A DNA stretch of 64,000 nucleotides from Actinomycetes bacterium (lineage in GTDB: Bacteria > Actinomycetota > Acidimicrobiia > Acidimicrobiales > RAAP-2): positions 1 through 64,000 of the forward strand of contig JAKBGV010000002.1 in the NCBI GenBank assembly GCA_021837305.1, given 5' to 3'. This document shows, piece after piece, positions 1 to 64,000 of the stretch. A program made the translations under genes and the position numbers. Each line of letters opens with the position of its first letter. Position 1 is the stretch's first letter. Below the pieces are notes generated by a model. That model had not been told where the DNA came from. It ran no database searches and saw only the letters and a program-made list of their open reading frames with translations.

Positions 1-26
1 GTGGAGTCGACTCGCACGCAATACCT

Positions 27-491
27 ATGGGACCAAGTGATTCGATCCCGGCGTGCGTCGTGACTACGAGCACCGACCTGCAGCGTTTCCTCGACGCGCA
101 AGCCGATACATATGATGAGGCCCTCGCAGAACTGCACAGGGGTCACAAGGTGGGTCACTGGATCTGGTGGATTCTGCCGCAATTGCGGGGCTTGGGGGCG
201 AGCGCGAACTCCGACTTCTACGGCATCGCCGATCTTGTAGAGGCGAAGACGTATCTGGCGGATCCGCTCCTCGGGTCGCGCCTGCGCGCGGCCGTAACGG
301 CCATTGTCGAGCACGCCTCACGTGGAGCTGACGCCGTGCTCGGACCCGACGCGATCAAATTGCGCTCGTGTTTGACCCTCTTCCATCTGGCCGCGCCGCA
401 GGAGGCGCTCTTCACGTCCGCCCTCGACTCGCTCTTCGCGGGCGAGCAGGACAATCGCACACGCCAACTTCTGCTGCACCGCGCCCGATGA
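27..491 (+). CDS. DUF1810 family protein
   Basis: The 154-aa product matches the DUF1810 family (about 140 aa), whose biochemical role is unknown; family members have sometimes been misnamed calpastatins. The diagnostic segments are the N-terminal LQRFLDAQADTYDEALAEL, then GHWIWWILPQLRGLG near residues 43-57 and the C-terminal KLRSCLTLFHLA. The protein is soluble, with no signal peptide or membrane helix. The track start at 27 adds an unusual leader; an in-frame GTG at 60 gives VTTSTDLQRF and fits the family N-terminus better. Only 26 bases lie upstream in the window, so operon context cannot be judged. Confidence 0.85.
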   Translation: MGPSDSIPACVVTTSTDLQRFLDAQADTYDEALAELHRGHKVGHWIWWILPQLRGLGASANSDFYGIADLVEAKTYLADPLLGSRLRAAVTAIVEHASRGADAVLGPDAIKLRSCLTLFHLAAPQEALFTSALDSLFAGEQDNRTRQLLLHRAR

Positions 492-565
492 TTGGTGTTT
501 CACCGTGTGAAGGAGACGTCAGGGTGACTCGGAATGAATTGGTCGTGCGACAAGCCCGATGATTG
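483..565. repeat. 12-bp direct repeat at the end of the DUF1810 gene
   Basis: The 12-mer gcccgatgattg occurs at 483-494, spanning the stop codon of the DUF1810 gene, and again at 554-565. The spacing is 71 bp. It may be a trace of a small duplication or deletion event. The 492-692 stretch otherwise holds no convincing gene; a weak hairpin (AACCCGAC/GTCGGGTT, 659-678) just beyond the next minus-strand gene could help terminate it. Confidence 0.4.
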
Positions 566-692
566 ACCGGCGCCCGGACGCTCGTGGTGCTACTTACGGG
601 CCCGTTTTCGGTGTTTCGCCACGCGCCTGGTCTTGACTCTTGCGTGGCTGGGACAGCTAACCCGACGGGCGTCGGGTTTATGGAGTCGCCGG

Positions 693-1025
693 TCAGCCTC
701 GCTCGATGTCGTCTCCATCGTCGGTGAACGTCAGATCGCCGAGGATTTCGCGCAACTGGCGGCCCATCTCGCGTGCATTGCCCGACAGATTCCCGACGAC
801 GACCCCACCGGCCTCCGTGTCATCGCCGGGTTGGAACAACTCGACTCGTAAGCCCCGTCCACTCTTCGTTGCCCCGATCACCCACGGCAGACCTATCCGA
901 CCCGAGTCGCGCGTGGCCATGATCTGGCCGCGCCGATCGAGACCGAAACTCCACCCTGGCGTGCGCGCGGCACTCATGATTCGTTCGAACTCGCTACTGC
1001 GGGATAACCCTGACGCATTGGCCAT
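693..1025 (-). CDS. Hypothetical protein, 110 aa
   Basis: I do not recognise a family. The ATG at 1025 is preceded by a moderate purine stretch (AGGG). The protein is soluble, mixed alpha/beta in appearance, with a central segment rich in Gly and Val and an acidic C-terminus (FTDDGDDIERG). No signal peptide, membrane helix, Cys pair or known nucleotide motif is visible. It stands alone between the DUF1810 gene and the broken dienelactone hydrolase. The reading frame has good third-position GC bias and no overlapping better candidate, which is the main reason to accept it as coding. Confidence 0.55.
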   Translation of the reverse strand: MANASGLSRSSEFERIMSAARTPGWSFGLDRRGQIMATRDSGRIGLPWVIGATKSGRGLRVELFQPGDDTEAGGVVVGNLSGNAREMGRQLREILGDLTFTDDGDDIERG

Positions 1026-1158
1026 GGCGACACCCTACGACCCGTGTGTCACGCCGATAGTCATGCCCGCTCAAAGGACACGTCGCGACGTGCCGACCGC
1101 CGCCCGCGCGGTCGGCAACCTGTGCGCGACCCACGTGGTGATCAATGGCCGACTCAGT

Positions 1159-1870
1159 TCACGACGTGGTCAGGTGCCGGCCGAACCACTCAAGGGTCCG
1201 CCGCCACGCATCGGTCGCTGATGACTCGTGGTACGAGTCGCGCGCGTCGCAGTGGAATCCGTGGCCCGCGTCGGGGTATCGCACGATCTCGGTGGGCATG
1301 GACGCCTTGGCCGTCGCCTCACGAAGGAGTTCCACGTGCTCAACGGGGATGCTCTGATCGAGGTCACCGTAGAGCCCGAGCCAGGGCGCACGCAGACGGG
1401 GCGCGAGGTCCTGCAAAGACGGCATACCGAATCGTCCCTCGACGACGCCTCCGCCGTAGAAGCTCACCGCCGCACCGATCGGTTGGCGCGCGGCGAGAAA
1501 CGCGACACTACCCCCCCATGCAGAACCCCACCACGCCGACACGCGGTAACTCGAAACCCGCCGCCGCCAGGTAGTCGAAGGTGGCGCCGAGGTCGGCTGT
1601 CAAGCCGGCCTCACTGAGCGCCTGCATGTGGGGCATGACGTTCTGGAAGTTCCCATAGTCGAACACTGGGTCGCCGGTGCGGTGAAACAGGTGAGGCGCA
1701 ACGGCTCGGTAGCCCGCGGCCGCGAATCGTCTCGTCACATCTTCAATGTGGCCGTTCACTCCGAACGCCTCTTGGACCACGACGACCGCCCCGAGCGCAG
1801 CCCCGTCGGGCTCGGCGTCATAGATGCCCATCTCGTCGTCCGCTGTACGCACGTGCACCGTCTTCGCCAT
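1159..1870 (-). pseudogene. Dienelactone hydrolase family protein, frameshifted
   Basis: This is an alpha/beta hydrolase of the dienelactone hydrolase (carboxymethylenebutenolidase) family. The start is ATG 1870 with a strong Shine-Dalgarno (GGGAGGATCG). The first frame runs to VGVVGFCMGG and then stops. The rest of the protein (SVAFLAARQPIGAAVSFYGG to the stop at 1159) lies in another frame. The break falls in a C7/G7 run at 1511-1517, and removing one base restores GFCMGGSVAF. The whole triad would then be present: Cys in GFCMGG, Asp in GDLDQSI and His in GHGFH, about 236 aa in total. It is either a recent pseudogene, a phase-variable tract or a sequencing error. It is divergent from the MarR gene at 2034. 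Confidence 0.85.
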
Positions 1871-1903
1871 CGATCCTCCCTCGTCGCGATTGCTGGCACT
1901 TAC

Positions 1904-1916
1904 CTCTGTGACAGAG
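1904..1916. promoter_or_regulatory. Perfect palindrome in the DLH/MarR intergenic region
   Basis: The sequence ctctgtgacagag is a perfect inverted repeat about one odd central base (CTCTGT-G-ACAGAG). It lies 34-46 bases upstream of the dienelactone hydrolase start and in the region shared with the divergent MarR gene. MarR proteins bind such short palindromes and often repress their own divergent promoter, so it is a candidate operator. The binding itself is inference. Confidence 0.4.
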
Positions 1917-2033
1917 TTAACATACGTCAGTGTCTGGGCGCAAGTCACGGAAGACTGGACCATCGTTCGACCGTAAGGTCGGTGGCCGGGCGAGTTGGTG
2001 TCCGTGCCCGCCGCGCTCTCGAGCCGTGGCGAA

Positions 2034-2531
2034 ATGATGGCTGGCCAGACCACTCGCGGTACACCACGCGGGTCGCTCGAGTCCGCCGACCTGGCAGACC
2101 AGTTGCTCGAGGCGATGGCGCGGATCCGTCGAGCCAATCGCCGTCACGGTAGACGACCGGTCGAGCTGTCCTCGTTGAGCAGCGCACAACTGGAGTTTGT
2201 CCGATTCTTGCGTCGGCACCCCGGTGTCTCGGTCGCCGAAGTCGCTACGGAACTCGCGCTCGCCCCGAACACGGTGAGCACGTTGGTGCGCCAGATGGTC
2301 GAAGCCGGGATCGTGACGCGCCGCGTTGACGGCCGTGACCGGCGTGTGGCTCGACTGACATTGGCTGGTGACATTGCCCGCAAGGTCGATGCGTGGCGTG
2401 ACCGGCGGGTCGTGAGCGTCGCATCCGCGATCGACCAGCTCACCGCGGCCGACGTGCGACGGCTCTCCGAGTCAGCAGCGGTCCTCGCGATGCTCGCAGA
2501 CCGACTCGACGTACCAAGGGGGAGACGTTGA
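2034..2531 (+). CDS. MarR family transcriptional regulator
   Basis: A 165-aa winged-helix regulator. The HTH is visible as SVAEVATELALAPNTVSTLVRQM (about residues 68-90), followed by the wing RRVDGRDRRVARLTLAG, which is the conserved DxRD-type MarR wing. The track begins at TTG 1995; I prefer the tandem ATGs at 2034/2037, because the extra 13 residues look like non-coding leader. It sits upstream of a DHA2 MFS exporter in the same direction, the usual arrangement for a drug-responsive repressor and its efflux pump. Ligand unknown. Confidence 0.85.
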   Translation: MMAGQTTRGTPRGSLESADLADQLLEAMARIRRANRRHGRRPVELSSLSSAQLEFVRFLRRHPGVSVAEVATELALAPNTVSTLVRQMVEAGIVTRRVDGRDRRVARLTLAGDIARKVDAWRDRRVVSVASAIDQLTAADVRRLSESAAVLAMLADRLDVPRGRR

Positions 2532-2743
2532 GGATCACAAGTATCACCAGTTCGTCAGCGCTGGTTACCGGTGCGAGCGGCCCCCGGACAGCGCCACCGA
2601 GCCGACTGCACGAGGGTTCGCATGCGCTCGGGACGTTGGTAGTGACCGCCCGAAGGCGCACGGTCTTCGGTGTCGAGCTGTTCACCGGTGCGGGCACGGA
2701 CCTCACGAGTTCGCCGTACGCGGTCGTGGAGGGGAAGAGGTAG
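2528..2743 (+). CDS. Possible small protein between marR and MFS (71 aa)
   Basis: A TTG at 2528 overlaps the MarR stop codon by 4 bp, and the ORF stops 2 bp before the GTG of the MFS gene, so it fills the gap exactly as a coupled gene would. The product (MRITSITSSSALVTGASGPR...) has no recognisable motif, no membrane helix and a biased Ser/Thr/Arg composition. Its 3' end provides the Shine-Dalgarno (GGGGAAGAGG) of the transporter. It may be a real small protein or merely an open leader. Confidence 0.35.
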   Translation: MRITSITSSSALVTGASGPRTAPPSRLHEGSHALGTLVVTARRRTVFGVELFTGAGTDLTSSPYAVVEGKR

Positions 2744-2745
2744 TC

Positions 2746-4209
2746 GTGACATCGACCGCTACGCCGCCGCCGGTTCGAACCGGTACCGGGGCGACTCACA
2801 TCGGACTCGCGATGGTCGTTGTTATGACGGGTGTGCTCATCACCGCAGTCGACACGACGATCGTGGTGCTCGCCTTGCCCGAGATCGAGAAGGGACTCAA
2901 GATCGGGTTGTCCTCGGTCATCTGGGTGGTCATGGGCTACCTGCTGATCATCACGCTGCTCGCGACCCAGGTTGGACGCCTCGGCGACATGTTCGGACGA
3001 GTGCGGATGTACGAGGCGGGCTTTGCCATCTTCATCCTTGGTTCGCTCGCCTGCGCGCTCTCGTGGAACGAGGGTGCCATCATCGGGTTCCGACTCCTCC
3101 AGGGCATAGGCGGCGCCTTCATCACGGCCAACAGCGGTGCGGTCATCGCCGATCTGTTCCCGCCCGAGCGGCGCGGACGGGCCTACGGCTACAACGCCGT
3201 CGGTTGGAGTCTTGGCGCGGTCCTCGGCATCGTGGTCGGGGGATTGATCGTCAACTACATGTCGTGGCGTTGGATCTTCTGGATCAACGTGCCCATCGGT
3301 GGGGTGGCGCTCCTCCTTGCCATCCGGGTGCTCCACGAGCGAGGGGAGCGTTCCTCTCGACGATTTGACGTCATCGGTATGGTCACGCTCGGTCTCGGAC
3401 TCTTCGGCGTCCTCTGGGCGATGACCAAACTGGCCACCACCTCGATCGACGCCTCGCTCGTCGCCTACCTGGTTGGCGGACTCGTGTTCTTAGTCGTCTT
3501 CGTCTTCGTCGAGTCGCGTCAGCGCGAACCGATGCTCGACCTCGCGTTGCTCAAGATTCCGACGATGATGCCGTCGCTGCTGGCCTCGCTGTTCCAAGGC
3601 CTCGCCAACTTTGCGACGCTCTTTCTCGTCATCATGTACTTACAGGGGTCGAGAGGGCTCTCCCCGCTGCACGCGTCGCTGCTTCTCGTACCCGGCTACG
3701 TCGTCGGTTCCGCCGTCGGTCCGCTGGCGGGTCGCATGGCAGACCGGTTCGGGCCGGTGCTGCCAGCGACCACTGGACTCGGACTGCAGGTGGTGGCACT
3801 CGCTCTGTACGCCCACCTCGAGATCGCAAGCGGACTGTGGTTGGTGGTGCTCGCGAGCGTGATCAACGGGATCGGCTCGAGCTCCTTCTTCCCAGCGAAC
3901 TCGGCGGCGGTGATGAAAGCGTCGCCGCCGCAGGTCTTTGGGATCGCCTCGGGCGTGTTGCGCACGTTCGCGAACATCGGAATGGTCTTCTCCTTCGCGG
4001 TCTCGATCCTGGTCGCTTCCCGGTCGATCTCCAAGCACCTCGCCTTCGCGATCTTCGTCGGAACAACGAACCTGAGGGGTCACGCCGCCATCGCTTTCAC
4101 GACGGGACTGCACGCCGCCTTCTACGCCTCGATGGGATTCATGGTTCTCGCCGCTGCACTCTCAGCCTCGCGCCACCGGCTCACACGGGGCTCGACTACG
4201 CACGCGTGA
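2746..4209 (+). CDS. MFS transporter, DHA2 (EmrB/QacA-like) family
   Basis: A 487-aa polytopic inner-membrane protein of the drug:H+ antiporter-2 type. The first helix carries AVDTTIVVLALPEIEKGL, and the loop after helix 2 has GRLGDMFGRVRMYEAG, the MFS motif A (GxLxDxxGRkxxl). Motif C-like residues follow in helix 5 (GWSLGAVLGIVVGG). The length suits 14 helices. The start GTG at 2746 has SD GGGGAAGAGG. It probably exports a toxic compound by proton antiport and is likely controlled by the MarR protein encoded just upstream. Substrate unknown. Confidence 0.9.
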   Translation: MTSTATPPPVRTGTGATHIGLAMVVVMTGVLITAVDTTIVVLALPEIEKGLKIGLSSVIWVVMGYLLIITLLATQVGRLGDMFGRVRMYEAGFAIFILGSLACALSWNEGAIIGFRLLQGIGGAFITANSGAVIADLFPPERRGRAYGYNAVGWSLGAVLGIVVGGLIVNYMSWRWIFWINVPIGGVALLLAIRVLHERGERSSRRFDVIGMVTLGLGLFGVLWAMTKLATTSIDASLVAYLVGGLVFLVVFVFVESRQREPMLDLALLKIPTMMPSLLASLFQGLANFATLFLVIMYLQGSRGLSPLHASLLLVPGYVVGSAVGPLAGRMADRFGPVLPATTGLGLQVVALALYAHLEIASGLWLVVLASVINGIGSSSFFPANSAAVMKASPPQVFGIASGVLRTFANIGMVFSFAVSILVASRSISKHLAFAIFVGTTNLRGHAAIAFTTGLHAAFYASMGFMVLAAALSASRHRLTRGSTTHA

Positions 4210-4510
4210 CTCTCAACAGCGCGTAATCGTTCGTTGGAGTGCCTCCACCGAAGACTCGATCTCCCCGAGTACTGCCAGAGGCACCCTGACTCCCGTAACG
4301 AAGGCCCCAGGGTACTGAGCAATCTCGCAAATCCTTCGTCACGTGAGGGACCGTGGGTGCTGGGACGATCCGCTGGGGACTCGAACGTGCGTGCCGTGAC
4401 TGGCTCGACCCGCCAGCACCGACGGCACAACTCGACCGAGTGACCGAGTGACTGAGCAACCGACGCACCGTCGGGCTAGGCAGCGCCACCGCGGTGGGCC
4501 AATCGAACTG
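4210..4510. other. Non-coding gap between the MFS and usp genes
   Basis: This 301-bp stretch between two convergent genes holds no ORF with coding character. The only structure I see is a short tandem duplication of gaccgagt at 4434-4449 followed by a third degenerate copy (gactgag). No clear terminator hairpin with a T-run is visible. A two-codon-biased remnant gene cannot be ruled out. Confidence 0.4.
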
Positions 4511-4924
4511 TTACGGCACGACGAGGACCGGGTAGTGACCCCGGGCGAGCAAGTGGCGCGGAACGCCGCCGACGCGCAGGTGCAGATGGGCCGAGCGGCC
4601 AACGACGATGAGATCCGCCGCGTGGTCCTCCGCCAGTGACTCGAGCTCGATGGCGATCTCACCGACACGCCACGCGAAGTCGCCACTCACGTGCGCGCGA
4701 CTCAACGCCTCGCTCACGAAATTCGAGAGCTCGTCATCGAGTCGGTCGTCAAGCGGTGGTGTGGGCGTGACGAAGGAGCCCGCGGCGGCCAGGGCGGGCA
4801 CGTGAGCGACGCAACACGCGTGCACGCACCCGTGCTCGCGCGCGGCTAGGTCGATCGCCATCGCGAAGGCTCGATAAGCGGTCTGGGACCCGTCGACGCC
4901 GACGACGATGCTGTTGATGGTCAT
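4511..4924 (-). CDS. Universal stress protein (UspA family)
   Basis: A 137-aa single Usp domain. The N-terminal strand IVVGVDGSQTAYRAFAMAID carries the family GxDGS motif, and the C-terminal half contains ADLIVVGRSAHLHLRVGGVP. The nucleotide-binding loop of ATP-binding Usps (G-2x-G-9x-G-S/T) is imperfect here: VVGRS...GGVPRHLLARG lacks the final GS/T, so ATP binding is doubtful. The track ORF is too long; ATG 4924 has an excellent SD (AAGGAGGTGTCG). It lies between two DHA2 transporter genes and just downstream of the second one on the same strand, so it may be co-transcribed with it (gap 34 bp). Confidence 0.88.
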   Translation of the reverse strand: MTINSIVVGVDGSQTAYRAFAMAIDLAAREHGCVHACCVAHVPALAAAGSFVTPTPPLDDRLDDELSNFVSEALSRAHVSGDFAWRVGEIAIELESLAEDHAADLIVVGRSAHLHLRVGGVPRHLLARGHYPVLVVP

Positions 4925-4958
4925 CGACACCTCCTTGCCAATCCGTCGCGTGCTGTCC

Positions 4959-6827
4959 TCATGACTGGGGCGGCTCGCTCGCCGGCGTCGCGAGACCGTG
5001 GCGGGTCGAATGAATGGGCTCACTCTGGTGAGGCCTGGCGCCGTCAGACCCACCCAGCACACCGTCAATCGTCGCGACATCGTCAACTGGTTGTCCGAGG
5101 CTGATCGCGGCGAGGCGGGCTTTCTGGGCGCGGGACTCATCATCCTCATGGATGAACTGCTTGCCGCGCAGCGCCGAGGCGACCGCCGCGATCAGGCTCA
5201 TCACAACGGCGAAGAGCAAGATTTCGGTGAGCGAGTGCTTGAACGCGGGTCCGATGAGTTGGGGGAAGAACGATCGTCCCGTGATCAGGGCCGCCTGGTT
5301 GGGCGCCAAATGGGACAGAACTTGTGGTCCCAACAGGCTCTTCAGCGGGTTCAATCCCAAGAATGCTGCGAAGAGGTAGCCGAGTGGAGCTACGTGCGCG
5401 AGTTTCGATGCCGCGGCGACTGGCACGCCGTGCGCCACCAGACCGGTGGCCATGGCGTGCGGCACGCTGGCGTTCAGACCGAAGACGAGCAGCGTGAAGA
5501 AGAGCCCCATCGATAGCGGGAGTCCCGCGTTGGCGAACGTCACCCGCATTCCCGAGGCCGCGCCACGGTGGCGGGCGGGGACCGAGTTCATGATGGCCGC
5601 AGCGTTCGGTGACGCGAACAACCCGTTGGAGATGCCGAGCAACAACATCACAACGGCGAAGGGCCAGTAGCTGAAGTTAGCGGGGAAGGCGATGATGAGC
5701 GCGAACATCGCCGCAGAGAGCAACATCCCGCCCGTGGCGAAGGGCCGGGCGCCGTAGCGGTCCGAGAGGATCCCCGACACCGGGCCGGTGACCACGAAGC
5801 CGAGCATGAAGGGGATCATGTAGATTCCGGCCCACAGGGGGGTGACGGTGAAACCGTACCCGTGCTGGGGTAGCCAGATCCCCTGGAACCAGATCATCAG
5901 CATGAACTGGAAGCCGCCCCGTCCAACCGCAGCAAGGAACTGCGCCGCGTTGCCGGCGGCGAAGGAGCGGATCCGAAAGAGCGACATGCGGAACATGGGG
6001 TCGGGCACCCTAGTCTCGATGAACGCGAACACGACGAGCAACGCGAGTCCCGCGAAGACCATCTCTAGCACGAAAGGGTTCCCCCAGCCGGTGAGCGAGT
6101 GGCCGTACGGCTTGATGCCGTAGGTGACCCCGGTGAGCAGCATGGCGAGTCCGGCGGCGAAGGAGATGTTGCCGAGCCAGTCGATCTTGGCCTTGATGTG
6201 GATGCCGATGTCCTTCAGTTTGAGGTACGCCCACACGGTGCCGAAGAGCCCGATGGGCACGTTGGCGAGGAAGACCCAACGCCAACCCACCTGCGAGAGC
6301 AGGCCGCCGACGAGGATGCCGAGGAACGACCCCAGGATCGCCGCGATCATGTTCGTGCCGAGGGCCAAGCCCAGTTGCTTGGCCGGGAAGGCGTCGGTGA
6401 GGATGGCGGCCGAGTTCGCCATGAGCATCGCCGCGCCGATGGCCTGGAACATCCGCAGGATGATGATCTCCAACGCGGCCGTGGAGCCGGAACTCCACAC
6501 GAGCGACAGCAGGATCGCGCCCAGCGTGAACCACGCGAAGCCGAGGTTGTACATCCTGACCCGGCCGAAAATGTCGCCGATGCGCCCGACGGTCACCACG
6601 ACGGCGGCCATCACGAGCATGTAGCCCATCATGATCCAGAGCAGGTACGGGAAGTTCGACGGCAACAGCGGGTCGAGGTGGATACCTCGGAAGATCACGG
6701 GTAGCGCGATCATGAGGCTCGAGGCGTTGAGCGTCGCCAGGAGCACGCCGATCGTTGTGTTGGATAAGACGAGCCACTTGTAGTTGGGCCCGACGACCGG
6801 CGCGTGGGTGGATGTCGAGTCGCTCAC
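4959..6827 (-). CDS. MFS transporter, DHA2 family, with long C-terminus
   Basis: A 622-aa inner-membrane transporter related to the one at 2746. It has VVTVGRIGDIFGRVRMYNLG as motif A, LLATLNASSLMIALPVIFRG in helix 1 and SFLGILVGGLLSQVGWRWVF around helices 5-6. After the last helix there is a hydrophilic tail of about 80 residues (from RGKQFIHEDDESRAQKARL), which is longer than usual. GTG 6827 has SD AGGAGGTTCAATC and overlaps the stop of the upstream MarR gene by 4 bp (GTGA), so the two are translationally coupled. Probable efflux of a toxic organic compound; substrate unknown. Confidence 0.9.
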   Translation of the reverse strand: MSDSTSTHAPVVGPNYKWLVLSNTTIGVLLATLNASSLMIALPVIFRGIHLDPLLPSNFPYLLWIMMGYMLVMAAVVVTVGRIGDIFGRVRMYNLGFAWFTLGAILLSLVWSSGSTAALEIIILRMFQAIGAAMLMANSAAILTDAFPAKQLGLALGTNMIAAILGSFLGILVGGLLSQVGWRWVFLANVPIGLFGTVWAYLKLKDIGIHIKAKIDWLGNISFAAGLAMLLTGVTYGIKPYGHSLTGWGNPFVLEMVFAGLALLVVFAFIETRVPDPMFRMSLFRIRSFAAGNAAQFLAAVGRGGFQFMLMIWFQGIWLPQHGYGFTVTPLWAGIYMIPFMLGFVVTGPVSGILSDRYGARPFATGGMLLSAAMFALIIAFPANFSYWPFAVVMLLLGISNGLFASPNAAAIMNSVPARHRGAASGMRVTFANAGLPLSMGLFFTLLVFGLNASVPHAMATGLVAHGVPVAAASKLAHVAPLGYLFAAFLGLNPLKSLLGPQVLSHLAPNQAALITGRSFFPQLIGPAFKHSLTEILLFAVVMSLIAAVASALRGKQFIHEDDESRAQKARLAAISLGQPVDDVATIDGVLGGSDGARPHQSEPIHSTRHGLATPASEPPQS

Positions 6828-7312
6828 GATTGAACCTCCTCTATCTGGCGTGATTCTCCGGCGGTCTGGTCACCCTCGGGTTCGTCGACACTCAGTCGTT
6901 CGAGGACGGTGATCGCACGTTCGAGGGTTCGTCGATCGGTGTCACTGAGCACACCGATTCGTCGGCTGAGCCAGGCGTTGCCCGACTCCTGGCGGCTCGC
7001 GTAGAGCTGTTGACCGATGTCGGTGGCCGCGACCAGCACGCCACGTCGATCGGCGGGATTACTCCGGCGTTCGATGAGACCCGCCTCTTCGAGCTTGTCG
7101 GCGAGACGGGTCGCCGCCGGGGATGGCAGGACCTCGATGTCTGCGAGCTGACCGATTCCGAGCGGGCCATCACGTACCACGGTCGCGAGGGCGGAGAGCT
7201 GCGTGATCGTCAACTCAGCGGTGTCGCGTCGCCGGGACTGGCGAGCGAGGCGGATCATCGACATGCGAAGTCGGTCAGCGAGTGCACTAGGCGTGACGTC
7301 GTTGGTGGTCAC
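6824..7312 (-). CDS. MarR family transcriptional regulator
   Basis: A 162-aa winged-helix regulator with LTITQLSALATVVRDGPLGI, the recognition region SPAATRLADKLEEAGLIERR and the wing NPADRRGVLVAATDIGQQ, all typical of MarR. The track start at 7408 reads through the promoter; GTG 7312 with SD GGGAGGTTCC is better. It is the first gene of a marR-MFS(-usp) operon. A palindrome overlapping the -10 box upstream (7386-7396) suggests autorepression that would be relieved by the substrate of the exporter. Confidence 0.88.
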   Translation of the reverse strand: MTTNDVTPSALADRLRMSMIRLARQSRRRDTAELTITQLSALATVVRDGPLGIGQLADIEVLPSPAATRLADKLEEAGLIERRSNPADRRGVLVAATDIGQQLYASRQESGNAWLSRRIGVLSDTDRRTLERAITVLERLSVDEPEGDQTAGESRQIEEVQS

Positions 7313-7385
7313 GGAACCTCCCACACTGGTCGCCCACGCGAGCCAAATCCCTGTTCGCGTGGGTGGCGTCCGATATGTACCAGTG

Positions 7386-7415
7386 ATACTAAGTATTACG
7401 AGCAGCAATTGTCAA
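7386..7415 (-). promoter_or_regulatory. Sigma70-type promoter with MarR operator-like palindrome
   Basis: On the minus strand TTGACA (7415-7410) is followed after 18 bases by TAGTAT (7391-7386), which is a near-consensus vegetative promoter reading into the MarR gene. The -10 box lies inside the perfect 11-bp palindrome atactaagtat (7386-7396). A repressor bound there would block RNA polymerase. This is one of the few AT-rich patches in the window. Confidence 0.65.
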
Positions 7416-7528
7416 CGATGTCCCGTGCGACGTCGTGGGGGACGACGGTGGCGTGTTGTTGCCAAGAACCGTCGCCGTAAAAACCAGTTCGGGCTAGTTA
7501 CCGTCGTCGGTAGCGGTGCCGGCGACGG

Positions 7529-7729
7529 TCAATGGAGTCCAAGAAGTTTGAAGACGAGGAATGCGGGCCAGACGAACGCCTTGGCGACGGCGACGATGAC
7601 CAGCCAGAGACTCCCCGAGTGGGTGTGCAAGTAATACACGAGCGCACCAATGAAGCCGAGAAGCCACCCGCCGCCTGCGCCACCGGGACCGCTCCACGCG
7701 TTGGCTGAACCGCGGTGCCTGTGTGCCAT
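7529..7729 (-). CDS. Small membrane protein, 66 aa
   Basis: ATG 7729 is preceded by an excellent SD (GAGGAGGTCAT), so the longer track start is rejected. The product begins with a basic, Gly-rich stretch (MAHRHRGSANAW) and has two likely membrane segments, WLLGFIGALVYYL and LWLVIVAVAKAFVWPAFLVF. Proteins of this form (short, ending in WPAFLVxxLL) are common in actinobacteria and have no assigned function. It is monocistronic. Confidence 0.75.
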   Translation of the reverse strand: MAHRHRGSANAWSGPGGAGGGWLLGFIGALVYYLHTHSGSLWLVIVAVAKAFVWPAFLVFKLLGLH

Positions 7730-7859
7730 ATGACCTCCTCGGTCTCGTCCTTGCGCCCCACGCCCAGTATCGCCTCGGTCTGAAGCATGGGTGCGGACGG
7801 TCGGCACAGCGGTGCGGTGGCGGGGCGAAACAGCGCCCTCGACTCAATCGGGTGCGACT

Positions 7860-8246
7860 TCATGCATCGGGAGGCAGGACTACGACGGGGCCGATGCGCA
7901 TCGTTCGGTCCGCCGACTTGCACATGTCGTAGATGGTCAGCGTCGCCGCCGTGACGGCGCTCAGTGCGCGCATGCGTGCCGATGCCTCGCTCGCGCTCCT
8001 AACGCTCGTGGTCACCTCGATGTGATCCTCGCTGACGATGAACTCGACGACGACGTGGCTCACCGGCTCGGGGTCGAGCAATGGCAGGTAGCTCGAGGCG
8101 TCCTTCGCGGCCTGCAACCCGGCGAAACGGGCGGCCCCGAGGACGTCGCCCTTCTTGATGCCGTGGCTCGCCACGGCGCGCGCGGTCTCTGGGCGCATGG
8201 TGATTCGAGCGCGGGCAGCACCGTGAGTGGGCTCGTGCTCGGTCAT
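7860..8246 (-). CDS. MoaC-like protein A (partial active site)
   Basis: MoaC converts 3',8-cyclo-7,8-dihydro-GTP into cyclic pyranopterin monophosphate in molybdenum cofactor synthesis. This 128-aa protein aligns without gaps to MoaC over ITMRPETARAVASHGIKKGD (E. coli K51 region), AARFAGLQAAK and LTIYDMCKSADRTMRIGP (D128 and K131). It has lost other conserved parts: the N-terminal MVDVS segment, the CHP motif (here LLDP, so H77 becomes D), the GVEMEA motif (here SARMRA, so E112 and E114 become R) and the C-terminal KSGGKS. The residues kept are those missing from the second MoaC-like protein at 15642. Start: ATG 8246; a TTG (8330) or GTG further upstream is possible, and the SD is weak. Residue numbers follow E. 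coli MoaC from memory. Confidence 0.8.
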   Translation of the reverse strand: MTEHEPTHGAARARITMRPETARAVASHGIKKGDVLGAARFAGLQAAKDASSYLPLLDPEPVSHVVVEFIVSEDHIEVTTSVRSASEASARMRALSAVTAATLTIYDMCKSADRTMRIGPVVVLPPDA

Positions 8247-8350
8247 GGCCAGGTCCGTCGGATAACAGTCGGGGTGTCTAGCGTCATGGCAACTCCAAGT
8301 AAACCGCACTCCTGCCGGGCATCTCGCCAACCCGCGTCTACGCTCGAGAC

Positions 8351-8872
8351 GTGACGTTGCGCGCGAAGGTCTTGACCGTCTCGGACTCGGCGAGCGCGGG
8401 GGAGCGTGTCGATGGCGCGGGCCCGGCCGTGGTGGGCCGACTCATCGAAGCAGATTACGAGATCGTCGAACAACGGCTCGTGTCCGACGGCGTCGAGGTG
8501 GTGGCGTCGGCACTGCGCGAACTTGCCGTGGGGTTCGCTGGGCTCATCGTGACGACCGGTGGGACCGGGTTCGCGCCCCGAGACCTCACCCCCGAGGCCA
8601 CCGCGTCGGTGATCGAACGTGAGGCTCCCGGCTTCGCGGAAGTGATGCGCGCCACCAGCCCCTTCGGTGCCCTCTCGAGAGGTCGCTGCGGTATCCTTGG
8701 TGAAAGTCTGATCCTCAATACGCCGGGCTCTCCCCGGGCCGCGCTCGAGTGTCTCGAAGCCGTAGCGCCGTTGCTTTCTCATGCGTTGCGACTTCTAGTG
8801 GGCACGAGTGACCCTCATCCGCCAGAGATCGGCGGGACGACGGCGATCTCGTCGATGGGTCCAACGTCTTGA
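8351..8872 (+). CDS. MoaB/Mog family molybdopterin adenylyltransferase
   Basis: A 173-aa protein of the MoaB/MogA fold, which adenylylates molybdopterin before metal insertion by MoeA. It carries the diagnostic LIVTTGGTGFAPRDLTPEAT and the later LNTPGSPRAALECLEAV. Starts at GTG 8351, 104 bp from the divergent MoaC-like gene. The last 58 bp overlap the 3' end of moaD on the other strand, so the tail PEIGGTTAISSMGPTS is encoded antisense to the MoaD C-terminus. In actinobacteria this single-domain protein serves as the Mog-type adenylyltransferase working with MoeA. Confidence 0.9.
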   Translation: MTLRAKVLTVSDSASAGERVDGAGPAVVGRLIEADYEIVEQRLVSDGVEVVASALRELAVGFAGLIVTTGGTGFAPRDLTPEATASVIEREAPGFAEVMRATSPFGALSRGRCGILGESLILNTPGSPRAALECLEAVAPLLSHALRLLVGTSDPHPPEIGGTTAISSMGPTS

Positions 8873-9051
8873 CCTGGTGAGGCCTCCACACCGTTGACCC
8901 AGACTCGACTGATTGCGACGATTTCGGCGAACGGCTTGCCGAACCGAAGGGTCGCCAGAGCGATCACCTCGTCCACCGTCGCGGCGTCGATCTCGGCGCT
9001 GCGCACCCCGGCCGCCTCGCGGGCCGGTCCGAGTAGCAAGAGCCGACTCAC
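8815..9051 (-). CDS. moaD: MoaD, molybdopterin synthase sulfur carrier subunit
   Basis: A 78-aa beta-grasp sulfur carrier that ends in PPISGG; the terminal Gly-Gly is adenylylated and thiocarboxylated to deliver sulfur to MoaE. The N-terminus is VSRLLLLGPAREAAGV (the family has LLFGPLRERLG-like residues), followed by VWVNGVEASPGQDVGPIDEIAVVPP. GTG 9051 overlaps the moaE stop by 4 bp (GTGA), which supports this start over the long track ORF and indicates translational coupling in a moaE-moaD operon. Its 3' end overlaps the convergent mog gene. Confidence 0.9.
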   Translation of the reverse strand: MSRLLLLGPAREAAGVRSAEIDAATVDEVIALATLRFGKPFAEIVAISRVWVNGVEASPGQDVGPIDEIAVVPPISGG

Positions 9052-9518
9052 GGGGCGAGGTCGCCCACGTCGACGATGTCCTCGGTCTGCTCGCTCCAGG
9101 CCGATCCACCTTGCCAGACCTCGCGTTTCCACATGGGGACCGTGTGCTTGACGGCGTCGATGCAGAACTGGGCGGCCTCGAAGGCTTCGCGTCGATGAGG
9201 CGATGAGACCGCGACTACGACCGCGGGTTCACGCACGAGGACCGTACCGATTCGGTGATGGACGGCGATGGCGCGAACCTCGGGCCAGCGTTCACGCGCG
9301 CGCGCCGTCACGGCGCGTATCCGTGATTCGGCGAGGTCGACGTCAGTCTCGTAGTCGAGTTCGATGATCTCGTGCTCGAAGGTCGACGTGGTGCGGGCGG
9401 TGCCACAGAACGTAACGACCGCACCGCAGTCGCGACGGGTGGCCCACGCCACCAGCTCGTCGGGCGCCAACGGCTGGGCCGAGACCGCCACCCACTCGCT
9501 CGCGCCGTCCATCGTCAC
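9048..9518 (-). CDS. moaE: MoaE, molybdopterin synthase catalytic subunit
   Basis: A 156-aa protein that, with MoaD, inserts two sulfurs into cyclic pyranopterin monophosphate. Family signatures visible: GAVVTFCGTAR, VHHRIGTVLVREPAVVVAV, SSPHRREAFEAAQFCIDAVK and VPMWKREVWQGG. The two catalytic lysines correspond to the K in AVKHTVP and in MWKRE. The GTG at 9518 is used by the track; ATG 9512 is an equally good start. It is the upstream gene of the moaE-moaD operon and is divergent from modA. Confidence 0.93.
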   Translation of the reverse strand: MTMDGASEWVAVSAQPLAPDELVAWATRRDCGAVVTFCGTARTTSTFEHEIIELDYETDVDLAESRIRAVTARARERWPEVRAIAVHHRIGTVLVREPAVVVAVSSPHRREAFEAAQFCIDAVKHTVPMWKREVWQGGSAWSEQTEDIVDVGDLAP

Positions 9519-9698
9519 GGTGAAACCCTAGTTTTCGTGGCGTCGCGCCGCGACGCCACCACGGCAACACCGAACTCGTGACGAAACCGCACGTACGGTC
9601 AAAAGTCCAGGAATTAGGTGCAAACGCAATGTTAACGACCTAGTATCGACGCACAACGGAACTCGATGTATCGCGCCGCCGTGTGGTCGAGGGGGGTC

Positions 9699-10592
9699 AT
9701 GAGCAACGTGGGGACCGTTTCGCGACTCGGTGGACGCCGGATACTCGTGCTCGGGGTCCTTAGCGCGTTACTGCTCGCCACAGGCAATCTGGTCAGCGCC
9801 TCGCGTGCGTCGGGAGCGACGGCTCGCTCGGTGGACGTGTTGTACGCGGGATCGCTGCTCAATCTCATGGAGAACCAGATCGGGCCGGCGTTCCACCGTG
9901 CGACCGGTGACAACGTCGTTGGGATCGCCAACGGGTCGACCGCACTCGCCACCGAGATCAAGGGTGGCACCGAGGTCGCCGACGTCTTCGTCAGTGCATC
10001 GCCGAGTGTCAATCGCGTCCTCGAAGGGCCCGCGAACGGCGACTGGGTCTCGTCGTACCGGGTACTCGGTCAGTCGCCCCTCGTGCTCGGCTACAACCCG
10101 GACTCGAGCTTCGCGGCGGCGTTGCGCTCCTCGCCCTGGTACGACGTCGTGGCACGCCCGGGCTTCCTGCTCGGGCGGACCGATCCGGCGGTCGATCCCA
10201 AGGGCGTCCTCGCGGTGACGGCGTTGCGCGAGGCCGCACGTCGCTACCACCGCCCCCGTCTGGCTGCACTGGCGACCTCGACGAGCGACGTCTTCACCGA
10301 GGCGTCCCTCGTCGGTGAACTCGACGCCGGCCAGCTCGACGCCGGCTTCTTCTACACCGTGGAGGCAACCGCCGCCCACTTGCATACCGTCGCACTCGTC
10401 GGCACGCACCTCGCGGCCACCTTCACGGTGGCCATCGTCAATCGGGCCCCGCACTCGAGGGCCGCCCGTGCGTTCGTCGCGTTCCTTTTCGGTCCACGGG
10501 GACGTGCCATCCTGTCGCGCAACGGTGTCATCCCGCCGGGGTCGACACGAGTGGGGGACGTCGTGTCGTCACCGCCCACGACCAGACCGTGA
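9699..10592 (+). CDS. Molybdate/tungstate ABC transporter substrate-binding protein
   Basis: A 297-aa extracytoplasmic solute-binding protein. ATG 9699 has SD GAGGGGGG; the N-terminus GRRILVLGVLSALLLATG is a signal sequence. The mature part begins VDVLYAGSLLNLMENQIGPA and includes NGSTALATEIKGGTEVADVF and FLLGRTDPAVDPKG. These features are closer to the WtpA/TupA (tungstate-type ModA) branch than to E. coli ModA, so either oxyanion may be bound. It overlaps the next gene by 4 bp (GTGA). A TAGTAT hexamer at 9641-9646 is a possible -10 element. Confidence 0.88.
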   Translation: MSNVGTVSRLGGRRILVLGVLSALLLATGNLVSASRASGATARSVDVLYAGSLLNLMENQIGPAFHRATGDNVVGIANGSTALATEIKGGTEVADVFVSASPSVNRVLEGPANGDWVSSYRVLGQSPLVLGYNPDSSFAAALRSSPWYDVVARPGFLLGRTDPAVDPKGVLAVTALREAARRYHRPRLAALATSTSDVFTEASLVGELDAGQLDAGFFYTVEATAAHLHTVALVGTHLAATFTVAIVNRAPHSRAARAFVAFLFGPRGRAILSRNGVIPPGSTRVGDVVSSPPTTRP

Positions 10593-12430
10593 GTGCCCAG
10601 CGCAGCGCCGGTCCACTGCGCTGGCTCGCCGGACTCGTCGTGCTGTACCTCGCGGCGCCAATTGTCGCCTTCGTGGTTCGACTCGTTACCTCGCCGCGTC
10701 GGGGCTTCCACCAGGCGGGGCTCTATCCGGCGCTGTGGACGTCGTTGAGCGGCGCGACTATCTCGCTCGTACTCGTCACGGTCTTCGGCGTGCCACTCGC
10801 CTTCGTGCTCGCTCGCTCGAAGAGCCGGGTGGCCGCCGTCATCGGGATCGTCGTCCAGATTCCCCTCGCGTTACCGCCGCTCATGAGCGGGATCGTGCTC
10901 ATCTACCTGGTCGGTCCCTACACGTTCCTCGGGCGTCTGTTCCATCGCCAGCTCACCAATTCGTCCACTGGCCTGGTAATCGCCATGACCTTCGTGTCAG
11001 CGCCCTTTCTCGTCGTCGCCGCACGCGCCGCATTCGAGTCGCTCGACCCGAACCTGCTCGACGTCGCCGAGACGCTGGGTCACGGTGAACTCTCACGGTT
11101 CCTGCGCGTGGCGGTGCCGGTCGCCGCACCGGGCATCCGAGCGGGCATGGTGCTCGCGTGGCTGCGGGCCTTCGGTGAGTACGGAGCCGTGATTGTGCTG
11201 GCCTATAACCCCACCTCGTTGCCGATCTACACCTATAACCAGTTCAGCGGCGCGGGCCTGTCGCCGACACTCGCGCCCACGGCACTAGCGCTCGTGGTGG
11301 CGTTGGTGGTCGCCGCACTCAGTCGGTTCCACTGGCCACGGGCGCGACAAATTCCCGAAGGCGACGTTCGCGCGCCCGCGGTGGTCAGGTCCGGGCCGAT
11401 CCGCTTCAAGGTCGATCATCAACTGGGGTCGTTCCACCTGCGTCTGCGCTGCGAACGCCCGGTGCATCACCTGGCGGTCCTCGGACCATCCGGGGCGGGC
11501 AAATCAGCGCTGCTGCGCAGTTTGGCCGGGCTTGCTGGGCCCCACGCGGCGCAACTCTGGTGTGGCGACGAATCCATCGGGGAGCAACCTGTCGTGCGGC
11601 GTCGGGTCGGCTACGTCGCCCAAGGATTCTCGCTCTTTCCCCACCTCACCGTCTGGCAGCAGTTGAACTTCGCCCGCGGCGCACAGGCCGATATCGCACG
11701 GTACTGGCTTCATCGACTGGGCCTCGACGGACTGGAGTTTGCCCGACCGGACCAGCTGTCGGGTGGCCAACGCCAACGCGTCGCCCTGGCCCAAGTGCTG
11801 TGCTCCGAACCAGTGGTCCTTCTCTTGGATGAACCGTTCTCGGCCCTCGATGTACCGGTACGACACGAACTTCGTCGTCTCGTGCGCGAGCTCCAGCGTG
11901 AGACGGGCCTTTCGACGGTGCTTGTGACCCACGACCCCGAAGAGGCGGGGTTCCTCTCTGAGGACGTGCTGGTGGTGAGTGCCGGGGCGGCGCTGCAGTT
12001 CGGCGCCAGTCGCGAGGTCTTCACGCACCCTGCGTCACCGGCGGTGGCTCGACTGCTCGGTATAACGAACCTGTTGACCGGTCGGGTCGTCGCGTCGGGG
12101 ATCGAGTGCGGAACGGTCACCATCGACGTGCCGGTCGACGGACTCGCAATGGGTGATGCGGTGTCCTGGAGCGTTCGCCCCGAGCGGGTGACGCTGACCG
12201 CACTGGGTGACGCGAACGCAGTGGCGACGCTCCCTGGCACCATCCGAGACATCGCCTACGTCGGCGTGGCGAGTGACTTCGTCGTGGAGGTCGCGGGCGG
12301 GTTCGAGATCCTCGTGCGCAGCGCGGACTGGTTGGAGTGGTCGGTCGGGGACGTCTGTGGGCTCGTCGTGCGCGCCGAGGACGTCTCGTTGTGGCCGCGC
12401 GGCGACCTCGATGTCGCTCGTCGACCCTGA
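10589..12430 (+). CDS. Fused ModB-ModC molybdate ABC permease/ATPase
   Basis: One 613-aa protein joins the two remaining transporter parts. Residues about 1-245 are a ModB/CysT-type permease with some six helices and the EAA loop (ESLDPNLLDVAETLGHGELSRF). Residues about 265-490 are an ABC ATPase: Walker A GPSGAGKS, signature LSGGQRQR, Walker B VVLLLDEP and the switch His in VLVTHDPEE. Residues about 505-605 form a C-terminal TOBE-like domain. Starts at GTG 10589, coupled to the binding-protein gene. Two copies of the fused protein would make the full transporter, since both domains normally occur as dimers. Confidence 0.93.
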   Translation: MSAQRSAGPLRWLAGLVVLYLAAPIVAFVVRLVTSPRRGFHQAGLYPALWTSLSGATISLVLVTVFGVPLAFVLARSKSRVAAVIGIVVQIPLALPPLMSGIVLIYLVGPYTFLGRLFHRQLTNSSTGLVIAMTFVSAPFLVVAARAAFESLDPNLLDVAETLGHGELSRFLRVAVPVAAPGIRAGMVLAWLRAFGEYGAVIVLAYNPTSLPIYTYNQFSGAGLSPTLAPTALALVVALVVAALSRFHWPRARQIPEGDVRAPAVVRSGPIRFKVDHQLGSFHLRLRCERPVHHLAVLGPSGAGKSALLRSLAGLAGPHAAQLWCGDESIGEQPVVRRRVGYVAQGFSLFPHLTVWQQLNFARGAQADIARYWLHRLGLDGLEFARPDQLSGGQRQRVALAQVLCSEPVVLLLDEPFSALDVPVRHELRRLVRELQRETGLSTVLVTHDPEEAGFLSEDVLVVSAGAALQFGASREVFTHPASPAVARLLGITNLLTGRVVASGIECGTVTIDVPVDGLAMGDAVSWSVRPERVTLTALGDANAVATLPGTIRDIAYVGVASDFVVEVAGGFEILVRSADWLEWSVGDVCGLVVRAEDVSLWPRGDLDVARRP

Positions 12431-12436
12431 TCGAGG

Positions 12437-12838
12437 TCAGTAGGTCGAAGGGATCTCGACCCCGACGTTGGTGGCCTTGACGACGGCGTCGACGACCACA
12501 CCGGGCTCGAGACCCAATTCGTCGGCAGCTTCACGGGTGATCAGTGACACGAAGCGGTGTGGGCCGGCCTGGATGTCGACTTGGGCGACGACCTGGTCCC
12601 GCACGACGCGCGTGACGATGCCCACGAACCGGTTTCGCGCCGACTGGGCGCGGGGCTGATCGGTCGCTGACTCGCCACCGATCGCCACGGCGAGCCGGGC
12701 CAGGTCCGCGCCTTCGAAGTAGCGGCGCCCGTCCGACGCGGTCGTGACGGGGATGCGCCCAGCGCTCGCCCAGCGGCGCAGGGTATCGGCACTCACCCCC
12801 AAGAGCTCCGCGGCTTGGCCCACTCGATACTTGGTCAT
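12437..12838 (-). CDS. HTH-TOBE molybdate-responsive regulator (ModE-like)
   Basis: A 133-aa protein with an N-terminal MerR/excisionase-type helix-turn-helix (KYRVGQAAELLGVSADTLRRW, residues 3-23) and a C-terminal Mop/TOBE domain from about residue 68 (NRFVGIVTRVVRDQVVAQVDI ... ELGLEPGVVVDAVVKATNV). Mop domains bind molybdate or tungstate oligomerically. The gene is convergent with modBC, 6 bp apart, so it is a good candidate for the oxyanion sensor that represses mod or Moco genes. GTG 12844, two codons upstream, is an alternative start. Confidence 0.85.
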   Translation of the reverse strand: MTKYRVGQAAELLGVSADTLRRWASAGRIPVTTASDGRRYFEGADLARLAVAIGGESATDQPRAQSARNRFVGIVTRVVRDQVVAQVDIQAGPHRFVSLITREAADELGLEPGVVVDAVVKATNVGVEIPSTY

Positions 12839-12896
12839 CGCCACAGACTAACGAGGCTTCACGATTGGACGGTGGTGCGTGACGCAGGCGGCGAAC

Positions 12897-13193
12897 TCAG
12901 CCACCCGCCATGGCGCCGATGACGAAGAAGACCTCACGGCCGGTCTCGACGTCACGGGGCAACGGCTCGTCCGGCGTGGCGTGTGAGAGGTCCTGCTCGC
13001 ACGCGAAGAAGCGGATGAAGGGTCGACGCCGCTGGGTGGCGGGGTCGCGGATCGTGCCCACCAAGACGGGGTAGCGGGCTTCGAGCGCGTCGAGCACCGT
13101 CCGTTGGCAGACGGGACCGGTCACCTCGAGCTCAACCTCACCGGAGACGTGGGTGAGGGTTTTCAGGTGGGCTGGCAGGACGACACGGATCAT
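12897..13193 (-). CDS. MoaD/ThiS-like ubiquitin-fold protein ending in Gly-Gly
   Basis: A 98-aa beta-grasp protein: [26 protein letters not shown] at the N-terminus, [12 protein letters not shown] in the helix and [10 protein letters not shown] at the C-terminus. The free Gly-Gly end is the site of adenylation and thiocarboxylation in MoaD and ThiS. ATG 13193 overlaps the stop of the upstream BNR-repeat gene by 4 bp (ATGA), so the track start at 13403 is wrong and the two genes are coupled. A true moaD exists at 8815, so this one probably serves another sulfur-transfer or modifier role; function not established. Confidence 0.8.
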
Positions 13194-14305
13194 GCCAGCG
13201 TCTGTACTTCGACTGACAGCACCGCGGGCAGGTCGTGCACGATCGCGTCCCACGTGTCCCCGCCGTTCGCGGAGGCGTAGACCTGACCGCCGGTGGTGCC
13301 GAAGTAGATGCCGCAGTCCTCGAGGGTGTCCACGGCCATCGCGTCGCGCAGGACGTTCACGTAACAGTCGCGCTGGGGCAGTCCCGCGGTCAGTGGCTCC
13401 CACTCATTGCCACCGGTACGACTGCGGTAGACGCGCAGTCGACCATCGAGGGGGAAGTGCACGGAGTCGCTCGTGATTGGCACGACGTAGATGGTCTCGG
13501 GTTCGTGGGCGTGTACGTCGATCACGAAGCCAAAGTCGGTGGGCAGATCACCGCTCACCTCAAACCATGAGTCACCCGCGTCGTTGCTGCGCATGATGTC
13601 CCAATGCTTCTGCATGTACAGCACGTCGGGACGCGACGGGTGCATGGTGACGTGGTGTACGCAGTGGCCGACCTCGGCGTCGGCGTCGGCGATGCCCTCG
13701 GAGTTGAGACCCCGGTTGATCGGTTTCCAGGTCGCGCCACCGTCGTCGGTGCGAAATGCACCCGCGGCCGAGATCGCCACCACAATCCGAGCGGGGTTAA
13801 CCGGGCTTTGGATGATCGTGTGCAGACACATCCCACCCGCGCCGGGCTGCCACTGTGAGCCCGTCTCGTGCGTGCGCAGTCCCGCGAGTTCGTGCCAGCT
13901 CGCCCCGGCGTCGGTCGTGCGGAAGAGTGCGGCGTCTTCGACACCGGCGAACACCGTGTCGGGATCGGTGAGTGATGGCTCGAGGTGCCAGACGCGGGCG
14001 AACTCCCAGGGATGAGCCGTGCCGTCGTACCACTGGTGGGTGCCCGGCACGCCGTCGTAGGCGAACTGGTTGCCGACCGGCTCCCAGGTCGCGCCGCCGT
14101 CATCCGAGCGCTGGATCAGCTGGCCGAACCAGCCCGTCGACTGAGACGCGAAGATTCGGTTGGGATCGAGCGGCGACCCCTTCAAGTGATAGACCTCCCA
14201 CCCCGCGAAGAGCGGCCCCTCGACGTGCCAGTCCTTGCGCGAACCGTCCGCGGTGAGTATAAAGGCCCCTTTTCGGGTACCGACTAAGATACGCACGCTG
14301 CTCAT
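13190..14305 (-). CDS. BNR/YCF48-type beta-propeller repeat protein
   Basis: A 371-aa protein built of repeated sialidase-type Asp-box blades: [60 protein letters not shown] and [12 protein letters not shown]. The spacing of about 50-60 residues suggests a propeller of six or seven blades. There is no signal peptide, so it seems cytoplasmic, and no sialidase catalytic residues are evident. ATG 14305 has SD GAGGGGG. It is translationally coupled to the following MoaD-like gene; this pairing implies a joint function that is not known to me. Confidence 0.85.
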
Positions 14306-14372
14306 GGACACCCCCTCAACTGCCGAGAACCGCTTGCGTGGCTCACAGTAGCGTGGTCGCCTGAGAGCCCTT

Positions 14373-15509
14373 TCAGCCACCGATCATCGACATCGAGCGG
14401 TGCGGGCGCAGGAATCCCGGTTCGTTGATGGCGTGACCCGGGTACTTGGCCCACACGGCGCGGCGCAGTACGAGCTCGACCTCGGCGTCGTCGCAGCCAC
14501 CTCGCAACAGTTCGCGCAACGCATGCTCGTCATCACCGAAGAGACAGTTACGAATCGAGCCGTCGGGCGTGAGCCGTAGTCGATTGCACGTGCCACAGAA
14601 GGGCTCGGTCACCGTTGAGATGAGCCCGATCTCGCCGACGCCGTCAGCGAAACGGAAGCGTTCGGCCGGTGCGACCCGACCCGGCTCATCAACGGCTTCG
14701 AGTGGCCAGGCGGCGTTCAGCACGTCGTACACCTCGCGTCCCGGCACGATCCGATCGCGGTCCCAATCACCGGGCGCGTCAAGGGGCATGAACTCGATGA
14801 AGCGCACGATGCGACCGGTCGTTCGCGCGAAGCGTGCGAAGTCGAGGATCTCGTCGTCGTTGATGCCACGAAGGAGCACCACGTTCACCTTGAGCGGTGC
14901 GAGCCCGGCCGCCTCGGCGACCTCCATGGCGTCGAGCACGGTCGCGAGGTCACCGCGACGCCGGATGGAGGCGAAGCGGTCGGCTCGAAGCGAGTCACAG
15001 CTGATGTTCACGCGGGTGAGCCCAGCGGCCTTCAAGGGTGCCGCGAGTGGCGCGAGTCGCGTGGCGTTGGTGGTCATGGCGATGTCCGCGAACCCGACGG
15101 CGCTGAGCCGAGCGATGAGGTCGACGACACCTCGGCGCACGAGCGGCTCTCCGCCCGTGAGTCGGATGGCGGTGACGCCGAGGTCGTGTGCGATCCGCGC
15201 GATTCGCTCGAGTTCCTCGAAGCTGAGCAGCTGTTCACGAGGCTGGAATGTCATGTCCTCGTCCATACAGTAAGTGCAGCGCAGGTTGCAACGGTCGGTG
15301 ATCGAGATGCGTAGGTCGCTGTGAACCCGACCGTATTGATCGACGAGGCCCCCCGTTGTCGGCATGTACGCCGGGGAACGCCCGTCGTCAGCGTTGGTGT
15401 AGTGAGCCTTGACCGAAAGGGCGACGGGCGTCGACCTCGCCCGGGACCCCGCGACGTCGATGGCACCGTGCGCACTCGCGCTTCGAGCAGCAGCCTCGTG
15501 GTCGCTCAT
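14373..15509 (-). CDS. moaA: MoaA, GTP 3',8-cyclase
   Basis: A radical-SAM enzyme catalysing the first step of molybdenum cofactor synthesis. The N-terminal cluster motif is [11 protein letters not shown] (CxxxCxxC), the second [4Fe-4S] site is [14 protein letters not shown] with a third Cys in IRNCLFG, and the protein ends in SMSMIGG, the conserved Gly-Gly tail that enters the active site. [10 protein letters not shown] is the GGEP motif. The 378-aa form from ATG 15509 has about 50 extra N-terminal residues; ATG 15365 ([14 protein letters not shown]) would give the usual length of 330. It is divergent from the MoaC-like gene at 15642. Confidence 0.95.
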
Positions 15510-15641
15510 GCCCTGAGCCTAACGAGACGCCCCGCGAACGGTCACGCGACAGTCGTCGTGTTCCTGCCGTGAGACGCAGTGTCATCGCGCGCTACCATGC
15601 CCCCACAGTTCTAGAACGGTGGGCCGGCGACGGAGGTATCG

Positions 15642-16136
15642 ATGGTGACGCCCTTCACGCATCTCGATGACGAAGGGCGCCTTCGCATGGTGGACGTCTC
15701 GGACAAGGAGACGACGCGACGCCGCGCCGACGCGAGCTGTGTCGTACGTTCGGTCGTTGACGTGTTTGCCCTCGACGTGACCGCGCAAGGGCTCGATCCG
15801 GTCTTCGCCGCGCGACTCACCGGCATCCAGGCGGCGAAGCGTACGGCACAGTTGATCCCGCTCTGCCACCCGATCAACCTCACCGATGTCGAGGTGAACA
15901 TCACGGCTCATGAGGGTGGTCTCGTCGTTCGTTCGACGGTCGTGACGGTAAATCGCACGGGGGTGGAGATGGAGGCGTTGACGGCGTGCGCCTTCGCGGC
16001 GATGAGCCTGGTCGACGCGCTCGCGTCACTCGATCCAACGGCGCACGTCGACGAGCTCGTGCTCGATCGAAAGAGCGGCGGCAAATCAGATGATTGGGGA
16101 CGCCTCGTTGCGCCGGAGGCGAGTCCTGAAACCTGA
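15642..16136 (+). CDS. MoaC-like protein B (partial active site)
   Basis: A 164-aa MoaC homologue with a good SD (GGAGGTATCG) before ATG 15642. It has the N-terminal MVDVSDKETTRR (R26 kept), TGIQAAKRTAQLIPLCHP (K67, C76, H77), NRTGVEMEALTA (E112, E114) and the C-terminal DRKSGGKSDDW (K147). The catalytic lysine of the KGD motif is replaced (QGLDP, K51 to G), and YDMCK has become LVDALA (D128 kept, K131 to A). Both missing lysines are present in the paralogue at 7860. On its own it would be predicted inactive or altered. TACCAT at 15593-15598 is a possible -10 box. Numbering follows E. coli MoaC from memory. Confidence 0.9.
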   Translation: MVTPFTHLDDEGRLRMVDVSDKETTRRRADASCVVRSVVDVFALDVTAQGLDPVFAARLTGIQAAKRTAQLIPLCHPINLTDVEVNITAHEGGLVVRSTVVTVNRTGVEMEALTACAFAAMSLVDALASLDPTAHVDELVLDRKSGGKSDDWGRLVAPEASPET

Positions 16137-16236
16137 GATTGCTGAGTGCAGGGAGACGCGGGCCCGGTCCGTACACTGACCAGCGTCGGGCGAGGCGTCG
16201 ATGGCGCTGGCTCGAGGTGGACGTCGAAGGGGGACG

Positions 16237-16953
16237 ATGACGCCGCACGAGGCGCGAGTACGGGCTACGACGATTCCCATGGGCCGCCGTTTGTTCCTCG
16301 GGTTAGTGGGTCTGGGTGCCCTCGGTGTGGCGTTCGGTGGTGCTGTGCAGCGTCGGCTGGGCGACGCGCTCGGTTCAGGGTTCGGCGGCCTGCTGCCCGG
16401 CGGCGACCGCTTCCGCATCTACTCGATCAACGGTGACTTCCCGGTCATCGCACCCTCGGCCTACCGCCTGCACGTGAGTGGCCTCGTCGACCGTCCGACG
16501 ACGTTCACTCTCGATGACCTCGAAGCGATGCCCGCGACGACGATGGTGAAGGCATTCCAGTGCGTCACGGGCTGGCGTGTCCCAGATGTCGAATGGCGAG
16601 GCGTGCGACTCTCGCACCTGCTCGACCAGGTGGGCGCGCGACCCGACGCGGTCGCGGTCAGTTTCGATTCCTACGACGGCGCCGACACCGAGAGCCTGAC
16701 GATCGACCAGGCCCGACTTCCTGACGTCATCGTCGCCTACCGGATGCTCAACGCACCGATCACGGTCGAGCACGGCGGACCGGTACGGCTGTACGTGGCG
16801 CCGATGTACGGGTACAAGTCGCTCAAGTGGCTCTCGGCGATCCGTGTCGTGGACGCCGTGGAACCCGGCTATTGGGAGAGGAACGGTTATCCCCTGAATG
16901 GCTGGCTCGACGGCACGACCGGTCCGACGAATCCAGACCCGAGGCTGACGTGA
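16237..16953 (+). CDS. Molybdopterin-dependent oxidoreductase, sulfite-oxidase fold
   Basis: A 238-aa protein of the sulfite oxidase/YedY (MsrP-like) family. ATG 16237 has SD AAGGGGGACG. The N-terminus has a twin-arginine-like segment, GRRLFLGLVGLGALGVAFGG, so export or membrane attachment is likely. The Mo-ligand cysteine is in VKAFQCVTGW (FxCVxxW), and GPVRLYVAPMYGYKSLKW is the conserved pterin-binding C-terminal segment. The stop overlaps the start of a cytochrome b gene by 4 bp, so the two form an enzyme/electron-transfer pair resembling YedY-YedZ, although the membrane partner is of a different type. Substrate unknown. Confidence 0.88.
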   Translation: MTPHEARVRATTIPMGRRLFLGLVGLGALGVAFGGAVQRRLGDALGSGFGGLLPGGDRFRIYSINGDFPVIAPSAYRLHVSGLVDRPTTFTLDDLEAMPATTMVKAFQCVTGWRVPDVEWRGVRLSHLLDQVGARPDAVAVSFDSYDGADTESLTIDQARLPDVIVAYRMLNAPITVEHGGPVRLYVAPMYGYKSLKWLSAIRVVDAVEPGYWERNGYPLNGWLDGTTGPTNPDPRLT

Positions 16954-17606
16954 GGGTGGACGGCGACGTCGCGACCAGTGGGCGCACCCGCGACCTCGTA
17001 CGCTTCGACGCCGTCGAACGCGCGACGCACTGGATCAGCGCGGCGCTCTTCACCGTGTTGATCGTGACCGCGATCCCGCTCTACTTCGGCTCACTCTTCG
17101 GGGTGACGCCGCCGCGCGTAGAGGTCGAGCAGATCCACCTCTGGACGGGCCTGGCGCTACCCGTCCCCTTCGCGATCGCCGTCCTCGCACCGTGGGGCCG
17201 GCGGCTTCGACGAGACATTCGACGGGTGAACGACTGGACCAACGCCGAGCTCACGTGGCTTCGTTCGTGGGGTCGCTTCGAGCTTGACGCCGACAAGTTC
17301 AATCCCGGTCAGAAGCTCAACGCCGTCGTCGTCGCGGCCTCGTCGGTCGTCTTGTTCGCAACCGGCGTGGTATTGAAATGGTTCAACCTGGTGCCGGTGT
17401 CGTGGCGTTCGGGCGCGACCTTCGTCCATGACGCCTTCGCCTGGTTGCTCGTCTTGTTCATCGCCGGGCACATCATCATGGCCCTCACGCACCCCGCCGC
17501 CCTCGCGTCGATGGTGCGTGGGCGGGTGAGCGAGGTCTGGGCCTCGCGGCACGCGCCGCGCTGGCTGGCCGAACGCGAGCGTATGGACCCGCCGCAGCGC
17601 GACTAG
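16950..17606 (+). CDS. Cytochrome b561-type membrane subunit (FdhI/HydC-like)
   Basis: A 218-aa protein with four likely membrane helices and histidines placed for two b hemes: FDAVERATHWISAALF (helix 1), EQIHLWTGLALPVPF (helix 2), ATFVHDAFAWLLVLFIAGHI (helix 4). This layout is that of the gamma subunit of formate dehydrogenases and of Ni-Fe hydrogenases. GTG 16950 overlaps the stop of the molybdoenzyme gene (GTGA); the longer track start is in the preceding gene. It probably exchanges electrons between the quinone pool and the upstream sulfite-oxidase-fold enzyme. Confidence 0.88.
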   Translation: MRVDGDVATSGRTRDLVRFDAVERATHWISAALFTVLIVTAIPLYFGSLFGVTPPRVEVEQIHLWTGLALPVPFAIAVLAPWGRRLRRDIRRVNDWTNAELTWLRSWGRFELDADKFNPGQKLNAVVVAASSVVLFATGVVLKWFNLVPVSWRSGATFVHDAFAWLLVLFIAGHIIMALTHPAALASMVRGRVSEVWASRHAPRWLAERERMDPPQRD

Positions 17607-17618
17607 GGACGGGTTCTC

Positions 17619-18857
17619 TTACGCGACCACGTTGAGCCCGCGGTCGTCGAGCAGCAGGGCGCGCACCGTCTCACCGGCGCGGTAGCCGGCGCCGTCGGGC
17701 GCCACGATGAGGCAGTTGGCACCCGCGACGGCGAAGAGTAGGTGCGAGCCTCGCCGGGCGAGTCGTTCGACGTGCACGAGTCCGTCGTCGCCGATGCGAC
17801 AGACGCCGTGAACGAGGTGGAGCTTCCCGTCGGGCCGGCGATCGAGGTCGTCGTCGAGCACCATCGACAGGATCGGCCGGTCGAGGTCCCGATGGCCCGC
17901 GAGGTGGCGCAACGCCGGACGCACGAAGAGTTCGAAGCCGACCAGGGTCGAGACGGGATTACCGGCTAGGCCGAAGAAGGGGGTGTTGGTCGACTCGTCG
18001 TAGGCGAACGTGAAGGGTTTGCCCGGGCGGATCGCGACCTGCATGGACCGCGCGCGTTCGAGGAACAACTCAGCGAGGACGACCTTCACGAAGTCGGCGT
18101 CGCCCGCACTCACGCCGCCCGTTGAGATCACGGCGTCACACGTCGTGCGTGCGTGCTCGAAGGCCGTGCGCAGGTCGTCTCTCGAATCGCGCACCGTACC
18201 GAGATCGATCGCCGCGAATCCTGACTGGCGTAGCGCGGCGAGCAACGTGGGTCGATTCGAGTCGCGGATCTGACCCGGACCGAGGCGACCCGCCCCTTCG
18301 ACGAGCTCGTTGCCCGTGGAGAGCACGCCCACGCGCGGTACGGGGTGTACGAGAAGTGAGGCGACTCCCTGGGCGGCGAGGGCACCGAGCAGGGCGGGGT
18401 CCACGACGTCGCCGGGACTGACGAGTGTCTGGCCGACGGACAGGTCCTCGCCGACTTGTCGCACGCAGTCGCCGGACACGACGGCCCGTTGCAGGGTCAC
18501 GAAGTGTCCGTCCTCGTCGACCACGGCGTCCTCGCGGGGACAGACCGTGTCGGCCCCGGGCGGCAGGGGTGCGCCGGTCATGATCCGGGTGGCCTCGCCG
18601 ACACCGACGACGACCGCACTCGACTCACCGGCGAAGACCGAATCGACGATGCGAAGGCGCGTCGGGCCCGTTGTCGCGTCGGAACCACGCACCGCGAAGC
18701 CGTCCATCGCTGAGTTGGTGAAACTCGGGGCGGGCTCGGTCGCGTACACGGTGCACGCCGCCACGAGGTCGATGGTCTCGGCGAGCGCACACTCGAGCGG
18801 CGCGAGGGGGCGTAGCGGCGCCAGGACGAAGGAACGGGCCTCCTCGGCCGCGATCAT
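17619..18857 (-). CDS. moeA: MoeA, molybdopterin molybdotransferase
   Basis: A 412-aa enzyme that inserts molybdate into adenylylated molybdopterin. Visible signatures: TNSAMDGFAVRG in domain 1, RIMTGAPLPPGADTV, ISTGGVSAGDADFVK (the TGGxSxGxxD loop of the MoeA/Mog domain), RPGKPFTFA and LAGNPVSTLVGFELFVRP. Length is normal. It is convergent with the cytochrome b gene, 12 bp apart, and divergent from the formate dehydrogenase-like gene. It should work with the MoaB/Mog protein at 8351. Confidence 0.95.
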   Translation of the reverse strand: MIAAEEARSFVLAPLRPLAPLECALAETIDLVAACTVYATEPAPSFTNSAMDGFAVRGSDATTGPTRLRIVDSVFAGESSAVVVGVGEATRIMTGAPLPPGADTVCPREDAVVDEDGHFVTLQRAVVSGDCVRQVGEDLSVGQTLVSPGDVVDPALLGALAAQGVASLLVHPVPRVGVLSTGNELVEGAGRLGPGQIRDSNRPTLLAALRQSGFAAIDLGTVRDSRDDLRTAFEHARTTCDAVISTGGVSAGDADFVKVVLAELFLERARSMQVAIRPGKPFTFAYDESTNTPFFGLAGNPVSTLVGFELFVRPALRHLAGHRDLDRPILSMVLDDDLDRRPDGKLHLVHGVCRIGDDGLVHVERLARRGSHLLFAVAGANCLIVAPDGAGYRAGETVRALLLDDRGLNVVA

Positions 18858-19056
18858 CGCCCGGCCTCCCGGCCCAACCGAGGGTCCGAGCGTTCGACGC
18901 GTGACTCGCGTGACGTGGCTGACACGTGTGAGAGGTTACCGGTGAACAATCGCGCCACTGCTGCTGGGTACGTCCCGGAGCGTTCGCGGTAGGGTGCCCG
19001 TGGGGGCCCGCCTGGAGACAGGACACGTGATGAGACGTGCCGTTGGGCGGTGAGAG

Positions 19057-21342
19057 ATGGTGGAAAAGCCAGAAGACGCCATTACGGTGCACCAGCCCGA
19101 GTCCGTCGCGGTCGGACGAGTGGCGGTTCAAGTGTCGCTCAAACGGGCGATCAGCGAGATGGGTGTCGCGCGCGGCGCGCGCGCCTTGACGGCCATGAAC
19201 CAGGTCGGCGGCTTCGATTGCCCGAGTTGCGCCTGGCCCGACCCTCAGGCCGGACACCGTTCGCACGCCGAGTTCTGTGAGAACGGAGCGAAGGCCGTGT
19301 CCTGGGAGGCGACGCGTGATCGAGTGGGCCGCACGTTCTTCGCCGCGCACTCGATCGACGAGTTGCGCGCCCAGTCCGATCACGAGCTCGAACGGAACGG
19401 ACGGCTCACCGAGCCGATGTACCTCGCGCCCGGCGCGACGCACTACGAACCGATCTCCTGGGACGACGCGCTCGCGCTGTGCGCGGCGCGATTGAAGGCG
19501 ATGCCGTCGGCGAACCGGGCGGCCTTCTACACCAGCGGGCGCGCGAGCAACGAGGCGGCCTTCGTCTTCCAGCTGCTCGCGCGGCGCCTGGGCACGAACA
19601 ATCTGCCGGACTGCTCGAACATGTGTCACGAGTCGAGCGGCACGGCGCTCACCGAGACGATCGGCGTCGGTAAGGGGACGGTCAACCTCGACGACATCAC
19701 CGATCACGCCGACCTGATCGTCATCGTCGGTCAGAACCCCGGCACGAACCACCCGCGCATGCTGAGTGCGCTCGAGGCGGCCAAGCGTCGAGGCGCGCGC
19801 ATCGTCTCGGCGAACCCACTGCCCGAGGCCGGTCTCGTGCGCTTCAAGAACCCCCAGAAGGCGCGCGGGCTCATCGGGCGGGGAACGGCGCTGACGGATC
19901 GGTTCCTGTCGGTTCGTGTCAATGGCGACCTCGCCATGTTCGCCGGGGTCAACAAGGTGCTGTTGGAACGAGAGGAGCGCGCACCGGGAACCGTCTTCGA
20001 CCACACCTTCATCGACGCCTACTGCGACGGCTTTGAGGAGGCCTGCCAGGGGTGGCGCGAGCTCGAGTGGCCAGCGATCGAGGCGGCGAGTGGCCTGTCA
20101 CGTCGTGAGATCGAGGCCTTCGCGGGCGACGTCATGGCCGCCAAGAGCGTGATCGTCTGCTGGGCCATGGGAATCACCCAGCACCGCAATGCGGTCGCCA
20201 CCATCCGTGAGATCGTCAACTTCCTGCTACTGCGCGGCAACATCGGGCGTCCGGGTGCCGGTCCGTCGCCGATCCGTGGGCACAGCAACGTCCAGGGCGA
20301 TCGCACCATGGGCATCTGGGAGAAGATGCCGGACTCGTTCCTCGATCGGCTGCGCGACGAGTTCGGCTTCGAGCCACCTCGCGAACACGGCTTTGACACC
20401 GTGGACACAATCCGCGCTATGCGCGACGGCCGCATCGACGTGTTCATCGCGCTCGGGGGTAACTTCGTCGCCGCGACACCCGACACCGCAGTCACCGAGG
20501 CGGCGATGGCGCGGTGTCGATTGACCGTCCACGTGGCGACCAAACTCAATCGCTCGCACCTCGTCCACGGCGAGGAGGCCCTGATCCTGCCGTGCCTCGG
20601 TCGTACCGAGCGCGACCACCAGGCCAGTGGCGAGCAGTTCGTCACCGTCGAAGACTCGATGTCGATGGTGCACGAGTCCCGGGGTCGCCTCGAGCCCGGC
20701 TCGCCACACCTGCGTAGTGAGGTCTCCATCGTGACGGGTCTGGGCGAGGCGCTCTTCGGTGAGGACCTCGGCTGGCGGGCGATGGCGAGCGACTATCGCG
20801 TCATCCGTCGCCACATCGAGCACGTGGTGCCGGGCTTCGAGAACTTCGAGGAGCGCGTCGCCACCCCGGGCGGTTTCGTCTTGCCGCGCGGTCCCCACGA
20901 CTCGAGGACCTTTGACACCGCGACCGGCAACGCCCGTTTCACCCGCAACCCGCTCGACGCGATCGAGGTCCCCGAGGGCCACCTCATCCTTCAGACGGTG
21001 CGCTCGCACGATCAGTTCAATACGACCGTCTACGGACTCAACGATCGCTACCGGGGGATCGAAGGCGGACGTCGCGTCGTCTTCGTGAACGAGGCCGATC
21101 TCGCCGAACACGGATTCCACGATGGCGACCAGGTCGACATCGTCAGCGTCTACAGCGACGGCGAACGCCGTGCCAGCGCGTTTCGCGCGGTGGCCTACCC
21201 CACACCGCGCGGCTGCGCAGCCGCCTACTTCCCCGAGGCCAACGTGCTCGTCCCTCTCGACTCGACCGCCATCGGCAGCAATACGCCGACGTCGAAGTCG
21301 ATCATCGTCAGACTGGAACGCTCCGAGTTGGCCCACGCGTGA
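19057..21342 (+). CDS. FdhF/YdeP-type molybdopterin oxidoreductase
   Basis: A 761-aa member of the DMSO reductase superfamily, subgroup FdhF/YdeP (formate-dehydrogenase-alpha-like). The family N-terminus FDCPSCAWPDP has only two close cysteines, with another in EFCENGAK. The Mo-site region is LPDCSNMCHESSGTAL, and the pterin-binding parts include GQNPGTNHPRM, RGNIGRPGAGPSPIRGHSNV and the C-terminal HDQFNTTVYGLNDRYRG. No small Fe-S or cytochrome subunit is encoded beside it. fdhD follows convergently, which fits a sulfurated Mo enzyme. Whether it oxidises formate is uncertain, since YdeP proteins have been linked to acid resistance. The start at ATG 19057 has a weak SD (GGTGAGAG). Confidence 0.9.
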   Translation: MVEKPEDAITVHQPESVAVGRVAVQVSLKRAISEMGVARGARALTAMNQVGGFDCPSCAWPDPQAGHRSHAEFCENGAKAVSWEATRDRVGRTFFAAHSIDELRAQSDHELERNGRLTEPMYLAPGATHYEPISWDDALALCAARLKAMPSANRAAFYTSGRASNEAAFVFQLLARRLGTNNLPDCSNMCHESSGTALTETIGVGKGTVNLDDITDHADLIVIVGQNPGTNHPRMLSALEAAKRRGARIVSANPLPEAGLVRFKNPQKARGLIGRGTALTDRFLSVRVNGDLAMFAGVNKVLLEREERAPGTVFDHTFIDAYCDGFEEACQGWRELEWPAIEAASGLSRREIEAFAGDVMAAKSVIVCWAMGITQHRNAVATIREIVNFLLLRGNIGRPGAGPSPIRGHSNVQGDRTMGIWEKMPDSFLDRLRDEFGFEPPREHGFDTVDTIRAMRDGRIDVFIALGGNFVAATPDTAVTEAAMARCRLTVHVATKLNRSHLVHGEEALILPCLGRTERDHQASGEQFVTVEDSMSMVHESRGRLEPGSPHLRSEVSIVTGLGEALFGEDLGWRAMASDYRVIRRHIEHVVPGFENFEERVATPGGFVLPRGPHDSRTFDTATGNARFTRNPLDAIEVPEGHLILQTVRSHDQFNTTVYGLNDRYRGIEGGRRVVFVNEADLAEHGFHDGDQVDIVSVYSDGERRASAFRAVAYPTPRGCAAAYFPEANVLVPLDSTAIGSNTPTSKSIIVRLERSELAHA

Positions 21343-21363
21343 CCGGAATCCCGGGTCGGTGGG

Positions 21364-22200
21364 TCAGGCGGGTTCGCTGATGACGCGCTCGGCACCGGCG
21401 TAGACGACCATCGAGTCGCCACGCAGGAACCCCACGAGCGTGAGTCGCGTCTCGCGCGCGAGGTCCACGGCGAGCGAGGACGGGGCCGATATCGCACAGA
21501 GCATGGGGATGCCCGCCATCACTGCCTTCTGGACGAGTTCGAACGAGGCACGGCCGGAGACGAGCAGGATCGCGTCGGTGAGCGGGAGCCGTCCGTCGCG
21601 CAGGGCCCAGCCGACCACCTTGTCGACGGCGTTGTGGCGTCCGACATCCTCGCGCACGACGACCAGGTCACCAGTCGGCGTGAAGAGTGCGGCCGCGTGC
21701 AGCCCACCAGTGCGCTCGAAGACGCTCTGGGCCGACCGCAGCCGGTCGGGGAGTGACGCCAGGGTGGCGCTCGAGACGCTCAGCGTCTCGTCGGGTGCTG
21801 CGAAGTGTGAGCGTGTTCGAACGGCGTCGATGGAAGCCTTGCCGCACAGGCCGCACGAGCTCGTCGTGAAGAAAGCGCGCGCCGCGTCCGCGCTCGGAGG
21901 CGCCACGTCACTGGCGAGCTTGAGATCGAGCACGTTGAACTGGTTGACCCCGTTCTCATCCTCGCCCGCGCAGTAGCGCATCGCGAGAAGGTCGCGGTTC
22001 TGGGTGATCACGCCTTCGCTGACGAGGAACCCCGCCGCGAGATCGAAATCGGCGCCCGGCGTGCGCATCGTGACCGCCAGGGATCGACCGTTGACGCGAA
22101 GTTCGAGCGGCTCCTCTCCGGCGAGGGTGTCTCGACGCGGGCTCGGCGCGACACCCACCGTCATGCGGATCACGTCTCGTTCTGGCGACACTCGACTCAC
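21364..22200 (-). CDS. fdhD: FdhD, formate dehydrogenase accessory sulfurtransferase
   Basis: A 278-aa protein that transfers sulfur from a cysteine desulfurase to the Mo cofactor of formate dehydrogenases. The catalytic pair is in TTSSCGLCGKASID (CxxC), and the other conserved parts are DLAAGFLVSEGVI, RTGGLHAAALF, VREDVGRHNAVDKVVG and ILLVSGRASFELVQKA. The start is GTG 22200; an internal ATG (M13) is an alternative. It is convergent with the fdhF/ydeP gene 21 bp away. Confidence 0.95.
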   Translation of the reverse strand: MSRVSPERDVIRMTVGVAPSPRRDTLAGEEPLELRVNGRSLAVTMRTPGADFDLAAGFLVSEGVITQNRDLLAMRYCAGEDENGVNQFNVLDLKLASDVAPPSADAARAFFTTSSCGLCGKASIDAVRTRSHFAAPDETLSVSSATLASLPDRLRSAQSVFERTGGLHAAALFTPTGDLVVVREDVGRHNAVDKVVGWALRDGRLPLTDAILLVSGRASFELVQKAVMAGIPMLCAISAPSSLAVDLARETRLTLVGFLRGDSMVVYAGAERVISEPA

Positions 22201-22322
22201 GCAACCCCCCCGATCGTCGCGGCGATGGCGAACTCGACCCCGCTCACGTCGATCCTACCGAGCCACCCTCTCGATTCGTCACGGTCCCCGCGATGGTCAG
22301 GGGCCGTGACTACGATCGAAAC

Positions 22323-22547
22323 GTGAGTGCACCGACGCAGCATTGGCTCGATCAGTTCGGCGCCGCTCTCGGGGTCGAGCCGCCGAGCGACGCTGAGCGT
22401 GAGGCGATTCTGGCGCTCGCAGGCACCGCGGCGCACGCCTCGGAGCGAACGGCGGCGCCCATCGCTTGCTGGATGGCGGCGGCCGCCGGACTTAATGTCT
22501 TTGAAGCGCTCGAGATCGCTCGTGAGGTCACACCGCCGACGCCGTGA
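22323..22547 (+). CDS. DUF6457 domain protein, 74 aa
   Basis: A short protein of the type found next to mobA or other Moco genes in actinobacteria: HWLDQFGAALGVEPPSDAERE, then ALAGTAAHASERTAAPIACWMAA. The segment with HxSERTxAPxACW is its signature. Start GTG 22323 rather than the GTG at 22293, because VSAPTQHWLDQF begins where family members begin. It is soluble and helical with no catalytic motif. Its position 14 bp from the convergent mobA gene suggests a role in cofactor maturation, but none is established. Confidence 0.7.
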   Translation: MSAPTQHWLDQFGAALGVEPPSDAEREAILALAGTAAHASERTAAPIACWMAAAAGLNVFEALEIAREVTPPTP

Positions 22548-22561
22548 ACCGCCCGCCGACA

Positions 22562-23158
22562 CTACCGGCCGGTATCGGTGAGGCCGTAGCGCACGAGGTC
22601 TTCGGGCGTGTCGACATCGGCGAACGTGCGAGACGAGGCGACGTGGCGCCAGGCTGACTCGCCGAGCAGGGTCACGTCGTCACCGTCGGTGACGTGGTGC
22701 AGTGAGCGTTCACCGGATTCGTAGCGTCGCTGCGCCTCATCGAGGTCGCGAACCCCCCACCGGGCGAGCAGTGGCTGGGCGCGGCCGTCGACGACGGGCA
22801 TGACCGTACCCGAGGCGTCGTACTCGGCGAGGAAGGTGAGTAGCGACTCGTCGACGAACGGCAGGTCGCAGGCGATGACGAGGGCCGCACCGCGATGGCC
22901 GTTCGCTCGCAGCAGTCGGTTCCCGGCGACGATCGCGGCGAGGGGACCGGCGCCGACGGGGTCCTCACGCGTCGCGACGAGTCCTGAGTGACCAGGTCCA
23001 ACCTCGTAGGCACGCGTGACCACCCGCGCGAGCAGCGCGGCGTTGCGGCGCGCGAGTGTCGTGCCGTCGATGACGATGCGCGACTTGTCGCGTCCCATGC
23101 GCCGACTCGCGCCTCCGGTGAGCAAGAGCGCCGCGACCTGCGTGGATGGTGTCGCCAC
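22562..23158 (-). CDS. mobA: MobA, molybdenum cofactor guanylyltransferase
   Basis: A 198-aa nucleotidyltransferase that attaches GMP to Mo-molybdopterin, giving the dinucleotide cofactor needed by DMSO-reductase-family enzymes such as the FdhF/YdeP protein nearby. Motifs: AALLLTGGASRRMGRDKSRI (LxGGxSxRMGxDK), VGAGPLAAIVAG, VIACDLPFVD (CDxP) and FADVDTPEDL (D-N/D-TP). The track ORF of 449 aa reads through upstream non-coding DNA; GTG 23158 (VATPSTQVAALLLTGG) is the sensible start. Confidence 0.92.
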   Translation of the reverse strand: MATPSTQVAALLLTGGASRRMGRDKSRIVIDGTTLARRNAALLARVVTRAYEVGPGHSGLVATREDPVGAGPLAAIVAGNRLLRANGHRGAALVIACDLPFVDESLLTFLAEYDASGTVMPVVDGRAQPLLARWGVRDLDEAQRRYESGERSLHHVTDGDDVTLLGESAWRHVASSRTFADVDTPEDLVRYGLTDTGR

Positions 23159-23299
23159 GTTGTCAGCGTACAAAGGGCGACGAGTGGGCGTTTCACTCGT
23201 GTTGCGGCTGGGTTGCGGATGCGGGTACACGCGACGTGACCCCATGGCCGGCTCGTTCGCATCGACCACGAACAGTGGATAGCGTCGAGGACGACTCTT

Positions 23300-24496
23300 A
23301 TGAACCACGTGCGCCCCTTGTCCGGTCTCAGCTTGGAGCAGTTGCAACAGCGAACGAGTGAGAAGTGGCGCCACTATCCCTCGGACGTCTTGCCCCTTTG
23401 GGTCGCCGAGATGGACGTGGCGCTGGCCGAGCCCGTCGAACGGGCCCTGGTCGACGCCGTTCGTCACGGCGACCTGGGTTACCCGATCGCTGACCGGTAC
23501 GTGGCGTCGCTCTCCTCCTTCGCCGTGCGCCACTGGGGCTGGACGGGGATCGACCCTTCGCGTTCCCGGCCGGTTGCGAACGTCATGAGCGGGGTCGCGG
23601 CAGCGATCAGCGTGCTGAGCGAGCCAGGTGACTGCATCGTGGTCAACTGCCCTGTCTATCCACCCTTCTTCTCGTTCACCGAGCACAGCGGCCGCGTCGT
23701 GGAAGAGGCCCCACTCGGCGCGGATGGGCACCTCGACTTCGCGCTCCTCGAGGGTGCCTTCGAGCGGGCGAGCACGAAGTCCCGACGCCCCGTCTATCTG
23801 CTCTGCAGCCCGCACAACCCAACGGGCACGGTGCATTCGCGCGACGAGCTGGTGCACGTGCTTAACCTGGCGGACCGATACGGGATGCGCGTGATTTCCG
23901 ATGAGATTCACGCGCCGCTCGTGCTACGCGGTGCGTTCACGCCGCTACTGAGCCTCGCCGGCGCTGAGCGACACGTCGCGGTGCTCTCGGGATCCAAGGC
24001 GTTCAACCTCGCCGGCGCGCCCGCCGCCGTCCTCGTCGTCGGCACCGACGGTACTGACGTGATCGAGGCTCTGGAGCAGCGAGTGGTACCCGGACCCAGC
24101 CACCTGGGCGTAATCGCCCAGAGCGCGGCATTCGACGAGACCGACGCGTGGCTTGAGGACTTGCTCGTCGACTTGCGTGCGCGTCAGACGCTCCTCGTCG
24201 ATCTCGTGGCCGACCACCTGCCGGTGGCCCGCTACCGGCCCGGCGATGCCACGTATCTCGCCTGGCTTGACGTGGGCGGTCTCGGCCTGCCCCAGGGCGG
24301 CGAGAGGTCGCGAGGACAGATGACAAGCATCACGGGGCCGGCCGCATACTTTCTTGAGCACGCGCGCGTCGCGTTGAGCGACGGCGCTGCCTTCGGCACC
24401 GGTGGAGTGGACCATGTGCGACTCAATTTCGCGACGACTGAGGCCATCTTGCGCGAAGGACTCGAACGCCTGGGTGGGCACTGGCCACGCGCGTGA
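23300..24496 (+). CDS. PatB/MalY-type PLP-dependent aminotransferase/C-S lyase
   Basis: A 398-aa class I/II aminotransferase-fold enzyme of the MalY/PatB branch, whose members cleave cystathionine or other C-S bonds. It begins with RTSEKWRHYPSDVLPLWVAEMDV, a hallmark of that branch. The PLP lysine is in VLSGSKAFNLAG, with CSPHNPTGTVHSRDEL and VISDEIHAPLVL as the Asn and Asp contacts, and the carboxylate-binding Arg in VRLNFATTEAIL. Monocistronic, starting at ATG 23300. Possible roles are methionine/cysteine metabolism or sulfur supply to the neighbouring cofactor pathway; the latter is inference. Confidence 0.9.
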   Translation: MNHVRPLSGLSLEQLQQRTSEKWRHYPSDVLPLWVAEMDVALAEPVERALVDAVRHGDLGYPIADRYVASLSSFAVRHWGWTGIDPSRSRPVANVMSGVAAAISVLSEPGDCIVVNCPVYPPFFSFTEHSGRVVEEAPLGADGHLDFALLEGAFERASTKSRRPVYLLCSPHNPTGTVHSRDELVHVLNLADRYGMRVISDEIHAPLVLRGAFTPLLSLAGAERHVAVLSGSKAFNLAGAPAAVLVVGTDGTDVIEALEQRVVPGPSHLGVIAQSAAFDETDAWLEDLLVDLRARQTLLVDLVADHLPVARYRPGDATYLAWLDVGGLGLPQGGERSRGQMTSITGPAAYFLEHARVALSDGAAFGTGGVDHVRLNFATTEAILREGLERLGGHWPRA

Positions 24497-24686
24497 ACGG
24501 TTCACCTCTAGCGGACCTCGGGTAAACGGTGAGCGCTGCGAAGTGCCCGAGCAGTGTCACCCGCGTCGAGTGTGACCCGCCGTGTTGTTCGGGGATTCGT
24601 CTCAGCGCGAGCCGACAGGTTGTGGGCCTTCACCCCTAGGGTCACTGGTGGAGCGAAACACGGTATCGCTGATCGGGGGGTCAACG

Positions 24687-25169
24687 GTGGTTACTGGCGA
24701 CGTCATCCACGGCACCTTCACCATCGAGCGTGCGTTTCGAGTACCGCCGTCACAGGTCTTCGCCGCATTCGCATCGGTGGAGGCGAAGAACGTCTGGGGC
24801 GACACGGGAAACCTTGAGACGTCGGTCGGTGCCGAGCAGCCGGTATTCGATTTCCGCGTCGGTGGCCATGAGACCTTCGACGTCGTGATGGACGGTGTCA
24901 CGTTCCGCTACGACGCGCGGTACTATGACATCGTCGTGGATCGACGTCTCGTCTACGCCTACGAGATGTACGCCGACGGCACCCGCATCTCGGTGTCGTT
25001 GACCACAATCGATTTCGCACCAAAGGACGCGGGCACCACGCTGACCTACACCGAGCAGGGCGTCTTTCTCGATGGCTTCGACGGCGACGACGCGCCTCGC
25101 CTGCGCGGGGACGGCACGACGGAGATGCTTGACAACCTGGTGGACTTCCTCGCCCCGGAGGCATCGTGA
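24687..25169 (+). CDS. SRPBCC (AHSA1-like) domain protein
   Basis: A 160-aa START-like fold protein. The N-terminus HGTFTIERAFRVPPSQVFAAFASVEAKNVWGD is typical of AHSA1/CalC-type SRPBCC proteins, as is VYAYEMYADGTRISVSLTTIDF and the final GTTEMLDNLVDFL. The track ORF starts too early; GTG 24687 (VVTGDVIHG) has SD CGGGGGG with correct spacing. Function is unknown; such proteins bind hydrophobic ligands and are often partnered with an ArsR regulator, none of which is seen here. The 190 bp upstream holds nothing recognisable. Confidence 0.8.
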   Translation: MVTGDVIHGTFTIERAFRVPPSQVFAAFASVEAKNVWGDTGNLETSVGAEQPVFDFRVGGHETFDVVMDGVTFRYDARYYDIVVDRRLVYAYEMYADGTRISVSLTTIDFAPKDAGTTLTYTEQGVFLDGFDGDDAPRLRGDGTTEMLDNLVDFLAPEAS

Positions 25170-25271
25170 TGGCGTTCACACCCTTCGGTACGCGGGCAGT
25201 GGTGGCGCTCAGGATCCCCACTGGCTCGACCACAACATCGCGATTGTGACGGTGTGCCAGGTGGGACCACG

Positions 25272-25859
25272 ATGACGTTCACGATCCGTTCGTTGAGCGC
25301 TGAGACCTGGGACGCGTTCGCGGAGCTCGTCGAGCGTAACAACGGCATATACGGCGGTTGCTGGTGCATCTCGTACCACCCGGAGTGTGGCCAACGGCAC
25401 CTCAACTACCGCGACGTGAAGCAGGAGCGGGTCAGCACGGGGCGGGCCCACGCCGCGCTCGTGGTCGATTCGAACGGCCTGGCCCAGGGCTGGTGCCAGT
25501 TCGGCAACCCCGACGAGCTCTCAAACATCAAGCACAAGCGCGCGTACGACAAGGATCCGCCGCCCGTACCCGACTGGCGGATCACCTGCATCTTCGTCGA
25601 TAAGGGTCATCGCGGGCGCGGCATCGCGCGTCTCGCGCTAGATGGTGCACTGCACGAAATCGCTCGCGCGGGCGGAGGCCTGGTCGAGGCGATCTCGGAG
25701 GTCACCGTCGGGCGGGCGGCGCAGGGTCGCTTCTTATTCAGCGCCACGGTTGAGCTGTTGGACGAATTCGGGTTCCAACGCGTTCGCCAGGTCGGCAAGC
25801 ACGCGTGGATCGTGAGTCGGGAGGTCGAGCCGATCACCGGGGACGATGGACGTCGATGA
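25272..25859 (+). CDS. GNAT family N-acetyltransferase
   Basis: A 195-aa acetyltransferase. The acetyl-CoA loop is seen in ITCIFVDKGHRGRGIARLALDGAL (Q/RxxGxG/A as HRGRGIA). The N-terminal half contains GIYGGCWCISYHPECGQ and GWCQFGNPDEL, features of a GNAT subgroup common in soil actinobacteria. ATG 25272 is chosen over the track start at 25254, since it gives MTFTIRSLSAETW. Acceptor substrate unknown. It follows the SRPBCC gene with a gap of 102 bp. Confidence 0.82.
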   Translation: MTFTIRSLSAETWDAFAELVERNNGIYGGCWCISYHPECGQRHLNYRDVKQERVSTGRAHAALVVDSNGLAQGWCQFGNPDELSNIKHKRAYDKDPPPVPDWRITCIFVDKGHRGRGIARLALDGALHEIARAGGGLVEAISEVTVGRAAQGRFLFSATVELLDEFGFQRVRQVGKHAWIVSREVEPITGDDGRR

Positions 25860-25996
25860 ACGGCGTGCACTAACTCTTCAACAACCGCTGTAGCGGCCTC
25901 GTTCGCTACCCGGTGTGGTGCTGACTCCACGAGACCCGTGACGCGACGAGTTCACCCGCGGCAGCGCGCGACGGACCTCGCGGTATCGTCTCGGAC

Positions 25997-27010
25997 ATGT
26001 CGCGCGCCCTCATTCTCGGTGGCACCGGCGCCATTGGACGGGCGACCGCATCGCGCCTTCTGGAAGCGGGATGGGACGTGCACGTCACGGGACGCGATTC
26101 CCGGCACGTGCCCGTCGAGATCGTCGACCGGGGCGGGATCTTCATCACCGCGGATCGTGAAGACCCCGTCGCACTGGCTGCGGTGATGGGAACGGGAGCC
26201 GACCTGCTGGTCGACTGCCTCTGTTACACCGCGTCCCACGCCACCGCGCTGCTTGAACTCGCGCGCGACGCGACTGCGACGGTCATGATCTCGAGCAAGG
26301 CGGTCTACGCCGACGACTCGGGCAACCACACCAACGCAACGATTGCGCCGCACTTCGCCGGTCCGATCGTTGAGACGCAGGCGACGGTTGAGGCGCGCGA
26401 CGTCGACTACCGGACGCGCGACGGTTATCCCGCGTGCAAAGTCGCCGCCGAACGGGTGCTGCTCGACAGCGCTCTGCCCGTGACGGTGATCCGACCGTCC
26501 AAGATCCACGGCGTGGGAGCGGCGCCACCGCGAGAGTGGGTCTTCGTGAAGCGGGTACTCGACCGTCGTTCCACAGCCTTCTTCGCGAACCGGGGCGTGT
26601 CGGTCGACCACACGACAGCGGCGCTGAACCTCGCGGCGCTGATCGAGGTAATCGCCGCTCGCCCCGGATCACGGATCCTCAACTGCGGTGATCCGACGGC
26701 GCCGAGCACACTCGAAATATCCCGCGTGATCAGAGAGTACTTCGGTCACGTCTGGCGAGAGGTCCTCCTCGAGGGCGACACAGAACTCGGTCACTACCTT
26801 TGGGAGGCTCCCACTCCGCTGGTGCTCGACATGAACGCTGCCCGTGAACTCGGGTATACGGCGGTCGGTACCTACGAAGAGACGGTCACGGCCGAAGTCG
26901 AGTGGTTGTTGTCCCTCGCGACTCGCGGTGACGATGGCTTCGAACTCCCGGGCGTCGATGGACCGCTCGTTGACTACGCCGCGGAGGATCGGTTCCTCGC
27001 ACGCCGTTGA
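25997..27010 (+). CDS. NAD-dependent epimerase/dehydratase family protein (SDR)
   Basis: A 337-aa extended or atypical SDR. The Rossmann motif is ALILGGTGAIGRATASRLL (GGTGxIG), VMISSKAVYADD marks strand 5, and GYPACKVAAERVLL has the YxxxK pair. The substrate half includes VTVIRPSKIHGVG and ILNCGDPTAPSTLEI. Proteins of this type act on nucleotide sugars or similar carbonyls; the substrate cannot be read from sequence. Starts at ATG 25997. Monocistronic. Confidence 0.82.
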   Translation: MSRALILGGTGAIGRATASRLLEAGWDVHVTGRDSRHVPVEIVDRGGIFITADREDPVALAAVMGTGADLLVDCLCYTASHATALLELARDATATVMISSKAVYADDSGNHTNATIAPHFAGPIVETQATVEARDVDYRTRDGYPACKVAAERVLLDSALPVTVIRPSKIHGVGAAPPREWVFVKRVLDRRSTAFFANRGVSVDHTTAALNLAALIEVIAARPGSRILNCGDPTAPSTLEISRVIREYFGHVWREVLLEGDTELGHYLWEAPTPLVLDMNAARELGYTAVGTYEETVTAEVEWLLSLATRGDDGFELPGVDGPLVDYAAEDRFLARR

Positions 27011-27161
27011 TAGTCGACTGTGCGCGAACACGGTGCGAGGTACCGGTCAGCTCGGACGAGGCGCGAACGAGGCGTTCGTCAGTCGCCGCGCCGAATTCGT
27101 CAACGCAGCGGAGCCCGTCGACTCTCGTCGTGGCCGCGGCTGCAGGATACGGAAAGCTCGT

Positions 27162-27704
27162 CTACTCGGGGGCGTCTTCGCCCACCAGTCCATCGATCGA
27201 CTCACGAATGAGATCGGCGTGTCCCGTGTGGCGGGCGTACTCCTCGATGAGGTCGATGAGAACGCGGCGAAGGTTCGGCGTCTCGGTCCACGTCGTAATC
27301 GCGAGTGGTTGATCGAGTCCGGACGCGGCGAGCGTTTCGGTGACCGCGGCCTCGGAGCGAGCGACGACCTCCAGCCAGAGGGATCGGAGCACTTCGGGGG
27401 AGTCGTCGGCCGCCGACGTCCACTCCCAGTCTTCGTGTTCGGCCACTGGCGACCAAACCGCCGGGTACTCGCGGCCCAACAGCTGGTGCGTGAAGTAATG
27501 GTCCTCGACGAGGGCCAGATGCTTGACCAGGCCACCGAGGGTCACGGCGGAGGGGCCTAACGTCTGGCGCATGGCTGACGCGTCGAGACCACCGGTCTTC
27601 CAAGCGAAGGTGCGGCGATTACGGTGCAGGGCACCCAAGAGCGCCTCGATCTCGTTTGGGGCGGCGGGGAACGGCCGCGGTGCCAAGTCGCTCGGCTGAC
27701 TCAC
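27162..27704 (-). CDS. DinB/DUF664 family (mycothiol-transferase-like) protein
   Basis: A 180-aa four-helix-bundle protein. The metal ligands of the DinB fold are visible as GGLVKHLALVEDHYF (His in helix 2) and EEYARHTGHADLIRESIDG (HxxxH in helix 4). The WSPVAEHEDWEW segment and RHTGHADLIRE are typical of the DUF664 group of actinobacteria, for which thiol-dependent transfer has been proposed. GTG 27704 start. It lies between the SDR gene and an insertion sequence. Confidence 0.82.
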   Translation of the reverse strand: MSQPSDLAPRPFPAAPNEIEALLGALHRNRRTFAWKTGGLDASAMRQTLGPSAVTLGGLVKHLALVEDHYFTHQLLGREYPAVWSPVAEHEDWEWTSAADDSPEVLRSLWLEVVARSEAAVTETLAASGLDQPLAITTWTETPNLRRVLIDLIEEYARHTGHADLIRESIDGLVGEDAPE

Positions 27705-27772
27705 GCCCCGAGTGTACGACGATGGTCGCGTGTCGACAACGGGGATGGCCCGGCTGTCGCGGTTATGACGGG

Positions 27773-27798
27773 CCCCCCTCTACTCCTGGGGTGAGATG
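27773..27798 (+). repeat. Left terminal inverted repeat of the IS
   Basis: TACTCCTGGGGTGAGATG at 27781-27798 is an exact match to the reverse complement of 29595-29612. A C6 run followed by TC precedes it. Confidence 0.85.
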
Positions 27799-27890
27799 GC
27801 GAGCATGTTTCCTGCACACCACCTGCGAAGGGAATAGCCACGTCCGACTCACCGGTTTGTCCACTTCAGGGCCACGAGCGGTATCGAATC

Positions 27891-29051
27891 GTGCGCGATG
27901 GAATCCAACACAGCGACCAGCGTCCGCGCCAGCCGTGGCGCTGCTCCGCACCAGACGGGACCTTTCATCGGTTCCTCGGGGCGTTGAGTGTCACGCGGGT
28001 AAAGGACGGTGTGTGTCCGACCTGCGAACGACATCACGGACCCGCGGAGGGTCCATCAACCCCTTGGCGGCACGACTACCTGGTGCGTGAGGTAGTGATG
28101 GCACTCGTCGCCATCGGGGGCGGCGACTCCTACACCGACGTGGCGGAGCGCGTGAAGGCTCAGGCGTGGGGTGAGAAGCGCCAATGGCATCGTAAGCCCA
28201 GCACCAACATCAACGGTGGTCTGGTGGCGGACCGGTTGCAGCAGTACGATCCCGTTGTGGCCGAGGCACACGCCGAAACCGAATGGCCCGACACCCTGGT
28301 ACTGGACTCCACCGAGTTCCAGTACACGGACTCGTGGACCGACACCAAATCCAGGCTGTTCTGTGTCCTATTCGCGTACGGCTATCCGAGTGACGGAACG
28401 CAACCCCGGCTGTGGAAAGGTCGCATCGAGTCCGAGCGACACCGGACAGCAATGGGCGGACTTCCTCGCCACCTTGCTGGGCAAGGCTCGAGTAGGCATC
28501 AGCGGCGACGACAGCAACATCAAGTCCGGGGTCCGTATGCACTGGTCGCGCGGTCGTCCCGTTCACTTCCACTCTTGCGAGCACCACCTCTACCGGAGAT
28601 CTCGCACGGCGATGGATGCGGACAAAGTGGAAGCGGCAGCCCCCTGCACGAAGCCCTCAACCACTCATTCCACAACCCCGAGGAGTGGGAGGCTCTGCGA
28701 GACAAGGTTCGAGAGTTGGGTTCACCAGCACTGCAAAGGTGGATGCGTGGCAAGAGCCGGATGATGGCGACGCAATTGTCTCGCCGCGGCGAGATCGGCG
28801 TGTACTCCAACGGCGCCATCGAGGCCCCTATCCGGACGGTTCGCCAGGGGATCGAGCGTCGCGCGTGGTGCTTCCGGAACCGTGCTCGAATGGACCTGTC
28901 GTTGGAAATGATGCGGCTCCGGCTGAACAAGGTGGACTCGGCCGATGCTTACAGTGGGCTCATCCGCGACCACCTCACGGTGACGAAGGGGATGCCGCTG
29001 AGCAAGCGCAAGCAGTGGGACCGTCGGGGTACTTCGTCACTTCGGCGTTAG
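27891..29051 (+). pseudogene. IS transposase, decayed (two compensating frameshifts, N-terminus damaged)
   Basis: This encodes a DDE-type transposase with an N-terminal zinc ribbon; it resembles IS1249-like elements, family not certain. The first frame has DTLVLDSTEFQYTD (first Asp region) and ends as GYPSDGTQPRLWKG. The continuation TGQQWADFLATLLGKARVGI ... SCEHHLYRRSRTAMDADK is in the +1 frame (28440-28650 approximately), and the end LHEALNHSFHNPEEWEALRD ... RRAWCFRNRARMDLSLEMM returns to the first frame. Two opposite indels therefore leave an open but partly nonsense ORF of 386 codons. The ribbon cysteines CPLQGH lie upstream of the GTG at 27891 with no in-frame start codon before them, which is a third defect. 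Confidence 0.8.
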
Positions 29052-29434
29052 GCGCGTTGTCGCGTTGTGACGAGGAACGCGACAACACTGGCGACGATGA
29101 ACAGCGCACCAACCGCCACCCACGGCCACGAGTTCGAATAGGTTCCTCCGGTCACGCCCCCGCCGCCGTTGGAGCTGAGGACGGTCCCCTGGGCAGGTCC
29201 GTTCATACGCGCACGAATGAAGAAGGGCAGTCCCCCAATTGAAACGAGAGCTGGCAATCCGAGACGAGAATCTGGCCGGCGCGACATGAACCAGGTGGCG
29301 GCTCCAGCCAAGGCGAGAACGAGAATCCCGATGCTCAGAATGCTTGCGATACCGGCCATCCACAGAGTTCCGACGAGTAGCCACCCGAAGAACATCGACC
29401 AGGACCGGTGAGCTTGCTCAGATGAGATAGACAT
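29048..29434 (-). CDS. Membrane protein, IS passenger (128 aa)
   Basis: The gene lies inside the IS, opposite to the transposase and overlapping its end by 4 bp. ATG 29434 has SD GGGAGG. Three probable membrane helices are visible: MFFGWLLVGTLWMAGIASIL, LVLALAGAATWFM and a C-terminal WPWVAVGALFIVASVVAFL, separated by an extracytoplasmic-looking loop rich in Gly and Asn. The pattern GLPALVSIGGLPFFIRARMN resembles small actinobacterial membrane proteins of unknown role. Codon use looks intact, so it is probably functional. Confidence 0.7.
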   Translation of the reverse strand: MSISSEQAHRSWSMFFGWLLVGTLWMAGIASILSIGILVLALAGAATWFMSRRPDSRLGLPALVSIGGLPFFIRARMNGPAQGTVLSSNGGGGVTGGTYSNSWPWVAVGALFIVASVVAFLVTTRQRA

Positions 29435-29594
29435 CTCGAACCGCCTCCCTACTTGTCTGACCTCGTGAGTCGCCTGCTAACAGGAGGATAAGCGCAAACC
29501 CAGCCACGCCTGCTTCGATGTGATGGGTCATAGGACTAACCGTGCCGCCAAACGGCCATACCGCACCCCGTCTCGAGTTTTTTCGGACACCTTT

Positions 29595-29619
29595 CATCTC
29601 ACCCCAGGAGTAGGGGGGG
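29595..29619 (-). repeat. Right terminal inverted repeat of the IS
   Basis: CATCTCACCCCAGGAGTA at 29595-29612 followed by a G7 run. It is the inverse of the left end but lacks the extra dinucleotide. The 160 bp between the passenger gene and this repeat hold no ORF. Confidence 0.85.
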
Positions 29620-29757
29620 CGGGTAGGTTTTTACGGTCTACGCGCGCAGTACCGTACGAGCCGCGCGGAGCAACGGGTGCGTCGTGCTCGGGACTCGCCG
29701 CACGATCACCGTTCTCGAGACGAGCCCACGCTCGATGAGGTATGGCACCATGCAAGG

Positions 29758-30186
29758 GTGGCGTCGAAATGGGGGATGACACCGCGCCAAAGCATCGAGG
29801 CGATGTGTGCGCGGCGCGGGCGAGACGACGTGATCGCCGGGTGCGTCGGCCTGCTCGAAGGCCGAACGGTCGACGACGAACTCATCCTCACACTCGGTGG
29901 ACCGCACGCTCGACGCGTGCTCGATGGTTTTGAGGGTGGTCGAGAGGGCTACTGGCCACGGGTCTGGGCGGTGCGGGGACTTCTGCACGTCTTCGATGCG
30001 GTGGCGACGGACGCGGTCATCCGTGCTGGCACTGACGACTCGTGGCGGGTACGCGAGATGGTGGCCAAAGTCGTCGCCGCCCACCGTGTCGACGAAGCGG
30101 CCGAGGCCGTCGCCGGTCTGCTGGACGATCCCGTGGCCCGGGTCCGTCGCGCCGCTGAGCGGGCCCTTTCACGACTCGTTGACTGA
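29758..30186 (+). CDS. HEAT-repeat domain protein
   Basis: A 142-aa helical protein. After TPRQSIEAMCARRGRDDVIAG the C-terminal half has two or three HEAT/PBS-lyase-like helical repeats: WAVRGLLHVFDAVATDAVIRA, WRVREMVAKVVAAHRVDEAAEAV and ARVRRAAERALSRLVD. Such repeats usually mediate protein contacts. GTG 29758 (VASKWGMTPRQS) is my preferred start; ATG 29776 is possible. The longer track start at 29677 is unlikely. It begins 139 bp beyond the IS right end, so its promoter might be altered by the insertion. Confidence 0.65.
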   Translation: MASKWGMTPRQSIEAMCARRGRDDVIAGCVGLLEGRTVDDELILTLGGPHARRVLDGFEGGREGYWPRVWAVRGLLHVFDAVATDAVIRAGTDDSWRVREMVAKVVAAHRVDEAAEAVAGLLDDPVARVRRAAERALSRLVD

Positions 30187-30307
30187 AAGCCCGCGACGGT
30201 CCTCCGCGCGATCACCGCTCGTGTGGACCCCGAGGTGTCAGGGTGTCATCGTCATCGTGCGCCGCACCCTGCGCGTTGCGCACCGTGATGGGGTCGCGCT
30301 CCATGAG

Positions 30308-30706
30308 TCACTCGGTTGGCTCGTGGAAGCCGAACTGGCGGTAGAGACCATACGCGTCGTCGGTGTGCACGAGCCAGCGCATCGACGAGGGGTCGTCACG
30401 TGTCACCATCTCGTGCACAAGTGCCTTACCGAGCCCACGACCACGAACGGATTCGTCGATGTAGACGTCGCTCAGGTAGGCCATCGATCCGTCCGACACC
30501 GATCGCGCGAAACCGACGATGGCACCACCGTCGCGCCGATACGCACCGACGACGCGCGCGGCCGGGTCGACCTGGCGCTGCACATCCTCGCGACGTCGCC
30601 AACGCTGCCAGTGGGCCTGCCGCGAGAGAAAGGCCCACAGCGCCTCCCGGTCGACGCGCGCGACGTCGTCGTCGAGTTCGAATGCGTCGTCGATGATGAG
30701 TCTCAC
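30308..30706 (-). CDS. GNAT family N-acetyltransferase
   Basis: A 132-aa acetyltransferase: VDREALWAFLSRQAHWQRWRR at the N-terminus, MAYLSDVYIDESVRGRGLGKALVHEM (strand 4 and the V-R-G-R-G-L-G acetyl-CoA loop), WLVHTDDAYGLYRQFGF (the common H-T-x-D-A-x-x-L-Y-x-x-x-G-F ending). GTG 30706 gives VRLIIDDAFELDDDVARVDR; the track start at 30880 reads non-coding DNA. This form resembles the single-domain acetyltransferases similar to ArgA/MSMEG types; acceptor unknown. Confidence 0.85.
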   Translation of the reverse strand: MRLIIDDAFELDDDVARVDREALWAFLSRQAHWQRWRRREDVQRQVDPAARVVGAYRRDGGAIVGFARSVSDGSMAYLSDVYIDESVRGRGLGKALVHEMVTRDDPSSMRWLVHTDDAYGLYRQFGFHEPTE

Positions 30707-30935
30707 GTGGCCGTACCCCGTTGCTCCGTATCCCGACAGTGCCGTTGTATGCGTGCGTCTCCACGTTCGAGACCGCCGTTGCGCCGTTTCACACCGAGGC
30801 TTGGCGGCCGTGCGCTCGCCACTCCTCCATCGCCTGGGTTGCCCACCTGATGGTCTCGGACCATCGATGACGAGCCGCATCGAATCGACTACCGGTCAGT
30901 CAACCCGTAAGCCTCGAGCGGTGGACATCGTCTGA

Positions 30936-31229
30936 CTAGCCGCCGAGCACCTGACCATCCGGTGCACGCTTGGCGTGCTGTGCGGGGAAGCACTCGTCAT
31001 TCTCTTGATCGATGAGTCCTGGTGGATCGACGTCATGACCGTGGTCGATGCGGGCTTCGGCGCAAGCACCTACGAGCTCGATCGGACGATGAAACACCGC
31101 CTCGATCGGTGACCCGAGCACCAGCTTGGTCGGACGGGACGACGAGGCGCCCGCGAAGGTGATCGCCGCCACGACCCCGATGGCGAGCACGACTCCTATC
31201 GCCAGCACGCGCCCCCGGGTGAACTTCAC
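30936..31229 (-). CDS. Hypothetical membrane-anchored small protein, 97 aa
   Basis: GTG 31229 gives VKFTRGRVLAIGVVLAIGVV, a basic start followed by one hydrophobic helix, then an external domain with three cysteines (VGACAEARIDHG, NDECFPAQH) and the end APDGQVLGG. It looks like an exported or tethered protein of about 70 mature residues. I recognise no family. The long track ORF starts in the next gene region and is not credible as a whole. Confidence 0.45.
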   Translation of the reverse strand: MKFTRGRVLAIGVVLAIGVVAAITFAGASSSRPTKLVLGSPIEAVFHRPIELVGACAEARIDHGHDVDPPGLIDQENDECFPAQHAKRAPDGQVLGG

Positions 31230-31294
31230 GCAGTTCAGGTTATGGGCGCCAACCGACGGAGGGGCGATAACAGGTCGGCTTTGCTGAGATTTCG

Positions 31295-31927
31295 CTACGA
31301 GGAGGGCTTGGCCGCAACCACGTCGTTGAGCTGTTGGTGCAGATTGGCGAGGACCTGGTCCTTCTCGCCCTGATACAGACTCGTCGCGATCGAGATCCGG
31401 TCGGCCACCCAGTCCTCGAGTGAAGCACCGACGTGGACGACGGTGGGCTTCTGGCGGTTGGAGACGGAGATGACGATAGAGCCGCTGGATTGTTGGACGC
31501 CGAGCAACTTGGTGAAGAGGCATTCCGCGGTCTTCGTCGCCCCCTGGTAGACGATTCGCTGATCGGTGATGCTCAGCGCCCCGTGGTCGACGGCCGTGGG
31601 TTGTGGCTCGCCTTGGACGTAGTGGCCGTGGTTCACCCCAACGCGATATCGGACACTTCGCCCCTTGATCGAACCGATGGGAATGGAGAAGCCCTGGGAC
31701 GCTCCCTGCCAGTGCCCACCAACACTTCGCTCCTCGATCAAGCCGACGTTCTGGACCTGTCCGAGGAGAACCTCGCCCGGCTTAAGGAGTAGGCCATTAG
31801 CCTCGAGGACTTTAGAGCCGTCGATGACGTCGATCAATGACTGGTAAGCAGCGACGCGTTGACCCCACTGAGCCGTTGCATCCACCTGGGGGGCCGCTGC
31901 GGCACGCTCCTTAGATTTTCCAAACAT
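31295..31927 (-). CDS. Conserved hypothetical protein with PH-like domain
   Basis: A 210-aa soluble protein. ATG 31927 has SD GGAGGTGTCCA. After a helical start (WGQRVAAYQSLIDVIDGSKV) comes LLLKPGEVLLGQVQNVGLIEER, then a beta-rich part with DHGALSITDQRIVYQGATKT and FTKLLGVQQSSGSIVISVSN, which is the pattern of bacterial PH/GRAM-like domains, and a C-terminal helix (VLANLHQQLNDVVAAK). No catalytic motif. It is divergent from nadK. Function unknown. Confidence 0.7.
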   Translation of the reverse strand: MFGKSKERAAAAPQVDATAQWGQRVAAYQSLIDVIDGSKVLEANGLLLKPGEVLLGQVQNVGLIEERSVGGHWQGASQGFSIPIGSIKGRSVRYRVGVNHGHYVQGEPQPTAVDHGALSITDQRIVYQGATKTAECLFTKLLGVQQSSGSIVISVSNRQKPTVVHVGASLEDWVADRISIATSLYQGEKDQVLANLHQQLNDVVAAKPSS

Positions 31928-32069
31928 TGGACACCTCCGTTCCAGAGCGTATGTCTCCAGTCGTGCTCGAACCAGGATGAGATACCGAATCGCCGACTCT
32001 GTTCACAGAGGCAAAGCACCGTGACCGTTGATGTCTCGCCTGTTCACTACCATGGCAACGAGGAGGACC

Positions 32070-32879
32070 GTGCCCGACCTACTGTTCACTGCTTTCAGCA
32101 ACCGCTCCGACGCTGTCATCCTCGCCGACGAAGTCGGACGCCAGTTGCGCTCGGAGGGCATTGCGTCCGAGCTTTTGTTGCTGGACGACCTCGAAGTGCC
32201 CGCTAGCGGTGCTGACGCATTGGTGGTCAGTCTGGGTGGCGACGGAACATTCCTCAAGTCCGCTCGATTGGCCCACGAGCTCGGCGCTCGGGTGATGGCC
32301 GTCAACCTGGGCCGGTTGGGATTCCTGCTCAACGTGCCGGCGGCCGAACTGATCCACGACATCAAGCGATCGCTGCACGACCCACACGTCGTCGAGCGAC
32401 TGGCACTCCAGATCGACATGCCCAATCGAAACGATTCGGAGTTCGCTCTTAACGAGGTGGTGGTGGAACGTGCACACGCCGGCCACATGGTTCGCGTGTG
32501 CACGTTCGTGGACGACGACGAATATCTGACGTACTCCGCCGACGGTGTGATGGTGGCGACACCCACCGGCAGCACCGGCTATAACTTCTCCGCCGGTGGA
32601 CCGGTCCTCGACACGACGTTGCCCGTGATGGTGCTCACACCAATCGCCCCTCACTTCACGATCGACCGGTCGATCGTCGTCGGCGGCGACAAGGTCATCC
32701 GCCTGAACGCCGTGACGAAGTCCGCCGAAGTGGTCGCCGACGGACGAACGATCGGCTCGATCGAGCCGGGTGAGTCAATCAGCGTCTCACGCAGTCCCAA
32801 GCCTGTGCGGGTCGTCGAGACCCGCCGCTTCGAATTGGGGTTCCGACTGCGCGAGAGCCTCCGGGAAGGCCATGCCTAA
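32070..32879 (+). CDS. nadK: NAD kinase
   Basis: Phosphorylates NAD to NADP. The 269-aa protein has the catalytic VVSLGGDGTFLKSA (GGDG), the NE motif in FALNEVVVERA and the substrate loop MVATPTGSTGYNFSAGGP. GTG 32070 is chosen because the preceding ACGAGGAGGACC is a strong SD; ATG 32052 is the alternative. The stop overlaps the recN start by 8 bp. nadK-recN is a conserved actinobacterial pair. Confidence 0.95.
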   Translation: MPDLLFTAFSNRSDAVILADEVGRQLRSEGIASELLLLDDLEVPASGADALVVSLGGDGTFLKSARLAHELGARVMAVNLGRLGFLLNVPAAELIHDIKRSLHDPHVVERLALQIDMPNRNDSEFALNEVVVERAHAGHMVRVCTFVDDDEYLTYSADGVMVATPTGSTGYNFSAGGPVLDTTLPVMVLTPIAPHFTIDRSIVVGGDKVIRLNAVTKSAEVVADGRTIGSIEPGESISVSRSPKPVRVVETRRFELGFRLRESLREGHA

Positions 32880-34461
32880 CGCCGAGCTGCTCGAGTTGTA
32901 CGCGCGCGGGCTCGGTGTCATCGATGAGGCGCGTGTCGAGTTCGGACCGGGGCTCAACGTCATCACCGGCGAGACGGGTGCCGGCAAGACGCTGTTGCTC
33001 GGTGCGCTGACACTCTGTCTGGGGGCCGACGCGGCGTCGGCGCGCCACGCCTTCGGCGACGACGTGCAAGTGGCCGCGGTGCTGCGCGACCGTTCCGGTG
33101 AAGAGGTGGTCTTCGGGCGAGAGAGTGGCGCGAATCGACGGGTGCGTAGCACGTTGAACGGCGTCGCCACCAGTGCCGAGGCGCTACGCGTGGCGGGGGA
33201 GTCACTGGTGACGATCCATGGTCAGCACGACTCGCTGACCTTGCGCAATCGCTCTGACATCCTTCGCCTCATCGACGACTTCGGTGGCGTGGATACGAGC
33301 GAACTCGAACGAGCACGCCGGCGGATCGTGGAGATCACACGACTGCGCGAGGTGCTCGGTGGTGATGAGCGGACGCGCGAGCGCGAGCTCGATCTGCTGA
33401 ACTTCCAACTCGAGGAACTTGAGGCGGCCAACTTGACCTCAGTCACGGAACTCGACGACGCGCTCGACCAGTTACGGGTGTGGACGTCGGTCCACGATGG
33501 GCGGGTCGCGGTGGTAGCGGCTATCGAGTCCTTCGACAGCGATCAGGAGGACGCCCTGCTGGCGGCCTTCGCCCGCAATGTCGCCACCCTCGCGTCGGTC
33601 ACGGGGCTCGATGACGCCGTGACGACGCTCGAGGCGTCCCTGGCCTCGGCTCGTGACGCCGTGCACGACCTGCGTGCGTTCGTCGATCGTGAGGACGTCG
33701 ACCCCGCGACCATGGCGCGTCTGGAAGCCCGCGTGGATCTTTTGCAGCGACTAGCGCGCAAGTACGGCGGGACGCTGGCGGCGGTCGTTGCCACGAGGGA
33801 GTCCCTCGAGCTCGAACGCGAACGGCTCACCAACGCCGAGGTGGAGTTGATCGCACTCGATCAGGAGCTTCGCGACCTTACAATGAGTGAGGCGACCCTC
33901 GCGGCGGCGGCCCGGCGAGAGCGCGAGGCGGCAGCCATAGCGCTCAGTGCGGCCCTGGGTTCCCAGCTGTCGCGCGTGGCCCTCGCGAACGCGTCGGTCC
34001 GCCTGAGCGTCGACGGACCCGATGGCTCCGACGTGCAACTGCTGTTCACGCCGAATCCCGGCCGGCCCGAAGGTCCTGTCCAGTCCTTGGCGAGCGGTGG
34101 CGAGTTGAGTCGATTACTGCTCGCGGTGGCCTTGGTCAGCGTGAGTGACGGGGTGGTGACCGTCTTTGACGAGGTCGATGCCGGGATCGGGGGACAGGTG
34201 GCCGAACAGATCGGCGACTGTCTGGCCGAAGTCGCCCGGGACCGACAGGTCCTCGCCGTCACCCACCTCGCCTCGGTCGCAGCGCGCGCCGACCATCAGT
34301 TCGTCATCGAAAAGGTCGTCGGCGCGCAGTCGACCACGACCACGGTACGCGAGGTGACGGGTACCGACCGGGTCTCAGAGATCGCCCGGATGCTCGCGGG
34401 CGACCACCTCAGTGACGAGGCCCGCGCCCTGGCTGAGCGGATGTTGGGTACCACGTCGTAA
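32872..34461 (+). CDS. recN: DNA repair protein RecN
   Basis: A 529-aa SMC-like ATPase acting in double-strand-break repair. Walker A is VITGETGAGKTLLLGAL, the signature is VQSLASGGELSRLLLAVAL and Walker B VTVFDEVDAGIGGQVAEQIG, with VLAVTHLASVAARADHQFVI as the switch region. The middle (about residues 150-380) is a coiled coil. ATG 32872 with SD GGGAAGG overlaps nadK; the track start at 32770 lies inside nadK. No LexA-type box is visible in front, as it shares the nadK transcript. Confidence 0.95.
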   Translation: MPNAELLELYARGLGVIDEARVEFGPGLNVITGETGAGKTLLLGALTLCLGADAASARHAFGDDVQVAAVLRDRSGEEVVFGRESGANRRVRSTLNGVATSAEALRVAGESLVTIHGQHDSLTLRNRSDILRLIDDFGGVDTSELERARRRIVEITRLREVLGGDERTRERELDLLNFQLEELEAANLTSVTELDDALDQLRVWTSVHDGRVAVVAAIESFDSDQEDALLAAFARNVATLASVTGLDDAVTTLEASLASARDAVHDLRAFVDREDVDPATMARLEARVDLLQRLARKYGGTLAAVVATRESLELERERLTNAEVELIALDQELRDLTMSEATLAAAARREREAAAIALSAALGSQLSRVALANASVRLSVDGPDGSDVQLLFTPNPGRPEGPVQSLASGGELSRLLLAVALVSVSDGVVTVFDEVDAGIGGQVAEQIGDCLAEVARDRQVLAVTHLASVAARADHQFVIEKVVGAQSTTTTVREVTGTDRVSEIARMLAGDHLSDEARALAERMLGTTS

Positions 34462-36705
<2,244 letters not shown>

Positions 36706-36719
<14 letters not shown>

Positions 36720-37608
36720 GCGGCTCCTAGACGAGTACTTCGTCTGGTTGATCGTCGAGAAGGGTCGCAGTCGCGCCACGCTCGACGCCTATCGACGTGA
36801 TCTGGCGGCCTTCATCACCTGGACCACGGAACGCGGGAGCGGACCGCGTGACGTCCGTGCGGGCGACGTCGACGCGTACCTCGTCACCCTCCAGGACCGC
36901 GGTCGCGCCCCGTCGAGCATCGCGCGCGCGCTCGCCTCGCTACGGGGATGGTACGGATTCTTGGCCGATGAAGGGCTCATCGCGGTCGATCCGACGGTCC
37001 ACGTGCGTGGCACGCACCGCGGGCGCTCGTTGCCCCACCCCCTGGACGAGGCTGAGATGCTCACGCTGCTCGACTCGATTCCGAGCACCACGGCGCTCGA
37101 CAGACGGGACCGGGCACTCCTCGAACTGCTCTACGGTACGGGTAGCCGGGTCTCGGAAGCCGTCGGGGTTCGCATCGAGGACCTCGACTTCGACGAGGAG
37201 TTGATCAAGGTCACCGGCAAGGGCTCGAAGCAACGCCTCGTGCCGTTGGGTCGGGCGCTGCGCCGAGCGTTGGAGGAGTACCTCGAGCCAGCCGGCCGCG
37301 CCACGCTCTCCCAGACGCGCTCCTCGGTTCTCCTACTCAACGCTCGGGGCACACCGCTCTCGCGTCAGGGGGTGGACGCCATCATCGCGCGCCGGGCGCT
37401 CCAGGTGGGCATCGAACGAAACCGCATCAGCGCCCACGTGTTCCGCCATAGTTGTGCCACGCACATGCTTGCCCACGGCGCCGACATTAGAGTGGTTCAA
37501 GAACTGCTGGGTCACTCGTCCATCGCGACCACGCAGATCTACACCGCGGTATCGGTTTCGTCATTGCAGCAGGTTTATCGGGGAGCCCATCCGCGGGCCC
37601 ACGGCTAG
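36706..37608 (+). CDS. xerD: Tyrosine recombinase XerD
   Basis: A 300-aa site-specific recombinase resolving chromosome dimers. The N-terminal SAM-like domain has LDEYFVWLIVEKGRSRATLDAYRRDL. Catalytic residues: Arg in YGTGSRVSEAVGV, Lys in VTGKGSKQRLVPL, His-x-x-Arg in SAHVFRHSCATHMLAHG, His in LLGHSSIATTQIY and the nucleophile Tyr in TQIYTAV. A TTG start at 36706, overlapping the Nudix gene by 14 bp, gives the canonical length of about 300; the track start at 36634 is inside that gene. Confidence 0.93.
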
Positions 37609-37618
37609 GAGAGGGAAG

Positions 37619-38239
37619 TTGTCGAATTACGTCTACTTCTTTCTCGCGATCGTCCCGTCCATCGTGCTGCACGAGGTGAGCCACGGTTATGTGGCCAACT
37701 TCTTCGGTGATCCGACCGCCAAGGAGAACCACCGGCTCACGCTGAACCCCCTTCGTCACGTGGACCCATTCGGCACGGTGCTGCTTCCGGCTCTACTCAT
37801 CTTGAGCCACTTGCCGGCGTTCGGCTACGCGAAGCCCGTCCCGGTGAACATCAGCCGTCTGCGCAATCCGAGGCGCCAATCGCTCTACGTGTCCCTCGCG
37901 GGGCCCCTCGTCAATGTCATCTTGTCGGGTGTCGGCTATCTCATCAGCGAGCTCGCCATCCACGTCACGTACAGCTCGTGGATGCTGCAGTTCGGGGTCA
38001 CCTTTGGCATCGTGAATCTCACCCTCGCCGTGTTCAACCTGCTGCCGATACCACCACTGGACGGCTCGGCGATCATCGAGCGTTTCGTGCCGAATCGACA
38101 CCTGCCGAGTTACTACCGCTTTAGGATGAAGGCCCTGCCCATCGTCATGGTGCTGATCATCGTCGATTCGATGTTCCTGCACGTGGGCACAAACTGGCTG
38201 TACTCACTACAGAACTGGTGGATCAGCCTGCTCGTGTGA
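37619..38239 (+). CDS. Site-2 protease family (M50) membrane metalloprotease
   Basis: A 206-aa membrane protein with zinc motif VLHEVSHGYVA (HExxH) in the first helix and NLLPIPPLDGSAI (NxxPxxxxDG) in a later helix. These are the two halves of the M50B active site. The compact form lacks a PDZ domain and belongs to the short YwhC/Rv-type group. A TTG start at 37619 has SD GGAGAGGG; the track start lies within xerD. Substrate unknown. Confidence 0.9.
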   Translation: MSNYVYFFLAIVPSIVLHEVSHGYVANFFGDPTAKENHRLTLNPLRHVDPFGTVLLPALLILSHLPAFGYAKPVPVNISRLRNPRRQSLYVSLAGPLVNVILSGVGYLISELAIHVTYSSWMLQFGVTFGIVNLTLAVFNLLPIPPLDGSAIIERFVPNRHLPSYYRFRMKALPIVMVLIIVDSMFLHVGTNWLYSLQNWWISLLV

Positions 38240-38256
38240 GGACTGGCGACGAGGCG

Positions 38257-39225
38257 CTACTGGAGCCCCATCGCCTCAGCGGCGCGCCGATAGGTCGCAC
38301 CGGCGAGGTGCTGTGCCTTCTCGGCGCCGTCGTTGGCGATGTCGTGTAGTTCAGGCCCGCCGGCGCGCAGCTCGCGATACCGTTCGGCGATGGGCGCGAG
38401 TTCGGCGATCATCAAGTCGGCAAGCTCGCGTTTCAAGTCGCCGTAGCGCGAAAAACGTGCGGCGACGGCGTCGGGTCGCTCCCCGCTGAAACCCGCGTAG
38501 ATCTCGAGCAGGTTGGCCAGTCCCGGCTTGTGCTCCCAGTCGAAGCGCATCTCGCCGTCGGTGTCGGTGACCGCCTTCTTCACCTTGCGCTCGATCGCCT
38601 CGGGCGGGTCCAGGACGTAAATGGTCCCGAGCGGGCTTGATACCGACTTGGACATCTTGCGAGTGGGTTCCTGGAGGTCCATGACCCGCGCGGCGGCGGG
38701 CGGTTGGACACCGACGGGAACAGTAAAGACCGTGCCGTAGCGGTTGTTGAACCGTTCGGCGAGGTCGCGCGCGAGCTCGAGGTGCTGGCGCTGATCGTCA
38801 CCGACGGGCACCTGGTCGGTCTGGTAGAGCAGGATGTCCGCCGCCATCAGGACGGGGTAGGTGAGCAGCCCCACGCGGTAGCCCTCCTGGCGCTCAGCCT
38901 TCTCCTTGAACTGGGTCATACGCGTGAGCTCGCCGTAGGTGGCCACACACTCGAGCAGCCAGCTGAGCTGGGCGTGGTAGGGCACGTGGCTCTGGACGAA
39001 GAGCGTGCAGCGCGACGGGTCCAGCCCCGCCGCGATCAACACCGCGAGCAGGTCGTCCGTCTGTGCGCGCAGCATCGCGGGGTCGATCTGGAGGGTGAGC
39101 GCGTGCAGGTCCACGACGCAGTAGAGCGAGTCGGTCGACTGGGTCGCCACCCACTGCTTGACCGCGCCGAGGTAGTTGCCGATGTGTAAGTCACCAGAAG
39201 GCTGGATACCCGAGAAGACGCGCAT
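38257..39225 (-). CDS. trpS: Tryptophanyl-tRNA synthetase
   Basis: A 322-aa class Ic aminoacyl-tRNA synthetase charging tRNA-Trp. Signature motifs are SGIQPSGDLHIGNYLGAVKQW (HIGH as HIGN) and PTRKMSKSVSSPLG (KMSKS). The region SLYCVVDLHALT and DILLYQTDQVPVGDDQRQHLELARD are also typical of bacterial TrpRS. It is encoded opposite to its neighbours, with 17 bp to the protease gene and 53 bp to the divergent scpA. Confidence 0.96.
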   Translation of the reverse strand: MRVFSGIQPSGDLHIGNYLGAVKQWVATQSTDSLYCVVDLHALTLQIDPAMLRAQTDDLLAVLIAAGLDPSRCTLFVQSHVPYHAQLSWLLECVATYGELTRMTQFKEKAERQEGYRVGLLTYPVLMAADILLYQTDQVPVGDDQRQHLELARDLAERFNNRYGTVFTVPVGVQPPAAARVMDLQEPTRKMSKSVSSPLGTIYVLDPPEAIERKVKKAVTDTDGEMRFDWEHKPGLANLLEIYAGFSGERPDAVAARFSRYGDLKRELADLMIAELAPIAERYRELRAGGPELHDIANDGAEKAQHLAGATYRRAAEAMGLQ

Positions 39226-39278
39226 CTCGCAATTCTAGGTGTCCACTGCGGTGCGACCAGGTCCGGTAATCTGTCGCC

Positions 39279-40055
39279 GTGACTTACGTCGTGACGACGC
39301 CGTCGTTCAGTGGACCAATCGAGCTGCTCTTGCAACTGATCAGCCGACACGACCTCGACGTGCTCGAGATCCCCCTCAGTCCCATCGTCGACGAGTTCGT
39401 CGCCGCGCTGCGCGACGACGCCGTCGTCATCGAGGTCGACCAGCTCTCCGAGTTCTTGCTCATCGCGTCGATCCTCTTGGAGATGAAGAGCCAGCGACTC
39501 CTGCCCGGCCGCGACGACGCCGAGCCCGACGAGGAGTTCGTCGGCTGGGAGGAGCGCGACGTGCTGCTCGCGCGCCTGCTCGACCTGCGGACCTACGCCG
39601 CGGTCGCCGACACCTTCGTGTCCCTCTTTGACCGCGCGGGGCGATCCTTCCCGCGGCTACGGGGGATCGACGACGGATTTGAGATCCAGCCACCCGATCT
39701 GCTCGCCGGGGTCACCCCGTCGGCGCTCGCGCTCGCGTACCTGCGCGGCATCGAGGAGAAGCCCGTCGCGGTCGTGCGGCTCAACCACGTCACCGTGGAC
39801 GCCGTGACCGTCGCCGAGACCGTGGTCGCGCTCGCCCAACGACTCCCGTCACTCGGGCGCCTGTCGTTCCGATCACTGACGGGCACGCTCACCACGCGCA
39901 TCGAGATCATCGTGCACTTCCTCGCGTTACTCGAGCTTTGCAAGATGGGGCACGTGACCCTGGGTCAGGGACAGACCTTCGGTGATGTTGAGATCCTCTG
40001 GGTGAACGACGGGCCCGGACTGGAACTAGGAAGCGTGGACACCTATGAGGGATGA
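39279..40055 (+). CDS. scpA: Segregation and condensation protein A
   Basis: The kleisin subunit that links SMC heads in the condensin complex. The 258-aa protein begins SFSGPIELLLQLISRHDLDVLEIPL, the kleisin N-terminal helix-turn-helix, with EFLLIASILLEMKSQRLLPG, and ends in the winged helix FLALLELCKMGHVTLGQGQTFGDVEI. GTG 39279 start. It overlaps scpB by 11 bp, so the two are coupled. Confidence 0.94.
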   Translation: MTYVVTTPSFSGPIELLLQLISRHDLDVLEIPLSPIVDEFVAALRDDAVVIEVDQLSEFLLIASILLEMKSQRLLPGRDDAEPDEEFVGWEERDVLLARLLDLRTYAAVADTFVSLFDRAGRSFPRLRGIDDGFEIQPPDLLAGVTPSALALAYLRGIEEKPVAVVRLNHVTVDAVTVAETVVALAQRLPSLGRLSFRSLTGTLTTRIEIIVHFLALLELCKMGHVTLGQGQTFGDVEILWVNDGPGLELGSVDTYEG

Positions 40056-40635
40056 ACAGTCGTTGGAGCAGAAACTCGAGGCGATGCTCACCGTCGCCCT
40101 GGAGCCAATCTCGGCCGAGGAGTTGGCTGACGTCGTCGACCAGGACGCCGGGCGGGTCCGAGAGGCGCTTCGCGCGTTGCGTGAGGAGTACGAGCGGGAC
40201 CGGCGCGGCTTCACGATCAGCGAGTTGGCGAGCGGCTGGGTGATGCAGTCCTCGCCGGAGGTCGCCGAGTGGGTTACCCGCTTCGCCAACCGCGACGTGT
40301 CGCATCGACTCAGTTCCGCGGCCCTGGAGACTCTGGCCATCATCGCGTACCGGCAACCGATTTCGCGGGCTCAGATCACGGCGCTGCGCGGGGTCAACGT
40401 CGACGGGGTAACCCGATTGCTCGAGCAGCGCGGCTACATCGAAGAGCGCGGACGCGTGGCGGGACCGGGCCAGTCCATCCTCTACGGCACCACCGACCTC
40501 TTCTTGGACCGGTTGGGACTCGCGGCGTTGTCCGACTTGCCCCCAATCGAGCAGTTCATGGCACCGGTCGCAGTCGCCGATGAACTTCTCGCGAGTCTGC
40601 GCGATTCCGTGGACGACTTGTCTGAGGGGGCCTAG
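40045..40635 (+). CDS. scpB: Segregation and condensation protein B
   Basis: A 196-aa double winged-helix protein that dimerises on ScpA. SLEQKLEAMLTVALEPISAEELADVVD opens the first wHTH, and LSSAALETLAIIAYRQPISRAQITALRGVNVDGVTRLLEQRGYIEE is the strongly conserved second wHTH. ATG 40045 overlaps scpA. The stop TAG precedes the rluB TTG start directly. Confidence 0.95.
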   Translation: MRDEQSLEQKLEAMLTVALEPISAEELADVVDQDAGRVREALRALREEYERDRRGFTISELASGWVMQSSPEVAEWVTRFANRDVSHRLSSAALETLAIIAYRQPISRAQITALRGVNVDGVTRLLEQRGYIEERGRVAGPGQSILYGTTDLFLDRLGLAALSDLPPIEQFMAPVAVADELLASLRDSVDDLSEGA

Positions 40636-41373
40636 TTGGAAGGTGAGCGTCTCCAGAAGACCCTCGCGAGGGCCGGTTACGGATCGCGACGCTCGTGTGA
40701 ATTGCTCATTACCGAGGGTCGAGTGACCATCGACGGTCGCGTCGCCCAACTCGGCAACCGCGTCGACCCGGCGGTCAACATCATCTGCGTCGACGGCGCG
40801 CTGGCGGCGACCACACAGAACACCGTGTACTTCCTACTCAACAAGCCAGACGGCGTGGTCACAACGGCCTCGGACCCCCACGGCCGCACCACGGTGCTCG
40901 ACCTGATCAACTCGCCGGTGCGGGTCTTCCCGGTGGGTCGACTCGATATGAACACTGAGGGGCTCCTGCTGTTGACCAACGACGGACGTCTGGCCCACTT
41001 GCTCACCCACCCGAGCTCGCACATTGGTAAGGAGTACCTGGTGCGCGTCGAGGGCGACCCGTCGCCCGGCGCGATCCGACGTCTACGCGAGGGCGTGCAA
41101 CTTGACGACGGCGTCACGAGCCCGGCCCAGGTCAGCCGCGTGAGCGAGGGACTGTTGCGCATCGTGATCCACGAGGGGCGTAATCGGCAGGTCCGGCGCA
41201 TGTGCGCGGCGGTCGGTCACGACGTGACCCGTCTCGTTCGCACTCGCATCGGGCCCCTGCACGACGCGACCCTCGCTCCGGGCGCCTACCGCCAACTGTC
41301 AGTAGCCGAAGTGCGTCGACTTTTCGAAGCCGTTGGTATGACCGACGAGATGGCATCTACGATGCCTGCATGA
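40636..41373 (+). CDS. 23S rRNA pseudouridine synthase RluB-type
   Basis: A 245-aa RsuA/RluB family enzyme. The N-terminal S4 domain (RLQKTLARAGYGSRRSCELLITEGRVTIDG) is followed by the catalytic VFPVGRLDMNTEGLLLLTNDG with the Asp nucleophile, then IHEGRNRQVRRMCAAVGHDV. Probably modifies a helix 89-90 region uridine of 23S rRNA as in related proteins. It starts at TTG 40636 immediately after the scpB stop and ends in an ATGA overlap with aroH. Confidence 0.92.
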   Translation: MEGERLQKTLARAGYGSRRSCELLITEGRVTIDGRVAQLGNRVDPAVNIICVDGALAATTQNTVYFLLNKPDGVVTTASDPHGRTTVLDLINSPVRVFPVGRLDMNTEGLLLLTNDGRLAHLLTHPSSHIGKEYLVRVEGDPSPGAIRRLREGVQLDDGVTSPAQVSRVSEGLLRIVIHEGRNRQVRRMCAAVGHDVTRLVRTRIGPLHDATLAPGAYRQLSVAEVRRLFEAVGMTDEMASTMPA

Positions 41374-41741
41374 CTTCTGCCAAGATTCGAGCCGTGCGTG
41401 GCGCCACTACGTGCGCAGTCGACACGCCCGACGAGATCGCCGAGGCCACCCAGGAGCTCTTGACGATGCTGATGGCCCGTAACCAGCTCGACCATGATGA
41501 TGTCGTCAGCGTTATCCTCACCACCACGCCGGACCTGACTTCGTCGTTCCCGGCCACCTCCGCACGCGCCATCGGTTTCGGTGACATCCCGCTGCTGTGC
41601 GCCAGCGAGATCGCCGTACCGGGTTCGATGCCCCGGTGCGTACGTGTGCTGCTGCACGTCTACACCGACGCCGAACGAACCGACATCCATCACGTCTATC
41701 TGCGTGACGCCCGAACCCTGCGCGATGACCTCCCCGAGTGA
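41370..41741 (+). CDS. aroH: Chorismate mutase, AroH type
   Basis: A 123-aa monofunctional chorismate mutase of the Bacillus subtilis AroH fold, converting chorismate to prephenate. Active-site residues can be matched: Arg in IRAVRGATT (R7), Cys and Glu in LLCASEIAV (C75, E78), Arg in RCVRVLLHV (R90), and HHVYLRDARTLRDD near the C-terminus. ATG 41370 overlaps the rluB stop (ATGA). It feeds the prephenate dehydrogenase encoded next, which overlaps it by 17 bp. Confidence 0.94.
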   Translation: MTSAKIRAVRGATTCAVDTPDEIAEATQELLTMLMARNQLDHDDVVSVILTTTPDLTSSFPATSARAIGFGDIPLLCASEIAVPGSMPRCVRVLLHVYTDAERTDIHHVYLRDARTLRDDLPE

Positions 41742-42798
41742 GCGCCGGGCCCACGTCGTGGGTCTGGGCCTGATCGGCGCGTCGGTCGCGCGAGCACTCG
41801 CGAGCGTCGGCTGGAGCGTGACGGGCAGCGACCGTGCTCCCGACGTCGTCGAGCGCGCGAAGGAGTTATCGATCATCTGCGACGCACAACTCGCCCCCGG
41901 GACGACGCTCGTCGTGATCGCGACACCCGCCGGGACCGTCGCAGACCTCGCGGCCCAGGTGCTCGATGAACTCGATGACCCCGAGGCCATCGTCACCGAT
42001 GTGGCGGGCGTTAAGTCGGCGATCGTCGCCACGGTGGACGACGCCCGCTTCATCGGCGGTCACCCCATGGCTGGATCCGAGCAGCGGGGCCTCGCCGCGT
42101 CACGCGACGACCTCTTCCGTGGCTGCACGTGGGTCCTCACGCCGACCGCGGCGACCGAGCCTGGCCACTACAGCCGTCTGCACGGCTACCTGCGAGAGCT
42201 CGGCGCCAACGTCGTGGCGATCACCGCGGCCGATCACGACCGTCTGGTGGCACTCGCGAGCCACGTGCCGCACCTGCTCGCCGGCGCCTTGATGAACGAG
42301 GCGTCCCTGGCCGCCGAGCAGGACGCCGTCCTCCTGCAATTGGCGGCCGGGGGTTTTCGCGACATGACCCGAATCGCGGCCGGTGACCCATCGATCTGGC
42401 CTGACGTCCTGTTCGAGAATCGCGACGCGATCACCCAGACGTTGACCTCGCTCGAGGAGCGACTCGCCAACATCCGGGTCGCCTTGCGAGAGGGCCAGCG
42501 TGAGGAGGTCGCCACCAAGCTCGCCATGGCGTCGGTCGCACGCCGCCAGCTGCCCGGGCGGGCCCTCAGCGCTGACCGACTGGCGTACCTGCGCGTGGCG
42601 GTCTCGGACCGTCCCGGCGAGCTCGCGACGGTGACCGTCGCGGCCTCGGACATGGGGGTCAACATCTTTGACATCGAGATCGCCCACGGTATCGAGGGTG
42701 TGAGTGGCACGCTCTTGCTCGCGGTTGACGCCGAGCACGCGTCGCGTTTCACCGACGCCCTCGTCGCGATGGGTTTCTCCGTTACGCTCGAGCGTTGA
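41725..42798 (+). CDS. tyrA: Prephenate dehydrogenase with ACT domain
   Basis: Oxidatively decarboxylates prephenate to 4-hydroxyphenylpyruvate in tyrosine synthesis. The 357-aa protein has an N-terminal Rossmann motif AHVVGLGLIGASVARALASVG, the catalytic loop FIGGHPMAGSEQRG (His and Glu) and a C-terminal ACT domain (YLRVAVSDRPGELATVTVAASDMGVNIFDIEIAHG) that probably senses tyrosine. ATG 41725 lies within the aroH 3' end in another frame; no separate SD is seen, so translational coupling is likely. Confidence 0.93.
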   Translation: MTSPSERRAHVVGLGLIGASVARALASVGWSVTGSDRAPDVVERAKELSIICDAQLAPGTTLVVIATPAGTVADLAAQVLDELDDPEAIVTDVAGVKSAIVATVDDARFIGGHPMAGSEQRGLAASRDDLFRGCTWVLTPTAATEPGHYSRLHGYLRELGANVVAITAADHDRLVALASHVPHLLAGALMNEASLAAEQDAVLLQLAAGGFRDMTRIAAGDPSIWPDVLFENRDAITQTLTSLEERLANIRVALREGQREEVATKLAMASVARRQLPGRALSADRLAYLRVAVSDRPGELATVTVAASDMGVNIFDIEIAHGIEGVSGTLLLAVDAEHASRFTDALVAMGFSVTLER

Positions 42799-44078
42799 TG
42801 AACAGCGAGACCGTCCCAGCCGCGGCGCGCCTGCGTGGCGTGGTGCGCGTGCCCGGGGACAAGAGCGCGTCGCACCGGGCGTTGCTCGTCAGTGCCCTCG
42901 CCACCGGCACGAGCCGGATCGACGGACTATCACCCGGCGATGACGTTCGCGGCACCGGTGTGATCATCGAACAGCTCGGGGCGTCGAGGGTGGTCGAGGG
43001 GACTGAGACGGTCGTCACCGGTGCCCCTGACGGTCTGCACGCGGCTGGCGCGCCGTTGGACTGTGGGAACTCAGGCACGACGATGCGGCTCGTGGCGGGG
43101 CTCGTCAGCGGGATCGACGGCGAACACGTGCTCGTGGGGGACTCGTCGCTCTCGCGGCGGCCGATGGACCGCGTCGCCGTACCACTGCGCGCGATGGGTG
43201 CGACGCTGCGTGGAGAGGGAGAACGACTCTGTGCGCCGCTGCACGTCGTAGGGTCGCGTTCCCTGCGAGGGATCGACTACGACGTCCCAGTACCGAGCGC
43301 CCAGGTGAAGTCGGCGATCCTCTTCGCCGGGCTCGCGGCCATTGGCCCCACCATCGTGCGTGAGCGCGTGCGGACCCGTCGGGCGACCGAGGACATGCTC
43401 GCCCTCGCGGGTGTGCCCGTCGACGTGGTCGACGTCGGAGCCGGGCGGCGGGTCACCGTGTATCCCGCCCGTCCCCAGGCGCGCGCCTGGCGCGTCCCTG
43501 GGGACCCATCACAGGCCGCGTTCTTCGCCGTACTGGGTGCGCTGCACCCCGACGCCGACGTCGCCGTCGAACCAATCGACGTCGCACCGGAACGGATCGG
43601 TTTCGTGAGCGTCTTGCGTCGTATGGGGGCGGACCTGTCACTCGTGTCGTACGCGCACGGTACCGGTCTTGTCTCGCGCTCGGCCGAACTGCGCGCGACG
43701 ACGGTCCACGCCGAGGAGATCCCCTCGGTCGACGAGGTGCCCGCACTCACGGTGGCCGCCGCGGCCGCGACGGGTGTCACGTCCTTCATGTCGATGGGCG
43801 AGTTACGTGTGAAGGAGTCGGACCGCTTCGCGGGGTCGATGGCCCTCGCGGCGGCACTCGGCTGTCGCGTCTGGGCCAACAGCGACGACTTCTTCGTCGA
43901 AGGCCTCGCTTCAGCTGCGAACTTCCAGTTCTTCCACCAGCCGGCCACCCTCGACCACCGCATGGTGATGGCGGCCGCCGTCGCGGGCGTCGCCGGCCGG
44001 GGTTGCGTCATCGACGGCACCGAGACCGTGTCGTCGAGTTATCCGTCGTTCTTCTCGGATCTGAACGGGCTGCGATGA
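42798..44078 (+). CDS. aroA: 3-phosphoshikimate 1-carboxyvinyltransferase (EPSP synthase)
   Basis: Sixth step of the shikimate pathway. The 426-aa protein has VPGDKSASHRALLVSALA (substrate Lys), LDCGNSGTTMRLVAGL, GDPSQAAFFAVLGAL, and ELRVKESDRFAGSMALAAALG with the catalytic region. The start codon at 42798 shares one base with the tyrA stop (TGATG). The last bases overlap cmk (ATGA). Alanine in the GNSGTT region is not substituted, so I make no claim on herbicide class. Confidence 0.95.
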   Translation: MNSETVPAAARLRGVVRVPGDKSASHRALLVSALATGTSRIDGLSPGDDVRGTGVIIEQLGASRVVEGTETVVTGAPDGLHAAGAPLDCGNSGTTMRLVAGLVSGIDGEHVLVGDSSLSRRPMDRVAVPLRAMGATLRGEGERLCAPLHVVGSRSLRGIDYDVPVPSAQVKSAILFAGLAAIGPTIVRERVRTRRATEDMLALAGVPVDVVDVGAGRRVTVYPARPQARAWRVPGDPSQAAFFAVLGALHPDADVAVEPIDVAPERIGFVSVLRRMGADLSLVSYAHGTGLVSRSAELRATTVHAEEIPSVDEVPALTVAAAAATGVTSFMSMGELRVKESDRFAGSMALAAALGCRVWANSDDFFVEGLASAANFQFFHQPATLDHRMVMAAAVAGVAGRGCVIDGTETVSSSYPSFFSDLNGLR

Positions 44079-44695
44079 CCCAGATCGTCGCCATCGACGG
44101 CCCGGCCGGTTCGGGCAAGTCCACGGTCGCACGGGCTCTTGCCAGGGCGCTCGGATGGTCATTCCTCGACACCGGGGCGATGTATCGCGCGGTCACGGCT
44201 GAGGTGTTGCGCCGCGGCATCGACCCCGCCGACGCTGACGCGGTCGCCGAGGTCGCCGCAGGGGCGTCGATCAGCACGGTGCCCCAGGTGACGATCAACG
44301 GCATCGACGTCGAGGAGGTGATCCGCAATGAGCCGGTAAACGTCGCGGTCTCGACGGTATCGGCGAACCCCGCGGTGCGCCGCGCCATGGTCACCCGGCA
44401 GCGGGCCTGGGCGGCCGCCCAGACGACCGGCACCGTCGTCGAGGGCCGCGACATCGCGACGGTGGTCTTTCCCGACGCGCGCCTGAAGGTCTACCTGACG
44501 GCCTCGCTTGACGAACGGGCACGCCGCCGAGGCGACGAGGGCGTGTCATCGGTGACCCGACGCGACAGCGCTGATCGCGAAAGGGTCGCCTCGCCGCTGC
44601 GTCAGGCGAGCGACGCCGTCGTCATCGACACGACCGACCTGTCCATTGATCAAGTGGTAGAAGAGATCGTGAGATGGCTGAAGACACCGAACTGA
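44075..44695 (+). CDS. cmk: Cytidylate kinase
   Basis: Phosphorylates CMP and dCMP. The 206-aa protein has P-loop VAIDGPAGSGKSTVARALA, then FLDTGAMYRAVTAEVLRRG, VVEGRDIATVVFPDARLKVYLTAS and TRRDSADRERVASPL, all diagnostic. ATG 44075 overlaps the aroA stop; the track start at 44003 is inside aroA. The 3' end overlaps the acyltransferase gene by 22 bp. Confidence 0.95.
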   Translation: MTQIVAIDGPAGSGKSTVARALARALGWSFLDTGAMYRAVTAEVLRRGIDPADADAVAEVAAGASISTVPQVTINGIDVEEVIRNEPVNVAVSTVSANPAVRRAMVTRQRAWAAAQTTGTVVEGRDIATVVFPDARLKVYLTASLDERARRRGDEGVSSVTRRDSADRERVASPLRQASDAVVIDTTDLSIDQVVEEIVRWLKTPN

Positions 44696-45336
44696 TTCTC
44701 AATCCTGACAAGACCCCGCTGTACCGGGTCATCGCGGCCATCTTGACGGCACTGTCGTGGCTGCTGTTCCGCCCCCGGGTGCGCGGGAGCGAGAACATCC
44801 CGCGTTCCGGGCCGGTCTTGATCGCGCCGGTGCATCGCTCCAATGTGGACTTCGTCTTCACGTTGTTCATCTCGCCGCGCAAGGTCTTCTTCATGGCCAA
44901 GCAAGAACTCTTCCCGGTGCCGGTGCTCGGGACGCTTTTGCGTCACGTGGGCGCCTTCCCCGTAGCTCGAGGTACCGCGGACCGCGAGTCACTGCGCCTC
45001 GCCGAGGAGGTGCTGCGTCGGGGTCAGGCGCTTATTCTCTTCCCCGAGGGCGGCCGACGCGAAGGCCGCCACGTGGAGGCGTTACGCGACGGGGCGATGT
45101 TCGTCGCCTCGCGCACGGGCGCGCCCACGGTGCCCGTCGGCATCGCCGGCAGTGACCGGGCGATGCCCGCCGGGGCGAAACTCCCGCGCTTCACCCCCGT
45201 GCGCGTCGTCGTCGGCGAGCCCATCGCAGCGCCGACTGCGCCGGGACGGGTGCCCCGTTCGCTTATTGCGACCAAGACCGAGGAACTACGCGAGCGACTC
45301 GAGGTGGTCTACCACGAGGCCCTCGACGAGCGTTAG
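44674..45336 (+). CDS. 1-acyl-sn-glycerol-3-phosphate acyltransferase (PlsC family)
   Basis: A 220-aa phospholipid-synthesis acyltransferase. Block I is LIAPVHRSNVDFVF (HxxxxD), block III is ALILFPEGGRREGRH and block IV is APTVPVGIAGSDRAMP. One N-terminal hydrophobic segment (LYRVIAAILTALSWLLF) anchors it to the membrane. It follows cmk with a 22-bp overlap, an order also found in other actinobacteria (cmk-plsC-der). Confidence 0.9.
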   Translation: MAEDTELILNPDKTPLYRVIAAILTALSWLLFRPRVRGSENIPRSGPVLIAPVHRSNVDFVFTLFISPRKVFFMAKQELFPVPVLGTLLRHVGAFPVARGTADRESLRLAEEVLRRGQALILFPEGGRREGRHVEALRDGAMFVASRTGAPTVPVGIAGSDRAMPAGAKLPRFTPVRVVVGEPIAAPTAPGRVPRSLIATKTEELRERLEVVYHEALDER

Positions 45337-46133
45337 CGCTCGCGCCACCAGGTGCCGAAGACGACCCTCGTGTAGCGGAACCCGAAGAGCCAGTTGGCGC
45401 CCTTCTTGGTGGTGCCGGATCGGCGCGGGTGCCAGACGGTGGGAACTTCGGCCGCGCGCCAGCCGCGCTTCAGGCAGGTGATCAACAGCTCGGCGGTCTG
45501 GTACTGGTCCTGGGTGAGACGGTCCACCACGTCGGCGAGCATGGTGACGCGTAGGGCTCGATAGCCCGTCGAGGTGTCAGTGAGGTTCGCCCCGGTCATG
45601 CGGTTCATGATGAAGGAGAAGAACCACACACCGGTCTTGCGGAAACGGTCCGAGGTCTCATCGACCCCAAGGCGACGTGAGGCGACGACGAAATCGGCCT
45701 CGTCACGCAACAGGGGAGCGAGCACGTCGGGCATCTCGGCCGGGTCGTTCTGACCGTCGGCGTCTAGGGTGACCACGAACTCGACCTGGTTGTCAATGCA
45801 GTAGCGATAGGTAACCTGCAGGGCGACACCGTGCCCGAGGTTCACGGGGAACTCAATCACTTTCACGCCGGGGTAGTTGCGCGCGATGGCCGCGGTTCGG
45901 TCCTCGCCGCCATCGACGACGACGAGCGTGGTGTAGGGGCGACCGTTCATAGTCGCGGGCATCTGGTCCAAGACCGAACCGATGTTCCCCTCCTCCTCGT
46001 ACGCACAGATCGAGGCGACGATGGCCTCGGGCTTGAAGTCCGGGTACTCCTGGTGGAAACGGGTCATCGCCTGGTCGATCGCGTACGACCGAAGTTTCGC
46101 CAGCCGACGTGTCTCGAGATCGTGTTTTGCCAT
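45333..46133 (-). CDS. Family 2 glycosyltransferase (dolichol-phosphate-mannose-synthase-like)
   Basis: A 266-aa GT-A fold enzyme. EAIVASICAYEEEGNIGSVLDQM starts the nucleotide-sugar domain, LVVVDGGEDRTAAIAR follows, and FVVTLDADGQNDPAEMPDVL has the DxD-type motif (DAD). DTSTGYRALRVTML and QTAELLITCLKRGWRAAEVPTVWHPRRSG continue the DPM1/Ppm1 pattern. It has no membrane helices. The donor is probably GDP-mannose or another sugar transferred to a polyprenol phosphate; not provable here. It overlaps the convergent plsC stop by 4 bp. Confidence 0.82.
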   Translation of the reverse strand: MAKHDLETRRLAKLRSYAIDQAMTRFHQEYPDFKPEAIVASICAYEEEGNIGSVLDQMPATMNGRPYTTLVVVDGGEDRTAAIARNYPGVKVIEFPVNLGHGVALQVTYRYCIDNQVEFVVTLDADGQNDPAEMPDVLAPLLRDEADFVVASRRLGVDETSDRFRKTGVWFFSFIMNRMTGANLTDTSTGYRALRVTMLADVVDRLTQDQYQTAELLITCLKRGWRAAEVPTVWHPRRSGTTKKGANWLFGFRYTRVVFGTWWRER

Positions 46134-46270
46134 CCCTACTCTTTCTCCGTCACCGCCGTGATCGCCCGGTAAAAGCCCAGGACGCGGGTGGTGGCCAGCG
46201 CAACAGGCACCTTGCGATACTAGTCCTCATGCCGCTTACAGCCTGGACCGACGCCACACGCGTCATCGCG

Positions 46271-47308
46271 CTATCGCGAGCTGGCCGCGAGTACCTGGGC
46301 CGCCGTGAAGTCCCGGTCGCTCTGACCGTCGAACCCCGACGCGACCGGAGTCTGGAAGACGACGTCGAGCAGCGCGGCGAGCGCCCGAAGGATCTCGCGC
46401 AACTCGGGCGGCGGCGGGAAGTACTCGTCTTCGACAGTCTCGGCGTGAACCTCGACGCCCGCGGCGGGGTCGAGGACGGCGAGGACGTCGTTCACGATCG
46501 ATTCGGGAGCCGACGCGCCCGCGGTCACTGCGACGACGCCTGACAAGTCGTCGGGCAGGTCCTGAGCCCCATTGACACGCAGGACCCGTGAACAGCCCGC
46601 GGCGGCGGCGACCTTGGCCAGCGCCACAGTGTTGGAGGAATTGGCCGACCCGATCACGACCACCGCGTCGGCCTCCGCGCAGATCGCGCGCAACGCCGCC
46701 TGGCGGTTGGTGGTGGCGAAGCAGAGGTCGCTGCGGTTCGGCATCCAGATGTCGGGGAACCGCTCAAGCGCGTTGTCGCGGATGTCCTGCCACTCGTCGA
46801 GGCTGAGGGTGGTCTGGCTGAGCAGCGCGAATGGCCCCGTCTGATCGCCCAGCGCGTCGATGTCCTCGACGGACTCGATCAGATGCACCGACTCGGGTGC
46901 GACCGCCATCGTGCCGACCGCTTCCTCGTGGCCCTCGTGACCGACGTAGAGCACGGTGTAGCCCTTTCGGGCGCGAACCTTCAGCTCGTGGTGCACCTTC
47001 GTCACGAGTGGACAGACGGCGTCGACGACCGTGCCACCAGCTGCCTTGGCGAGCTCGATGACCGAGGGCGGTGACCCGTGAGCGCTGAGCATGACCGGGG
47101 CACCCGCCGGAACGTCCGCCACGTCGTCGACGAAGACGACGCCGAGTGATCGGAAGTGGTCCACGACGAAGCGATTGTGAACAATCTCGTGGTAGCAGTA
47201 CACCGGCGCGGCGAAGATGCGGGTCATCCAGTCGAGGGCTTTGATCGCCTTCTCGACACCCGCGCAGAACCCACGCGGCGCCGCGAGTATGACTCGGTCA
47301 ACGGGCAC
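46271..47308 (-). CDS. ispH: 4-hydroxy-3-methylbut-2-enyl diphosphate reductase
   Basis: Last step of the MEP isoprenoid pathway, an iron-sulfur enzyme. The 345-aa protein has the cluster cysteines in PRGFCAGVEKAI, VVDAVCPLVTKVH and RSDLCFATTNRQ, and substrate-binding residues in CYHEIVHNRFVV, MLSAHGSPPSV, VGHEGHEEAVGTM, LLSQTTLSLDEW and VIGSANSSNTVAL. GTG 47308 start. A 137-bp gap separates it from the glycosyltransferase. Length is slightly above the usual 310-320 because of a C-terminal tail. Confidence 0.96.
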   Translation of the reverse strand: MPVDRVILAAPRGFCAGVEKAIKALDWMTRIFAAPVYCYHEIVHNRFVVDHFRSLGVVFVDDVADVPAGAPVMLSAHGSPPSVIELAKAAGGTVVDAVCPLVTKVHHELKVRARKGYTVLYVGHEGHEEAVGTMAVAPESVHLIESVEDIDALGDQTGPFALLSQTTLSLDEWQDIRDNALERFPDIWMPNRSDLCFATTNRQAALRAICAEADAVVVIGSANSSNTVALAKVAAAAGCSRVLRVNGAQDLPDDLSGVVAVTAGASAPESIVNDVLAVLDPAAGVEVHAETVEDEYFPPPPELREILRALAALLDVVFQTPVASGFDGQSDRDFTAAQVLAASSR

Positions 47309-47380
47309 GTCGTCAGCCTAGTGAGTCGCCCCGAGGTGGCGACCCGTCGGTTCGACGCAAGGCGCTAGTAGGCTAGACCA

Positions 47381-48757
47381 GTGTCCAAGGTCCGTATCGC
47401 GTCCATCGCGCTGTCGTCGCCCGCCGGTGGGGCGGATCTTTGCGTCGGTGACGAGTTATTAACCATCAACGGGCGCGCGCCGACCGACATCATCGAATAC
47501 CAGCAGCTAATCGACGGCGCCAACGTCACGCTGCTCGTCAAACGCGACGGGGACCTGCTCGAGCGCAAGGTGGTCATCGACAAGGAGCCCGGTCAACCAC
47601 TGGGTCTGGCCATCGATTCGGCGGTGTTCGACCGGATTCGTACGTGTGACAACCACTGTTCGTTCTGCTTCATCTACCAGTTGCCCAAGGGCATGCGTCG
47701 CTCGCTCTACGTGAAGGACGACGACTTTCGCCTGTCATTCCTCTACGGCAACTACACGACGCTCACCCGTTTCACCGAGTTCGACCTGGAGCGGGTCATC
47801 GAGGAGGGACTGTCGCCGCTCTACGTCTCGGTGCACACGACCGACCCCGAATTGCGCGCGTCCATGCTGCGTAACCCGAGAGGCGCGACGAGCCTGCGCT
47901 GGTTGCGCGAACTACTGCGCGCTGGCATCACCGTGCACGTCCAAGTCGTGGTCTGTCCCGAGGTCAACGACGGCGACCACCTGGAACAAACCATGCAGGA
48001 CATCTTGAGTCAGTACCCGCGCGTCGCCTCGGTGGCGTTAGTGCCCGTCGGGGTGAGTGACTTCTCGGCCGAGGCGACGATGCGTTCTCACCGCGCCGAC
48101 GAGGCCCGCCACGTCATCGACCTCGTCGCCCGGTATCGCGATCTGGCCCGTGACCTGGTGGGCAAGGCGCTCTTCTACGCGAGTGATGAGTTCTACCTGG
48201 TCGCGGGGACCACACCGCCGGGCGAGGAGTTCTACGACAGCCTCGACGAGGCCGAGAACGGGATCGGCATGGTGGCGGCCTTCACGAAGAGCTTCGCCGA
48301 GCGTCTGCCGATGGCGACCCTCGGCTCGGGCTTCTTCCAGTCGGTCGACGGCGCGCCGGCGTGGGGCTACCGCGCCGTGCGCGGTGGTGGCGATGGCACC
48401 GACGGCGACGGCCGGGTGGTCGTGCTGAGTGGCGAGTACGCGGCGCCGCTGCTTCGCGAGATGCTCGATGACCACGGGTTCGGCGACGTCGAGGTGGTGG
48501 CGGTCGAGAACCGGTACTTCGGCGGCAATATCAAGGTCGCGGGACTGCTGACCGGCTTTGACATCGCGCGCACCCTCGAGACGCTGCCGGTCGACGCGAC
48601 CGTCCTGTTGCCCGACGTCTGTCTGTCCGAGGGGCGTTTCCTCGACGGGCTCGGTCTCGAAGACCTACCTCGACCGGTAACGACCGTGACCACCACGGGA
48701 AACGACCTTCGCGAGACGCTCGAGCGAGTACGACCGCGCAACCTGGTGAGCTCGTGA
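47381..48757 (+). CDS. DUF512 radical-SAM-like protein with N-terminal PDZ
   Basis: A 458-aa protein. It starts with a PDZ-like fold (LSSPAGGADLCVGDELLTINGRAP), then RTCDNHCSFCFIYQLPKGMRRSLYVKDDDFRLSFLYGNYTT with three close cysteines, the radical-SAM-like cluster of the DUF512 family, and a C-terminal DUF512 domain ending in a PDVCLSEGRFLDGLGLEDLP segment. Function is not established. It commonly precedes der in gram-positive genomes, and here its stop overlaps the der start by 4 bp. Confidence 0.88.
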   Translation: MSKVRIASIALSSPAGGADLCVGDELLTINGRAPTDIIEYQQLIDGANVTLLVKRDGDLLERKVVIDKEPGQPLGLAIDSAVFDRIRTCDNHCSFCFIYQLPKGMRRSLYVKDDDFRLSFLYGNYTTLTRFTEFDLERVIEEGLSPLYVSVHTTDPELRASMLRNPRGATSLRWLRELLRAGITVHVQVVVCPEVNDGDHLEQTMQDILSQYPRVASVALVPVGVSDFSAEATMRSHRADEARHVIDLVARYRDLARDLVGKALFYASDEFYLVAGTTPPGEEFYDSLDEAENGIGMVAAFTKSFAERLPMATLGSGFFQSVDGAPAWGYRAVRGGGDGTDGDGRVVVLSGEYAAPLLREMLDDHGFGDVEVVAVENRYFGGNIKVAGLLTGFDIARTLETLPVDATVLLPDVCLSEGRFLDGLGLEDLPRPVTTVTTTGNDLRETLERVRPRNLVSS

Positions 48758-50043
48758 GTCGCCCCCAGGTCGTGATCGTGGGACGGCCCAACGTGGGCAA
48801 GAGCTCGCTCGTGAACCGACTGGCGGGACGTCGCGTGGCGGTCGTCGAGGAACACCGTGGCGTCACGCGTGACCGCAAGAGCGTCGAGGTCGAGTGGCGC
48901 GGGGTCACCTTTGACCTCGTGGACACCGGTGGCTGGTTGGCCCAGGGCGACACGCTCGAGGCGAAAGTCTCTGAACAGGCCGAACGCGCCATTTCGAGCG
49001 CCGACCACGTGCTGTTAGTGGTGGATGTCGCAACGGGGCTGATGGAAGAGGACCGCCAGGCCGCACGGTGGGCCCTGCGCAGTGGACGACCGGTCTCGCT
49101 CGTAGTCAACAAGGTCGACGACGCGGTGCACGAGAGTTCGGGGTGGGAATTCTTAAGCCTCGGCGCGGGAGACCCGCACTTCGTGAGTGCGTTGCACGGT
49201 CGGGGTGCGGGCGACCTGCTCGACCACTTGGTCGATTCACTCCAGGAGGTCGCCGAGGAGTCCGAGACCGACGTCAACGACGGCGCGCTTCGCGTGGCCA
49301 TCGTCGGACGGCCCAACGTGGGTAAATCCACGCTGTTCAACAAGTTGATCGGTGAGGAGCGCTCGGTCGTGCACGACATGCCCGGCACCACGCGTGACGC
49401 GGTGGACACGGTGGTGGAGACCGACAGCGGACCGATCCGATTCATCGACACCGCCGGGATGCGCCGTCGGGCCAAGACCGAGGCCGGGCTGGAGACCTAC
49501 GCGGTGCTGCGCAGCCTCGACGCACTCGACCGCGCCGACATCGCGGTCCTCGTCATCGACGCCACCGTCGGTGCGACTGGTCAGGACCAACGGCTCGCCG
49601 AGCGCATCGCTGCGGCCGGGTGCCCGGCCATCGTCGTACTCAACAAATGGGAGCTCATCGCAACCGACGACCGCCCCGGCGTGCTCGCCACGGTCGGCGA
49701 CAAACTCGCTTTCCTGGGCGACGCCCCCGTACTCAAGACGACCGCCACGTCGGGTAAGGGCGTGCATCGACTGCTGCCGGCGCTCCAGGAGTCGGCGGCC
49801 GATTACGTCAAGCGCGTCCCCACCGGTGCGCTCAACCGTGCCATCCGCGACCTGCAGATCAAACAGCCGGCGCCCACGGGCAAGATTCGCTACGCCGTCC
49901 AGGGCGCGATCGAGCCGCCGACCTTCACCCTGTTCGTGGCGGGACGACTGCCCGCGACCTACTTGCGCTACGTGGAGCGCTCGCTTCGTGAGCGGTTTGA
50001 ACTCGGGTCCACGCCACTGCGCGTTCGGATCCGTGTTGACTGA
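48754..50043 (+). CDS. der: Ribosome-associated GTPase Der (EngA)
   Basis: A tandem-GTPase needed for 50S subunit assembly. The 429-aa protein has two G domains: G1 VIVGRPNVGKSSLVNRL and VAIVGRPNVGKSTLFNKL; G3 DTGGW and DTAGM; G4 NKVD and NKWE. A KH-like C-terminal domain follows (RAIRDLQIKQPAPTGKIRYAVQG ... RYVERSLRERFELGSTPLRVRIR). GTG 48754 start, coupled to the DUF512 gene; the stop overlaps the next ATG by one base. Confidence 0.97.
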   Translation: MSRPQVVIVGRPNVGKSSLVNRLAGRRVAVVEEHRGVTRDRKSVEVEWRGVTFDLVDTGGWLAQGDTLEAKVSEQAERAISSADHVLLVVDVATGLMEEDRQAARWALRSGRPVSLVVNKVDDAVHESSGWEFLSLGAGDPHFVSALHGRGAGDLLDHLVDSLQEVAEESETDVNDGALRVAIVGRPNVGKSTLFNKLIGEERSVVHDMPGTTRDAVDTVVETDSGPIRFIDTAGMRRRAKTEAGLETYAVLRSLDALDRADIAVLVIDATVGATGQDQRLAERIAAAGCPAIVVLNKWELIATDDRPGVLATVGDKLAFLGDAPVLKTTATSGKGVHRLLPALQESAADYVKRVPTGALNRAIRDLQIKQPAPTGKIRYAVQGAIEPPTFTLFVAGRLPATYLRYVERSLRERFELGSTPLRVRIRVD

Positions 50044-50225
50044 TGGCCAAGTGGTGTGAGACCTGCGACCGACCGGTCGAGGGTGATGTCTGTGAGGTGT
50101 GTGGCAACTCCGTCGAGGAACCGACGCCTGAGCCGATGCCGTTACGATGGAAGTTCTTCGTGGTCGCGACGGCCATCTACCTGGTCTGGCGGCTGTATCA
50201 GTTAGTCATGTGGCTGAGCCACTAG
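50043..50225 (+). CDS. Zinc-ribbon single-pass membrane peptide, 60 aa
   Basis: MAKWCETCDRPVEGDVCEVCGNSVEE has two CxxC pairs forming a zinc ribbon, followed by a Pro-rich linker and one membrane helix (KFFVVATAIYLVWRLYQLVMWL) at the C-terminus. It overlaps the der stop by one base (TGATG), so it is translationally coupled with der. A ribosome-assembly or membrane-tethering function is possible, but nothing shows it directly. Confidence 0.8.
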   Translation: MAKWCETCDRPVEGDVCEVCGNSVEEPTPEPMPLRWKFFVVATAIYLVWRLYQLVMWLSH

Positions 50226-50234
50226 GAGGTTGCA

Positions 50235-50750
50235 GTGCCCATCTACGCCCTCGGTGACCGAGTTCCCCAAATCAACCCCGACGCCTTCGTCCATCCCGAC
50301 GCGGTCGTGATCGGCGACGTACGCATCGGGGCGCAGTCCTCGGTCTGGCCCGGGGCGGTGCTCCGGGGCGACTACGGCACCATCATCGTGGGGGAGCGCA
50401 CCTCCATCCAGGACGGGACGGTCGTGCACGCGGTTGCCGAGTACCCCACCGTCATCGGCTCGGACTGCGTCGTGGGACACATCGCGCACCTCGAGGGCTG
50501 CGTCGTCCACGACGGCGCACTGATCGGCAGCGGCTCCGTGGTCCTACACGAGGTCCACGTCCACACGGGCGCGACGGTTGCCGCGGGTGCTGTGGTCCGT
50601 AATCGCACCGAGGTGCCCGAGCGCGCCCTTGCCGTCGGTGTGCCCGCTTCGATCAAGCCCGAATCCAGTGACGTCCAGGCGATCGCCGACGGGGCCGCGC
50701 TTTACGTCGCCAACGCGCGACGCTACAAAGAGGCGTTACGAACCCTCTAG
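50235..50750 (+). CDS. Gamma-class carbonic anhydrase/hexapeptide-repeat protein
   Basis: A 171-aa left-handed beta-helix trimer protein. Hexapeptide repeats run from VVIGDVRIGAQSSVWPGAVLRGD. The zinc histidines are in GTVVHAV and VGHIAHLEGCVVHDG, as in gamma carbonic anhydrases (CamH/YrdA type). GTG 50235 has SD AGGAGGTTGCA. It terminates the der operon. Activity is likely CO2 hydration, but many homologues are unproven. Confidence 0.88.
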   Translation: MPIYALGDRVPQINPDAFVHPDAVVIGDVRIGAQSSVWPGAVLRGDYGTIIVGERTSIQDGTVVHAVAEYPTVIGSDCVVGHIAHLEGCVVHDGALIGSGSVVLHEVHVHTGATVAAGAVVRNRTEVPERALAVGVPASIKPESSDVQAIADGAALYVANARRYKEALRTL

Positions 50751-50842
50751 AGTTAGATCTTCGCGCTCGGGCCTAACAAGTGCTCACCAGTCAGCGGCTC
50801 GGTGGAAAACCTGCCCCATCTGAGACCAGCCTTCCAGTCCCA

Positions 50843-51889
50843 TTAGGCGTTACTGACGGCGATCAGCCGCTCGAGTGACTGGCCGGCGCGTCCACTGCGC
50901 ACGCTCTCAGCGGCCATGTCAAAACCCTCTGACAAGTTCTCGGCCCGATCGGCTGTGATCAAGGCGAGAGCAGCGTTGGCGCACGCGACGTCGAACACGG
51001 GACCGGGCTCCCCGGCCAAGAACCGGTGCACGACGGCCACGTTGTGGGTGACGTCGGCGCCGCGAATCGCCTCGGCGGTGTGGTGCCGGCCCAGCTCAGC
51101 GGCGGCGTCGAGTCGCTCGACTCGCACGTTGTCGCCGGTGACGATGTAGACCGTCGACGGGGTGCCCAGTGAGAGCTCGTCGAGCCCGTCGTCGGCGTTT
51201 ACGAGCATCGTCTTGACGACCCCACGTGCCGCGAGGACTTCGGCCATCGACTCCAGGTGATGGCTCTGGGCGACGCCGATCACGCCGCGACCCACGCGCG
51301 CCGGATTGGCGAGCGGGCCGAGCACGTTGAAGACGGTACGAAAGCCGAGCGCGCGCCGGATCGGCGTCAAGTGGGCGAGCGCGTGGTGATAGGTCGGCGC
51401 GAAGAGGAAGCCGATGCTGGCTTCGTGGATGCAGGCGAGAACGCCGTCGACGGGAAGGTCGAGTCGTACGCCGAGCGCCTCGAGCACGTCCGCGGAGCCC
51501 ACCGAGGAGGACGCCGCGCGATTGCCGTGCTTGGCGACGGGCACGCCACAGCCGGCCACCGCGAGCGAAGCCATCGTCGAGATGTTCACCGTGTGCAGCT
51601 GGTCGCCACCGGTGCCCACGATGTCCACTGCGTCAGCGTCGAGCGTGAAGGTGGTCGCGGCGTCCACCATCGCGTCGACGAAGCCGGTCATCTCCGCGGA
51701 CGTCTCGCCCTTCGCGGTCAGGGCGGTGAGGAAACTCGCCACGAGCACGGCTTCGATGTTGCCGCCGAGGATCGCGGCCAAGGCCTCGCGCGCGCGGCTA
51801 CGGTCGAGGTCGAAACCGCGCACCAGTGGACCGAGCACGTCGCTCGTGAACTGCGCCGGACTCAAATGGGTCGACGAAGCGTCTGACAT
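50843..51889 (-). CDS. trpD: Anthranilate phosphoribosyltransferase
   Basis: Second step of tryptophan synthesis. The 348-aa enzyme has the PRPP loop DIVGTGGDQLHTVNIS, GVPVAKHGNRAASSSVGSADVLEALG and FAPTYHHALAHLTPIRRALGFRTVFNVLGPLANPA. It is encoded opposite to trpC-F-B-A, so the pathway is served by a divergent pair of transcription units; trpE/trpG are not in the window. ATG 51889 start. Confidence 0.95.
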   Translation of the reverse strand: MSDASSTHLSPAQFTSDVLGPLVRGFDLDRSRAREALAAILGGNIEAVLVASFLTALTAKGETSAEMTGFVDAMVDAATTFTLDADAVDIVGTGGDQLHTVNISTMASLAVAGCGVPVAKHGNRAASSSVGSADVLEALGVRLDLPVDGVLACIHEASIGFLFAPTYHHALAHLTPIRRALGFRTVFNVLGPLANPARVGRGVIGVAQSHHLESMAEVLAARGVVKTMLVNADDGLDELSLGTPSTVYIVTGDNVRVERLDAAAELGRHHTAEAIRGADVTHNVAVVHRFLAGEPGPVFDVACANAALALITADRAENLSEGFDMAAESVRSGRAGQSLERLIAVSNA

Positions 51890-51970
51890 TCGACCAGCGT
51901 AGTCCAGCGCACATCGACGTCATCGTGTCGTGCGAGGGGGCAATGCGACTCGTGTCGGTAGAATTCGTCG

Positions 51971-52753
51971 ATGGGGCACACCTATTTAGATGACATCGTC
52001 GCGGCACACCGCCGGGTGGTCGATGGCCGCAACTGGCGCTCGCGCCTTGACGGCGCGCCTTACGCGGGTCCGTCGTTCGCGCGCGCGTTGCGCGCCGACA
52101 CGGTCCAGGTGATCGCCGAGGTGAAGCGGCGTTCGCCGTCCAAGGGGCCACTCGCTCCCGACCTCGACCCCGCCTCGCTCGCGAGCGCGTACGTGCAGGG
52201 CGGTGCCGCCGCGATCTCGGTGCTCACTGACGAGGAGTTCTTCGGTGGTTCCCTCGACGACCTGCGCGCGGTCCGATCGGTGGTCGACCGGCCGATCCTG
52301 CGCAAGGACTTCACCATCGCCGAGAACGACGTGCTCGACGCCCGCGACGTGGGTGCCGCAGCGGTCCTCTTGATCGTGTCGGTGTTGAGTGACGAGATGT
52401 TGGCCCGGTTGATCGCACTCGCTTCGGACTGCGGCCTCGACAGTCTTGTCGAGGTGCACGACGAGTCCGAGTCTCACCGTGCACTCGCGGCCGGTGCGTC
52501 GATCGTGGGCGTGAACCAACGTGACCTGCGAAGCTTCGAGGTCGATCCCGATCGGGCGCTGCGCATCGGGGCGTCGTTGCCACCGACGATCGTCACGGTG
52601 GCCGAGTCAGGACTCGCCAGTGTCGCCGACGTCGAGCGCGTCGCCGCCGGAGGCTTTGACGCGGTCCTGGTCGGGGAGACCTTCGTGCGCAGTTCGTCAC
52701 CCGCAGCGCTCGTGGCCGAGTTCGCTGGCGTCAGGCGGAGTCCGCGTGCGTGA
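51971..52753 (+). CDS. trpC: Indole-3-glycerol phosphate synthase
   Basis: A 260-aa TIM-barrel enzyme closing the indole ring. Diagnostic parts are VIAEVKRRSPSKGPL (catalytic Lys and Glu), ISVLTDEEFFGGSLDDL, ILRKDFTIAENDVLDARDVGAAAVLLI, SLVEVHDESE, GVNQRDLRSFEVD and VAESGLAS. First gene of the trpCFBA operon; ATG 51971 lies 81 bp from the divergent trpD. No leader peptide rich in Trp or attenuator is visible in that gap. Confidence 0.96.
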   Translation: MGHTYLDDIVAAHRRVVDGRNWRSRLDGAPYAGPSFARALRADTVQVIAEVKRRSPSKGPLAPDLDPASLASAYVQGGAAAISVLTDEEFFGGSLDDLRAVRSVVDRPILRKDFTIAENDVLDARDVGAAAVLLIVSVLSDEMLARLIALASDCGLDSLVEVHDESESHRALAAGASIVGVNQRDLRSFEVDPDRALRIGASLPPTIVTVAESGLASVADVERVAAGGFDAVLVGETFVRSSSPAALVAEFAGVRRSPRA

Positions 52754-53381
52754 CCTCGATCGCCCCAGCTTCATCAAGATTTGTGGCGTCACGTCGATTG
52801 ACGACGCGGCCCTGGTACACGGCGCCGGCGCCGACGCTCTCGGGCTGATCATCGCACCCTCGCGGCGTCGCGTTACGGTCTCCGATGCGCGTGAAGTGGC
52901 CGCGTGGGCGAAGGGTCGGTTGCTGAGCGTGCTCGTCGTTCGCGAGCTCGACGACCGCGCGATCCTCGAGGCCGTCGATCGAGTCGGACCCGACGCCGTC
53001 CAACTGCACGACGGGCTCTCCACCGAACTCGCCGAAGGACTGCGCGAACGTGGTCGCCTGCTCATTCGCGCCCTCGCGATCGGAAGTGACCAGTTCTGGC
53101 AATTCGATGACGCCATCGTCGACGCCGTGCTGCTCGACGGTCAACGTCCCGGCAGCGGCGACGTGCACGGTTGGCAGGACGTAGAGCGACGCTCGTGGAC
53201 CCGACCGGTCATCGCCGCCGGGGGATTAACGTCGTCCAACGTGAGCGAGATCATCAGCCGACCGTGGGTGTGGGGCGTCGACGTCGCGAGCGGCGTCGAG
53301 GCGTCGCCCGGCCATAAGGACCGCGACGCCGTCGTAGCCTTCGTCACGAACGCGCGCGACGCGTTCGCGGGGCGCCCGTGA
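52746..53381 (+). CDS. trpF: Phosphoribosylanthranilate isomerase
   Basis: A 211-aa TIM-barrel isomerase. It has [13 protein letters not shown] (catalytic Cys), [25 protein letters not shown] and [12 protein letters not shown], with [16 protein letters not shown] at the phosphate site. Start GTG 52746 with SD GGCGGAG overlaps trpC by 8 bp; the track start at 52521 is inside trpC. It overlaps trpB by 4 bp. Confidence 0.94.
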
Positions 53382-54553
53382 GCGCGGTCATGGGGCCGCC
53401 CGACGCGGGTGGGCACTTCGGCAGCTTCGGCGGACGTTTTGTACCCGAGGCGCTCATGCCGGCCTGTCTAGAACTCGACGCGGCCTTTCGCGACGCCTGG
53501 GCCGATCCCGACTTCGTCGCCGAGTACCACCGGACCTTGCGCGAGTTCGGTGGACGGCCGACGCCCGTGACCTACCTGGGCCGTCTCTCGGAGCGGTTGG
53601 GTCTCTCGGTCTACGCCAAGCGCGAGGACCTCGCCCACACCGGGAGCCACAAGATCAACAATGTGGTCGGCCAGGCGCTCTTGACCAAGCGAATGGGCAA
53701 GACGCGCGTCATCGCCGAGACCGGGGCGGGTCAGCACGGGGTCGCGACCGCGACCGCCGCGGCGCGGCTCGGACTCGCGTGCTCGGTCTACATGGGCGAG
53801 GTAGACACCGTTCGCCAGGCGCTCAACGTCTTTCGCATGGAACTCCTGGGCGCGACGGTGGTCCCGGTCACCTCGGGTAGCCGCACGCTGAAGGACGCGG
53901 TCAATGAGGCGCTGCGCGAATGGGTGACCTGCGTGGCCGATACGCACTACTGCATTGGGTCGGTCATGGGACCGCACCCGTTCCCGTGGATGGTCCGCGA
54001 GTTCCAGAGCGTCATCGGCGTCGAGGCGGCCAACCAGTTGCGCGACTTCGGTGTGACGACGCCCGATTTCGTGGTCGCCTGCGTCGGTGGCGGATCGAAC
54101 GCAGCGGGGGTATTCGCGGGATTCGCGGACTCGTCGGCCCAACTCATCGGGGTCGAGGCCGCGGGCGGCTCGGCAGTCGGTCTCGGGGTGCCCGGCGTGC
54201 TACACGGGATGCGCTCACTTCTACTCCAGGATGACCACGGACAGATCGAGGAGGCTTACTCCATCTCGGCGGGTCTGGACTACCCGGGCATCGGCCCCGA
54301 GCACGCGTACCTCGCCGACCAGGGACGCGCACGCTACGTCGCGGTGGGCGACGACGTGGTGATCGAGGCGCTCCAAGTGCTCAGTGAGCTCGAAGGTATC
54401 ATCCCGGCACTCGAGACGGCCCACGCCGTGGCCTGGCTGCTCCGTGCGGCGGGTGACGAGATCCCCGCCGGTTCCACCGTGCTGCTCAACCTTTCGGGAC
54501 GCGGTGACAAGGACGTAGCCCAGGTGCGAAGCATCCTGCGAGGCGAGTCGTGA
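53378..54553 (+). CDS. trpB: Tryptophan synthase beta subunit
   Basis: A 391-aa PLP enzyme joining indole and serine. PLP lysine is in [22 protein letters not shown]; other hallmarks are [17 protein letters not shown], the phosphate loop [14 protein letters not shown] and [10 protein letters not shown]. Its N-terminus ([16 protein letters not shown]) is that of TrpB1, the partner of TrpA. GTG 53378 overlaps trpF; the stop overlaps trpA (GTGA). Confidence 0.97.
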
Positions 54554-55332
54554 CCACCCTTGATACACGCCTGCGTGACCTGCGCACGCGACGCAAGGCA
54601 CTCGTGCCCTACTTCATCGGCGGACTCACGGCGGACTGGACGACCTACGTGTCGGCCTCGATCCTCGCGGGAGCCGACGTGATCGAGGTTGGCGTGCCGT
54701 TCTCCGATCCCATGATGGACGGCCCCGTGATCCAAGCGGGGGCGTTGCGCGCGCTCAGTAACAACGTGACCCTGGAGTCGATCTGTCATGACTTGTCGGT
54801 CGCCGCCTTCGAGGTGCCGATCGTCGTGATGACCTACTACAACGTGCTGCACCACTTCGGTCTCGAACGCTCGGCTGAACTGCTCGCCCAGAGCGGCGTG
54901 GCCGGTGTGATCGTGCCGGACCTCGCGATCGAGGAGTCGACGCCCTGGCACGACGTCGCCACCGCCGCCGACGTCGCGACGGTCCTGATGGTCGCGCCCT
55001 CGAGCCCCGCAGAGCGCGTGCAGCGGATCGGCGAACTGTCCCAGGGCTTCGTCTACGCGGCCGCGCGGATGGCGGTGACGGGTCGGGCCGCGGACGTCGG
55101 GGACGCGAGTCGGGTCGTGCAGGCGGTCCGGGCAACTTGTGACACACCCACGTACGTCGGCATCGGCATCACGACCGCAGACCACGCGCGCGAGGCGGCC
55201 ACCCTCAGCGACGGCGTCATCGTCGGTTCGGCCCTGGTGCAGCGGATCCTTGACGGCGCGTCCGCTCAGGAACTCGAGGGCGCAATCTCGACGTTCCGGC
55301 GGGCGCTAGACGGAGCGTCCTCAGAGGCCTGA
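54550..55332 (+). CDS. trpA: Tryptophan synthase alpha subunit
   Basis: A 260-aa TIM-barrel subunit cleaving indole-3-glycerol phosphate. Catalytic Glu and Asp are in [34 protein letters not shown] and [15 protein letters not shown] (loop 6, usually VTG) and [14 protein letters not shown] follow. Last gene of the operon. No clear terminator follows; a perfect 14-bp palindrome lies 16 bp past the stop and may be an operator of the next genes. Confidence 0.95.
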
Positions 55333-55347
55333 AACTTTCGTGTCAAT

Positions 55348-55361
55348 GGGACTAAAGTCCC
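55348..55361. promoter_or_regulatory. DosR/DevR-box-like palindrome
   Basis: GGGACTAAAGTCCC is a perfect inverted repeat and matches the 14-bp core of the mycobacterial DosR (DevR) consensus TTSGGGACTWWAGTCCCSAA. The outer TTS/SAA positions do not match. It lies 153-167 bp upstream of the acetate permease start. A two-base loop makes it a poor terminator. It could place acetate uptake and activation under a redox, hypoxia or NO sensor; the regulator is not in the window. Confidence 0.5.
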
Positions 55362-55391
55362 TAGAGTTTCTGGGTGACCAGGCTAAATGAT

Positions 55392-55407
55392 TGTGAAGTT
55401 TTTCACG
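55392..55407. promoter_or_regulatory. CRP/GlxR-like operator upstream of the acetate genes
   Basis: TGTGAAGTTTTTCACG fits the CRP consensus TGTGA-N6-TCACA at nine of ten positions. Actinobacterial Crp/GlxR proteins use the same consensus and control acetate genes in Corynebacterium. It lies 108-123 bp before the permease start. A GGGGCCCC palindrome (55412-55419) follows at once. Confidence 0.5.
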
Positions 55408-55514
55408 TATTGGGGCCCCGATGAGCCGCGTCTCACGTTGGCGCTGGTGTTTAATCGGATGTGAACCCTCAATCCTGGGGGTTCGCTGTGAACTCAAAAA
55501 TTGGGGGTATTTCA

Positions 55515-56078
55515 ATGGCAGACGAACACAAGGTAGCTGATCCGGGTCCGTTGGGTCTCGCAGCGTTCGCGATGACGACATTCTGTCTCAGCAGCGCGAA
55601 CGCCAACCTGTGGCACGGGGCGGGAGTGGCAGCCGCGCTCTCGCTGGCGTTGGTATACGGCGGATTCGCTCAGATACTTGCTGGCATGTGGGAGTTCATG
55701 CGGAAGAACACCTTCGGTGCGCTTGCCTTCACGTCATACGGTGCGTTCTGGATTTCACTGTACGCCCTTGTCAATTTCCAAAAGGCCTTCCCGGGACCAT
55801 CCGTGGGAGTCTTCCTCCTCGGGTGGACCATCTTCACCGCGTACATGCTGATCGCGTCAGCGAAGACCAACACGATTCTGTTCTTGGTCTTCCTGGTGCT
55901 GACGGTCACGTTCGTGTTCCTGACGATCGGGAACTGGGGCGCTGGCCACACGAGCATGGTTCGTATCGGTGGGTGGCTTGGCCTCGTCACCGCGCTGCTC
56001 GCCTGGTACGCCTCGGCGGCCGGCGTCATCAACGACACGTTCAAGAAGGTGGTTCTTCCGGTCGGCCCGCGCGGCTAA
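55515..56078 (+). CDS. Acetate uptake transporter, GPR1/FUN34/SatP family
   Basis: A 187-aa membrane protein with six helices. The family N-terminal motif (NPAPLGL in most members) appears as ADPGPLGLAAFAMTTF, and GGFAQILAGMWEFMRKNTFGALAFTSYGAFW is the next signature. ATG 55515 has a G5 stretch as SD; the track start at 55461 adds unlikely residues. It probably takes up acetate or succinate with protons, and the gene after it encodes acetyl-CoA synthetase. A strong terminator separates the two genes, so part of the transcription stops here. Confidence 0.92.
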   Translation: MADEHKVADPGPLGLAAFAMTTFCLSSANANLWHGAGVAAALSLALVYGGFAQILAGMWEFMRKNTFGALAFTSYGAFWISLYALVNFQKAFPGPSVGVFLLGWTIFTAYMLIASAKTNTILFLVFLVLTVTFVFLTIGNWGAGHTSMVRIGGWLGLVTALLAWYASAAGVINDTFKKVVLPVGPRG

Positions 56079-56115
56079 GGTACGAGTCACTGGTGGCTTG
56101 CCACCGGACCCAACC

Positions 56116-56160
56116 GCCAACAGCGCCCGACCACTTTGGTTCGGGCGCTGTTGGCATTTT
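56116..56160 (+). terminator. Rho-independent terminator after the acetate transporter gene
   Basis: GCCAACAGCGCCCGA pairs perfectly with TCGGGCGCTGTTGGC across a short loop, followed by ATTTT. It lies 38 bp after the transporter stop and about 100 bp before acs, which should therefore have its own promoter or depend on readthrough. Confidence 0.85.
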
Positions 56161-56256
56161 GGGGCGAAGTAGGGATACTCTCGCCTCAACGTTGCAATGC
56201 AGTACACGTAAAACCGTTTTGCGGTATCTCCGTATCAACTACTCCCTGGGGGAACT

Positions 56257-58227
<1,971 letters not shown>

Positions 58228-58239
58228 GCACCTTTGACG

Positions 58240-58276
58240 CGACGATGCCCCGGGGGATGTCCCCGGGGCATCGTCG
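58240..58276. terminator. Bidirectional terminator between acs and the FAD oxidoreductase gene
   Basis: GACGATGCCCCGGGG pairs with CCCCGGGGCATCGTC around a short loop, a 14-15 bp GC-rich stem between two convergent genes. It has no long T-run on either side but should be very stable. Confidence 0.8.
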
Positions 58277-59689
58277 TTACGAATCGAAGCCGATGCCGAA
58301 GAGATCCATCATCTTCAGCCAGAGGTTGCGCTTGCCCTCGTGCTCGTCGGCGTGCTTCAGCGATGCCTGGGTAAGCCGGATGAACAGCCACTTGAACGGT
58401 TCGGGCGGAAAGGGGAGTGGCTTCTTTCGCACCATGGTGAGCCGGGTGCGCTCCGTGTCGAGCCCGTCGAGCAGATCGAGCATGGTCGCCGCGCCGAAGC
58501 GTGTCGACCCGACGCCCAGACCGGTGAAGCCGAGTACGTAAGCGACCTTCTCGTCCATCGCGGTACCCCAGAAGGGGGAGAACCGGGTACAAGTGTCGAT
58601 GGCGCCGCCCCAAGCGTGGGTGAACTTCACGTCGGACAACTGGGGGAACGTCTCGAGGAAATGGCTGGCGAGCGTCGCGTAGGTCTCGGCGTTGAACTCG
58701 TACTCGCGACGGACTCGACCGCGGAAGTTGTAGATGGCGTCGTACCCGCCCCACACGATCGATCGGTCGTTGGTCAGGCGGTAGTAGTGGAACCGGTTGC
58801 CCGCGTCGGCCACTCCTTCTCGACCGGCCCACCCGATCGAGGCCATCTGTTCGTCGCTCAGCGGTTCGGTGACCAACTGATAGTCATAGACGGGCACAAC
58901 GTACTTGCGCACCGAGCGAAGTAGCGACGGGAACACGTTCGTCGCGAGTGCGACCCGTGCCGCGGTCACGGCACCGTAGGGGGTATGGACGCGAACGGCG
59001 TCGTCGACGTCTTCGAGCCACTCGACGCGTGAGTTCTCATAGATCGTCACACCGAGGGACTCGCACGCGCGTTCGAGGCCCCAGACGAGTCGAGCCGGGT
59101 CAACCAGTGCCGTCCCGTCGGGGTCGAAGATGGCACCCTCGTAGATCGGCGAATTCACCCGGGCGCGCACCTCGTCACGAGACAGCACGAGCACGTGATC
59201 GCCCATCTCATTGCGCAGACGCGCCTCTTCGACCATGTCGGCCATCTGCCACGGGGCGAGTGCCACGCGCAACTCGCCCGTTCGCTCGAAGTCGCACTCG
59301 ATGCCGTAGCGCTCGATGGTCGCCTCAATCGCGTCGAGGTTCTCACGTCCGAGCCGCTCGATCACCGCCATCTCATCGGCGAAGCGGCGTCTCCCGTTGT
59401 TAAAGCCGTGGGTCAGCGAAGCCGAACAGAAGCCCCCATTGCGCCCCGACGCACCGGCACCGGTCTCATACTGCTCGACGACCACGACATTGCGCTCGGG
59501 GTCGCGCTCCTTGGCGAGCAGCGCGGTCCACAAACCGGTGTAGCCACCACCCACGACGCACAGATCTGCGCCGACCTCACCGATGAGGGCCGAATGCGAC
59601 GCGGGCTCCAGCGGATCGGAGTCGAGCCACCAGAGTTCCGGTTGCACGTCGGCGAGATGACGAAGGACGGAAGGACTCTTCTTGTCCAT
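58277..59689 (-). CDS. FAD-dependent oxidoreductase, DAO family (PuuB-like)
   Basis: A 470-aa flavin amine oxidase of the DAO superfamily. ADLCVVGGGYTGLWTALLAKE is the FAD-binding GxGxxG-type motif, preceded by an N-terminal extension with LWWLDSD as in gamma-glutamylputrescine oxidoreductases; ETGAGASGRNGGFCSAS is the conserved flavin-contact loop. The C-terminal part includes VYDYQLVTEPLSDEQ and YVLGFTGLGVGSTRFG. Substrate unknown; amino acids or polyamine derivatives are likely. An inverted repeat just before the start contains the SD (see 59695). Confidence 0.85.
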   Translation of the reverse strand: MDKKSPSVLRHLADVQPELWWLDSDPLEPASHSALIGEVGADLCVVGGGYTGLWTALLAKERDPERNVVVVEQYETGAGASGRNGGFCSASLTHGFNNGRRRFADEMAVIERLGRENLDAIEATIERYGIECDFERTGELRVALAPWQMADMVEEARLRNEMGDHVLVLSRDEVRARVNSPIYEGAIFDPDGTALVDPARLVWGLERACESLGVTIYENSRVEWLEDVDDAVRVHTPYGAVTAARVALATNVFPSLLRSVRKYVVPVYDYQLVTEPLSDEQMASIGWAGREGVADAGNRFHYYRLTNDRSIVWGGYDAIYNFRGRVRREYEFNAETYATLASHFLETFPQLSDVKFTHAWGGAIDTCTRFSPFWGTAMDEKVAYVLGFTGLGVGSTRFGAATMLDLLDGLDTERTRLTMVRKKPLPFPPEPFKWLFIRLTQASLKHADEHEGKRNLWLKMMDLFGIGFDS

Positions 59690-59694
59690 GACGT

Positions 59695-59713
59695 TTCCAA
59701 CCTGCGGTTGGAA
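59695..59713 (-). promoter_or_regulatory. Hairpin/operator covering the RBS of the FAD oxidoreductase gene
   Basis: TTCCAACC-TGC-GGTTGGAA is a perfect 8+3+8 inverted repeat, 6-24 bases upstream of the start codon of the minus-strand gene. In the mRNA the 3' arm GGTTGGAA contains the only plausible SD. It could fold to hide the ribosome site or bind a repressor as DNA. The 128-bp intergenic region also has a CCAGTGTCCA direct repeat (59743 and 59761, period 18). Confidence 0.5.
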
Positions 59714-59742
59714 TCACCCTCTCTGAGAACTACCTCTTTCGC

Positions 59743-59770
59743 CCAGTGTCCAGACGAACGCCAGTGTCCA
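59743..59770. repeat. CCAGTGTCCA direct repeat, 18-bp period
   Basis: CCAGTGTCCA occurs at 59743-59752 and 59761-59770, upstream of the FAD oxidoreductase gene. An 18-bp period is close to two helical turns, as for tandem activator sites. The repeat is on the same DNA face as the inverted repeat 30 bp further downstream. Confidence 0.45.
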
Positions 59771-59817
59771 AACCAGCCTCTGCCAGAAGAGTCTACCAAG
59801 TCGAGGTCGCCAAAGAC

Positions 59818-60888
59818 CTACCCGTGGCGAACCGTACGCGCCCGGTCGAGCTGGGGCGGCCACTCGATGACCTCGCCCAGACTCTCGGCCGCGTTAAGGG
59901 CCCAGCGCGGATTGCGCAGGAAGGCTCGCGCCAACATGACCGCGTCAGCCCGACCCTCAGCAATGATCGCTTCGGCCTGGGCCGATTCGGTGATGAGGCC
60001 CACTGCGCTCGTGACGACGTCGGCCTCCCGGCGTATCGCTTCGGCGAAAGGCACCTGGTACCCCGGAGAGACGGGGATGTGCGCGCCGGCCACGTTGCCG
60101 CCCGAGGAGACGTCGACGAGATCGACGCCGGCGGTGCGCAAGAGCCTGGCGAGCGCGATCGTCTGGTCGAGGTCCCAACCCCCATCGGTCCAGTCAGTCG
60201 CCGAGACGCGCACGAACAGCGGCGCGCCGTCGAGTCGCCCACGTACGGCCTCGACCACCTCGAGAAGGAACCGGGTCCGATTCTCGAAGGAGCCGCCGTA
60301 GTGGTCCTGGCGGCGGTTCGACAGCGGTGAGAGGAACTGGTGCAACAGGTAGCCGTGTGCGGCATGGATCTCGACGAGGTCGAACCCGGCCGCGCGCGCC
60401 CGACTGGCGCCGTCGGCGAAATCCCCTACGAGCCGCTCAATCTCACTGACTTCGAGGGCCCGGGGTTCGGGATAGCCCGCGAAAGCGAGAGCACTCGGCG
60501 CTACCGTCTGCCACCCACCCTCCGCCGGGCTCGCGTGTGCGCGGTCGGCCCAGGGAGCGAGCGTCGAGCCCTTGCGTCCGGCGTGCGCGAGCTGGATGCC
60601 GATTGTCGCGCCGTGCTCGTGGGCGAAGTCCACCACGGGGTGCCAGGCCGCAACCTGTTCGTCGTTCCACAGACCGGGACAACTGAGCGAGATCCGACCG
60701 GCCGGCTCGACGGCGGTCGCCTCGGCCATGATCAGCCCCGCTCCACCAGTGGCGAAGACGCCGAGGTGGACGCGGTGCCAGTCACCGACCACACCGTCCT
60801 TCGCCGAGTACTGACACATGGCGCTCACCCACGCGCGATTCTTCACGGTGCGCTGACCGATCGTGATCGGAGAGAAGAGATGAGACAC
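59818..60888 (-). CDS. NADH:flavin oxidoreductase, OYE/NamA (YqjM) family
   Basis: A 356-aa old-yellow-enzyme TIM barrel. The N-terminus HLFSPITIGQRTVKNRAWVSAMCQYSAKDG matches YqjM (including the Cys that tunes the flavin). LAHAGRKGS, GFDLVEIHAAHGYLLHQFLSPLSNRRQDHYGGSFENRTRFLLEVV and the FMN-phosphate region DAVMLARAFLRNPRWAL are all present. It reduces activated alkenes using NAD(P)H. GTG 60888 begins VSHLFSP; the long track start is rejected. It precedes the FAD oxidoreductase on the same strand by 128 bp. Confidence 0.92.
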   Translation of the reverse strand: MSHLFSPITIGQRTVKNRAWVSAMCQYSAKDGVVGDWHRVHLGVFATGGAGLIMAEATAVEPAGRISLSCPGLWNDEQVAAWHPVVDFAHEHGATIGIQLAHAGRKGSTLAPWADRAHASPAEGGWQTVAPSALAFAGYPEPRALEVSEIERLVGDFADGASRARAAGFDLVEIHAAHGYLLHQFLSPLSNRRQDHYGGSFENRTRFLLEVVEAVRGRLDGAPLFVRVSATDWTDGGWDLDQTIALARLLRTAGVDLVDVSSGGNVAGAHIPVSPGYQVPFAEAIRREADVVTSAVGLITESAQAEAIIAEGRADAVMLARAFLRNPRWALNAAESLGEVIEWPPQLDRARTVRHG

Positions 60889-60921
60889 GTGACGTCCTTC
60901 ATTCGGGGTGGAATTCAAATC

Positions 60922-60992
60922 TACCGGTCGACTCCGCCGGATTTTGCACCACGCAGGCCTCGGTAAACTGGTTCGAACGAATTTGACCGGTA
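60922..60992. promoter_or_regulatory. Inverted TACCGGTC sites between the OYE and FAH genes
   Basis: TACCGGTC at 60922-60929 faces GACCGGTA at 60985-60992 in the 113-bp divergent region. Each lies close to one of the two start codons. They may be half-sites for a regulator of both genes; no more than a candidate. Confidence 0.3.
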
Positions 60993-61001
60993 AGGAGACT
61001 C

Positions 61002-61853
61002 GTGCGTATTGCGAACGTTGATGGCCGTGCAGTGATCGTCCTCGATGACGGATTCGTAGACATTGCGGCAGTATCCAACGGGCGCTTCGCCGCCTCGACG
61101 CGTGAAGTACTCGGACAGCTCGAGGAACTGCAGTCGTGGTTCGCACTCGAGTCGCCAGCGGTCACCGAAGTGATCACCGCGGACGAGCTCGAGCGAAGTG
61201 GACGACTCGGGCCCGTGGTGGCTACCCCGAGTCAGATCTTCGCCGTCGGGCTCAACTACCGCACCCACGCCGCCGAAATGGGCCTCACACCACCGTCACA
61301 GCCGATGATCTTCGCGAAGTTCGCATCGTGCTTGGCGGGCGCGAACGCGACGTTCCCCATCGTCTCGCCGCGTACCGACTGGGAGGCCGAACTCGTGCTC
61401 GTCGTCGGGCGCGGCGGACGTGACATCGCAGTGGGCGATGCGCTCGACTCGCTCGCTGGCTACTGCGTGGGCCAGGACGTGAGTGACCGTGACCTGCAGA
61501 TGTCCGGCTCACCGGCACAGTTCAGCTTGGGCAAGTCGCATCGGAACTTCGCGCCGGTCGGTCCGTGGATCACCACGCGCGATGAGGTGCCCGACCCGAA
61601 CGATCTGGAGATCGTGTGCCGGGTGAACGGGGTCACGTTCCAGGACTCGACGACTCACGACATGGTCTTCCACGTGCCCGAGATCGTCTCGTACGTCTCG
61701 ACCGTCTGCGAGCTGCGCCCCGGAGACCTCATCTTCACTGGTAGTCCACACGGGGTCGGTCAGGGGCAGAAACCACCGGTCTTCCTGCGCTCCGGTGACA
61801 ACGTGGTGACCACGATCGCCGGCCTCGGCACGCTCCGCAACCACGCCGAGTAG
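61002..61853 (+). CDS. Fumarylacetoacetate hydrolase family protein
   Basis: A 283-aa FAH-fold hydrolase or decarboxylase/isomerase of aromatic catabolism. The core starts at IFAVGLNYRTHAAEMG, with KFASCLAGANATF, DWEAELVLVVGRGGRDI (metal Glu residues), GYCVGQDVSDRDLQ, LGKSHRNFAPVGPWI and PGDLIFTGSPHGVGQG. GTG 61002 has SD AAGGAG. It may be acylpyruvase- or 2-hydroxyhepta-2,4-diene-1,7-dioate-isomerase-like; the exact substrate cannot be told. Confidence 0.88.
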   Translation: MRIANVDGRAVIVLDDGFVDIAAVSNGRFAASTREVLGQLEELQSWFALESPAVTEVITADELERSGRLGPVVATPSQIFAVGLNYRTHAAEMGLTPPSQPMIFAKFASCLAGANATFPIVSPRTDWEAELVLVVGRGGRDIAVGDALDSLAGYCVGQDVSDRDLQMSGSPAQFSLGKSHRNFAPVGPWITTRDEVPDPNDLEIVCRVNGVTFQDSTTHDMVFHVPEIVSYVSTVCELRPGDLIFTGSPHGVGQGQKPPVFLRSGDNVVTTIAGLGTLRNHAE

Positions 61854-61994
61854 GCCGCTCGCTTTGCGCTGGCGGCCGTGTCAGAATCCGGCTCGAAGCG
61901 ACCACAGTGACTGGGGCTCGCTCGGGTCGTCGACCCCGTCCACACGCTCGGTGCTCGAAACACCGTCTCGAAGGGCGACGCGGACGCGCTGATG

Positions 61995-62073
61995 TGGTCG
62001 GGCTGGGGAGATTTGAACTCCCGATCTCTCGGCCCCCAGCCGAGCGCTCTAGACCAAACTAAGCCACAGCCCG
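61995..62073 (-). tRNA. tRNA-Pro (anticodon GGG)
   Basis: The minus strand reads CGGGCTG at the 5' acceptor arm, pairing perfectly with CAGCCCG before discriminator A and an encoded CCA. The anticodon arm CTCGG-CTGGGGG-CCGAG gives a seven-base loop with anticodon GGG, which decodes CCC and CCU. The T-arm is GGGAG-TTCAAAT-CTCCC. The length with CCA is 79 nt, the excess being in the D-loop. Confidence 0.93.
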
Positions 62074-62099
62074 TGAGGGTCCAATGATAGCCGGTTGGT

Positions 62100-62255
62100 C
62101 TAGGCCGACTGGCGGTGCGCCCCGTGTGGCTGATCGGGATTGGTGAGCCACGCCCGTGCCTCGAAGAGGAACGCGACCGTCTCACCGGTGGCCTTGGCCC
62201 GTAGCGCCTCGAGGATCCGCTCATCGAGGGCGTTCAGTAACTCGGCGTTTGACAT
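62100..62255 (-). CDS. Small protein, 51 aa, downstream of thiS
   Basis: Too short for the ORF track. ATG 62255 has SD AGGAGAG and begins 7 bp after the thiS stop. The translation is MSNAELLNALDERILEALRA then KATGETVAFLFEARAWLTNP and ends DQPHGAHRQSA. It is helical and soluble. The close spacing suggests one thiO-thiS-orf transcript. I recognise no family; a small partner in thiamine sulfur transfer is a guess. Confidence 0.6.
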   Translation of the reverse strand: MSNAELLNALDERILEALRAKATGETVAFLFEARAWLTNPDQPHGAHRQSA

Positions 62256-62262
62256 CTCTCTC

Positions 62263-62457
62263 CTATCCACCGGCGACCGCCGTCACTATCTCGACGATTG
62301 CACCGTCTTCGACTGTCGTCGATTCCCATCGGCTCTTGCTGACGACCTCGCCGTCGATCGCCACCGCGATGCCGCGCCCGTTGATGCCGAGGGTATCCAA
62401 GACGACTCGCACCGGTCGTCCGGCGAGGTCGTGGTCGACACCGTTCACGCAGATCAC
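62263..62457 (-). CDS. thiS: ThiS, thiamine sulfur-carrier protein
   Basis: A 64-aa beta-grasp sulfur carrier. GTG 62457 gives VVICVNG-type start (VICVNGVDHDLAG), then LDTLGINGRGIAVAIDGEVVSKSRWESTTVEDGAIVEIVTAVAGG with the terminal Gly-Gly and the ThiS-specific GIAVAxNxxVVPRSxWxxxxLxxGDxxEI pattern. It overlaps the thiO stop by 4 bp. It donates sulfur for the thiazole ring; thiG is not in the window. Confidence 0.93.
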   Translation of the reverse strand: MICVNGVDHDLAGRPVRVVLDTLGINGRGIAVAIDGEVVSKSRWESTTVEDGAIVEIVTAVAGG

Positions 62458-63524
62458 GACGGTTTGATCGCGCTGAGGGCGTCCAAGGCTGCGAGTGGTG
62501 CGAGGGTGACCCCGTGGCGATAGTGGCCCGACGACCACGACCAACCCCGCTCCTCCAGCGCGACGAAGAACGGTCGCAGGTCCGTCGTAGCCGGACGCAG
62601 TCCATTGCGGATCTCGAGCAGGGGAGCGGCCTCCAACTCCGGCACGATATCGAGCCCGTCGCGAAGCAAGCGCTGGAGTTCCCCGACCTCGACCAAGGGC
62701 TGGGGCTTCTCCTCAGCCGTGGCACCGAGCACGCAGTAGCCACCGGGACGACTCACCATGTAGAAGGCGCGTCCTCGCACATAGGCCCGCACGGTGGGCA
62801 GTATGCTGCGATCGAGGCTCCGTACCCGAACTGTCACGCCGCGCACCGGGCGAACCGTTGGCGACTTGGGCACCGTCAGCCCGTCGGGCAGCCCGTTCGC
62901 ACCCGTCGTGACGACGCCGTAGTCCGCGTGCGTGCGTCCCGAATCGGTCTCGACCTCGACGCCGTCGTCGCTCGCGCTCGCGAGACGAACCCGCTCACGC
63001 ACGAGCCGTACGCCGAGCGTTTCATTCGCCTCCATCAGACAGGAGACGGCCTCGTCCGGGTCGAGCCACCCGTCATCGGCCATAACCAGACCCTCGCCGA
63101 TCCGCGGCGTGAGGCCCTCGAAGAGCTCGGGCTCGCCATCACGTGAAACGGCGCGCATCGGCGCGCCGAACTCCGTGGCCACCGCGCGGAACTGGTCGAT
63201 CAGACGACGATCGCTCGCGTCCCAACCAACGATCAGCGTGCCGGTCTGCACGATGGTGACGTGTCGGCCGGTCACTGCTTCGATCTCGGCGGCCATCTCG
63301 CGCCAGGCGTCCATGGCACCGCGCTGGAAGCGGTAGTTCGCCTCCTCACCGGGCGCAATCTCGGCGGTCGGCGCAATCATGCCGGCGGCGGCGTAGGTCG
63401 CCCCCGAGGCCGGTTCAGGATCGAAGAGGGTGACCGCGTGACCGCGGCGCGCCAGTCGGAAAGCGGTGGCGAGACCGATGATCCCGGCGCCGACGACCAC
63501 TACGGAAGGGTGTTCGTGTGTCAC
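62454..63524 (-). CDS. thiO: Glycine oxidase ThiO
   Basis: A 356-aa FAD enzyme of the DAO family making dehydroglycine for thiazole synthesis. SVVVVGAGIIGLATAFRLARRGHAVTLFD is the FAD-binding fold, SGATYAAAGMIAP the flavin loop, and the C-terminal part NGLRPATTDLRPFF ... WSSGHYRHGVTLAPLAA has the conserved GHYRNGILLAP-like motif of ThiO (here with His for Asn). Coupled to thiS. ATG 63524 start; divergent from gltB by 80 bp, with no space for a TPP riboswitch of usual size. Confidence 0.93.
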   Translation of the reverse strand: MTHEHPSVVVVGAGIIGLATAFRLARRGHAVTLFDPEPASGATYAAAGMIAPTAEIAPGEEANYRFQRGAMDAWREMAAEIEAVTGRHVTIVQTGTLIVGWDASDRRLIDQFRAVATEFGAPMRAVSRDGEPELFEGLTPRIGEGLVMADDGWLDPDEAVSCLMEANETLGVRLVRERVRLASASDDGVEVETDSGRTHADYGVVTTGANGLPDGLTVPKSPTVRPVRGVTVRVRSLDRSILPTVRAYVRGRAFYMVSRPGGYCVLGATAEEKPQPLVEVGELQRLLRDGLDIVPELEAAPLLEIRNGLRPATTDLRPFFVALEERGWSWSSGHYRHGVTLAPLAALDALSAIKPS

Positions 63525-63604
63525 CCCCTCAGCGTAGGTCGCAGTTGCGGGTTCGTTCTTCGGTATAGTGGCGTCGGGTCAGCGCTGCCCCGTTAGGTGA
63601 CGCT

Positions 63605-64000
63605 ATGACAAGAACCCTCTACGACCCCTCTTTCGAGCACGACGCGTGCGGCGTCGGGATGATCGCGGACCTGACGCGCCGTCCGAGCCACCAGACCGTC
63701 ACCGACGCACTGACGATCCTCGAGAATCTCGAACACCGCGGGGCCACTGGCGCCGACCCCGACTCGGGCGACGGCGCGGGGGTCCTCCTGCAGATTCCCG
63801 ACGTTGCGATCCGGACGTGGTTCGGCGACGCGGTGCCGCCCATCGGCGAGTACGGCGTCGCCCACTGGATGATCGACCGCACGCGCGGCGTCGAGGGGGT
63901 CCGCGAGGACATCACCGACGCCGCGACGCGCGTGGGCCTGACTAGTCTCGGCTGGCGCGAGGTTCCGGTCAACTCATCGATCCTCGGCGCGACGTCGGCG
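63605..64000 (+). CDS. gltB: Glutamate synthase large subunit, 5' end (partial)
   Basis: The first 132 codons are in the window, and the gene continues past the end. MTRTLYDPSFEHDACGVGMI holds the Ntn amidotransferase start: the Cys of ACGVG is the catalytic residue after removal of a short propeptide. TVTDALTILENLEHRGATGADPDSGDGAGVLLQIPD is the conserved glutaminase segment of GltB. The protein makes glutamate from glutamine and 2-oxoglutarate with GltD. Confidence 0.93.
   Translation, partial: MTRTLYDPSFEHDACGVGMIADLTRRPSHQTVTDALTILENLEHRGATGADPDSGDGAGVLLQIPDVAIRTWFGDAVPPIGEYGVAHWMIDRTRGVEGVREDITDAATRVGLTSLGWREVPVNSSILGATSA

Follow-up and report, generated by a model that had tools for sequence, protein, structure and literature searches.

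A MoaC relative without catalytic lysines and its complementary paralogue: candidate subunits of a split-site cPMP synthase in Acidimicrobiales

A genome is usually taken either to have MoaC, as a homo-oligomer, or to lack it, and the molybdenum-cofactor (Moco) cluster in the window (the whole 64,000-nucleotide stretch of Acidimicrobiales DNA that was analysed) raises the question of what a MoaC relative lacking both catalytic lysines may be doing there. This relative, named B, and the two codons concerned are located as follows:

15642..16136, forward strand: protein B, MoaC relative without K51 and K131, the putative beta subunit with the His77/Glu112/Glu114 half-site (Pfam, alignments, fold, Foldseek)
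15789..15791, forward strand: GGG codon encoding Gly50 of B, which aligns with Lys51 of E. coli MoaC
16023..16025, forward strand: GCG codon encoding Ala128 of B, which aligns with Lys131 of E. coli MoaC

The B open reading frame starts with ATG, has GGAGG upstream of the start and encodes 164 amino acids. Its top HMMER match among solved MoaCs was 4fdf (8e-32), its predicted structure (pLDDT 92.4) had the MoaC fold, and the best Foldseek matches of this model in the PDB were all MoaC (TM 0.64-0.84 by query length). The first-pass annotation had reported that both catalytic lysines are absent and had proposed an alignment with solved MoaCs; the alignments with E. coli MoaC and with the solved proteins bore this out, agreeing that Lys51 is replaced by Gly50 and Lys131 by Ala128. 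Rescue by lysines at neighbouring positions was also considered, and no substitute was present within 10 residues of Gly50 or Ala128 in either loop of the alignment. Retained in B were K22, R27, H76, E109, E111, D125 and K144-SGG, corresponding to K21, R26, H77, E112, E114, D128 and K147-SGG of E. coli. K51 and K131 of E. coli are considered essential for cPMP formation, and the title of PDB entry 4pya describes K51A MoaC with bound 3',8-cH2GTP. A self-sufficient cPMP synthase would hold both lysines in one chain, and B, judged by its sequence, should be inactive on its own.

It had further been claimed that any profile search would call B moaC. This held for Pfam MoaC (PF01967), matched across the full profile with 115.2 bits (cut-off 27), but not for NCBIfam, where B scored 138.8 against TIGR00581, under the equivalog cut-off of 141.5, and fell just short with PRK09364 (149.6, cut-off 162). 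The warning that automatic annotation would mask the inactivity expected of B alone was well founded.

Two further MoaC relatives, A and C, were found by a motif scan and a genome search. A is encoded in the same window, adjoining mogA, moaD and moaE, and the cluster comprises these features:

7860..8246, reverse strand: protein A, MoaC relative, the putative alpha subunit with the half holding the lysines and Asp128 (motif scan, profile, alignment)
7917..7919, reverse strand: Lys110 of A, equivalent to E. coli Lys131 (alignment)
8151..8153, reverse strand: Lys32 of A, equivalent to E. coli Lys51 (alignment)
8351..8872, forward strand: mogA/moaB-like gene, divergent from A (TIGR00177, 96.5 bits)
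8815..9132, reverse strand: moaD-like small subunit, ThiS family (PF02597, 27 bits)
9048..9518, reverse strand: moaE, molybdopterin synthase large subunit (PF02391, 115.5 bits)
14373..15509, reverse strand: moaA, canonical GTP 3',8-cyclase, divergent from B (TIGR02666, 363.4 bits, cut-off 284)
17619..18857, reverse strand: moeA (Pfam and NCBIfam profile matches)
22562..23911, reverse strand: mobA-like gene (profile match in the C-terminal region)

The KGDV and YDMCK motifs, with both lysines and Asp128, are intact in A. Altered are LCHP, which reads LLDP, and GVEMEAL, which reads SARMRAL; Asp58, Arg91 and Arg93 stand at the places of His77, Glu112 and Glu114, and both termini are missing, with MVDVS absent at the N-terminus and KSGG at the C-terminus. 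The reading frame is open to a TTG at 8330, and the ATG at 8246 is the likely start, judging from the relatives and from a longer version that was disordered before this ATG, with low model confidence. A scored 106.9 bits with PF01967 (cut-off 27) and 106.3 with TIGR00581, below its cut-off of 141.5, and its predicted fold (pLDDT 87.8) has the core elements in the same order as B.

The losses in the two proteins were compared over 48 positions conserved in at least 95% of 55 reference MoaCs. The B-type set comprised 51 sequences from 14 genera of the source's Acidimicrobiales family, all without K51 and nearly all without K131: K51, G52, Y127 and M129 were each kept in 0/51, K131 in 4/51 and D128 in 8/51, while K21, R26, H77, T109, G110, E112 and E114 were kept in all 51. 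The ten A-type sequences all kept K51, G52, D53, Y127, D128, M129 and K131, and none had H77 or E112. Six of the 48 positions (K51, G52, Y127, D128, M129 and K131) were gone in B and present in A, 20 were gone in A and present in B, including K21, R26, H77, E112, E114 and K147, and none was lost in both. The chance of zero overlap under independent loss is about 0.03, modest alone and not extreme. A and B thus jointly hold all the conserved residues, divided by side of the active site. Because the 51 B-type relatives show the same pattern, the lysine loss in B is not due to chance or sequencing error; a binning error was likewise rejected, with about 50 relatives sharing the losses and one genome (G099) carrying A, B and C on one 116-kb contig. 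Median dN/dS was 0.32 for A, 0.31 for B, 0.20 for C and 0.12 for canonical copies, indicating purifying selection on A and B.

It is very improbable that A and B are copies in decay without a function, or artefacts of assembly. The genomes are MAGs, and one B-type copy (G101:C70) has an in-frame TAG, but almost every genome with MoaA has a full-length B, dN/dS is well below 1, the key residues are invariant, both folds are confident, and the G099 contig holds all three genes.

The division of residues can be placed on the known site. When M. tuberculosis MoaC2 is superposed on T. thermophilus MoaC with GTP bound, Lys62, Asp137 and Lys140 of chain A and His88 of chain B hold the nucleotide (PMC3602415). 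Counting residues, these correspond to K51, D128, K131 and H77 of E. coli. Glu112/Glu114 and Asp128/Lys131 mark the two ends of a single helix of 19 residues (109-127 in the B model, pLDDT 92.4), about 28 Å long at 1.5 Å per residue. The equivalent helix sits at the dimer interface in MoaC (PMC3602415), and therefore its two ends in one chain should serve different sites. Together with N- and C-terminal residues, Glu112 and Glu114 would side with His77, an assignment that for the glutamates follows from the helix geometry and the shared loss pattern.

On this evidence and the linkage to Moco genes described below, A and B are probably partner subunits of one heteromeric cPMP synthase whose active site is divided between them. 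Each MoaC site spans the dimer interface. A would supply Lys51, Asp128 and Lys131 to an A:B dimer, and B would supply His77, Glu112, Glu114, Lys21, Arg26 and the KSGG loop. Such a dimer would have one complete site, while the second, with neither half, would be dead; A alone or B alone would form no complete site. A would be expected to bind B, and the complex to make cPMP. In relatives without A, B would draw the lysine half from a C-type or canonical MoaC. In the open literature searched, no account of a MoaC that is heteromeric or split was found.

The third copy, C (contig C90, L144:6910-7401), has K51, H77, E112, E114, D128 and K131, lacks MVDVS/Lys21, and lies in a tldD-pmbA-C-WYL-regulator neighbourhood with no link to Moco genes. 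As a point against the split-site reading, this copy in the source genome has all the catalytic residues and could make cPMP alone. Linkage and distribution were surveyed in 120 genomes of the source's family. MoaA was present in 61 and MoaE in 61. Among the 61 MoaA genomes, 54 had at least two MoaCs, five had only the B type, and two had none (G016, and G077 with 59% completeness). A lysine-deficient MoaC (K51 and/or K131 lost) occurred in 59 of the 61, that is, in all those having any MoaC. Counting against the split-site reading, K131 is retained in four B-type sequences and K51 in G107:C84. The five B-only genomes also weigh against it, but they are MAGs, 84-93% complete, whose assemblies may simply lack the partner gene. 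None of the 59 MoaA-less genomes had more than one MoaC, and 43 had one of C/canonical type, again next to tldD-pmbA and a WYL regulator (L145-L153 among the loci), with both lysines in all those whose residues were read in a fetched subset (e.g. G009, G010, G018, G028, G040, G054, G075, G095 and G119) and the class assigned by score outside it. Genes within 20 kb of moaA or moaE were 45/62 for B, 11/13 for A/alpha and 0/51 for C/canonical.

These numbers bear on the alternative in which C is the real cPMP synthase, an ordinary homo-oligomer, and A and B are pseudoenzymes that regulate, scaffold or pass substrate from MoaA. Its complete residue set suits C for this role, and dead paralogues that activate enzymes are known (PMC5201418 and PMC3663545), but no C/canonical gene is near moaA or moaE, the type is kept in 43 genomes without MoaA, and regulation leaves the exactly complementary half-site losses of A and B unexplained; we consider it unlikely. 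The simpler proposal that a third MoaC just does the job is weakened by the same Moco-independent distribution. There is about an even chance that a MoaC duplication freed C for a Moco-independent role, retained next to tldD-pmbA where MoaA and MoaE are absent, and left the Moco task to an obligate heteromer (A:B or C-like:B) with one shared site per dimer.

A further alternative is that A and B, or B by itself, act on a different substrate in a newly acquired reaction, for example in a tungsten- or single-molybdoenzyme-specific branch. The cluster transporter matches tungstate as well as molybdate families, and B is without the lysines needed for cPMP formation; against this, B tracks MoaA and MoaE genome by genome, the MoaA is canonical, and the residues retained are those of the cPMP synthase site and no new set, making this reading quite improbable. 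Returning to the split-site heteromer, the pathway defect implied by the first-pass annotation is probably not real, because the cluster encodes A with the missing half-site, C in the same genome has the catalytic residues, and B is kept with MoaA.

The A type was found in 10 genomes, each also carrying B; against the split-site reading, most B-bearing genomes of the family are without A. Two genomes speak for it. In G046, A and B were the only MoaCs found; in G038, B accompanies a lysine-bearing partner without His77, and no canonical copy was found. His77 loss alone is no proof of a B partner, because the C-type genes of two MoaA-less genomes (G010 and G054) have lost it too. Genomes from the rest of the order and class generally carry a single ordinary MoaC, with B-like extras in families f28 and f35, and no B-type copies were seen outside Acidimicrobiales in the sample of the class. 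A genome of family f28 (G310; L201, L211) has an independent-looking complementary pair, one copy with both lysines and His77 changed to Arg, the other lysine-less with His77.

In the tree, B and the forms with a single lysine loss stood apart from C/canonical, and the A type fell on the C/canonical side, although this was a quick tree with long branches and its details are unsure. Four Moco-cluster MoaCs (L154, L155, L159 and L161, from G004, G067, G024 and G044) have lost K51 and kept K131; they are sister to the B clade and a possible intermediate. Loss of K51 only was also seen in family f28. A plausible history would be a duplication after which the Moco-linked copy lost K51 and later K131; in the source's genus, a C-like copy may then have entered the Moco cluster and lost the half supplied by B, giving A. 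The Moco-cluster C-like copies of G101 and G107 have intact catalytic residues.

Characterised MoaCs (PF01967, TIGR00581; E. coli 1ekr/4pya/4pyd, T. thermophilus 3jqm, M. tuberculosis MoaC2 4fdf) share the fold, the dimer-spanning site and the moaA/moaE linkage with the proteins described here, but they are homo-oligomers with both halves in every chain, whereas here the halves are split over two genes, A and B jointly having every catalytic residue. M. tuberculosis likewise has several MoaC genes in one actinobacterium (MoaC1, MoaC2 and MoaC3), but its MoaC2 keeps all catalytic residues and no complementary loss is reported (PMC3602415). A parallel to the proposed pair is offered by trypanosomatid deoxyhypusine synthase and AdoMet decarboxylase (PMC3663545, PMC5201418), which function only as heteromers of two diverged paralogues of which one is dead, although these enzymes are eukaryotic and unrelated to MoaC. 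A role of C outside the pathway would be paralleled by Glp, a MoeA of actinobacteria that now serves in cell division (PMC11733289, PMC10522489), which differs in being a MoeA and not a MoaC.

If the split-site reading is true, A and B would form a naturally occurring dimer in which a single site works, revealing which chain gives which residue, and a clean bacterial case of active-site subfunctionalisation. Profile annotation may then give the name cPMP synthase to B, a half without activity of its own, or to C, a copy independent of Moco. Retention of C in genomes without MoaA poses the question of what job MoaC does without the enzyme that makes its substrate.

Some additional features of the window and the survey were recorded. 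No RNA element such as a Moco riboswitch was matched in Rfam within positions 5000-26000. A 613-aa ORF (10589-12430) is a fused permease and ATPase of a molybdate/tungstate transporter, and the binding protein ahead of it matches tungstate WtpA better than ModA. Inside the Moco cluster, 12897-14380 encodes a glycosylhydrolase-like (BNR-type) protein, beside which a small ORF has a MoaD/ThiS-like look and no Pfam or NCBIfam match. The B-type copy with the in-frame TAG (L124:3868-4314) is a second one in G101, where an intact B occurs as well, next to a C-like copy (L123). A locus publicly labelled Acidobacteriota (L011) appears to belong to the source's Acidimicrobiales genus, and two labelled Bifidobacterium breve (L060, L077) carry an Acidimicrobiales-like MoaC; all three labels look wrong.
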